Below, piece after piece: positions 1 through 42,566 of a stretch of DNA of 42,566 nt (positions within the stretch are counted from its first letter, which is position 1; each line of letters starts with the position of its first letter). The notes under the pieces are model-generated. The model worked only from the letters and a program-made list of their open reading frames with translations. It had not been told where the DNA came from and did no database searches. The DNA is taken from the NCBI GenBank assembly GCA_024225395.1, contig JAAEMR010000140.1, forward strand, positions 1-42,566, given 5' to 3'. The stretch is from Gammaproteobacteria bacterium (GTDB lineage Bacteria > Pseudomonadota > Gammaproteobacteria > GCA-001735895). Both the position numbers and the translations under genes were made by a program.

Positions 1-106
1 AAAATTCAAAATCTTCTTTTGAACGGAAAATATTCTGTCGATCGTTCCCTCTTTGGATAACATGCTGTGGATGCCCTGGTAATACAAATCGCGGTAAACG
101 TGGCAT
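1..106 (-). CDS. REP-associated (RayT-type) transposase, N-terminal fragment cut by window edge
   Basis: Thirty-five residues are visible from an ATG at 106. They begin MPRLPRFVLPG and continue with HVIQRGNDRQNIF, the conserved start of Y1-type transposases associated with REP sequences (PF01797 family), where H-V-x-x-R-G-N-x-R is typical. These enzymes are HUH/Y1 single-strand transposases that act on short palindromic REP elements. The catalytic histidine pair and tyrosine would lie beyond the window, so whether the gene is intact cannot be judged. It lies just downstream, on the same strand, of a truncated hepT, which suggests its insertion removed the rest of that gene. Family assignment is from remembered motif similarity over a short stretch. 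Confidence 0.72.
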   Translation of the reverse strand, partial: MPRLPRFVLPGHPQHVIQRGNDRQNIFRSKEDFEF

Positions 107-163
107 TATTAAACATTCCATTATCTTTTGATTTCATCACCATAACATCATCAATCTGGCCTA

Positions 164-319
164 TCAACGAGTCTGACCCCTTGATTTTGCGTTTAACAGT
201 ATAGAGTCCTGTCTGGTAAAATTCGTCTCTAACTCATTCTTCGAACCTCGATACTCTGTATCAATGCGCCGCAAGCAACGTTCGATAATTTCTGCCTTTC
301 CTAACAATACTTCATCCAT
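164..319 (-). pseudogene. Truncated HepT-like HEPN toxin remnant
   Basis: The ATG at 319 overlaps the stop of the upstream MntA-like frame by 8 nt (ATGGATGA), the tight coupling usual for MntA/HepT pairs. The first 43 residues (MDEVLLGKAEIIERCLRRID..., then FTRQDSILLN) look like the N-terminus of HepT proteins, which normally run to about 140 residues. After residue 43 the match stops and an unrelated tail AKSRGQTR ends at a TGA (164-166). The catalytic RX4-6H motif of the C-terminal half is therefore absent and this copy cannot be an active RNase. The break near 190 is followed within 10 nt by GGGGTCAGACTCGTTG and then by the RayT-type transposase gene, so insertion or deletion by that element is the likely cause (inference). 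Confidence 0.7.
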
Positions 320-746
320 AAATTTGCTCGCGTTGCTGTACATCTTTTAAAATCAGGCGCCTTTCTTCATTTAGCCTGACATAATCTGAGAGAACATGAG
401 TGTCATAAGTCTCAGCAGCAATTAGATCTTTGCTGTAAATACGATTCCCTTCAAGTACGATTTGAACTCGCAATGTAACCGGTAATTTTTGCATATCGTA
501 AAAATCTATATCACGTCCTGTCGCGGCCATTAGCTTTGATGTTAATTTCATCATATCTTAAAACGGCACCACATGATCGATCAAGATTGCAATATCAATA
601 TCACTATCCTGTCTTTCATAAACACTACCTGCACTGCCATAACGATAAATAGCCTTGACACCAGATAGATGGCTAAGAATTGTTTCAATAATCAAAGGAT
701 CATGATGATATTTTCCAGTCATAGCTCTCAGTATAACAACTATCAT
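312..746 (-). pseudogene. MntA-like minimal nucleotidyltransferase antitoxin, split by an in-frame TAA
   Basis: Two stretches (746-558 and 554-312) lie in the same frame and are separated only by TAA (560-558) and one Asp codon. Joined, they give a protein of about 144 residues, a normal MntA length. The N-terminal part has the full GSX10DXD nucleotidyltransferase motif (GSAGSVYERQDSDID), whose carboxylates bind metal for AMP transfer. The C-terminal part, with GRDIDFYDMQKLPVTLRVQIV and EGNRIYS, is the usual distal half. In the family, MntA AMPylates a tyrosine of HepT to neutralise it. The stop follows VVPF where an acidic residue is common, so a GAA-to-TAA change is plausible. An in-frame TAA at 749-747 blocks upstream extension; Met9 is an alternative start. 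Confidence 0.72.
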
Positions 747-748
747 TT

Positions 749-773
749 ATTTAGGACGTAATGCCTCCTAAAT
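749..773. repeat. 8-bp inverted repeat upstream of the first mntA-like gene
   Basis: ATTTAGGA (749-756) and TCCTAAAT (766-773) form a perfect inverted repeat with a 9-nt centre, immediately upstream of the ATG at 746. On the minus strand it contains AGGAGG, but that lies 18 nt from the ATG, too far for an ordinary ribosome binding site for this start. It could be an operator or a translation-control hairpin of the decayed module. Function is unproven. Confidence 0.35.
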
Positions 774-835
774 ATGAACTGACGGAAGGTTCAGCTTTTA
801 AATTTGATAATACATTACAGGCAATTATAAATATT

Positions 836-1840
836 TTACTTAGTATATTCCTTATACCACTCAGCAAAATTCTGTACCCCCTCTTTTACAGACATCGAAG
901 GCTTATAACCAAACTCTTTAACCAGGTCATCCACATCCGCATAGGTATCCGGTACATCTCCGGGTTGCAAGGGCAATAATTCTTTTTCCGCTTTAACACC
1001 AAGCGAGTCTTCCAGTGCTTCAATATAATCCATTAACTCTACCGGATTATTGTTGCCAATATTATAAATACGATATGGAGCTTTTGAGGTGGCCGTATCC
1101 GGGTTATCACTATCCCAATTTGGGTTAGGCGGGGCTGGTCTGTCGAGGATACGTATCACGCCTTCAACAATGTCATCAATATAGGTAAAATCCCGGCGAT
1201 GTTTGCCATAATTAAATACCTGTATTTTTTCACCCGCCAGCATCGCCCTGGCAAATTTTTGCAACGCCATATCGGGTCTATCCCATGGACCATAAACCGT
1301 AAAAAATCTTAATCCTGTAGTCGGTAAATCATAAAGATGGCTATAGGTATGCGCCATTAGCTCATTCGCTTTTTTAGTCGCCGCATACAAGCTTACGGGG
1401 TGGTTAACGTTATCATGCGTGGAAAAAGGCTGTCTGGTATTCGAGCCATAGACGGAACTACTGGAGGCATAGACTAAATGCCCTACTTTGTTGTGGCGAC
1501 AGCCTTCCAGGATATGACCGAAACCCACTAAGTTGGTATCAATATAGGCCAATGGATTTTCTAATGAGTAGCGAACACCGGCCTGGGCAGCCAGATTAAC
1601 AACACCATCAAACTGATGGGTTTTAAACAGTTCCGCCATTCCTTCGCGATCTTCCAGGTTCATACGGATATGGGTATAGTTTGGCTCATCTATATGACGA
1701 GCGAGGCGCGCTTCTTTGAGAGCAGGATCATAGTAATCATTATGATTATCGATACCTATAACTTCATCACCTCTGGCAAGAAGCCTGATTGATAGTGCGG
1801 AGCCGATGAAGCCGGCCGCACCTGTTACTAACACTTTCAT
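836..1840 (-). CDS. capI: NAD-dependent UDP-glucuronate 4-epimerase
   Basis: This 334-residue short-chain dehydrogenase/reductase of the extended type interconverts UDP-glucuronate and UDP-galacturonate in the cytoplasm, feeding capsule, O-antigen or lipopolysaccharide core synthesis. Visible motifs are the nucleotide-binding GAAGFIG (residues 7-13), ASSSSVYG (125-132) and the catalytic YAATK pair Tyr152/Lys156. A proline-rich insert ([22 protein letters not shown]) near residue 235 and the ending [14 protein letters not shown] are typical of the CapI/LspL group of UDP-glucuronate epimerases. The ATG directly abuts the TAA of the upstream ugd (TAAATG), so the two are co-transcribed and translationally coupled, and Ugd supplies this enzyme's substrate. 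Substrate choice is inferred from family resemblance and the neighbour. Confidence 0.9.
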
Positions 1841-3007
1841 TTAATCACTCCCAAATAAATCCCGCGTATAGATTTTATCACTCACATCCCTGATATCATC
1901 CGTTACCCGGTTAGCAACAATTACATCTGATATTTTTTTAAATTCTTCAATATCGTTGATAACCCGTGAATTGTAAAAGTGATCTTCTTCTATTACGGGC
2001 TCATAGACCACCACTTCAATGCCTTTCGCTTTGATGCGTTTCATGATCCCCTGAATGGCTGATGCCCTGAAATTATCAGACCCTGTTTTCATAACCAGTC
2101 GATAGACACCGACAATTTTAGGGTTTCTCTCAAGTATTGAAAACGCTACAAAATCTTTTCGGGTGGTATTCGCTTCAACTATTGCATTAATGATATTGCT
2201 GGGCACGTCTTTATAGTTCGCGCGTAACTGTTTAGTGTCTTTTGGCAGGCAATATCCACCATAACCAAAAGAAGGATTATTATAATGCGAGCCAATTCTG
2301 GGGTCTAAACCGACGCCTTCAATTATGTGCTTGCTGTTGAGTTTATGCACCTCAGCATAGGTATCCAGTTCATTAAAATAAGCGACACGCATAGCCAGGT
2401 AAGTATTGGAGAATAGTTTGATCGCTTCTGCTTCGGTGGATTCGGTAAATAGAATTTTTATATCATCTGTTTGTGCGCCCTGCTTTAGCAGGCCCGCGAA
2501 CTCCCGCGCTCTTTCAGACTCTTCGCCCACAATAATTCTGGAAGGATACAAATTATCATAAAGCGCTCTGCCTTCTCTTAAAAATTCGGGTGAGAAGATA
2601 ATATTGTTACTGCAATACTTCCGTTTAACGCCTGCAGTAAAACCGACAGGTACCGTTGACTTGACCACCATGGTGGCTCTTGGATTGATTTCCATCACGT
2701 CTTTAATCACTGCTTCTACTGAGGACGTATTGAAATAATTTGTTTCTGGGTCGTAATCGGTTGGTGTTGCTATGACTACAAAGTCTGCACCTTCATAGGC
2801 TTCCTGCTTGTCGAGGGTTGCGGTAAAATCAAGTTCCTTATTGAGCAGAAAATCTTCAATTTCGGCATCGACAATTGGCGATTTTTTATTTTTTAATAGT
2901 TTGACTTTCTCGGGGACGATATCAACAGCAACTACGTTATTATGCTGAGACAACAGCATTGATATTGACAGGCCTACATAACCTGTTCCAGCAACGGCAA
3001 TTTTCAC
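1841..3007 (-). CDS. ugd: UDP-glucose 6-dehydrogenase
   Basis: The 388-residue enzyme oxidises UDP-glucose to UDP-glucuronate with two NAD+. The N-terminal Rossmann domain has GTGYVG (7-12). The central domain carries SPEFLREG (139-146), and the catalytic cysteine is Cys253 in [11 protein letters not shown]. The C-terminal UDP-binding domain contains the usual VYEPVI segment. The length equals that of enterobacterial Ugd. It is the first gene of a two-gene unit with the epimerase directly downstream, giving the path UDP-glucose to UDP-glucuronate to UDP-galacturonate. No glycosyltransferase or export gene is adjacent in this window, so the end product is not known. Ugd in enterobacteria can be regulated by tyrosine phosphorylation; nothing here tests that. 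Confidence 0.95.
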
Positions 3008-3146
3008 ATCAATTTCCTAAATTTAATTTAAAACCGGACGAAGTTTACTATTTAAACCTGAATAAAACGAGGGAATTGGTCACATACAACCAATTAAAAA
3101 CATCATCCTTTTGAAAGAAAATTTATCTAGAAGTCAGCTTTTCGGG

Positions 3147-3183
3147 CTAAAACCTGGGCATCGTTCAAACCCGGGAGTTTTAG
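3147..3183 (-). terminator. Hairpin after the second hepT-like frame
   Basis: CTAAAAC (3147-3153) pairs with GTTTTAG (3177-3183), with an inner GGG/CCC pairing. The hairpin begins 2 nt beyond the TGA (3185-3187) of the minus-strand hepT-like frame, consistent with a terminator of the mntA/hepT unit before ugd. There is no strong U-tract, so intrinsic termination is uncertain. Confidence 0.4.
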
Positions 3184-3184
3184 T

Positions 3185-3636
3185 TCACTCAGGCAAAGTA
3201 TCGCTTAATTCTGAAGTGACAATATGTATATATTGTTTTACCAGGTGATATTTTTTCCTATTTAATACAGTTTCGATTTTTCCCCAATCTAAATTCAGGT
3301 AATCACGAATTATCGCATTCCTCATACCGACTGCTCCACGCATATCTTTAATATCAGGATTTATAATCGACAGTATTTCATACACTCGTTCAATACTTGC
3401 CCTGGCTTCAGCTGGAACCGTTTTTTTTTAGACTTTAGATAGTGTTTTGAGCAACCTATTGCCGCTTCAACTATAACCTGCAAACTTCTCTCTGCGGCAC
3501 TTCTCTGGTTAAAGGTTAACGGACTCTGAACAGAAATATCACTCAGCTCATCCAGGCCTGCAATATGCTGCTCTACCTGTTCGGATATCGCATAAACATA
3601 GGCTTCAAAACTATGATTATTTTCTTGCATACTCAT
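3185..3636 (-). pseudogene. HepT-like HEPN protein, frameshifted at an A9 tract and with catalytic His replaced by Arg
   Basis: The N-terminal frame starts MSMQENNHSFEAYVYAIS at 3636 (or Met3 at 3630) and runs to LKSKKK. The C-terminal frame continues TVPAEARASIERVYEILSIINPD to the TGA at 3185. They are joined at a run of nine A on the coding strand (3421-3429); one additional A would restore one reading frame of about 150 residues, normal for HepT. The conserved motif R-N-x-x-x-H-x-Y is visible as RNAIIRDY: the histidine needed for HEPN RNase activity is Arg, a one-base change (CGT for CAT), while the tyrosine AMPylated by MntA is kept. The start overlaps the end of the upstream mntA-like frame by 20 nt. 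It is unlike the first HepT remnant, so it is a separate lineage. Confidence 0.7.
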
Positions 3637-3995
3637 ACCTGTAGGCTTCCCACATTGACCAGACACGTGATTCTTCCGAATGCAATCTAAGGTCATTTCT
3701 ACAAAATATCACTATTCCGTCACTAATAACTGAAATAGCCAAAGGAACCGGAATATGATTTATATCTATTATTGATACGGCTACAGAAGTTTTCTTTGAC
3801 CACTTAAACGCCAGGTCGTCGGTGTAATAATCATTACGGGCAGATTTCTCATTAACATTAGAACAGGCTACAGCAAGATCATAATCACTGCTCTCGTTAG
3901 CATTACCTTTTGCACGACAGCCACACCACTTCAATATCGGAGCTTCCTGATGCTAATTTTTCTATTAAACTAATAACGCCTTGTTGATTTATCAT
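3617..3995 (-). pseudogene. MntA-like nucleotidyltransferase with the catalytic Gly-Ser deleted
   Basis: From an ATG at 3995 the frame reads MINQQGVISLIEKLASGS, then SDIEVVWL, and then shifts. The other frame continues RAKGNANESSDYDLAVA to the TAA at 3617. A normal family member reads WLFGSRAKG here. Between the Leu codon CTG and the Arg codon CGT only one T remains where nine bases (Phe-Gly-Ser) are expected, an 8-nt loss that both removes the GS of the GSX10DXD active site and shifts the frame. The DYD metal ligands remain. The distal part (VSIIDINHIPVPLA, VIFCRND) is otherwise family-like. Without GS the enzyme could not transfer AMP even if a frameshift joined the halves. It overlaps the hepT-like start, as in functional pairs. 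Confidence 0.7.
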
Positions 3996-4077
3996 GTGAT
4001 AAGCTGTTGATAGTATTTTGTTTTTTATCGTACAGCTAATAGCTAATAGAATCTATTACATTACCTTCAGTTTCGAG

Positions 4078-4542
4078 CTAAAAAGGAATGTCATCAAAGC
4101 CGTCATCTGCAGGAAGCGGATCAAACTGGGATGTCTGGGCTGGTGCAGGTGCTGCCTGTTGTTGCTGAGGTTTATTAAAAGAAGCAGTACCACCGGACGC
4201 ATCAGGGCGGCCTCCCAGCATTTGCATTTCATTCGCAACTATTTCAGTGCTGTATCGGTCCTGCCCGCTTTGATCCTGCCATTTACGGGTTTGGATTTTT
4301 CCTTCAAAGTAAACTTGCTGGCCTTTCTTTAAGTATTGAGCTGCTATTTCAGCCAGCTTGCCAAAAATCACGATGCGATGCCATTCGGTTTTCTCAACAT
4401 TTTCACCGGTATTTTTATCTCTCCATGATTCATTGGTTGCCACAGAAACATTCACAATTGCGCTTCCGCCTGCGGTATATCTAACTTCAGGATCTTTGCC
4501 TAAAGTTCCAACGATGATTGCTTTATTAACGCCTCTTGCCAT
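4078..4542 (-). CDS. ssb: Single-stranded DNA-binding protein
   Basis: The 154-residue protein begins [19 protein letters not shown] and has an OB fold over roughly residues 1-110, with the [18 protein letters not shown] and [16 protein letters not shown] segments typical of bacterial SSB. A Gln/Pro/Ala-rich linker follows and the acidic tip DDGFDDIPF recruits repair and replication partners. It acts as a homotetramer on ssDNA. The length is somewhat shorter than the E. coli protein because of a short linker. It lies on the minus strand, two genes away from the MFS gene that is divergent from uvrA, an arrangement close to the uvrA-MFS-ssb neighbourhood of pseudomonads. The ATG at 4542 has GGGGAATACC just upstream as ribosome binding site. 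Confidence 0.97.
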
Positions 4543-4623
4543 GGTATTCCCCGGTATTGTTTTAGTGATTTAACTAGTCGATTCATGTACAACACTATAC
4601 TTCATATTGTCACTATCGCCTGA

Positions 4624-4635
4624 ATAGCGCGCTAT
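4624..4635. repeat. 12-bp perfect palindrome upstream of ssb
   Basis: ATAGCGCGCTAT is a perfect palindrome about 80 bp upstream of the ssb start. It may be an operator or chance. It does not fit the LexA consensus CTGT-N8-ACAG. Confidence 0.25.
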
Positions 4636-4661
4636 AGTCTACACATTTAACACGTTCAGTT

Positions 4662-4690
4662 CGAGTTAAAATTATTTAGACTTTAACTCG
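4662..4690 (-). terminator. Hairpin downstream of the DHH phosphoesterase gene
   Basis: CGAGTTAAA (4662-4670) and TTTAACTCG (4682-4690) form a 9-bp perfect stem with an 11-nt loop, 22 bp beyond the stop at 4713 on the minus strand. It probably ends the DHH gene transcript ahead of ssb. The absence of a clear U-tract makes this tentative. Confidence 0.45.
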
Positions 4691-4712
4691 GTTTTGCATA
4701 TTTAGAAGAAAA

Positions 4713-5663
4713 TTAAAATGCATCAAAAAACTTCTCAGAGAATAAGTTCAATTCACTTTCAGAAAGCTGATTAATGCCTGCAGCAGCCTTTCTACCGCCA
4801 CCCGACGCAAATTGACGGCATAATTCATCTGCACCGGTTTTATTATCCATTGGTGCTCTAACGCTTACCCGGTAACAGTTGGCACCGCACTCTACCAGCA
4901 CAGCATGTGCACGCGACCTATGCTCCCTGGCCAGATCATTTGAAAAAACCCCGTTCACTCTGCGAGACCAGGGCTGATCAGGAAGTATATAGATAGCACC
5001 ATTGTCCCTGGCATCCAGGGCTGATAATTGATGTGTTTTTTCTATGTCCTGATGATAGGCGGTTAATAATTTCTGATAGCCTTCTGTTTTAATAAAATCG
5101 AGTGGGTTTTCATACGGCCTGACGAGTTCAAATAAATCTGCCGGGTTATAAACCAGGTCTTCCACGGTGAACCCATATCCATTGTAATTCAGGCAGATAC
5201 CCAGTTCTTTAAGAGCCGCTCTATCTTCTTTGCTCACTGCAAACCTGTCTGCTAAAGCTTCTGCAGAATCAAACATATTATCACCATAAGCACCGGTAAT
5301 TGCCCAGGCATAAAATTTATCATTCAGGAATTTGTTAATAATTAAACTGGTGCAGGTATCGGCATCTGTATCGATATGAATTTCAAGCCGGTCCGACTCA
5401 ATCGTTTCTCCAGCAAAGTGGTGATCTGCATAAAAAACCTGTGCCCCGGCATCAATTGCAGCCTGAACACCATCCCTGTTTTTATCAAACGATATATCCA
5501 GCGCAGTGATTTCATCATTTTCTCCAGCCGTAATTTTAGAAAACAGATTAATGTCTCTTTTAATGCCGGTTATAAGCGTTGTTTGTCTCGGTTGATGTAA
5601 GCGTAGTTGTTGCAGTGCACAAATACCATCTGCATCACCATTGAATAAGTCGTAAGCGGTCAT
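4713..5663 (-). CDS. DHH/DHHA1-family phosphoesterase
   Basis: The 316-residue protein has N-terminal acidic metal ligands in NGDADG (8-13), a central ALDIS (54-58), the family-naming DHH at 80-82 (YADHHFAG), and an aspartate-containing DADT near residue 97. A C-terminal DHHA1-type substrate-binding motif appears as SGGGRKAAAG (287-296). DHH proteins are Mn-dependent phosphoesterases (RecJ, oligoribonuclease/pAp phosphatase and cyclic-dinucleotide hydrolase types). The protein is too short for RecJ, and no N-terminal sensor or CBS domain is present, so it is a stand-alone soluble enzyme. Its substrate cannot be assigned; a short nucleic acid, pAp or cyclic dinucleotide is possible. The gene appears monocistronic, with intergenic palindromes on both sides. 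Confidence 0.85.
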   Translation of the reverse strand: MTAYDLFNGDADGICALQQLRLHQPRQTTLITGIKRDINLFSKITAGENDEITALDISFDKNRDGVQAAIDAGAQVFYADHHFAGETIESDRLEIHIDTDADTCTSLIINKFLNDKFYAWAITGAYGDNMFDSAEALADRFAVSKEDRAALKELGICLNYNGYGFTVEDLVYNPADLFELVRPYENPLDFIKTEGYQKLLTAYHQDIEKTHQLSALDARDNGAIYILPDQPWSRRVNGVFSNDLAREHRSRAHAVLVECGANCYRVSVRAPMDNKTGADELCRQFASGGGRKAAAGINQLSESELNLFSEKFFDAF

Positions 5664-5740
5664 AAATACTCTATAAAATAAATTAAAACGGTGTCTTTAT
5701 TGTATGGTTTTAATCAATTTTAAGCGAGATGTAAAGTTCT

Positions 5741-5796
5741 GCGGGGTGTGACGAGCGCAGCAATATCACAATATGTGTAGTTACGACACACCCTGC
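5741..5796. repeat. 56-bp imperfect palindrome, REP-like
   Basis: GCGGGGTGTGACGA at the left end (5741-5754) and TACGACACACCCTGC at the right end (5782-5796) are near-perfect inverted copies (GC-A/G-GGGTGTG, then CG). The element lies alone in the 146-bp gap between the comEA-like gene and the DHH gene. Its form fits a REP or small MITE-type dispersed palindrome, and the RayT-type transposase at 1-106 is the kind of enzyme that moves such elements, but only one copy is in view. It could also act as the terminator or mRNA end of the convergent-side gene. Confidence 0.4.
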
Positions 5797-5809
5797 AAAA
5801 ACCCTAACT

Positions 5810-6070
5810 TTATTTTATTAAAATATCGGATTTATTCTTTTCAAATATAGAAGGACCGATCCCTTTAACCTGCACAATATCCACTGCGCTTTTATAAAGT
5901 CCATGTTGATTTCGATAATCGACTACGGCCTGTGCTTTTTTCAAACCGATACCACTAAGAGACTCTGCAATATTATCTGCAGATGCCACATTGATATTGA
6001 CCGGTGCAGCCTGTAAACCCGCAGAAAAGAGGAACGTTGCCAGAACGGCAGATAATTTAACTGATTTCAT
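5810..6070 (-). CDS. Secreted helix-hairpin-helix DNA-binding protein, ComEA-like
   Basis: The 86-residue protein begins with a Sec signal peptide (MKSVKLSAVLATFLFSAGLQA, cleavage likely before APVNIN). The mature part is a single ComEA-type helix-hairpin-helix domain: NINVASADNIAESLSGIGLKKA, then VVDYRNQHG and a second hairpin VKGIGPSIFEKNKSDI. Periplasmic proteins of this kind bind double-stranded DNA during natural transformation in competent bacteria; many species also carry stand-alone copies of untested role. No other competence gene is nearby, so involvement in DNA uptake is only a possibility. A 351-bp upstream gap leaves room for its own promoter. Confidence 0.85.
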   Translation of the reverse strand: MKSVKLSAVLATFLFSAGLQAAPVNINVASADNIAESLSGIGLKKAQAVVDYRNQHGLYKSAVDIVQVKGIGPSIFEKNKSDILIK

Positions 6071-6421
6071 GATGACTCCATTTCATATTAACTTCCAATT
6101 GTCTTATCCTAAGACTCCTTACAGGATGTAATCCTGTGCCAGTTAGAATAATGAAATGCAGGATAATTGCAACTGTTTTAATTTATTCTGTCACTAAGCA
6201 AATTTTTACCACGAAGGCACGCAGGTAAAAAAACCAGATGGCAATTAGCTTATTCAAAATTAAGGCAATGACCGCTTTATAAAAATAACTAAAACATAAT
6301 TGATTTTTTCGTGAGCTTCCTGCCTCGACAATTGCGCCTTGCATTGTTCTACCGACAGGCTTCCTGCCCTGGTTCGTGGTGAATGTCTCCCGGCTTTTTA
6401 ATTTACCCTGAATTAATAAAT
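6071..6421. other. 351-bp intergenic region with repeat-like sequence, no gene seen
   Basis: No convincing reading frame or RNA gene is visible. It contains ACCACGAA (6208-6215) and its inverse TTCGTGGT (6373-6380) with partly matching flanks (TTTACCACGAAGG against TTCACCACGAACC read on the other strand). It also holds a 10-bp direct repeat GCTTCCTGCC at 6315-6324 and 6359-6368. The roughly 175-bp block bounded by the inverted copies could be a degenerate MITE or other dispersed repeat. Confidence 0.4.
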
Positions 6422-7774
6422 TTACTTGGCCATTAACCCCTCAAGCGCATCATCATCAAAAAGTTTCTTATCGACTTTCATGTAAGCAACTTTATCTTCA
6501 ATATAAACCGTAATTTCCTGAACGCCCGGTAATTGCGCAGCTTTCTCTCTAAAACTAATGATAGATAGCTCATCTAGCTTACCCAGCGAGACGATGCGAG
6601 AAGTCACGGCTTTGGGTTTTTTCATAAAAAAAGCTACAACCCACCAGGCCATCACCAGTATGGCTAATTGTAAAAATGCGATGTCCTGAGATTCATAGGC
6701 AAGCATCACTCCACCCAGTAAGCCTCCGGCAAAAGCCCCCAGGAACTGAGCGCTTGAAAACAACCCCATCGCTGTTCCTTTCATATCGACAGGAGATATT
6801 TTAGCAACCAGAGACGGCATCGATGCTTCCAGAAAATTGAACCCGGCAAAAAATAAAACCAGCATGATAAACATCGGCACATATCCGTTAAACAGATATA
6901 GTCCTATTTCGGCCAGGCCCACAACCAGAATTCCTACCAGGAACATCGGTTTCATCTGGCGCTTTTTTTCAGCCACGATAATCATAGGCACCATAATCAA
7001 AATCGAAATAATGAAAACCGAGAGATAAGTTTTCCAGTGCTGCAACACTTCAATTTGTAACTGGTCCCGTAAAATGAGCGGAAATAGTACAAAGGTTGCC
7101 GCAAGCACCATGTGTAATACAAATACACCCAGATCCAGGCGTAGCAATTCACGGTTTGAGACCACTTTTGAAATATCACCGATGGAGAGCTGTGTATCCC
7201 GATGGAAACTCTGCTGTTCAGGTGTCGGTGTGATGAACAATATAATAAATATACTTATCAGCGCTAGCACGGCAGTAATCCAGAAGATGCCCGAAACACC
7301 AAATCTCGCTGCAAATATTGGCCCTACTATCATCGATACCATGAACGCCATGCCTATCGACATTCCGATTGTTGCCATGATTCGCATACGAACTTCTTCA
7401 CGGGACAAATCTGCAGCAAGAGCCATCACAACGGCAGCAATTGCTCCCATCCCCTGTAGCGCACGACCAAAAATGATTTGATGAATGGTATCGGCCGTCG
7501 CTGCAACCATACTGCCGGCACAAAATAGTACCAGGCCAAGAATAATCATTTTCTTACGCCCGAGACGATCCGATAAAAAACCGAATGGAAGCTGAAACAG
7601 TCCCTGCGTCAACCCGTACACACCTATCGCAAGTCCGATTAACAGGGGCGTAGCACCCGCATAATCAGAAGCATACAGCGAAAACACGGGCAATATCATA
7701 AACAGACCGATCATTCGAAAGGCATAAACCAGTGCCAGAGATACTGCAGCTTGTTTTTCGGTTTTAAGCATCAT
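6422..7774 (-). CDS. yajR: YajR-like major facilitator superfamily transporter
   Basis: The 450-residue inner-membrane protein shows twelve hydrophobic segments in two six-helix halves. MFS motif A sits between helices 2 and 3 (GFLSDRLGRKK, about 64-74), and the helix 1 start is AVSLALVYAFRMIGLFMILPVFSLY. A soluble C-terminal domain of about 65 residues (SIISFREKAAQLPGVQEITVYIEDKVAYMKVD) matches the ferredoxin-like YAM domain that marks YajR. The length is nearly that of E. coli YajR (454). It probably exports a drug or metabolite by proton antiport; the substrate is unknown. It is divergent from uvrA across a 248-bp region. The first of two adjacent Met codons was taken as start. Confidence 0.85.
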   Translation of the reverse strand: MMLKTEKQAAVSLALVYAFRMIGLFMILPVFSLYASDYAGATPLLIGLAIGVYGLTQGLFQLPFGFLSDRLGRKKMIILGLVLFCAGSMVAATADTIHQIIFGRALQGMGAIAAVVMALAADLSREEVRMRIMATIGMSIGMAFMVSMIVGPIFAARFGVSGIFWITAVLALISIFIILFITPTPEQQSFHRDTQLSIGDISKVVSNRELLRLDLGVFVLHMVLAATFVLFPLILRDQLQIEVLQHWKTYLSVFIISILIMVPMIIVAEKKRQMKPMFLVGILVVGLAEIGLYLFNGYVPMFIMLVLFFAGFNFLEASMPSLVAKISPVDMKGTAMGLFSSAQFLGAFAGGLLGGVMLAYESQDIAFLQLAILVMAWWVVAFFMKKPKAVTSRIVSLGKLDELSIISFREKAAQLPGVQEITVYIEDKVAYMKVDKKLFDDDALEGLMAK

Positions 7775-8022
7775 TAAAGTGAAAGTACAGATTTCAAAAA
7801 ATGGCTATATTAACACATTACTCTTCTCCATTATCATCTCCAGAATACTCAAAAATAAAGGTATGTTTAAAAACCCGAATATTTCATTGGTACGTTGCCT
7901 GAAACCAGTTATTACTCACAGATTCAAACACATATTCCATTTACTCAAAACTGGAAAGAACAATTTATACTTTACACTTTAAAGTGGTTTAAAATGGCTT
8001 GTTTTTCTGTAGCGAAAAATTT
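7775..8022. promoter_or_regulatory. Divergent intergenic region between yajR-like gene and uvrA
   Basis: This 248-bp AT-rich gap must hold the promoters of both divergent genes. A 12-bp palindrome CACTTTAAAGTG is present at 7975-7986, about 40 bp before the uvrA start. No sequence close to the LexA box CTGT-N8-ACAG was found by eye, so SOS control of uvrA is not supported here. No convincing -35/-10 pair could be fixed. Confidence 0.4.
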
Positions 8023-10863
8023 ATGGACTCGATTATTATCAGGGGTGCTCGAACGCATAACCTGAAAAACATTGATCTCACTCTGCCGAGAGACAAACTG
8101 ATTGTTATAACCGGTCTTTCTGGCTCCGGAAAATCATCGCTCGCTTTCGATACCATATTTGCCGAAGGTCAGCGTCGTTACGTTGAGTCTCTGTCCACCT
8201 ATGCACGGCAATTTTTATCGGTAATGGAAAAGCCCGATATAGACCATATCGAAGGTTTGTCACCCGCTATTTCCATTGAACAGAAAACCACTTCGCATAA
8301 TCCACGTTCAACCGTCGGCACCATCACTGAAATTTACGACTACCTGCGACTGTTGTTTGCTCGTGCAGGTACACCACGTTGTCCTGAACATGGTATTACC
8401 CTCGAAGCCAGCACAATCAGCCAGATGGTAGACCAGGTTTTAGAGTTATCAGCAGAATACCGTTTGATGCTATTGGCTCCTGTAGTCAGCAACCGCAAGG
8501 GTGAACACGTTCAACTACTGGATTCACTACAGCGCCAGGGATATCTACGCGCAAGAATCGACGGTGAAATCTATGAACTGGATGATCCACCTTCTCTCGA
8601 TCTGCGTAAAAAACACAATATCGATGTCGTTATAGATCGTTTTAAAGTTCGAGATGATTTAAAACTTCGTCTCGCAGAATCGTTTGAAACTGCTCTCAAC
8701 ATGACAGATGGCATCGTTCGAATTGACTCCATGAATGCTGATGATGATTTTGAACAAATCACTTTTTCGGCTAATTTTGCCTGCCCTGCCTGTGGCTATT
8801 CTCTGACCGAACTTGAACCACGCCTATTTTCATTCAACAGCCCGATGGGTGCCTGCCCGGACTGTGACGGAATTGGAACCATGCAGTTTTTTGACGAACA
8901 ACTAGTGGTTAAATCACCCGAACTGAGCATGGCCGGCGGAGCAATACGTGGATGGGACCGACGTAATGGTTACTATTTTCAAATGTTAAGCAGCCTGGCG
9001 AAACATTATAAGTTCGACGTCGATGCCCCTTTCAATAAACTCGGTAAAAAAATTCAGTCTATTATTTTACATGGATCTACCGACGACATTAAATTTGAGT
9101 TCAACAATGAGCGTGGTGACAAGCGCGTTCAGGTTCATCCATTTGAAGGCATATTACCCAATCTTAAACGCCGTTATCGAGATACAGACTCTAATGTTGT
9201 GCGGGAGGAGTTATCTAAATTTCTCACCGATTCTGCCTGTGAAACCTGCCATGGCCACCGGTTAAATAAATCTGCCCGACACGTGTTCATCGAGGAATCA
9301 AATCTACCTGATATTGTTCACTTACCCATCGGTGATGCTTTGCAGTTTTTCAACCATTTAAATTTGACCGGAAGCAAGGGGAGAATAGCTGAAAAGATTA
9401 CCAAGGAAATAAAAGAACGATTAAGCTTTCTGGTTAACGTCGGGCTTGATTACCTGAGCTTAAGTCGTAGTGCTGAAACACTATCCGGTGGAGAGGCTCA
9501 ACGTATTCGCCTGGCCAGTCAAATCGGTGCCGGCCTGGTGGGTGTCATGTATATCCTGGATGAACCTTCCATCGGTTTGCATCAACGCGATAATGACCGG
9601 TTGCTGCACACCCTTAATTTTTTACGCGACCTGGGTAACACGGTCATCGTGGTTGAACATGATGAAGATGCCATTGCCGCTGCCGATTATATCGTTGATA
9701 TAGGTCCCGGAGCCGGTGTTCATGGCGGTGAAATTATTGCTTTAGGAAATTCTGCTGAAATTGCTGCAAATCCAGCTTCTCTGACTGGTCAATATTTAAG
9801 CGGGAAGAAATCAATCGCAATTCCTCAAACCCGGACACCGCGTAATAAAAATAAACTGGTTAAAATTTTCAAAGCAACAGGTAACAACTTAAAATCCGTC
9901 AGCCTTGAATTACCGGTTGGTCTATTTACCTGCATTACGGGTGTTTCAGGTTCTGGAAAATCAACGCTAATCAATGAAACCCTGTATAAGCTGGCCGCAA
10001 TACAGATTAATAAAAGTGCTTTACACCCTGCCCCGCATGGTAAGACAACTGGTTTAGATTTATTCGATAAAGTCATCGATATTAATCAGAGTCCAATTGG
10101 AAGAACGCCTCGCTCAAACCCTGCGACTTATACCGGTTTATTCACCCCTATCCGTGAATTATTCTCAGCAACACAGGAATCACGTTCAAGGGGATACAAA
10201 CCCGGACGATTCAGCTTTAATGTAAAAGGTGGACGATGTGAAGCCTGTCAGGGTGATGGCGTAAAAAAGGTCGAAATGCATTTTCTTCCAGATGTTTACG
10301 TCACCTGCGATGTCTGTAAAGGCAAACGCTATAACCGAGAAACTCTGGATATTCACTTCAAGGGAAAAAACATTCACCAGGTACTTGATATGACCGTTGA
10401 AGATGCCGTTGAATTTTTTAAGGCCATTCCTGTTTTAAAACGAAAGCTGGACACCTTAATGGATGTCGGGTTGAGTTATATAACTCTGGGGCAAAATGCT
10501 ACCACCTTATCGGGCGGTGAAGCACAACGGATAAAGCTTTCACGAGAATTATCAAAGAGAGATACCGGCAAAACACTGTATATTCTGGATGAACCCACCA
10601 CAGGCCTGCATTTTCACGATATTGAACTATTATTGACAGTACTACACCGTCTCCGAGACCACGGTAATACAATCGCAGTTATTGAGCATAATTTACACGT
10701 TATCAAAACTGCCGACTGGGTCATTGACCTGGGACCAGAAGGTGGCGATAAAGGCGGTAAAATAATTGCGACAGGAACACCCGAAGATGTTGCCAAAGTA
10801 AAAACATCCTATACTGGCCAGTACCTTAAAACTTTACTAAATAAATCTAAAATAAAGCCTTAA
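8023..10863 (+). CDS. uvrA: Excinuclease ABC subunit A
   Basis: The 946-residue damage-recognition ATPase of nucleotide excision repair loads UvrB at lesions. From [17 protein letters not shown] it shows the first Walker A (GLSGSGKSS, 31-39), the UvrB-interaction and insertion region, a CPACG...CPDCD zinc module, the first ABC signature LSGGEAQRI and Walker B YILDEPS. A second Walker A (GVSGSGKST), a second zinc module (CEACQGDG...CDVCKG), the second LSGGEAQRI and YILDEPTTG follow. The frame is open to a TTG at 7999, but homologues start with M-D/E[15 protein letters not shown], so the ATG at 8023 was chosen although only a weak ribosome binding site (AGCGA) precedes it. manB follows after 21 bp on the same strand, probably co-transcribed. 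Confidence 0.97.
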
Positions 10864-10884
10864 CCTAATATTACTGAGAAAAAA

Positions 10885-12246
10885 ATGTCTAATAAAATCA
10901 CCTGCTTTAAAGCTTATGATGCTCGCGGAAAAGTTCCAACCGAGCTTAATGAAGATATCGCTTACCGGATTGGTAGAGCTTATGCCGAATTCTTAAAGCC
11001 ACAGCAAGTTGCCGTCGGGCGTGATGTACGCTTAAGCAGTGAGTCTCTTTTTTCAGCTCTCACATCCGGGCTAATGGATAGTGGAGTCAATGTTTTAGAC
11101 CTGGGAATTTGTGGCACCGAACAAGTTTATTTTGCTGCATTTAATCAATCTTTAGATGGCGGCATCATGATTACTGCCAGCCACAATCCTGTCGATTACA
11201 ATGGCCTGAAATTTGTACGCGAGAATTCAAAGCCGATGAGTGGAGACACAGGGCTGGAAAAAATTCGTGAACTCGCTGAAAACAATGATTTTTCTGAATC
11301 AGATAAAAAAGGAGAAATGATTCAAATGGATCTCAGTGAGTCTTATATTCAGCATTTGCTTTCCTATGTTAAATCGCCCTCTACCCTTAAACCATTCAAA
11401 GTTGTCGCTAATAGCGGTAACGGCGTTGCCGGACCTGTTTTAGACTTGCTGGAAAAACACCTGCCATTTGACATTATTAAAATACAACATGAGCCAGATG
11501 GTAATTTTCCAAACGGAATTCCTAACCCGCTTTTACCTGAAGGACGTGGCGTAACTACTGATGCCATCAAACAGTATAAAGCTGATTTTGGTATAGCCTG
11601 GGATGGTGATTTTGACCGATGCTTTCTTTTCGATGAAAACGGACGGTTTATCGAAGGTTATTACATTGTCGGCTTACTCGGCTCTCAAATGTTACAGCAA
11701 CACCCCGGAGAGAAAATCATTCATGATCCACGTTTGATCTGGAACACTCAGGAGATGGCACAATCTAATGGTGGAACTGCCATTCAAAGCAAGGCCGGGC
11801 ATGCTTTTATTAAAGAGAAAATGCGTGAAGTGAATGCTATCTATGGTGGAGAAATGAGTGCGCATCACTTTTTCCGTGATTTTGGTTATTGTGACAGTGG
11901 CATGATTCCCTGGTTATTGATAGCTGAAATAATGAGTGAACAGAATAAGACCATGGCTCAACTGGTTGATGAAAGAATTGATGCTTATCCGGTCAGTGGT
12001 GAAATAAATATGACTGTTGGAGACTCTCAGAAAGTAATCGACTCTGTTAAGGCCCACTTTGATGACCAGGATTATGAGTTCGATTCCACCGACGGCATTG
12101 GTCTGACATTTGATAACTGGCGCTTTAATATTCGTAGTTCTAACACCGAGCCATTGCTACGATTAAATGTTGAATCCAGAAACAATGTTCGACTGATGGA
12201 AGAAAAACGCGACATGCTAATTAACCTGATCAAGCAATTTAGTTAA
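10885..12246 (+). CDS. manB: Phosphomannomutase/phosphoglucomutase
   Basis: The 453-residue alpha-D-phosphohexomutase converts mannose-6-phosphate to mannose-1-phosphate (and often glucose-6-phosphate to glucose-1-phosphate). The phosphoserine loop is TASHNP with Ser99, the Mg2+ loop is DGDFDR in domain 2, the sugar-binding GGEMSAHH is in domain 3, and the phosphate-binding RSSNTEP is in domain 4. Its products feed GDP-mannose or, through glucose-1-phosphate and UDP-glucose, the Ugd/CapI pathway encoded at 836-3007. The link is metabolic, not operonic. It is the second gene after uvrA and ends at a strong terminator. CpsG/ManB and AlgC-type family members cannot be separated from motifs alone. 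Confidence 0.92.
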   Translation: MSNKITCFKAYDARGKVPTELNEDIAYRIGRAYAEFLKPQQVAVGRDVRLSSESLFSALTSGLMDSGVNVLDLGICGTEQVYFAAFNQSLDGGIMITASHNPVDYNGLKFVRENSKPMSGDTGLEKIRELAENNDFSESDKKGEMIQMDLSESYIQHLLSYVKSPSTLKPFKVVANSGNGVAGPVLDLLEKHLPFDIIKIQHEPDGNFPNGIPNPLLPEGRGVTTDAIKQYKADFGIAWDGDFDRCFLFDENGRFIEGYYIVGLLGSQMLQQHPGEKIIHDPRLIWNTQEMAQSNGGTAIQSKAGHAFIKEKMREVNAIYGGEMSAHHFFRDFGYCDSGMIPWLLIAEIMSEQNKTMAQLVDERIDAYPVSGEINMTVGDSQKVIDSVKAHFDDQDYEFDSTDGIGLTFDNWRFNIRSSNTEPLLRLNVESRNNVRLMEEKRDMLINLIKQFS

Positions 12247-12271
12247 GCATATCTTTTTTATATCAGACATA

Positions 12272-12298
12272 AAAAAGGCCGGATTAACCGGCCTTTTT
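12272..12298. terminator. Bidirectional rho-independent terminator between manB and rplQ
   Basis: AAAAAGGCCGG (12272-12282), loop ATTAA, and CCGGCCTTTTT (12288-12298) form a perfect 11-bp stem with a T-run on either strand. It lies between the stops of convergent manB (12246) and rplQ (12317) and should stop both transcripts, closing the alpha operon. Confidence 0.93.
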
Positions 12299-12316
12299 GT
12301 GTGTATCTTCTGTTGC

Positions 12317-12682
12317 TTATTGCTCAGGTCTGTCAACCAGTTCAACATAAGCCATAGGCGCTTTATCACCTGATCTAAAACCGCATTTCAGAATACGCAT
12401 ATATCCACCGGGACGTGTCTTGTAACGAGGCCCCAGGTCAGCAAATAATTTAGCAACCATTTCCTTATCATGTAGACGACTGAACGCTAAACGACGGTTG
12501 GCAACACTGTCTTCTTTAGCCAGAGTTATCAGAGGCTCAGCAACACGACGTAACTCTTTTGCTTTTGGCAAAGTAGTTTTGATGACTTCATGATCAAACA
12601 ACGAAGAAGCCATATTTTTGTACATCGCTTTACGATGTGAACTGTTGCGGTTAAGTTGACGACCGCTTTTACGATGACGCAT
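12317..12682 (-). CDS. rplQ: 50S ribosomal protein L17
   Basis: The 121-residue protein starts [24 protein letters not shown], with the RNA-binding N-terminus and the [18 protein letters not shown] segment diagnostic of L17, and a single [21 protein letters not shown] fold end. It sits at the peptide exit side of the 50S subunit. It is last in the alpha operon, 16 bp after rpoA, and its transcript ends at the 12272-12298 hairpin. Confidence 0.97.
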
Positions 12683-12698
12683 AGTATTAAAACCTCAA

Positions 12699-13700
12699 TT
12701 AACTTGCTAACTTACTATCATTTTCAATATTTGGCGGTGGCCAGTTTTCCAGGCGCATGCCAAGAGAAAGACCGTATGAAGCCAAAACGTCTTTGATTTC
12801 TGTAAGTGATTTCTTTCCAAGATTCGGTGTCTTTAACAATTCAACTTCTGTGCGTTGAATGAGATCACCAATATAATAAATATTTTCTGCTTTCAGACAA
12901 TTCGCAGAACGTACAGTCAGTTCTAAATCATCAACTGGACGTAATAGAATTGGATCAATAAGTGACTCTGGTTCTTCGGGTTCTTCTTCTTCAGAACCTT
13001 CAAGATTAACAAATACAGATAACTGATCTTTAAGTATGCTTCCCGCAATGCGAATCGCTTCTTCAGGATCAACTGTACCGTTAGTTTCAATGTCTATAAC
13101 CAGCTTATCTAGATCAGTACGCTGTTCTACACGCGCAGCTTCAACAGAGTAAGCTACTTTTAAAACCGGTGAAAAAGATGCATCAAGCTGAAGATGACCT
13201 AGAGCTTGTTCTTCTTCAGATAAATCACGTTTGTTAGAAGGCTGATAACCACGGCCTTTTATAACGTGAATTTGCATATTAAAATCGATATCTTTATTCA
13301 GGTTAGCAATTACAAAGTCAGGGTCTACAATTTCAATATCATGATCCAGCTGAATATCTCCAGCAGTCACGGGACCGATACCGCTTTTTGAAATATTAAG
13401 GGTAGCCTCATCACGACTATGCATGATGATTCCAACACCTTTCAGGTTAAGCATGATATCAATAACGTCTTCCTGAACACCTTCAATACTGGTGTATTCA
13501 TGAAGAACTCCATCAATTTTCAAATCAACGATAGCGCAACCAGGAACAGAAGAAAGTAGAATTCTACGTAAAGCATTACCAAGCGTATGACCAAAACCAC
13601 GCTCTAAAGGCTCAATTGATACCTTTGCGTGATAAGTCTGTTGCTCTTCAACTTTAACCTGACGAGGTTTAAGCAGTTCAGATATTTTTAATGATGACAT
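12699..13700 (-). CDS. rpoA: RNA polymerase alpha subunit
   Basis: The 333-residue subunit has an N-terminal assembly domain beginning [18 protein letters not shown], with [17 protein letters not shown] (dimer interface). An acidic linker (EEEEPEEPE) follows, and the C-terminal domain ([23 protein letters not shown] through [19 protein letters not shown]) contacts UP-element DNA and activators. Length is close to the 329 of E. coli, with a slightly different tail ([13 protein letters not shown]). It lies between rpsD and rplQ in the standard alpha-operon position, so its supply is tied to ribosomal protein synthesis. Confidence 0.98.
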
Positions 13701-13727
13701 AGATGACTCGTAATTTATAAGCTATTG

Positions 13728-14354
13728 TTACTTGGAGTAAAGTTCTACAACCAGTGATTCATTGATATCAGCTGGTAATTCACTACGCATTGGTAAAGCT
13801 TTAAAAGTTCCTTCGAATTTACTGTGATCAACATCAATCCAGTCAGGGAATCCACCTTGTTCTGCAAGAGCCATAGACTCTGAAATACGAACCTGTTTAC
13901 GTGATTTTTCACGAACACTGACTACATCAGTTGGTTTAACCGTGTAAGAAGGTATGTTTACAGATTTCCCGTTAACCATAATTGACTTATGACTAACCAG
14001 CTGACGTGATTCAGCACGAGTTGAACCAAAACCAATTCGATAAACAACGTTATCTAAACGAGTCTCTAATAACTGAAGCAGGTTCTCACCTGTAGAGCCT
14101 TTAAGTCTTGAAGCCTCTTTATAATAGTTACGGAATTGCTTTTCCAGAACACCATAAGTTCTTCTTAATTTCTGTTTTTCACGAAGTTGTAAACCATAGT
14201 CTGATAAACGTGGTTTACGTGTTCCTGCACCATGTTGTCCAGGAGGATTTTCGATTTTACATTTTGTATCAAGAGAACGACGTGAAGATTTTAAATTAAG
14301 ATCTACACCTTCACGACGCATTAATTTACATTTAGGTCCGATATATCTAGCCAT
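13728..14354 (-). CDS. rpsD: 30S ribosomal protein S4
   Basis: The 208-residue 16S rRNA assembly initiator begins [19 protein letters not shown]. It carries the conserved [32 protein letters not shown], and an S4 RNA-binding domain near residues 95-155 ([31 protein letters not shown]). Two N-terminal cysteines (C9, C32) are present, not the four-cysteine zinc form. In E. coli S4 represses its operon through a pseudoknot upstream of rpsM; the leader here looks too short for the same structure (see the rpsM promoter). Confidence 0.98.
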
Positions 14355-14366
14355 AACTAACTCCGC

Positions 14367-14756
14367 CTATACTCGACGTTTTTTCGGTGGACGGCAACCA
14401 TTATGTGGAATGGGTGTAACGTCATCGATTCTTGAAATTTTGAAGCCGATTGAGTTCAAAGAGCGAACAGCAGAGTCACGACCAGGACCAGGGCCCTTAA
14501 CCATAACTTCCAAATTTTTCAGACCCATTTCCTGAGCCACTACACCCGCTCTTTCAGCAGCAACCTGTGCAGCAAAAGGAGTCGACTTACGTGAACCACG
14601 GAAACCTGAACCACCAGCAGTAGCCCATGACAGAGTGTTACCCTGACGATCGGTTATTGTAATGATTGTGTTATTAAATGTTGCATGGATGTGTGCGACA
14701 CCATCCGATACGGTACGTTTAACTTTCTTCTTAGAACGTATTGGTTTATCAGCCAT
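14367..14756 (-). CDS. rpsK: 30S ribosomal protein S11
   Basis: The 129-residue protein has a basic start ([31 protein letters not shown] cut here in description), [32 protein letters not shown] in the core, and the highly conserved end [10 protein letters not shown]. It lies on the platform of the 30S subunit next to the decoding-site mRNA path. It lies 11 bp after rpsM and 12 bp before rpsD. Confidence 0.98.
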
Positions 14757-14767
14757 AATAAAACTCG

Positions 14768-15124
14768 TTATCTCTTAATAGGACGTCTTGGACCTTTACG
14801 CGTACGCGCATTAGTCTTAGTACGCTGACCACGTACGGGTAGACCACGACGATGACGAATTCCACGGACAGTACCGAGATCCATCAAACGTTTAATATTC
14901 ATTGATATTTCACGACGAAGGTCACCTTCTGTAGAGAAAGCATTTATCTGGTCACGAATAGCATCAAGTTGCTCTTCTGAAAGTTCACGGATTTTTGTCG
15001 TTGGATCAATCCCAGTCGCGCTACAAATAGCGGCCGATCGCGTTTGCCCAACACCATAAATGGATTGAAGAGCGATCACCGTATGCTTATTATCGGGTAT
15101 ATTTACACCTGCAATACGAGCCAT
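14768..15124 (-). CDS. rpsM: 30S ribosomal protein S13
   Basis: The 118-residue head protein contacts the P-site tRNA and L5. It starts [14 protein letters not shown], with the helix-two-turn-helix region [19 protein letters not shown] and the basic tail [25 protein letters not shown]. It is the first gene of the alpha block, 47 bp downstream of a promoter-like site that separates it from rpmJ. Confidence 0.98.
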
Positions 15125-15170
15125 AAAAACAAAGTCTCCTGAACTTGAAGCTGATTAAAAAGGGGCGCAG

Positions 15171-15199
15171 ATTCTAGCTGACTAACCTTAATAAATCAA
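15171..15199 (-). promoter_or_regulatory. Sigma70-like promoter for rpsM-rpsK-rpsD-rpoA-rplQ
   Basis: On the minus strand TTGATT (15199-15194) and TAGAAT (15176-15171) are separated by exactly 17 bp. The -10 is followed by CTGCGCCCC, a GC-rich discriminator of the kind linked to stringent control of ribosomal promoters. Transcription would start near 15163, giving a leader of about 40 nt, shorter than the region that forms the E. coli S4-binding pseudoknot. Confidence 0.7.
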
Positions 15200-15224
15200 T
15201 AAATGAATAAATTTAATTTTGTAA

Positions 15225-15338
15225 CTAACCTTGACGCTGCTTGTGTCTTGGATCTTTACAAATAATGCGTACTGCCCCATTTCTGCGAATAACTTTACAG
15301 TTTTTACACATTTTTTTAACGGATGCTCTAACTTTCAT
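15225..15338 (-). CDS. rpmJ: 50S ribosomal protein L36
   Basis: The 37-codon gene reads [19 protein letters not shown], then [18 protein letters not shown] and TAG. It keeps the Zn-binding ligands Cys11, Cys14, Cys27 and His33, so it is the zinc-containing (C+) form. It lies 20 bp after secY, in the normal last position of the spc block, and just before the alpha promoter. It is small enough to be missed by length-filtered gene calls. Confidence 0.96.
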
Positions 15339-15358
15339 AACAATACCTATATTAAGGG

Positions 15359-16705
15359 TTAAATACCCTTTTTACCGTAACCTTTAAAATTGGACTTTTT
15401 CATCAAGCTATCATATTGATGACTCATCAAATGAGCTTGAACCTGTGCCATGAAATCCATCACGACAACAACAATAATCAGTAAGGATGTGCCACCAAAA
15501 TAGAATGGAACATTCCAGAATAGAATTAGAAATTCAGGTAACAGGCAAACAAGAGTGATGTAGATTGCACCTACAAGGGTTAACCTGGACAACACACCAT
15601 CTATGTAGGTTGCAGTTTGCTTACCCGGTCTAATACCAGGAATAAAAGCACCTGATTTTTTTAAATTGTCAGCAGTTTCTTTCGAATTAAATACCAGTGC
15701 TGTATAGAAAAAGCAGAAGAAAATAATTGCTGCTGCATAAAACATTACATACAAAGGTTGACCCGGTGACAAAGTTGCAGATAAGTCCTGTAACCAGCGC
15801 ATACCTTCCTGTTGTCCGAACCAGCTACCTAAAGTAGCAGGAAACAGGATAATACTAGATGCAAAAATAGGTGGAATTACACCCGCCATATTAAGCTTGA
15901 GCGGTAAATGACTGCTTTGAGCAGCATACATCTTGTTGCCTTGCTGACGTTTAGCATAGTTTACGGTTATTCTACGCTGTCCTCTTTCTATGAACACAAC
16001 AAATAGGGTCACTAACACGACGCCAACCAACAGGAATAATAAAATTATAGAGCTAAGTTCACCGGTCCGAACTAATTCGATAGTTCCACCGATAGCTGAA
16101 GGTAAACCTGCAACGATACCGGCGAAGATTAGAACAGAAATACCATTACCGATACCTCGTTCTGTAATTTGCTCGCCTAACCACATCAGAAATAATGTAC
16201 CGGTTACAAGTGATACGGCCGCGGAGAATACAAAGTTACCACCCGGGTTAACGACAAGAGCATCAGCCCCGCTGCCCTGACCCTGAAGTGCAACGGCTAT
16301 GCCGACTGACTGGAAAGTAGCTAATACAACGGTGAAATAACGAGTGTACTGAGTAATCTTACGTCGACCCGATTCACCTTCTTTCTTAAGCTGTTCGAGA
16401 GTAGGAACTGCAACCGTCATTAACTGCATAATAATAGATGCAGATATATAGGGCATGACACCAAGAGCAAAAATAGACATACGCTCCAACGCACCACCGG
16501 AGAACATGTTAAACATACCGAGAATGCCGGTTTTTTGCTGTTCAAATATTTGCTGCATCACGGTTATATCTATACCGGGTACAGGTATAAATGTGCCGAT
16601 TCTGAAAACAATCAGAGCACCAATGACGAAAAATATCCGTTTTCTTAGCTCACTCAGGCTTCCACCTGACAAACTAGATGCGAGTTGTGATGCAGAAGTA
16701 GACAC
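15359..16705 (-). CDS. secY: Preprotein translocase subunit SecY
   Basis: The 448-residue channel subunit of the inner-membrane SecYEG translocon has ten predicted transmembrane helices. Helix 1 lies at [20 protein letters not shown], followed by a plug region with [25 protein letters not shown], and large cytoplasmic loops with the basic [16 protein letters not shown] (SecA/ribosome docking). It starts with GTG that overlaps the rplO TAG by one base (TAGTG), giving translational coupling. Its partner SecE is encoded at 41864-42235. Confidence 0.98.
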
Positions 16706-17139
16706 TAATCTTCTACCTTTCCACCGGCAGCTTCAATTGCAGCTTTAGCACCTTTAGTGGCTTTAACACCCTTAAGGGTTACTGCACGAGTAACTTCACC
16801 AGATAGAAATACTTTTGCCTGTTGAGTTTGTAATGGAACAACATTCGCTTTAATCAATGCATCCAGATCGACAACATCAGCTTCAAGTGAAGAAATTTCA
16901 TCTAAACGAACTTCAGCAGAAAAACGAGTTTTGCGCGCAGTGAAACCAAACTTGGGCAAGCGACGCTGTAAAGGCATTTGACCACCTTCAAAACCTACTT
17001 TTGTCTGACCACCAGATCTTGATTTTTGACCTTTATGACCACGACCACAAGTTTTACCTAGACCGGATCCGATTCCTCGACCGACTCGCTTTGACACCTT
17101 TGTAGAACCAGGTGCTGGTTTAAGAGTATTCAGGTACAT
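16705..17139 (-). CDS. rplO: 50S ribosomal protein L15
   Basis: The 144-residue late-assembly protein has the Gly/Arg/Lys-rich extension ([28 protein letters not shown]) reaching into 23S rRNA, then [17 protein letters not shown] and a globular C-terminal half. Its ATG overlaps the rpmD TAA by one base (TAATG). Confidence 0.97.
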
Positions 17140-17333
17140 TATAATTCCTCAACACTTAACATGTAATGTATCTTATTGATCATGCCGCGATTTTCCGGCG
17201 TATCTGATACTTCTACAGTCTGGTGCATACGTCTAATTCCAAGCCCGGCAGCACAAGCTTTGTGTGATGCGAGACGACCGTTTAAACTTTTTACAAGTTT
17301 AACGTTTACAATTTTGTTTTTAGCTTTAGCCAT
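17139..17333 (-). CDS. rpmD: 50S ribosomal protein L30
   Basis: The 64-residue protein begins [20 protein letters not shown] and contains [30 protein letters not shown]. The frame is open 16 codons further upstream, but those residues overlap rpsE and do not resemble L30, so the ATG at 17333 was chosen. It lies 4 bp after rpsE. Confidence 0.96.
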
Positions 17334-17337
17334 GATA

Positions 17338-17838
17338 TTAACCTTTAATTTGCTCAACGGTTTTACCACGTTTAGCAGCAATCATTTCTGGTGTTTTCAT
17401 ATCCTGTAAACCGCGGATAGTAGCTCTGACTAAATTGATCGGGTTTCTTGAACCGTTACATTTAGCAAGTACATTTCTAACACCGGCAACTTCAAGTACT
17501 GCACGCATCGCACCACCGGCAATAACACCAGTACCTTCTGAAGCGGGTTGCATATATACCTTAGCAGCACCGTGACGAGCATTAACCGCGTAATACAAAG
17601 TACCGTCAGTTATTGCGACATTAACGATATTTGCACGAGCCTTTTCCATAGCTTTCTGAATAGCTAAAGGAACTTCACGAGCTTTTCCGTAACCGAAACC
17701 AACTTTACCATTTCCATCACCTACAACGGTGAGAGCGGTAAAACCGAATTGACGACCACCTTTAACAACTTTGGCAACACGATTAACCGCAACCAATTTT
17801 TCTGTTAAATCGTCTTTTGAACCTTGAGGATCTGCCAT
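17338..17838 (-). CDS. rpsE: 30S ribosomal protein S5
   Basis: The 166-residue protein has a dsRBD-like N-terminal domain ([44 protein letters not shown]) and a C-terminal domain with [22 protein letters not shown]. It shapes the mRNA entry site and decoding accuracy. The GGRQFGF loop, where spectinomycin-resistance changes occur in E. coli, has the common sequence. Confidence 0.98.
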
Positions 17839-17874
17839 AGTTCTTTCTCTATACTTAATACGTTAAAACAATTT

Positions 17875-18228
17875 TTAAAATTTCAAACCAGCTTCACGAG
17901 CTGAATCTGCCAGTGCTTTGACACGACCGTGGTATTTATAACCCGAGCGATCGAAAGCAACGGATTCGATACCAGAAGCCTTGGCTTTTTCGGCAATCTC
18001 TTTTCCGACGGCAATTGCTGCACCAGTATTACCGGTATGTTTCAAATCTTTACTAGTTTCTTTGCTCAACGTAGACGCTGTAACAACAACATTCCCGGTT
18101 TCACCCGAGATAATTTGAGCATAAGTGTGGCGTGGTGTACGAAAAATCGTTAAACGATCGACACCCAATTCACGAATTTTTGCACGTGTTTTACGAGAAC
18201 GTCTGATACGTGATGATTTCTTATCCAT
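17875..18228 (-). CDS. rplR: 50S ribosomal protein L18
   Basis: The 117-residue 5S rRNA-binding protein has a basic N-terminus ([22 protein letters not shown]), core [16 protein letters not shown], and the typical ending [26 protein letters not shown]. It joins L5 in the central protuberance. It lies 8 bp after rplF and 36 bp before rpsE. Confidence 0.98.
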
Positions 18229-18236
18229 AACTAAAC

Positions 18237-18770
18237 CTATTTCTTTTTAGCATCTTTTCTGATGATCTGTTCATCAGAGTATTTAACACCTTTGCCCTTA
18301 TAAGGCTCTGGTGGACGATAAGCGCGGATTTCAGCTGAAACCTGACCAACTTTTTGCTTGTCACAACCGCTTACTATAATTTCAGTCTGACTGGGCGTTT
18401 CGATAGTGATTCCCTCAGGAATTGCAAAATCGATAGGATGAGAAAAACCCAGTGACAGGTTTAAAACTTTTCCAGCCGTTTTACTTCTGTAACCAACACC
18501 AACCAGGTTGAGCTTTTTTGAAAAGCCCTCAGTAACACCAACGACCAGGTTATTAGCTAGAGAACGCATAGTACCGGTCATAGCCATGGCGCCTTTAGCG
18601 TCATTGGCAGGTTTAAACGTTAATACATTATCATTTTGCTCGAAAGCCACTGCATCATTCACAGTTAATGATAATTCACCTTTAGGTCCCTTAGCAGTGA
18701 TAGTCTGACCATCTACTGTTAAATTAACACCTGTAGGCATTTCGATAGGTTTATTAGCAATTCTGGACAT
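18237..18770 (-). CDS. rplF: 50S ribosomal protein L6
   Basis: The 177-residue protein has two repeated alpha/beta domains, beginning [21 protein letters not shown]. The conserved C-terminal RNA-binding segment is [30 protein letters not shown]. It sits near the sarcin-ricin loop and supports factor binding. Spacing of 9 bp to rpsH upstream fits one transcript. Confidence 0.98.
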
Positions 18771-18779
18771 GTCTTTACC

Positions 18780-19172
18780 CTAAACAACCGTGCAGATTAC
18801 TTCACCGCCGTTACCGGTGGATCTGGCTTGCTTTTCAGTCATCATACCTTTAGAGGTAGAAATGATAGCGATACCGAGACCACCGTTTACCGATGGAAGT
18901 TCATCTTTAGATTTGAAAATTCTTAAACCAGGACGGCTAACACGGTCAATTTGATCAATTACCGGTTTACCCTGGAAATATTTTAGCTCAATTGATAACT
19001 CTTTTTTTGCATCACCAGACACAGAATAATCAGCTATATAACCTTCATCCTTAAGTACTTTAGCAATACTTGCTTTTTGCATTGATGAAGGCATTTTGAC
19101 AGTAACTTTCGTTGCTTTTTGAGCATTACGAATACGCGTTAACATGTCAGATACAGGATCTTGTAGACTCAT
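18780..19172 (-). CDS. rpsH: 30S ribosomal protein S8
   Basis: The 130-residue protein starts [18 protein letters not shown] and ends [33 protein letters not shown], the conserved RNA-binding C-terminal domain. It binds the central domain of 16S rRNA. In E. coli it represses the spc operon by binding mRNA at the rplX/rplE junction; that site was not resolved here. Confidence 0.98.
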
Positions 19173-19184
19173 ATCAGTTCTCTC

Positions 19185-19490
19185 TTACCAACTTGCTTTA
19201 ACTAGACCAGGAACATCTCCACGCATTGCTGCTTCGCGAAGTTTGATTCTACTGAGACCAAATTTTCTATAATAACCGTGTGGACGGCCAGTAATTTTGC
19301 AACGGTTACGTTGTCTTACTGAAGCAGAATCCCTGGGAAGTTTTTGCAATTTATCAACTGCAATCATCTTTTCATCGAATGCTGTTTCCGGGTTACTGAT
19401 AAGAGCTTTTAACTCAGCTCTCTTTTCAGCATATTGAGCAACCATTTTGGTACGCTTATGTTCGCGCTGAACCATAGAAGTTTTAGCCAT
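19185..19490 (-). CDS. rpsN: 30S ribosomal protein S14
   Basis: The 101-residue protein is the long, zinc-free (C-) form: [17 protein letters not shown] and the end [41 protein letters not shown] have no CXXC pair. It sits in the 30S head. It lies between rplE and rpsH, as in most gammaproteobacteria. Confidence 0.98.
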
Positions 19491-19504
19491 AATAGTTACC
19501 GTTA

Positions 19505-20044
19505 TTAATTCTTAAAAGGAAAATTAAACGCTTTCAATAAAGCGCGTCCTTCTTCATCAGTAGATGCAGAAGTCGTGATTGAAATATTCATACCACGTAT
19601 TTTGTCAATTTTATCGTAATCAATTTCAGGAAATACGATTTGCTCTGTCAGGCCAATATTATAATTACCGCGACCATCAAAAGCTTTACCACTCATACCA
19701 CGAAAGTCACGAATACGAGGGATCGAGAAGTTGATTAACCTGTCCATGAATTCATACATATGATCTTTACGTAAAGTCACCATACAACCAACCGGCATAT
19801 CTTCACGAATCTTGAAACCTGCAACCGCTTTTTTAGCAATAGTAACTACCGGCTTCTGACCGGCAATCTGTTGCATGTCACGAACAGCACTTTCAATAAT
19901 CTTTTTATCACCGGCAGCATCACCAAGTCCCATATTTAATGTGATTTTGGTTACTTTCGGGATTTGCATAGCAGAATCAAATTTAAATTGTTCCTGCAAC
20001 TGTGCTTTCACAGTATCTCGATAAAATTTCTCTAATCTTGTCAT
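19505..20044 (-). CDS. rplE: 50S ribosomal protein L5
   Basis: The 179-residue protein binds 5S rRNA and touches P-site tRNA. Visible signatures are [71 protein letters not shown] and a C-terminal [14 protein letters not shown]. Confidence 0.98.
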
Positions 20045-20056
20045 GATAACTTACCG

Positions 20057-20374
20057 TTAAACATCAATTACTTCACCGTTAGACTTAAAAAACCGAACTT
20101 TACGGTTATCATCTAACGTTTTAAAACCTACACGATCACCCTTTTCAGTAGCCGGGTTAAAAATCATGACATTTGACTGATTAATAGGCGATTCCTTATC
20201 TATTATTCCACCAGCCTCTCCTGCATTAGGATTTGCCTTGACGTGCTTTTTAATCATATTCACACTTTCAACCAATAGACTTTTTTCGTCTATACGTTTA
20301 AGTACAGTTCCACGCTGACCTTTACTGCGTCCAGCGATAACTATGACTTCGTCACCTTTTTTAATTTTGTTCAT
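20057..20374 (-). CDS. rplX: 50S ribosomal protein L24
   Basis: The 105-residue protein has an N-terminal KOW motif ([24 protein letters not shown]) and [27 protein letters not shown]. It is an assembly-initiating 23S rRNA-binding protein near the exit tunnel. Confidence 0.97.
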
Positions 20375-20388
20375 GTAGTCAATACCTA

Positions 20389-20757
20389 TTAAAGCACTTC
20401 AGGTGCAAGTGAGATGATTTTCATAAACTTCTCACCACGTAACTCACGAGTTACGGGGCCAAAGATACGAGTACCAATCGGCTGCAGGTTGTTATTTAAA
20501 ATAACAGCCGCATTACCATCAAACTTTATTAAAGAGCCATCATTACGGCGAACACCTTTAGCAGTACGTACTACAACTGCGTTATATACTTCACCTTTTT
20601 TAACTTTACCGCGCGGAATTGCATCTTTGATACTAACTTTAATAATATCGCCAATTCGAGCATAACGTCGCTTGGAACCACCCAGTACCTTTATACATTG
20701 TACCCGGCGCGCACCACTGTTGTCTGCTGCGGTTAAAACTGTTTGCATTTGAATCAT
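20389..20757 (-). CDS. rplN: 50S ribosomal protein L14
   Basis: The 122-residue protein, [33 protein letters not shown], has length and ends identical in style to E. coli L14. It forms part of the intersubunit face and is the docking surface of the silencing factor RsfS. It follows rpsQ after 27 bp. In E. coli a separate spc promoter lies here; no good -35/-10 pair was seen in this short gap, so read-through from the rplC promoter is more likely. Confidence 0.98.
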
Positions 20758-20784
20758 AATTGAACCCTACCAATATCGACTAAC

Positions 20785-21045
20785 TTAGCTCGCCTTATCA
20801 ACGACCTTAACCAGAGTCCAGGACTTGGTTTTTGACATTGGACGGCATTCAGTAATTTGAACAGTGTCACCTAAAGAACACTCATTGTTCTCATCATGCA
20901 CATGAAGCTTTGTAGATTTCTTTACATACTTCCCATACAGCGGATGCTTAACCTTTCTTTCAATCAGCACTGTTGCTGTTTTATCCATTCTGTCACTGAT
21001 GACAGAACCAGTCTGTGTTCTTAACACTTCATTTTCACTACTCAT
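20785..21045 (-). CDS. rpsQ: 30S ribosomal protein S17
   Basis: The 86-residue OB-fold protein has [39 protein letters not shown] and [28 protein letters not shown] two codons upstream (21051) is also in frame. The ATG at 21045 was preferred because GGTGAG lies at proper distance and homologues begin close to it. The start falls 3 bp past the rpmC stop. Confidence 0.95.
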
Positions 21046-21047
21046 GA

Positions 21048-21260
21048 TCACTCACCACCGTTACTGGATGATTCTGCACGTTTCTGAGTCATGACAGTTT
21101 TAACGCGTGCTATATTTTTACGTACTTTCGAGAATTGATCTGAACGGGCACCCTGTCCAATCGCATTCTGCATTCTTAAATTAAACTGCTCTTTAAACAA
21201 AGCACTTAATTCATCACGTAATTCCTGATCGGATTTTGAACGTAATTCTTTCGCGTTCAT
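21048..21260 (-). CDS. rpmC: 50S ribosomal protein L29
   Basis: The 70-residue helical hairpin protein starts [36 protein letters not shown] and continues [17 protein letters not shown]. It lies at the exit tunnel, where it helps dock trigger factor and SRP. The first base of its ATG region overlaps the rplP stop, as usual for this pair. Confidence 0.96.
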
Positions 21261-21673
21261 TACATTACCTGCCTGATTACAAAATTAGTTTTGAAAGGTA
21301 ACTTAGCTGCTGCTAATTTAAATGCTTCACGAGCAATTTGCTCTGTCACACCTTCCATCTCATATAACATTCTTCCAGGCTGAATTTTACAGACCCAGTA
21401 TTCAACATTACCTTTACCTTTACCCATACGAACTTCTAATGGCTTTTTCGATATAGGCACATCAGGAAAAACACGAATCCAAATTTTACCACCACGTTTG
21501 ATATGACGAGTCATAGCACGACGTGCTGATTCAATTTGACGCGCAGTTATTCTTCCGCGTTCGGTTGCTTGCAGGCCATACTGACCAAAGCTAACCTTAT
21601 TACCACTAGTCGCAAGGCCACGATTACGACCTTTAAACTGCTTTCTAAATTTTGTGCGTTTAGGCTGTAACAT
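21260..21673 (-). CDS. rplP: 50S ribosomal protein L16
   Basis: The 137-residue protein begins [21 protein letters not shown] and has the conserved [39 protein letters not shown], then [11 protein letters not shown]. It aids tRNA accommodation at the A site. Arg82, hydroxylated by YcfD in E. coli, lies in the conserved MGKGKG surroundings; modification here is unknown. Confidence 0.98.
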
Positions 21674-21684
21674 AATTCAAACTT

Positions 21685-22365
21685 CTATTTACCAGACTTC
21701 TTCGGGGAAGAAGAATTTTTAGATTCAAGATCGAACACTTCACCTTTGTAAATCCAGACTTTAACACCCAGGATTCCATAGGTAGTCATGGCTTCAGCTG
21801 TACCGTAGTCCACATCCGCTCTTAGAGTATGAAGAGGAACTCTTCCTTCTCTGTACCATTCATTACGAGCAATTTCAGCACCATTCAAACGTCCGGAGAC
21901 ATTAATCTTGATACCTTCAGCGCCAATACGCATGGCATTACTTACCGATCTACGCATTGCACGTCGAAACATGACACGACGCTCAAGCTGCTGAGCAATA
22001 CTTTCTGCAACTAATTGCGCATCAAGCTCAGGTTTACGTATTTCTTCAATGTTAATTTTCACATTGTTAGGATGGATATCAACCAGCGCGGAAATCTCTT
22101 TACGCAGTCTTTCAATATCTTCGCCTTTTTTACCAATGATAATACCGGGACGAGCAGTATGTACCGTAATCACGATCGCTTTAGCAGGTCTGGCTATACC
22201 AATCCGACTAACAGCAGCCTGTGTTAACTTTTTCTTAATATACTGACGTACTTTTAAATCTTCACTTAAAAAATCAGCATATTGCCCAGTTTCCGCATAC
22301 CACTTGGAAGTCCAATCTGTAGAGATTCCCAAGCGTATACCAGTTGGATGTACTTTCTGTCCCAT
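21685..22365 (-). CDS. rpsC: 30S ribosomal protein S3
   Basis: The 226-residue protein starts [24 protein letters not shown] and has a KH type-2 domain with the [17 protein letters not shown]-binding loop. The C-terminal domain includes [39 protein letters not shown]. It forms the mRNA entry channel helicase with S4 and S5. Confidence 0.98.
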
Positions 22366-22376
22366 CTGTGCCTCTA

Positions 22377-22709
22377 TTAACTATCTGCAACAGTCACACT
22401 AATGTGACTAGTACGTTTTAAAATTCGATTACCACGCCCTTTTGCACGTGCACGCATACGCTTCATGCTTGGCCCCTGGTCTACAAAAATAGAAGAGACC
22501 TTAAGCTCATCAATATCAGCTCCATCATTATGCTCAGCATTAGCGATTGCCGACTCAATAACTTTACCGATTAACTCAGCTGCCTTTTTATTACTAAACT
22601 TAAGCAAAGTCAGCGCTTTATCAACTGGAAGACCACGAACCTGGTCAGCCACTAATCGCACTTTCTGAGCCGAAATTTTAGCATTACGGTGTTTTGCAGA
22701 TGTTTGCAT
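22377..22709 (-). CDS. rplV: 50S ribosomal protein L22
   Basis: The 110-residue protein includes the tunnel-lining beta-hairpin ([24 protein letters not shown]), where macrolide-resistance deletions arise in other species; the hairpin looks unaltered. Its N-terminus is [33 protein letters not shown]. It lies 2 bp after rpsS. Confidence 0.97.
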
Positions 22710-22711
22710 AA

Positions 22712-22987
22712 TTACCTACTCGCCTTTTTATCAACAACATGACCACGGTAAGTACGAGTCAGTGAAAATTCACCTAACTTATGACCAACCATATTCTCAT
22801 TAATTAAAACCGGTACATGCTGACGTCCGTTATGTATGGCAATAGTCAGCCCGACCATATCGGGGATAACCATTGAACGTCGCGACCATGTTTTAATTGG
22901 ACGTTTGTTATTTGTTTCTACAGCAGACAACACTTTATTATAAAGGTGATGATCTACGAATGGGCCTTTCTTTAAAGAACGTGGCAC
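22712..22987 (-). CDS. rpsS: 30S ribosomal protein S19
   Basis: The 91-residue protein reads [48 protein letters not shown] and [26 protein letters not shown], diagnostic of S19. It binds with S13 in the 30S head. Confidence 0.98.
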
Positions 22988-22993
22988 GTCAAA

Positions 22994-23821
22994 TTACCTC
23001 TTATTCCTACGACGGACAATCAAGTTGTCAGTACGTTTATTAGTACGAGTCTTCTTACCTTTAGTAGGCATACCCCATGGAGAAACAGGATGACGACCAC
23101 CAGAAGTACGACCTTCACCACCACCGTGCGGATGATCAACCGGGTTCATAGAAACACCACGAACCGTTGGTCTAACGCCTCTCCAGCGTTTAGCACCCGC
23201 CTTACCCAGTGAACGCAAACTATGCTCACCGTTTCCGACTTCACCAAGAACCGCACGACATTCCGATAAAACTTTACGCATCTCACCCGAACGCAGACGA
23301 AGCGTTGAATAAGCACCATCACGAGCGACAAATTGAACAGAAGTTCCAGCAGAACGCGCCATTTGCGCACCTTTACCAGGCTTCAGCTCTACACAATGTA
23401 AAATAGAACCGACCGGGATGTTACGCAGTGGAAGACAGTTACCCGGCTTCATTCCAGCAGAATCACCAGAGCGAACCTTATCTCCAGCTTTAACACCTTT
23501 AGGAGCGATAATATAGCGACGCTCTCCATCAGCATATTTAAGAAGAGCAATATGTGCACTTCTATTTGGATCATATTCAACTCTTTCTACTACGGCTTCG
23601 ATCCCATCTTTATTACGCTTGAAATCAATAGCTCTGTATCGCTGCTTATGACCACCACCAATGTGGCGAGTAGTTATACGACCGCCGTTATTACGACCAC
23701 CGCTTTTAGTTTTCTTTTCTACCAGATTAGCAAGAGGCTTGCCTGTATATAAACCGGGGGTTTTAACCGATACAACGAAACGGCGACCCGGTGAGGTAGG
23801 TTTAGCTTTAATTAATGCCAT
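22994..23821 (-). CDS. rplB: 50S ribosomal protein L2
   Basis: The 275-residue protein is required for subunit association and peptidyl transferase assembly. It has [33 protein letters not shown]-type N-terminal sequence (starting near residue 40) and the near-invariant C-terminal loop [26 protein letters not shown], whose histidine (equivalent to E. coli His229) lies close to the catalytic centre. Confidence 0.98.
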
Positions 23822-23826
23822 CTTTA

Positions 23827-24126
23827 TTATCCACCCACAACCGCAAGATCAATTTCATGACCCTGCTCTAGAGAAACATAAGCTTTTTTCCAGCCGCTTC
23901 GATTACCTAAACGAGCACCCTGACGTTTCGTCTTACCTTTAACATTAGCAGTACGAACTCTGGACACCTTAACTTTAAAAAGCTGCTCAATTGCTGCCTT
24001 TATTTCTTCTTTTTTCGCATCTACAGCAACTTTAAATACATGCTGATTTGATGCATCACCGATAATAGCGGCTTTTTCAGAAATATGAGGAGCCCTTATA
24101 ACCTGAAAAACTCTCTGATCATTCAT
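23827..24126 (-). CDS. rplW: 50S ribosomal protein L23
   Basis: The 99-residue protein at the tunnel exit is the docking site for trigger factor and SRP. Segments are [50 protein letters not shown] and [15 protein letters not shown]. Its ATG overlaps the rplD TGA by four bases (ATGA). Confidence 0.97.
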
Positions 24127-24731
24127 GACAGACGCTCCTCTAACTTTTTCAACGCTGCCTGGTCGACAATAACTTTTTCCTGACTAACCAGACTCAATGG
24201 ATCAACAATCGCAACATCCATAACCATCAGGTTAGGCACATTACGCGCTGCAAGATAAACCGCGGAATCAAGACCATCAGTTAAAACAAGAGCTTTATTA
24301 CCAACCCCTATCTCTGCCATCCGGGCAACCATTAATTTAGTCTTTGGTTCAGCAACCGTCATCTCATCTACAACAATCAAACGGTCCTGTCTAAGCAATT
24401 CTGAAACAATGCTACGCATACCAGTGCGATACATTTTTTTATTCAATTTCTTACCATAATCACGTGGACTTGCAGCGAAAGTTGTTCCACCGCTACGCCA
24501 CAAAGGACTACGTATAGTACCTGCACGAGCACGGCCAGTACCTTTTTGACGAAATGGCTTAGCACCACCACCTCTAACATCAGAACGAGTTTTCTGTGCT
24601 TTAGTACCAGCGCGAGAAGCACTCATAAAAGACACGACTAACTGATGCACGAGAGTTTCATTAAATTCAGCCGAAAAAGCAGCATCTGATACAGATACTT
24701 TTTCGCTGGAGTTATGTATTGAAATATCCAT
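24123..24731 (-). CDS. rplD: 50S ribosomal protein L4
   Basis: The 202-residue protein has a long tunnel loop ([41 protein letters not shown]), unaltered at positions linked to macrolide resistance, and a globular body. In E. coli L4 represses its own operon through the S10 leader. That leader is upstream of rpsJ in E. coli; here any equivalent would be in the rplC leader (25379-25483). Confidence 0.97.
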
Positions 24732-24745
24732 GACTCTATATTCTC

Positions 24746-25378
24746 TTAACCTTTAACAGCAGGTGTAATAACAACATTGCTACTTTTAGATCCAGGAACC
24801 GGTCCTCTTATAAGAACAAGGTTACGCTCGGAATCAACACGAACAATTTCTAAATTCTGGGTAGTCTGCTTTACAGCACCCATGTGACCAGACATTTTCT
24901 TTCCCTTAAAGACTCGACCTGGAGTCTGGTTCTGACCAATCGAACCCGGCGCACGGTGAGATACCGAGTTACCGTGAGTAGCATCCTGCATCTGGAAGTT
25001 ATAACGCTTTATAACACCCGCATAACCTTTACCTATAGTAGTACCAGAAACATCTACTTTTTGACCTTGCTCAAACATATCAAGCTTCAATTCTGAACCA
25101 AGCTCAAAGTCTTCCACCGAATCCACACGAAACTCCATAGAGAGTCGCCCAGCTTCAACGCCAGCCTTTCTAAAATGACCAGCCATTGCTTTTGTAACAC
25201 GATTAGGACGTCGTGAACCTGTAACCACCTGAACTGCAGTGTAACCATCGGTATCCACAGTTTTAAGCTGTGAGACACGGTTAGGCTCAACTTCGATTAC
25301 AGTAACCGGAGTCGATACACCGTCATCAGAGAAAACCCTGGTCATACCTACTTTTCGTCCAACTAAACCGAGAGACAT
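24746..25378 (-). CDS. rplC: 50S ribosomal protein L3
   Basis: The 210-residue assembly-initiator protein starts [20 protein letters not shown] and contains the loop near the peptidyl transferase centre ([42 protein letters not shown]), with the glutamine methylated in E. coli (Gln in GQNQTPG). It is the first gene after a 205-bp gap with its own promoter, so the large S10-type transcript starts here instead of at rpsJ. Confidence 0.98.
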
Positions 25379-25442
25379 TTCTAACCCCTAATCATATCTT
25401 TTGAGAATATCTTGTTGATATTACTCGTCTTTTTAAAACTAA

Positions 25443-25472
25443 CGGCCTGATACAGAGAACCGTATCAGGCCG
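25443..25472 (-). terminator. Strong hairpin between rpsJ and rplC (terminator and/or 5' leader hairpin)
   Basis: CGGCCTGATAC (25443-25453) and GTATCAGGCCG (25462-25472) form a perfect 11-bp stem with an 8-nt loop. On the minus strand it is followed by TTAGTTTTAAAAAG, a modest T-rich tract. It lies beyond the rpsJ stop, fitting termination of the str operon, but also begins about at the predicted start of the rplC transcript. Confidence 0.75.
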
Positions 25473-25483
25473 CGAGGGCGCGC

Positions 25484-25512
25484 ACTATAACAGAATATTA
25501 CGAAATAGTTAA
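25484..25512 (-). promoter_or_regulatory. Sigma70-like promoter for rplC and following ribosomal genes
   Basis: On the minus strand TTAACT (25512-25507), a 17-bp spacer, TATAGT (25489-25484), then a GCGCGCCC discriminator. The -10 matches consensus at five of six bases. The start would be near 25476, just before the hairpin at 25443-25472, leaving a leader of about 100 nt for rplC. Confidence 0.7.
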
Positions 25513-25583
25513 GGACTATTCAGTAAATACTTATTATTTTTTTATACGCTAAACTCCCTCTATACCTAAATAAAAATCAAGCC

Positions 25584-25895
25584 TTAATTAAGCTTAATTT
25601 GAACATCTACACCTGCTGCCAGATCAAGCTTCATCAAAGCATCAACCGTCTTGTCAGTAGGGTCTACAATATCCATTAAACGCTTATGCGTTCTAATCTC
25701 ATATTGATCACGCGCATCTTTATTAACGTGCGGAGAGACCAGGATAGTAAAACGCTCTTTACGCGTAGGTAAAGGGATAGGCCCTTTAACACGTGCACCG
25801 GTACGCTTTGCTGTATCCACAATTTCAGATGCAGAACGATCAATTAAACGATGATCAAATGATTTCAAACGAATACGAATATTTTGATTAGCCAT
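25584..25895 (-). CDS. rpsJ: 30S ribosomal protein S10 / NusE
   Basis: The 103-residue protein begins [19 protein letters not shown] and contains [40 protein letters not shown]. Besides its 30S role it binds NusB and NusG (encoded at 41320-41853) in antitermination and transcription-translation coupling. It lies 6 bp after tuf and is separated by 205 bp from rplC, so here it belongs to the str transcript. Confidence 0.98.
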
Positions 25896-25901
25896 GTCTA
25901 T

Positions 25902-27092
25902 TTACTCAATAATTTTAGCAACAACACCCGCACCAACTGTACGTCCACCTTCTCTGATGGCGAAGCGTAATCCTTCTTCCATCGCGATAGGCGCAATCAG
26001 TGTTACCGTCATTTTAATGTTATCACCAGGCATGACCATTTCCACACCTTCTGGAAGATCACAGGCACCGGTTACATCCGTTGTACGGAAGTAAAACTGA
26101 GGACGATACCCATTAAAGAATGGCGTATGACGCCCACCTTCATCCTTTGACAGAATGTAGATTTCAGCTTCGAATATTGTATGCGGTGTAATTGAACCCG
26201 GAGCAGCAAGTACCTGACCACGTTCAACTTCTTCACGCTTGGTGCCACGCAACAGAATACCTACGTTATCACCGGCACGACCTTCGTCCAGTAACTTACG
26301 GAACATTTCAACACCCGTACAGGTTGTCTTAACCGTATCCTTGATACCGACGATTTCAATTTCTTCACCAACTTTGACAATACCACGCTCGATACGACCG
26401 GTAACCACCGTTCCACGACCTGAGATTGAGAACACGTCTTCAACCGGCATGATGAAATCACCATCAATAGCACGCTCGGGTTCTGGTACGTATGTATCCA
26501 GAGCTTCAACCAGCTTCATGATAGATGGAACACCGATATCACTTTGATCACCTTCCAGGGCTTTCAGCGCTGAACCGATAACAATAGGAGTATCGTCACC
26601 CGGGAATTCGTACTGATCCAGCAGTTCACGAATTTCCATTTCTACTAATTCAAGTAATTCTTCATCGTCAACCATGTCCGCTTTGTTCATGTAGACAACA
26701 ATGTAAGGTACGCCAACCTGACGAGATAACAGGATGTGCTCACGTGTCTGAGGCATTGGACCGTCAGCCGCTGAACAAACCAGAATAGCGCCGTCCATTT
26801 GAGCAGCACCAGTAATCATGTTCTTGACATAATCCGCGTGACCCGGGCAGTCTACGTGTGCGTAGTGACGGGCTGTAGATTCATATTCAACGTGAGACGT
26901 TGCAATAGTAATACCACGCTCTCTTTCTTCAGGGGCATTATCGATTTCATCGAATGCTTTAACTTCGCCACCTTGTGCTTCGGCCATGACTTTGGTTAAC
27001 GCCGCTGTTAACGTCGTTTTACCATGATCCACGTGACCAATCGTTCCCACGTTTACATGGGGTTTGTTTCTTTCAAATTTTTCCTTTGACAC
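25902..27092 (-). CDS. tuf: Elongation factor Tu (copy 1)
   Basis: The 396-residue GTPase delivers aminoacyl-tRNA. G1 is GHVDHGKT (19-26), G3 DCPGH (81-85), G4 NKAD, followed by the two beta-barrel domains ending [15 protein letters not shown]. It starts with GTG, GTG-TCA-AAG, preceded by GAGGT. It sits between fusA and rpsJ, the tufA position. A second copy begins at the right edge of the window (42438) and the 129 shared bases differ at one synonymous position. Confidence 0.98.
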
Positions 27093-27150
27093 GACCTATA
27101 TACCTCTTACAAACCTAATATTAAATACTAACCAATTAAATAAAATAAAA

Positions 27151-29244
27151 CTAAAATCCGCTCTTAATCACGGATTTAACAACCGCCTTCGGCGCTTCCT
27201 CATATTTCTCGAACTCCATTGAGTAGGTAGCTCGACCCTGAGTCGCAGAGCGAAGATCTGTTGCATAACCAAACATTTCGGCAAGCGGCACCGAAGCGCG
27301 AATAATTTTTCCAGCCGGTGCATCATCCATGCCGTGAACTACTCCACGACGCCGATTTAAATCACCCATGACATCTCCCATATACTCTTCGGGAGTTACC
27401 ACTTCAATACTCATCAACGGCTCTAACAAGGCTGGTGAAGCATTTAAGGCACCTTCTTTAAGCGCCATCATTCCTGCCAGTTTGAAAGCCATTTCGTTCG
27501 AATCAACATCGTGATACGAACCGTCATACAGCGTTACCTTGATATCTACCATGGGAAAACCACCCAGGACACCATTATGTAACTGCTCCTGTATCCCTTT
27601 ATCAATTGACGGGATGTATTCTTTTGGAACGACACCACCCACAACTGCATTTTCAAATTCATAACCAGAACCGGGTTCTTTTGGCTCAAGTTTAAGCCAA
27701 ACATGGCCATACATTCCGCGACCACCCGATTGACGTATAAACCGCCCTTCCTGCTCGACCGTGTTGCGTATCGTTTCACGATATGAAACCTGTGGCTTAC
27801 CGATATTCGCCTGAACTTTAAATTCACGCTGCATTCGATCCACTATAATTTCCAGATGAAGCTCACCCATTCCGGAAATAATAATCTGCCCAGACTCTTC
27901 ATCTGTTTTAACATGGAAAGAAGGGTCTTCACGGGTTAATTTACCCAGCGCAATACCCATCTTTTCCTGGTCAGCCTTCGTCCTTGGCTCAACCGCAACA
28001 GCAATAACCGGATCAGGAAACTCCATTCGTTCAAGCGTAATAGGAGCACCTATGTCACACAAAGTGTCGCCTGTTGTTACCTCTTTAAGCCCGACAGCCG
28101 CAGCTATATCTCCAGCCCGAACTTCTTTAATCTCGTCTCGATGATTGGCATGCATCTGTAAAATACGACCAACCCGCTCTTTCTTTCCTTTAACCGGATT
28201 ATAAATCGAATCCCCGGATTTCAATACTCCAGAGTACACCCTGAAAAACGTCAGATTTCCAACAAATGGATCTGTCGCTATTTTAAAGGCAAGTGCTGCA
28301 AACGGCTCCTTATCATCAGGATGACGCTCACCTTCTTTTTCATTTGGCAGAACACCCTTAATTGAGGGTACATCTGTCGGAGAAGGCATATAAAACACAA
28401 TTGCATCCAGAACTGCCTGGACACCTTTATTCTTAAAAGCACTTCCGCAAAAAGTCGGTACAATTTCTCCGGCCAGTGTTCTTATCCGAATCCCCTGATG
28501 TATCTCATCTGCATTCAGGTCACCTTCTTCAAGGTACTTTTCCATCAGCTCATCATTGGCTTCGGCCGCTGACTCAACCATGTGTTCACGCCATTTATTA
28601 CAGACATCAACCAATTCTGCCGGGATATCTTCTTCAATATAGGTAGCCCCCATATTGTCTTCATCCCAGATGATCGCCTTCATCTTTACCAGGTCAATAA
28701 CACCCCTGAAATCTTCTTCAGCACCAATATTTACCTGCATTGGTACCGGGTTGCTACCCAGTCGCGTTTTTATCTGATCGACAACACGCAAAAAATCAGC
28801 ACCTGCACGATCCATCTTGTTGATGAATGCCATGCGCGGCACATGATATTTATTAGCCTGACGCCAGACTGTCTCGGACTGGGGCTCTACGCCACCAACC
28901 GCACAAAAAACGGCACATGCGCCATCCAGCACACGCAAACTTCTTTCCACTTCGATAGTGAAATCAACGTGGCCCGGCGTATCAATTATATTGATACGAT
29001 GTTGTTCAAACTGCCCGTCCATCCCTTCCCAGAAGCAGGTCGTTGCAGCCGAAGTAATGGTAATACCTCTTTCCTGCTCCTGCTCCATCCAGTCCATGGT
29101 TGCAGCACCATCATGCACCTCACCTATTTTATGAGATACACCGGTATAATATAAAACTCTTTCCGTAGTTGTTGTTTTGCCAGCATCGATATGAGCCATG
29201 ATACCAATATTACGGTATTGACTAATCGGGGTCGTACGCGCCAC
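27151..29244 (-). CDS. fusA: Elongation factor G
   Basis: The 697-residue translocase GTPase begins [25 protein letters not shown] (G1 at AHIDAGKTT), with G3 DTPGHVDF and G4 NKMDR. Domains II-V follow, ending [20 protein letters not shown]. It moves tRNA-mRNA and, with ribosome recycling factor, splits ribosomes. The start is GTG (29244-29242). The gene is in the classic rpsL-rpsG-fusA-tuf order, 58 bp before tuf. Confidence 0.98.
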
Positions 29245-29268
29245 AACAGTTTCCTTAACTTAAATTTT

Positions 29269-30143
<875 letters not shown>

Positions 30144-30280
30144 ATTGCTCAGTTCTCCGACATGAGTAGCATTTTATTACTCAATATACTTACAGAAAGA
30201 CCAGCTGCCTTAATAAAACCGGGATAAATATAAACTTATACTCGATTTAAATATTAACAACTGTCTGGTCCCAAAAATAA

Positions 30281-30314
30281 ACGACAGCTCACATAATAAA
30301 ACACGAGCTGTCGT
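30281..30314 (-). terminator. Hairpin after rpoC (terminator and/or 5' hairpin of the rpsL transcript)
   Basis: ACGACAGCTC (30281-30290) and GAGCTGTCGT (30305-30314) give a perfect 10-bp stem, followed on the minus strand by TTATTTTTGGG, a good U-tract. It lies 68 bp past the rpoC stop and ends the rpoBC transcript. It also lies immediately downstream of the rpsL promoter start site. Confidence 0.85.
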
Positions 30315-30326
30315 CAGGGAGGCGGA

Positions 30327-30355
30327 ATTTTAGGGCTGAAGATGCAATCTGTCAA
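30327..30355 (-). promoter_or_regulatory. Sigma70 promoter of the str operon (rpsL-rpsG-fusA-tuf-rpsJ)
   Basis: On the minus strand a consensus TTGACA (30355-30350), exactly 17 bp, then TAAAAT (30332-30327), followed by a C-rich discriminator TCCGCCTCCC. It lies 27 bp past the rpoC stop. The start is expected near 30319, only about 5 nt before the hairpin at 30281-30314. The leader to rpsL is about 175 nt. Confidence 0.82.
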
Positions 30356-30381
30356 CCGCTAAATAACATTACGCCGTTTTT

Positions 30382-33300
30382 TTACTCAACTACTGTTTTT
30401 TCCGAGTCAGAATCGACCTGCGTTGCAGCTAATTCTGAAATCATATTCGCCTCACTATCCTCACCTGCATTCTCAGGAATAACAGGCATTAGAGGTTGTA
30501 TACGTTCAGCGCGTCGTTTTTCGTGATACTTCTGACCGGTTCCCGCAGGAATCAATCGACCCACAATGACATTTTCCTTCAATCCTCGTAATGGATCTTT
30601 AGCGCCTTTCACGGCTGCCTCGGTTAGCACTCGAGTCGTTTCCTGGAAAGATGCTGCAGAAATAAACGATTCAGTGACCAGAGATGCCTTGGTAATACCC
30701 AGCAAGTCCTGAGTAAAAGTAGCAGGCAACTTGTTATGCGCAATAGCCTTATCATTTGCATCCAGAACGCGAGACTTATCAACCTGATCACCCTTCAGCA
30801 TACGTGTTCCGCCACCATCGGTGATGGTAACCTTACGTAACATCTGACGTACGATAACTTCAATATGTTTATCGTTGATACCAACACCCTGTAAACGGTA
30901 AACATCCTGTACTTCTTTAACCATATAATTGGTTAACTCGGTAACACCTTTGACTCGAACAATATCGTGTGAATCCAGTTCACCATCGACCAGCATTTCA
31001 CCTTTATCGACAAACTCACCTTCAAATACGTTGATATGACGAAACTTGGGAATCAATGTCTCCAGAGACTCACCTTTGTCATTGGTAATAACAAGACGCT
31101 TTTTACCTTTCGTTTCCTTACCGAATGAAACCGTACCCTTCATTTCAGCCAGTACCGCAGGCTCTTTTGGTTTACGAGCTTCAAACAGATCCGCAACACG
31201 TGGTAAACCACCCGTAATATCTCGGTTTTTAGATGATTCCTGTGGAATTCTGGCGATTACATCACCCACTTCAATGGATGAACCATCTTCTACGTTAACA
31301 AAAGCCCCGCCAGGTAACATGTAATGTGCAGGTATACTGGTGCCGGCATAACACAGAGATTCACCTTTATCATCAATCAATTCTATGGTCGGACGTAATT
31401 CCTTACCCTGGTTAGAGCGAATAGCATCGTCCATGACTTCAATTGAGCTTAGACCGGTAATATCATCCATTTTATGCTGAACAGTAACCGCTTCAACAAA
31501 CTCTCTAAATTTAACCGTACCTGCAACCTCGGTAATAACGGGGTGCATATGAGGATCCCAGTTGGCAATTGTTTGTCCAACTTCAACCTTGTCCCCATCA
31601 TTAACACTAAACTCAGATCCGTAGGTAATTTTATAACGCTCTTTCTCTCGTCCATCAACATCGATAACGGCAATTTCACCAGAACGTGAAACAGATATAT
31701 TTTTACCTGCCGAGTTGGTCACTGTTTTAACATTATTAAATTTAACAGTACCCTTATTTTTAATTTCGATACTGTTTACCGATGCAGAACTACTTGCAGC
31801 ACCACCAATATGGAAAGTACGCATAGTCAACTGAGTACCCGGCTCACCGATAGACTGCGCAGCAATAACACCCACTGACTCACCCTTGTTAACCAGGTGG
31901 CCTCGAGCTAATTCACGACCATAACAGGCGGCACAGATGCCATAACGAGCTTCACAGGCAACCGGAGAACGAACCAGCAGTTCATCAACACCCAGTTCAT
32001 GGATCTGGTCCACTTCCTTCTCTTCGATTAGAGCGCCCCTGGGAATAACGACATTGCCACCCTTATCTTCAATATCTACCTGGGTAACACGACCCAGAAT
32101 ACGCTCACCTAACTCAACGGTAATATCACCACCTTCGATAACCGGACGCATCAGGATACCATCCTGAGTACCACAGTCATCATGTGCGACAACCAGATCC
32201 TGGGATACATCAACAAGACGACGCGTCAGGTAACCCGAGTTAGCCGTTTTGAGTGCCGTATCGGCCAGACCTTTACGTGCTCCGTGAGTAGAAATAAAGT
32301 ACTGCAGTACGTCGAGACCTTCACGGAAGTTCGCCGTGATCGCATTTTCGATGATTGATCCATCAGGTTTAGCCATCAGACCACGCATACCCGCCAACTG
32401 ACGAATCTGAGCCGGGCTACCACGAGCACCAGAATCGGCCATCACGAAGATCGAGTTAAATGAATCCTGCTTAACATCATTACCTTCAGCATCGACCACT
32501 GTTTCGGTACCCAGTTTATCCATCATCGCACGAGCAACCTTGTCATTCGCATGAGACCAGATATCAACAACCTTGTTGTAACGCTCACCCGAGGTTACAA
32601 GACCAGTAGACCACTGCTTTTCTATTTCTTTGATTTCAGTTTCTGCCACATCCAGAATTGTTGCTTTTTCATCCGGAATAACCATGTCGTTGACGCCAAT
32701 CGAAATACCCGATTGCGTTGCATAACGATAGCCTGTGTACATCAGCTGATCAGCTAATATAACGGTATCTTTCAAACTTACATCACGATAACAGGCGTCA
32801 ATCATTGCTGACACGGCCTTTTTATCGAGCGCTTTGTTGATCAGGTCGAAAGACATACCTTTAGGCAATAACTCACTGAGAATTGCTCTTCCGACTGTCG
32901 TTTCGATAAGGCGCTTTTCTGCAGTTTCATTGCCCTCATCGTCTACCGAATACTCGGTAACGCGAAATTTAATTCGTGCCTGAAGTTTGCAACAGTGATT
33001 ATTGTAGGCACGCAAAACTTCTTTGGCATCAGCGAAGATCATGCCTTCACCATGCACATTAATCATTTCACGTGTCATGTAATACAGACCAAGAATAATG
33101 TCCTGTGTAGGCACAATAATTGGCTTGCCGTTAGCAGGCGACAGGATATTGTTAGTCGACATCATCAGGGTACGAGCTTCTAACTGCGCTTCAATCGATA
33201 GAGGTACGTGTACCGCCATCTGATCACCATCAAAATCCGCATTAAATGCAGTACAAACGAGTGGATGTAACTGAATCGCCTTACCTTCAATCAGGGTTGG

Positions 33301-34614
33301 CTCGAAAGCCTGAATACCAAGACGGTGAAGCGTTGGTGCTCTGTTCAGCATAATAGGATGTTCGCGGATAACTTCTTCCAGGATATCCCAGACTTCTGTT
33401 ACTTCACGCTCAACCAGTTTCTTTGCGGCTTTAATGGTAGTCGCCAGGCCACGTAATTGCAGCTTGCTAAAGATAAAAGGCTTGAACAGTTCCAGTGCCA
33501 TCTTCTTCGGCAGACCACATTGATGCAGACGTAATGTGGGTCCAACTACGATAACCGAACGACCCGAGTAATCGACACGTTTACCCAGCAGGTTCTGACG
33601 GAAACGACCCTGCTTACCCTTGATCATATCTGATAAAGATTTCAGCGGACGCTTGTTAGTTCCGGTGATGGCTCGCCCACGACGACCATTATCCAGTAGC
33701 GCATCGACTGATTCCTGCAACATACGCTTTTCATTTCGAACGATGATATCAGGAGCACTCAGCTCAAGCAGACGTTTCAAACGGTTATTACGGTTAATAA
33801 CGCGACGATACAGATCGTTCAAATCTGATGTTGCAAAACGGCCACCATCCAGAGGTACCAGAGGACGTAAATCAGGTGGTAATACCGGCAATACCGTCAT
33901 TACCATCCATTCCGGCTTATTCCCGGAATCGATAAAATATTCAACCAGCTTCAAACGCTTGGACAATCGCTTAAATTTAGTTTCAGACTTGGTAGACGCG
34001 ATTTCTTCACGCAGAGTAATTGCTTCGGAGTGAAGGTCGACAGCTTTCAGCAATTCAAAGACAGCTTCAGCACCCATCTTGGCATTAAAGTCATCACCGA
34101 ATTCTTCGATAGCTTCCAGATACGATTCATCTGTTAACAGCTGACTTTTTTCCAGCGTCGTCATACCCGGGTCAATAACCACAAAACCTTCAAAATACAA
34201 TACACGCTCAATATCACGCAGCGTCATATCCAGCAACAGGCCGATACGAGATGGCAATGACTTCAGAAACCAGATATGTGCGATAGGACAGGCCAGTTCA
34301 ATATGACCCATACGATCACGACGTACTTTAGTCTGGGTAACTTCTACACCACACTTTTCACACACAACGCCACGATGCTTAAGACGTTTATATTTTCCGC
34401 AAAGACATTCGTAATCTTTAACCGGACCAAAAACTTTTGCACAGAATAAACCATCACGTTCCGGTTTAAAGGTACGATAATTGATAGTTTCCGGCTTTTT
34501 AACTTCACCATAAGACCACGAGCGAACCATGTCCGGAGAGGCCAGGCCAATACGGATATGATCAAAATCATCATCCTGTGCGGATTGCTTTAATAAATTG
34601 AGTAAATCTTTCAT
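30382..34614 (-). CDS. rpoC: RNA polymerase beta' subunit
   Basis: The 1410-residue catalytic subunit begins [28 protein letters not shown]. It has the N-terminal zinc site ([20 protein letters not shown]), the Mg2+-binding active-site loop [12 protein letters not shown], and the bridge-helix and trigger-loop region around [27 protein letters not shown] second zinc cluster ([19 protein letters not shown]) and the C-terminal [10 protein letters not shown] tail follow. It lies 42 bp after rpoB. Length is near the 1407 of E. coli. Confidence 0.98.
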
Positions 34615-34656
34615 TTTTTCTCCTGTTGCCTAAATCGATTCTGATTAACCAGTGGT

Positions 34657-37600
34657 TTAGTCATTTTCGAGATCAATATTCAAGCTTAAAGAGCGAATTT
34701 CTTTAAGCAACACGTTAAATGATTCTGGTATCCCGGCTTCCATACTAAAGTTACCATCAACAATATTTTTATACATTTTGTTACGACCGTTCACGTCGTC
34801 AGACTTAACCGTCAACATTTCCTGTAACGTATAAGCTGCACCATAAGATTCAAGCGCCCAGACTTCCATCTCACCAAAACGCTGACCACCAAACTGTGCT
34901 TTACCACCGAGAGGTTGTTGCGTAACGAGACTGTAAGGCCCTGTTGAACGTGCATGCATTTTGTCATCAACCAGGTGATTCAGTTTCAACATATACATGT
35001 AACCAACCGTTACCGGGCGATCAAAAGCTTCACCGGTGTGACCGTTATACAAAATAGTTTGACCTGACTCAGGTAAATCCGCCAGCTTCAGCATTGTGCG
35101 GATATCTTCTTCCTCGGCACCGTCAAATACGGGGGTAGCCATCGGAACACCTTTGCGCAGGTTGTCGCACATTTCCATGACTTCATCATCATTAAACTGC
35201 TCAAGGTCGAGCTTTTCAGCGCGGTAGTTATAAACTTTACCGAGGAACTCTCGCATCTTTTGAGCTTCATTATGCTGATCCAGCATCTTACCTATTTTAA
35301 GCCCAACTCCTTTTGCAGCCCATCCAAGATGAGTTTCAAGCACCTGTCCAACATTCATACGAGAAGGCACACCCAGAGGGTTTAAAACCACATCAACCGG
35401 AGTTCCGTCTTCACGGAAAGGCATGTCTTCTTCAGGCACGATCATCGAAACCACACCCTTGTTACCATGACGTCCAGCCATCTTGTCACCCGGCTGCATA
35501 CGACGCTTAACCGCAATGAAAACTTTAACCATTTTCAGTACGCCCGGCGCCAGGTCATCACCCTGAACAACTTTCTTTTTCTTTTCTTCGAATAATTCAT
35601 CGAAGTTACTACGCTGAACACTTAACTGCTCACCCAGGTCTTCAGCCTGCTTACTGATAGCATCATCACTGACACGAATTTTCAGCCAGTCTTCCCTGGA
35701 GATAGAATTTAAATATTCAGTGCTGATTTCACTGCCCTTCTTCAGTCCGTCAGGACCACCATCAGCTTTCTGACCAACCAGTAAACTGGACAGACGAGAG
35801 TAAATATTACCCTCTATGATTCTAAACTGATCATCCAGATCTTTTCTCAGCGATCTGATTTCATATTTTTCAATTTCCAGAGCACGAGCATCTTTTTCAA
35901 CACCATCACGGGTAAAAACACGCACATCGATAACCGTACCAACTGTTCCAGCTTTAACACGTAACGACGTATCTTTTACATCGAGTGCTTTTTCACCAAA
36001 AATAGCACGCAGTAGTTTTTCTTCAGGTGTTAACTGAGTTTCACCTTTAGGCGTAACTTTACCGACCAGAATATCTCCGCCTTTAACTTCTGCACCGACA
36101 TAAACAATGCCAGACTCATCCAGTTTAGAAAGTAAACCTTCGCTGACATTAGGAATATCTGCGGTAATTTCTTCAGAACCTAGCTTGGTATCACGGGCAA
36201 GACAGCTCATTTCTTCGATATGTATGGTCGTAAAACGGTCTTCTTTTACTACACGCTCAGATAGCAGGATGGAATCCTCAAAGTTGTATCCATTCCACGG
36301 CATAAAGGCAACCTGCATATTCTGCCCCAGTGCTAATTCACCCAGATCGGTTGAAGCACCATCAGCTAATACGTCTCCAGCGGCAACTTCATCACCCGGT
36401 TTTACGATTGGTTTCTGGTTAATACAGGTGTTCTGATTAGAACGCGTATATTTAGTGAAATTATAAATATCAACACCCGGGTCACCCACTTCTGTTTCAT
36501 TTTCATTAACACGAATAACCACGCGACTTGCATCGACCGAGTCAATGATTCCGCCACGTTTAGCCTTCACGGTCGTACCGGAGTCAACAGCAACTGCACG
36601 CTCCATACCCGTTCCAACTAAAGGTTTGTCAGCACGTAAACAGGGAACAGCCTGACGTTGCATATTTGATCCCATCAAGGCACGGTTCGCATCATCGTGT
36701 TCCAGAAATGGAATCATTGACGCGGCTACCGATACGATCTGCTTGGGAGAGACATCCATGTAATCGATCTTGTCAGAAGACGACAGCATAAATTCGTTTT
36801 GAAAACGACAGGGGATTAAATCACCCTGCATCTTACCGTTTTTATCGACATCGACATTGGCCTGAGCAATTGAAAATTTACTCTCTTCGATAGCTGACAG
36901 GTAAACGACTTCATCAGTAATTATTCCATCAGTAACTTTTCGATAAGGTGTCTCAAGAAAACCATAATGATTCGTTCTTGCATAAACTGACAATGAGTTG
37001 ATCAAACCGATGTTTGGTCCCTCAGGCGTTTCGATAGGGCAAACACGACCATAATGCGTTGGGTGTACGTCTCGAACTTCGAAGCCTGCTCTTTCACGCG
37101 TTAAACCACCCGGCCCTAATGCAGAAACACGACGCTTGTGAGTCACCTCGGAAAGAGGATTATTCTGATCCATAAACTGGGATAACTGACTGGAGCCAAA
37201 GAATTCTTTTACTGCAGCCGCTACAGGCTTGGCATTGATAATATCCTGTGGCATTAAACCTTCAGATTCAACCAGGCTTAAACGATCACGAACTGCGCGT
37301 TCAACACGAACCAAACCGGTACGGAAAGCATTTTCAGCCATTTCGCCAACGCTTCTAATACGTCTATTACCCAGATGGTCGATATCATCAACTATACCGT
37401 TACCATTACGGATATCGATTAACTCTTTCATGACTTCCAGAATATCTTCTGTAGACAGAGTACCTTCACCAGTTACTTCATCACGTCCAAGGCGGCGATT
37501 AAATTTCATTCGCCCTACTTCTGACAGATCATAACGCTCAGAGTTAAAGAACAGATTCTGAAACAGGTTTTCTGCCGAATCTTTTGTAGGTGGCTCACCG

Positions 37601-38727
37601 GGACGCATCATGCGATAGACTTCAACCATGGCTTCCAGCACATTCGTGGTTGGATCAAGAGCCAGAGAATTCGAGATAAAAGGTCCTTTATCAACTTCAT
37701 TGGTATAAATCGTTTTGAACGCCTTAACACCTTTCTCACGCATCATTTCCAACAGTTCAGGTGTGATTTCTTCATTAGCATTGGCGATCATCTCACCGGT
37801 TTCTTTATCAACCAGGGCCTCAGCCAGGATTTTCCCGGTAAGGAAGTCTTCGGGTACAACCAGATTTTTAATTCTGGCTGCGTTTAATTTTTTCACATGC
37901 AGAGCTGTAATACGTCGACCCTGAGGAACAATAACTTCACCTTTGACTGCTATATCAAATGTTGCTGCCTCGCCCTTTAATCGCTCTGGCACCAACACCA
38001 TGTCGATAGAGTCTTTTTTCAGTTTGAAATTATCATGATCAAAGAAGGTATCCAGCATTTGCTCGGTTTCATAACCTAGAGCACGTAACAGGATAGTTGC
38101 AGGTAGTTTGCGACGACGATCGATACGAACAAACAGCGCATCTTTAGGATCAAATTCAAAATCCAGCCATGATCCGCGATAAGGTATTACACGGGCATTA
38201 AATAACAACTTACCAGAACTGTGAGATTTACCTTTATCATGATCAAAAAATACACCGGGTGAACGATGCAACTGTGAAACGATGACTCGTTCAGTACCGT
38301 TAATGACAAAGGTACCGTTTTCGGTCATCAGGGGCATTTCGCCCATATAAACTTCCTGCTCTTTAATCTCTTTAACAGAGCGATTTTTAGCAGAAGCCTC
38401 TTTATCATAGATAACCAGCTTGACCAGCACGCGTACAGGCGCTGAATAGGTTAATCCACGAACCTGACATTCTTTAACATCGAATACAGGATCACTGATC
38501 CGGTAGCTGACAAACTCAAGCTCAACCGCACCAGAAAAACTTATAATAGGAAATATCGACTTAAAAGCACTCTGCAAACCGGTACCTTCAAATCCACCAC
38601 TATCAGACTTAAGAAAACGTTTATAGGAATCTACCTGAATTGCCAGTAGGTAAGGTTCTTTGATAACTGCGGGACGTTTACCAAAATCCCTGCGAATACG
38701 TTTTTTCTCAGTGAATGAGTAAGCCAT
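34657..38727 (-). CDS. rpoB: RNA polymerase beta subunit
   Basis: The 1356-residue subunit begins [19 protein letters not shown] and has the rifampicin pocket [38 protein letters not shown] with the sensitive-type Asp, His and Ser residues (E. coli D516, H526, S531). Active-site stretches include [26 protein letters not shown] and the C-terminal clamp [33 protein letters not shown]. It follows rplL after a 174-bp gap carrying two hairpins. Confidence 0.98.
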
Positions 38728-38831
38728 TTAATTTCCTCATTGAAAAATTTTTTGTAAATTTAAATTTATAAAAAACTTTCTATATTCATATATCGCTATA
38801 AAGTTAACATCATAACGAACAAACAGATGCA

Positions 38832-38858
38832 GGCCGATGACTTTAACAGTCATCAGCC
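38832..38858 (-). terminator. Hairpin in the rplL-rpoB gap (probable attenuator)
   Basis: GGCCGATGAC (38832-38841) and GTCATCAGCC (38849-38858) pair over 10 bp with one G-U pair and a 7-nt loop. In E. coli the rplL-rpoB gap holds a partial terminator and an RNase III site that set the ratio of ribosomal protein to polymerase subunits; this hairpin is in the matching place. No long U-tract follows, consistent with partial termination or processing. Confidence 0.6.
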
Positions 38859-38871
38859 CACATCTTAATGC

Positions 38872-38889
38872 CTGGATGCAAGCATCCAG
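38872..38889 (-). other. Short hairpin directly after rplL
   Basis: CTGGATGC and GCATCCAG form an 8-bp perfect stem with a two-base AA centre, 13 bp after the rplL stop. Together with the following 10-bp hairpin it could make a processing site between rplL and rpoB. Role is inferred from position only. Confidence 0.5.
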
Positions 38890-38901
38890 TCGAGCTTCAA
38901 T

Positions 38902-39279
38902 TTACTTGAGTTCGACTTCTGCACCAGCTTCCTGCAACTGCTTCTGAACATCTTCAGCTTCAGCTTTAGTAACGCCTTCTTTAACCGCAACAGGAACACT
39001 TTCTACCATTCCTTTTGCTTCTTTCAGGCCTAAACCTGTAATTGCACGTACTGCTTTAATGACTGAAACCTTATTAGCACCAAAACTGGTCATCATAACG
39101 TCAAATTCATCTTTTTCTTCTTCTGCTGCCGCGTCTCCGCCAGCAGCTGCTGGTGCTGCTGCAACTGCTGCTGCCGCTGAAACACCAAATTTTTCTTCCA
39201 TTGCAGAAATTAGGTCAACGACCTCCATTACTGACATGTTAGAAATTGCTTCCAAAATATCGTCTTTAGAAACTGCCAT
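38902..39279 (-). CDS. rplL: 50S ribosomal protein L7/L12
   Basis: The 125-residue stalk protein has an N-terminal dimerisation region ([34 protein letters not shown]), an Ala/Gly-rich hinge ([20 protein letters not shown]) and a C-terminal factor-binding domain ending [19 protein letters not shown]. It is present in several copies per ribosome on L10 and stimulates EF-Tu and EF-G GTPase. Confidence 0.98.
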
Positions 39280-39324
39280 TTTAATTCTCCTAAAACAGAA
39301 ATATATTTAAAAAATACTACAAAA

Positions 39325-39849
39325 TTATGCTTGCTTTGAATCACGTACTGCAGCAACAGTTCGAACCAACTTGCCAGGTACTTCATTAAGAGTACGAGTA
39401 AGTTTTTCGACAGGTGCTTTCATAACGGCCATCAATAAGCTGATTGCCTGGTCTCGAGTCGGCAGAGATGCAAGGCGTTTAATTTCCGATGGATCCAGTA
39501 GCTCACCATTAAAGGCAACCAACTTAACCACCAGCTTTTCATTTTTACCGGCAAAGTCCTTAATAACGCGTGCTGCGCTACCAGGCTCTTCCAGTGAAAA
39601 TGCAAACACTAGCTGACCGCTTAGTGAATCACCCATGCAATCAAAATCTGTCCCATCAAAAGCACGCTTAGCCAGCGTATTTTTAACTACCTTAAGGAAC
39701 ACATTCGATTCACGAGCAGATGCACGTAACTCGGTCATATCTGCAACCGTCAAGCCCTGGTACTCAGCAGCAATTACAGAGTGTGCAGTTGACGCAACTT
39801 CGGCGACTTCTGTCACAACAGCCTGTTTTTGCTGTAGGTTTAAAGGCAT
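39325..39849 (-). CDS. rplJ: 50S ribosomal protein L10
   Basis: The 174-residue stalk base begins MPLNLQQKQAVVTEVAEVASTAHSVIAAEYQGLTV and ends in a helical L12-binding tail (LNEVPGKLVRTVAAVRDSKQA). In E. coli the L10-L12 complex represses translation of its own mRNA through the leader upstream, and a structured leader is present here at 39850-40095. Confidence 0.98.
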   Translation of the reverse strand: MPLNLQQKQAVVTEVAEVASTAHSVIAAEYQGLTVADMTELRASARESNVFLKVVKNTLAKRAFDGTDFDCMGDSLSGQLVFAFSLEEPGSAARVIKDFAGKNEKLVVKLVAFNGELLDPSEIKRLASLPTRDQAISLLMAVMKAPVEKLTRTLNEVPGKLVRTVAAVRDSKQA

Positions 39850-40095
39850 ATCAAGTTCTCCTGATTAATAAACCACAATGCTGAACAAGTAACATTCAGC
39901 CTCTTTCCTTTTCCAAACAGGTCATTAACACAACCCGCCTGATTCCTTAACGATCTTCTTAACCAGGTATTCCTGTCTCAGAGGATCATCTACGCAGGAC
40001 ATTAAGTGTTAAAATAAATCAACACACCTACGGTCTTTGACGAGTAGTCGCTACCGGAGCAGCAACTTTCTCAAAGATCTTTTAACAATCGAAAT
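39850..40095 (-). promoter_or_regulatory. rplJ leader (L10-type autoregulatory leader), no gene
   Basis: The 246-bp gap between rplA and rplJ has no reading frame. It folds plausibly on the minus strand: an outer stem CTTTGA/TCAAAG (40076-40071 with 40040-40035) encloses GTTGCT/AGCGAC (40066-40061 with 40052-40047). A second purine-rich, base-paired part follows (around GGAATACCTGG at 39980-39965). Position and length match the L10-L12-binding leader of gammaproteobacteria. The precise L10 site was not modelled. Confidence 0.65.
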
Positions 40096-40797
40096 CTAGT
40101 TACCAACTTCCAAACTGGATTGATCGACTGCTACACCTGCTCCCATCGTTGTGGAAACAGAAATTTTCTGTAAATAAATACCTTTAGCTGACGCCGGCTT
40201 AGCTTTCTTCAGATCAATCAGCAAAAATTCCAGGTTCTGACGTAACTGATCAACATCAAAGCTGGACTTACCGATAGAGCAGTGAATAATTCCACCTTTA
40301 TCAGTACGGTAACGAACCTGACCTGCTTTAGCATTCTGAACAGCACCTTCTACATTAGGAGAAACCGTTCCAACTTTTGGGTTAGGCATCAAACCGCGAG
40401 GACCCAGTAACTGACCTAACTGCCCAACAATACCCATAGCATCAGGGCTTGCAATAACCACATCATAGGCGATATCACCACCTTTCATAGAATCAGCAAG
40501 ATCCTGCATACCAACAACATCGGCACCAGCTGCTTTAGCTTTTTCTGCATTTTCACCCTGAGTGAAAACAGCAACGCGAACTGTTTTGCCAGTTCCGTTA
40601 GGCAGTACAGATGAACCACGTACATTCTGATCAGATTTACGAGGGTCAACACCCAGGTTAATCGCAGCATCTACTGATTCATCAAATTTAGCAGTACTTA
40701 ATTCTTTTAATAACGCTAATGCGTCATTAATTGCATATTGGCGAATCGGATCTACCTTTTCGGCAATATTTTTCATGCGTTTACTTAATTTGGCCAT
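40096..40797 (-). CDS. rplA: 50S ribosomal protein L1
   Basis: The 233-residue L1-stalk protein helps E-site tRNA release. It begins [27 protein letters not shown] and has [41 protein letters not shown] and the end [13 protein letters not shown]. The frame is open seven codons further upstream into rplK; Met8 (40797) matches homologues and was chosen. It starts 1 bp after the rplK stop. Confidence 0.97.
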
Positions 40798-40798
40798 G

Positions 40799-41230
40799 TT
40801 ACACACCCTCCACATCAAGACCCATACTACGGGCGCTACCAGCGATAATTTTTACTGCTGCATCCATATCATTGGCATTTAAATCTTTCATTTTAGTAGT
40901 AGCAATTTCTTCAAGTTGCGCACGCGTCACCTTTCCAATCTTAGTCGTATTGGGTTCTCCACTACCTTTTGCGACACCTGCTGCCTTTTTCAGTAAAACT
41001 GAAGCAGGAGGAGTTTTCATGATAAAAGTAAAGCTCTTATCACTGTAAACAGAAATAACAACCGGAACAGGTATTCCCTTTTCCATTTCCTGAGTTTGCG
41101 CATTAAAGCCTTTGCAGAATTCCATGATATTCAAACCATGTTGACCCAGAGCCGGACCTACCGGTGGACTAGGGTTTGCTTCGCCTGCAGGAACCTGCAG
41201 CTTGATATAATTTTCTATTTTTTTAGCCAT
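40799..41230 (-). CDS. rplK: 50S ribosomal protein L11
   Basis: The 143-residue GTPase-centre protein begins [44 protein letters not shown]. It has the N-terminal proline-rich domain that thiostrepton contacts and a C-terminal RNA-binding domain ending [19 protein letters not shown]. It is needed for RelA activation in the stringent response. Met8 of the longer open frame was chosen from family alignment in memory. Confidence 0.97.
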
Positions 41231-41290
41231 TACAATATCTCCCGGGTGCAAACGGACTACTTAGTTTCGCCCTCCCCAACAATATAAACA

Positions 41291-41315
41291 AAGGGTGGCC
41301 ACAGGGACCACCCCT
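41291..41315 (-). terminator. Hairpin between nusG and rplK
   Basis: GGGTGG (41293-41298) and CCACCC (41308-41313) pair, extended by a G-U and a G-C pair. On the minus strand TTTGTTTATATTG follows. It lies 5-29 bp past the nusG stop. It may separate secE-nusG from rplKAJL-rpoBC, as in E. coli, or be a processing site. Confidence 0.6.
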
Positions 41316-41319
41316 ACAA

Positions 41320-41853
41320 TTAACCTTTTTCTACCTGAGAAAATTCCAGCTCTACGGGCGTTGAACGTCCAAAAATTTGCACTGAAACCAGCATTTTGCT
41401 TTTTTCGTAATTCACTTCTTCGACGACACCGTTAAAATCATTAAACGGACCATCATTAACACGAACAACTTCTCCAACCTCAAACAGCACCTTGGGTTTA
41501 GGACTATCAACGCCCTCTTCCACACGATTCAGGATTGAATTGGCTTCCGCATCAGTTATTGGCGCAGGTTTATCACTGGTACCACCAATAAAACCCAGCA
41601 CCTTAGGCACTTCCTTTACCATATGCCAGGTATCTTCATTCATATCCATTTCCACCAGCACATAACCGGGGAAAAATTTTCTTTCACTGCGACGCTTCTG
41701 CCCATCTCTCATCTCCACTACTTCTTCAGTGGGGACCAGTATCTGACCAAACAGATCCTGAAACGGAGAAGCAGCGACACGACTCTCCAGAATTTTCTTA
41801 ACCTGAGCTTCAAAACCCGAATAGGCGTGAACTACATACCAACGCATTGCCAT
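41320..41853 (-). CDS. nusG: Transcription termination/antitermination factor NusG
   Basis: The 177-residue factor has an N-terminal NGN domain ([20 protein letters not shown], then [32 protein letters not shown]) that binds the polymerase clamp, and a C-terminal KOW domain ([53 protein letters not shown]) that binds Rho or S10. The open frame extends 18 codons upstream into secE; the ATG at 41853 fits the family length and lies 10 bp after secE. Confidence 0.97.
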
Positions 41854-41863
41854 AATTCTTACC

Positions 41864-42235
41864 CTATCCCAGTATGGACTTGATGCCCCAACCCAGAAAC
41901 ATGTCAATCAACCAAAGCATAATGGCTACTATTAACACCATAACCAGCACCGCTATTGTTGTTTGAGTCGTTTCCTGGCGGGTAGGCCAGACTACTTTTC
42001 GAACTTCTACCCGGGCATCCTTAGCAAAGCCGAGCGATTTTTTACCGATTAAAGTTGTAGCAACAATTAAAAATGAAACCACAACGACAGCAAGAATGCC
42101 AAGCACACGAAAAAGCTGAGACTCTTCTTTAAAATAATAAAAACCTATAATTCCTGCGACCAGAATCATCAGTGAAACCAGTAGTTTCACGGTATCTAGT
42201 CCGGAAGAAACCTGTTGTTCGGTCTTTGTGACCAC
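41864..42235 (-). CDS. secE: Preprotein translocase subunit SecE
   Basis: The 123-residue protein has three membrane segments ([61 protein letters not shown]) and the conserved amphipathic [17 protein letters not shown] before the last. The start is taken as GTG at 42235, with AGGGG seven bases upstream. The longer frame to 42385 runs antisense-free through tRNA-Trp and is not coding. SecE clamps SecY (15359-16705). Confidence 0.93.
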
Positions 42236-42262
42236 TGAATAACCCCTGCAGTAAATGTTAAA

Positions 42263-42338
<76 letters not shown>

Positions 42339-42389
42339 AATATAAATTTGGCATCGCCTGCAACTAAAAATACTATCAGCCACAAACGA

Positions 42390-42422
42390 AAGGGCGGGGA
42401 TGGTAGCCCATCTCCCGCCCTT
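42390..42422 (-). terminator. Large hairpin after tuf copy 2
   Basis: AAGGGCGGG (minus strand) pairs with CCCGCCCTT, and inside it GATGG with CCATC around a GCTA loop, giving 14 bp with one bulged A. TTCGTTTG follows. It starts 15 bp after the tuf stop. It may terminate tuf or be cut to separate tuf mRNA from tRNA-Trp-secE. Confidence 0.65.
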
Positions 42423-42437
42423 ATGCAATGAGTTTAT

Positions 42438-42566
42438 TTACTCAATGATTTTAGCAACAACACCCGCACCAACTGTACGTCCACCTTCTCTGATGGCGAA
42501 GCGTAATCCTTCTTCCATCGCGATAGGCGCAATCAGTGTTACCGTCATTTTAATGTTATCACCAGG
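42438..42566 (-). CDS. tuf: Elongation factor Tu (copy 2), C-terminal part cut by window edge
   Basis: The last 42 codons and TAA of a second tuf are visible, encoding PGDNIKMTV through [14 protein letters not shown]. It differs from copy 1 at a single third-position base (Ile codon ATC here, ATT there, next to the end). It stands before tRNA-Trp, the tufB position. Such near-identity is usual for tuf pairs kept alike by gene conversion. Confidence 0.95.

Follow-up and report, generated by a model that had tools for sequence, protein, structure and literature searches.

We propose, with a probability of about 0.45, that a single stem-loop at the 5' end of the str (rpsL-rpsG-fusA-tuf) message both ends the preceding rpoBC transcript and acts early on new str transcripts, whether by pausing, by terminating part of them, or as a 5' structure. 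In this tentative model, which is drawn from sequence comparison, the rpsL promoter sits after the rpoC stop codon but ahead of the intrinsic terminator that would end rpoBC. Polymerases arriving from rpoBC would meet the hairpin and its U-tract and stop, and polymerases starting at the rpsL promoter would make the same hairpin as the first 40 nt of their RNA. A fraction of these new transcripts would pause or stop there, through early termination that could be constitutive or modulated by factors, and the remaining polymerases would make str mRNA with the hairpin at its 5' end. If this is true, one hairpin links two essential operons, encoding the RNA polymerase core on one side and S12, S7, EF-G, and EF-Tu on the other, by ending one message and beginning the next, and str expression is gated just after promoter escape.

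The rpoC-rpsL boundary of the window, by which we mean the whole 42,566-nucleotide stretch of DNA analyzed, has the following features:

30382..34614, minus strand: the preceding gene, which we take to be rpoC from the usual gene order and its translation; its stop at 30382 lies 27 nt from the rpsL -35 (sequence)
30350..30355, minus strand: -35 element TTGACA of the rpsL (str) promoter (direct reading and scan; in 23 of 23 family rpsL loci)
30327..30332, minus strand: -10 element TAAAAT of the rpsL promoter (direct reading and scan)
30321..30326, minus strand: G+C-rich discriminator TCCGCC (sequence; nearly invariant in family alignment A2)
30320, minus strand: predicted rpsL +1, the 7th base after the -10 hexamer (placed from the -10 spacing)
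30144..30320, minus strand: rpsL leader, 177 nt (sequence)
30280..30315, minus strand: 5'-terminal hairpin of 15 pairs with a 6-nt loop, from predicted +6 (scan, fold, and family covariation)
30273..30281, minus strand: U-rich, terminator-like tail UUUAUUUUU (reading and scan)
29772..30143, minus strand: rpsL, the first gene 3' of the leader (sequence)

Read along the minus strand from rpoC to rpsL, the order is promoter, TCCGCC, TCCCT, hairpin (30315-30280), and UUUAUUUUU, with the promoter alone occupying the space between the rpoC stop codon and the hairpin. The sequence-only reading of this DNA had described a near-perfect TTGACA-17-TAAAAT promoter at this boundary, with a start about 5 nt before a hairpin, and both descriptions hold. 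The promoter matches 11 of 12 consensus positions and is the sole 11/12 site found by scan in positions 23000 to 42566; the predicted +1 is at 30320 and the hairpin runs from 30315, which leaves about 5 unpaired nt 5' of the stem, given this predicted start site. By itself, an 11/12 promoter is at chance level (1 in the window versus 0.98 per dinucleotide shuffle), and the case for its reality rests on conservation, not on its match score in the window. The 10-bp hairpin with a U-tract described earlier is present but proved larger, its 10 perfect pairs (30314-30305 with 30290-30281) forming the core of the 15-pair stem. At -22.5 kcal/mol (z, -5.6), its stability was equaled in 0 of 200 shuffles. 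Together with its U-rich tail, it is the first stem plus U-tract downstream of rpoC, and our scan found nothing else terminator-like from 30382 to the rpsL promoter.

A search of the window genome's relatives with RpsL gave matches in 40 of 57 genomes, and within the window's family promoter and hairpin stand at the same place in 23 of 23 rpsL loci. In the family alignment A2, which like A3 was selected by the promoter motif and not by the hairpin, 9 of 12 pairs show compensatory changes; two-sided cells number 37 compared with 11 in shuffles, and 90.9% of cells are paired compared with at most 40.3% when the pairing is slid. The stem sequences differ between sister lineages, reading CGACAGCTC..GAGCTGTCG in the window's genus and GCAGGCTATAC..GTATAGCCTGC in genus g3. 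G-U cells outnumber A-C cells 38 to 3 in the family rpsL leaders, 22 to 7 in rplC leaders, and 32 to 2 in the class set A1, counts in which cells are not independent events and of which A1, being partly fold-selected, is the weakest. On the sense strand, A-C would be as acceptable as G-U to a DNA palindrome or an antisense RNA. Since G-U pairs far exceed A-C mismatches, the pattern is that of sense-strand RNA, and we conclude from these substitutions that the rpsL 5' stem-loop is conserved as RNA. The window's own assembly also holds a second RpsL-like gene, 82% identical (G000:C215:4341-4709; L002), which is either a paralogue or part of a contaminant contig.

Our class sample comprised 124 gammaproteobacterial rpsL loci, about one per family, from the 165 of 184 genomes with a match (7, 27, and 90 loci from successive fetches); most genomes of the sampled families, one contig-edge case, and the weakest, unlisted matches lie outside it. 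The best promoter score was at least 10 in 114 of the 124 loci. Stems of at least 6 bp starting by +20 occur in 110 loci (60% of shuffles), with a median start at +6 and a median end at +33, and the other 14 have none at the position. Stems of at least 10 bp occur in 79 of 124 loci, compared with 26% of shuffles and with 24 to 38% at displaced windows (31/123 to 47/124 upstream, 24/76 and 19/67 downstream). Stem starts run from -1 to +12 (5th to 95th percentile). Of the leaders with a good promoter, 38 are 110 nt or longer; in 19 of these, compared with 3.7 expected, the 36-nt window of greatest stability starts at most 10 nt from +1. The hairpin thus keeps its distance from the promoter and not from the start codon. 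Its tail is U-rich in many lineages, with at least 6 T in the 9 bases 3' of the stem in 52% of the 110 hairpins compared with 8% in the background. Among 80 named loci read, the layout is missing at many alpha- and betaproteobacterial ones. Conservation in relatives, on which the sequence-only reading had staked its proposal, was thus found in both family and class. Judged by these comparisons, the layout is not due to chance, and, as it is kept across Gammaproteobacteria, it is probably a real control element.

The arms GACAGGCC..GGCCUGUC are common to many gammaproteobacterial stems, and a recurrent stem is CGACAGGCCGG..CCGGCCTGTCGTTTGTTTTC. Alignment A1 consists of 48 sequences hand-picked from 77 references, mostly with CAGG/CCTG-like arms, which biases its sequence conservation upward; such arms also occur outside A1, for example in L164, L167, L177, and L239. 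In these arm-selected sequences, one C-G pair of the core is kept in 48 of 48 and its two neighbors in 47 of 48. The covariance model R1, built from A1, has 33 two-sided cells compared with 5 in shuffles. A search of 58 genomes with R1 gave matches in 24 at an E value of 0.01; the top 17 (at least 32.5 bits, in 17 of the 58 genomes) all lie at rpsL, as does a weaker 18th, four of these 18 being assigned by coordinates. With 21.4 bits (E, 0.026), the window hairpin counts as a diverged member. Its own genome contains two other weak matches, one scoring above it (24.2 bits) and one at 21.2 bits, with neither rpsL nor rpoC nearby. A genome-wide regulon of the same promoter and hairpin was also considered for this genome and rejected: one pattern search returned the rpsL site alone, a second returned the rplC site and one other that appears to lie inside a coding sequence, and a loose pattern gave 16 sites compared with 14 in the control, of which one besides rplC was inspected.

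The sequence-only reading had also seen the same layout at the rpsJ-rplC boundary. That copy is real:

25484..25512, minus strand: rplC promoter TTAACT-17-TATAGT with an extended -10 (upstream TG) (scan)
25442..25473, minus strand: hairpin at about +5 of the rplC transcript (scan; covariation in 26 sequences, 24 distinct)
25379..25477, minus strand: rplC leader, 99 nt, with the predicted +1 at about 25477 (sequence)

Among the relatives, 43 of 57 genomes yielded RplC. The motif TATA(G/T/A)T(G/A)CGCGCCC followed at once by a hairpin is present in 25 of 25 fetched family rplC loci and in L142, from another family, and the rplC alignment has 17 two-sided cells compared with 4.7 in shuffles; at four loci of other families (L140, L141, L143, and L144), the rplC-type promoter is absent before rplC. 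The suggested shared design applies to str and rplC of the window's family, and to L142, but not to ribosomal protein operons generally: in the window, the gaps before rplK, rplJ, rplL, rpoB, rpoC, tuf, and rpsM lack a promoter of comparable score plus a strong hairpin at +1. The tail 3' of the first rplC hairpin is GUUAGUUUUA in the window's genus and GCGCGUUCGA-like in g3. In most of the family, the first rplC hairpin runs into a CGUUCGAAA-like tail, which does not make a terminator, and the whole-leader scan found a U-run terminator at this hairpin in 0 of 25 family loci. With its hairpin kept and its U-tract lost, rplC in the window's family would be a natural test of our model.

At 104 of the 124 class loci, rpoC lies directly upstream of rpsL (83 by motif, 21 by tblastn), its stop a median of 52 nt before the rpsL -35. 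At 6 of 83 loci, a simple scan placed a terminator-like site 3' of the rpoC stop and ahead of the promoter; since the other 77 have none, rpoBC transcripts would usually meet their first candidate terminator in the rpsL 5' hairpin. Hairpins are terminator-like at 66 of 104 loci with rpoC upstream versus 11 of 27 without (Fisher p 0.047), and their median z is -2.9 with rpoC versus -1.6 without; the 27 loci are 18 from the class set, 8 named gammaproteobacterial loci, and E. coli, and L253 and L259, where the upstream contig ended, were omitted. Among rpoC-linked leaders below 42% G+C, 5 of 19 are terminator-like. The stronger hairpins beside rpoC favor a role in rpoBC termination, as a weak association confounded by A+T-rich leaders.

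The spacing, the usual lack of another terminator-like site, and the stronger hairpins beside rpoC would also be expected if the hairpin were the rpoBC terminator only, with the rpsL promoter packed upstream of it for space and new transcripts passing largely unaffected, for example owing to an interrupted U-tract or to early complexes resisting termination. We consider this unlikely. The hairpin is found without rpoC upstream in E. coli, Kosakonia, Citrobacter, Enterovibrio, Moritella, and Ignatzschineria, L030 keeps it despite a separate strong terminator 3' of rpoC, and the rplC hairpin is kept without a U-tract. In E. coli (L114), the str promoter is the same TTGACA-17-TAAAAT, with a hairpin at +1 and then GUUUUAUU, but the stem is shorter and of different sequence, and tusB replaces rpoC upstream. 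The earlier claim that the hairpin must terminate rpoBC survives in part: it is usually the first terminator-like structure after rpoC, but as a general rule it is not just an rpoBC terminator, as E. coli and other detached rpsL genes keep it. Its U-run is not uniform.

Within the window's family, a whole-leader scan found a U-run at the first rpsL hairpin in 10 of 23 leaders (L003, L005, L006, L007, and 6 of 16 in g3). Of the 13 first hairpins without one, 3 are followed by a second-hairpin terminator further down: in L004, L008, and L009, the first hairpin has lost its U-tract, and a stronger terminator, with at least 7 U, stands at the second (+52 to about +107). The remaining 10 of the 23 have no terminator at the first hairpin, L020 having a weak later site by scan. 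As the hairpin persists after loss of its U-tract, it therefore has some role of its own, and a terminator appears to be a recurring feature of the family rpsL leader, even where its place shifts. Early termination of new transcripts is plausible.

The survival of the hairpin in such rpsL leaders, and likewise in most rplC leaders of the family, together with its promoter-tied position, would suit a 5' structure that shields the mRNA from 5'-end-dependent decay, as in ompA, with termination incidental. The best-protecting 5'-terminal stems have fewer than about 5 unpaired nt ahead of them. The median stem start at +6 leaves about 5, and the clear U enrichment of the tail is needless for protection; we regard this explanation as unlikely.

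Attenuators in rpsL leaders have already been predicted (Naville and Gautheret 2010; RF01773), and the hairpin described here is a variant of them. What is new is its promoter-anchored position, the widespread stem consensus, and a geometry with almost no upstream RNA for an antiterminator; we found no description of a promoter-anchored, class-wide hairpin in the open-licence PMC literature. As in the rpsL leaders treated by Naville and Gautheret (PMC2965389), an intrinsic-terminator-like hairpin lies upstream of the rpsL start codon (in the window, 30315-30280 plus the U-rich tail). Those leaders are presented there without globally conserved sequence or structure and with antiterminators drawn, whereas here we find the shared stem GACAGGCC..GGCCUGUC, a promoter-tied hairpin, and about 5 nt of RNA before the stem. 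In the window, these 5 nt, a figure that depends on the predicted start site, leave no room for an antiterminator upstream of the stem. Because so little precedes the stem, control of the first hairpin by an upstream-leader antiterminator is not expected, and the remaining controls would be factors acting on polymerase or on the stem, or none. Antitermination through a boxA-like element in the pyrimidine start (TCTTT..) was dropped, as the predicted start would cut the box.

The third hairpin of RF01773 (rpsL_pseudo, the Pseudomonas rpsL leader), GGcgGggc..gccCcgCC with a U-rich tail, is the same feature at the same place. The window hairpin is ruled out as a member of this Rfam family: RF01773 (gathering threshold, 70 bits) has no match in the window, nor within 30100-30400 at E values up to 5. 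There was no RF01773 match at 20 other loci, and 3 of 10 loci matched, all Pseudomonas; apart from RF01773 in Pseudomonas, no Rfam family was found for the class hairpin (20 loci). In Pseudomonas L070, the RF01773 match (5364-5501) covers both the -35 and the -10 of the predicted rpsL promoter, beginning 15 bases before the -35 (5379), with the predicted +1 at 5414, and the second RF01773 hairpin corresponds to an inverted repeat that surrounds the -10. The first two RF01773 hairpins of this locus would then be promoter DNA and could form solely in rpoC read-through RNA. If our model is true, transcripts from the main promoter contain neither the antiterminators that have been drawn for rpsL leaders nor part of RF01773.

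A broader and doubtful version of the model makes the layout a promoter-anchored checkpoint throughout Gammaproteobacteria, wherein a terminator within the first 40 nt sets str output and insulates rpoBC, and which is not an RNA switch. The strength of that terminator would be read by polymerase and its factors (the initiating nucleotide, NusA/NusG, or ppGpp) or, alternatively, by a ribosomal protein on the GACAGG..CCUGUC stem. A regulated attenuator, in which a ribosomal protein or elongation factor acts on this stem or on polymerase and adjusts termination to growth, could explain why the stem core is conserved beyond the needs of pairing (48/48 and 47/48, in hand-picked arms). It would also agree with the premature 3' end of enteropathogenic E. 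coli (EPEC) rpsL, seen as a shorter RNA in stationary phase by northern blotting (PMC10687069), although this RNA may derive from another site. Nevertheless, we find it very doubtful: upstream RNA for an antiterminator is lacking, the core is lost or altered in the window's genus and in enterics, R1 has no consistent second target in the 58 genomes, and its matches above 30 bits all lie at rpsL, in 17 of them. A repressor binding to a DNA palindrome just 3' of the start site would account for the inverted repeat from +6 to +41 but has next to no chance of being correct, given the U-rich tail on the sense strand and the strong excess of G-U over A-C, which is unexpected of a DNA operator or antisense RNA and on which we rejected it.

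In E. coli, the known S7 feedback acts at the rpsL-rpsG junction, and the S10 leader, subject to L4 attenuation, is like ours a ribosomal protein operon leader with a terminator hairpin (PMC10931766). Unlike that leader, which lies upstream of rpsJ, the rplC copy lies between rpsJ and rplC, is short in the window's genus (99 nt), and has its first hairpin at about +5. This S10-operon promoter and leader (window 25379-25583) occupy the same place, after rpsJ and before rplC, in the family and in L142. In a P. aeruginosa 3'-end paper, rpsL is unmentioned in the main text (PMC8297930).

The rplC leaders of g3 are about 230 nt long (L122 to L127 and L129 to L139), and their last 135 nt or so contain a second structure, conserved and covarying, made up of three hairpins with 31 pairs, 13 of them with two-sided changes in 17 sequences. 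No Rfam match was found in L122 and L127, and we regard this structure as a candidate new ribosomal leader for the rplC operon. The window also has an 18-pair hairpin between rplL and rpoB (38825-38865); the corresponding gap in E. coli has an attenuator and an RNase III site.
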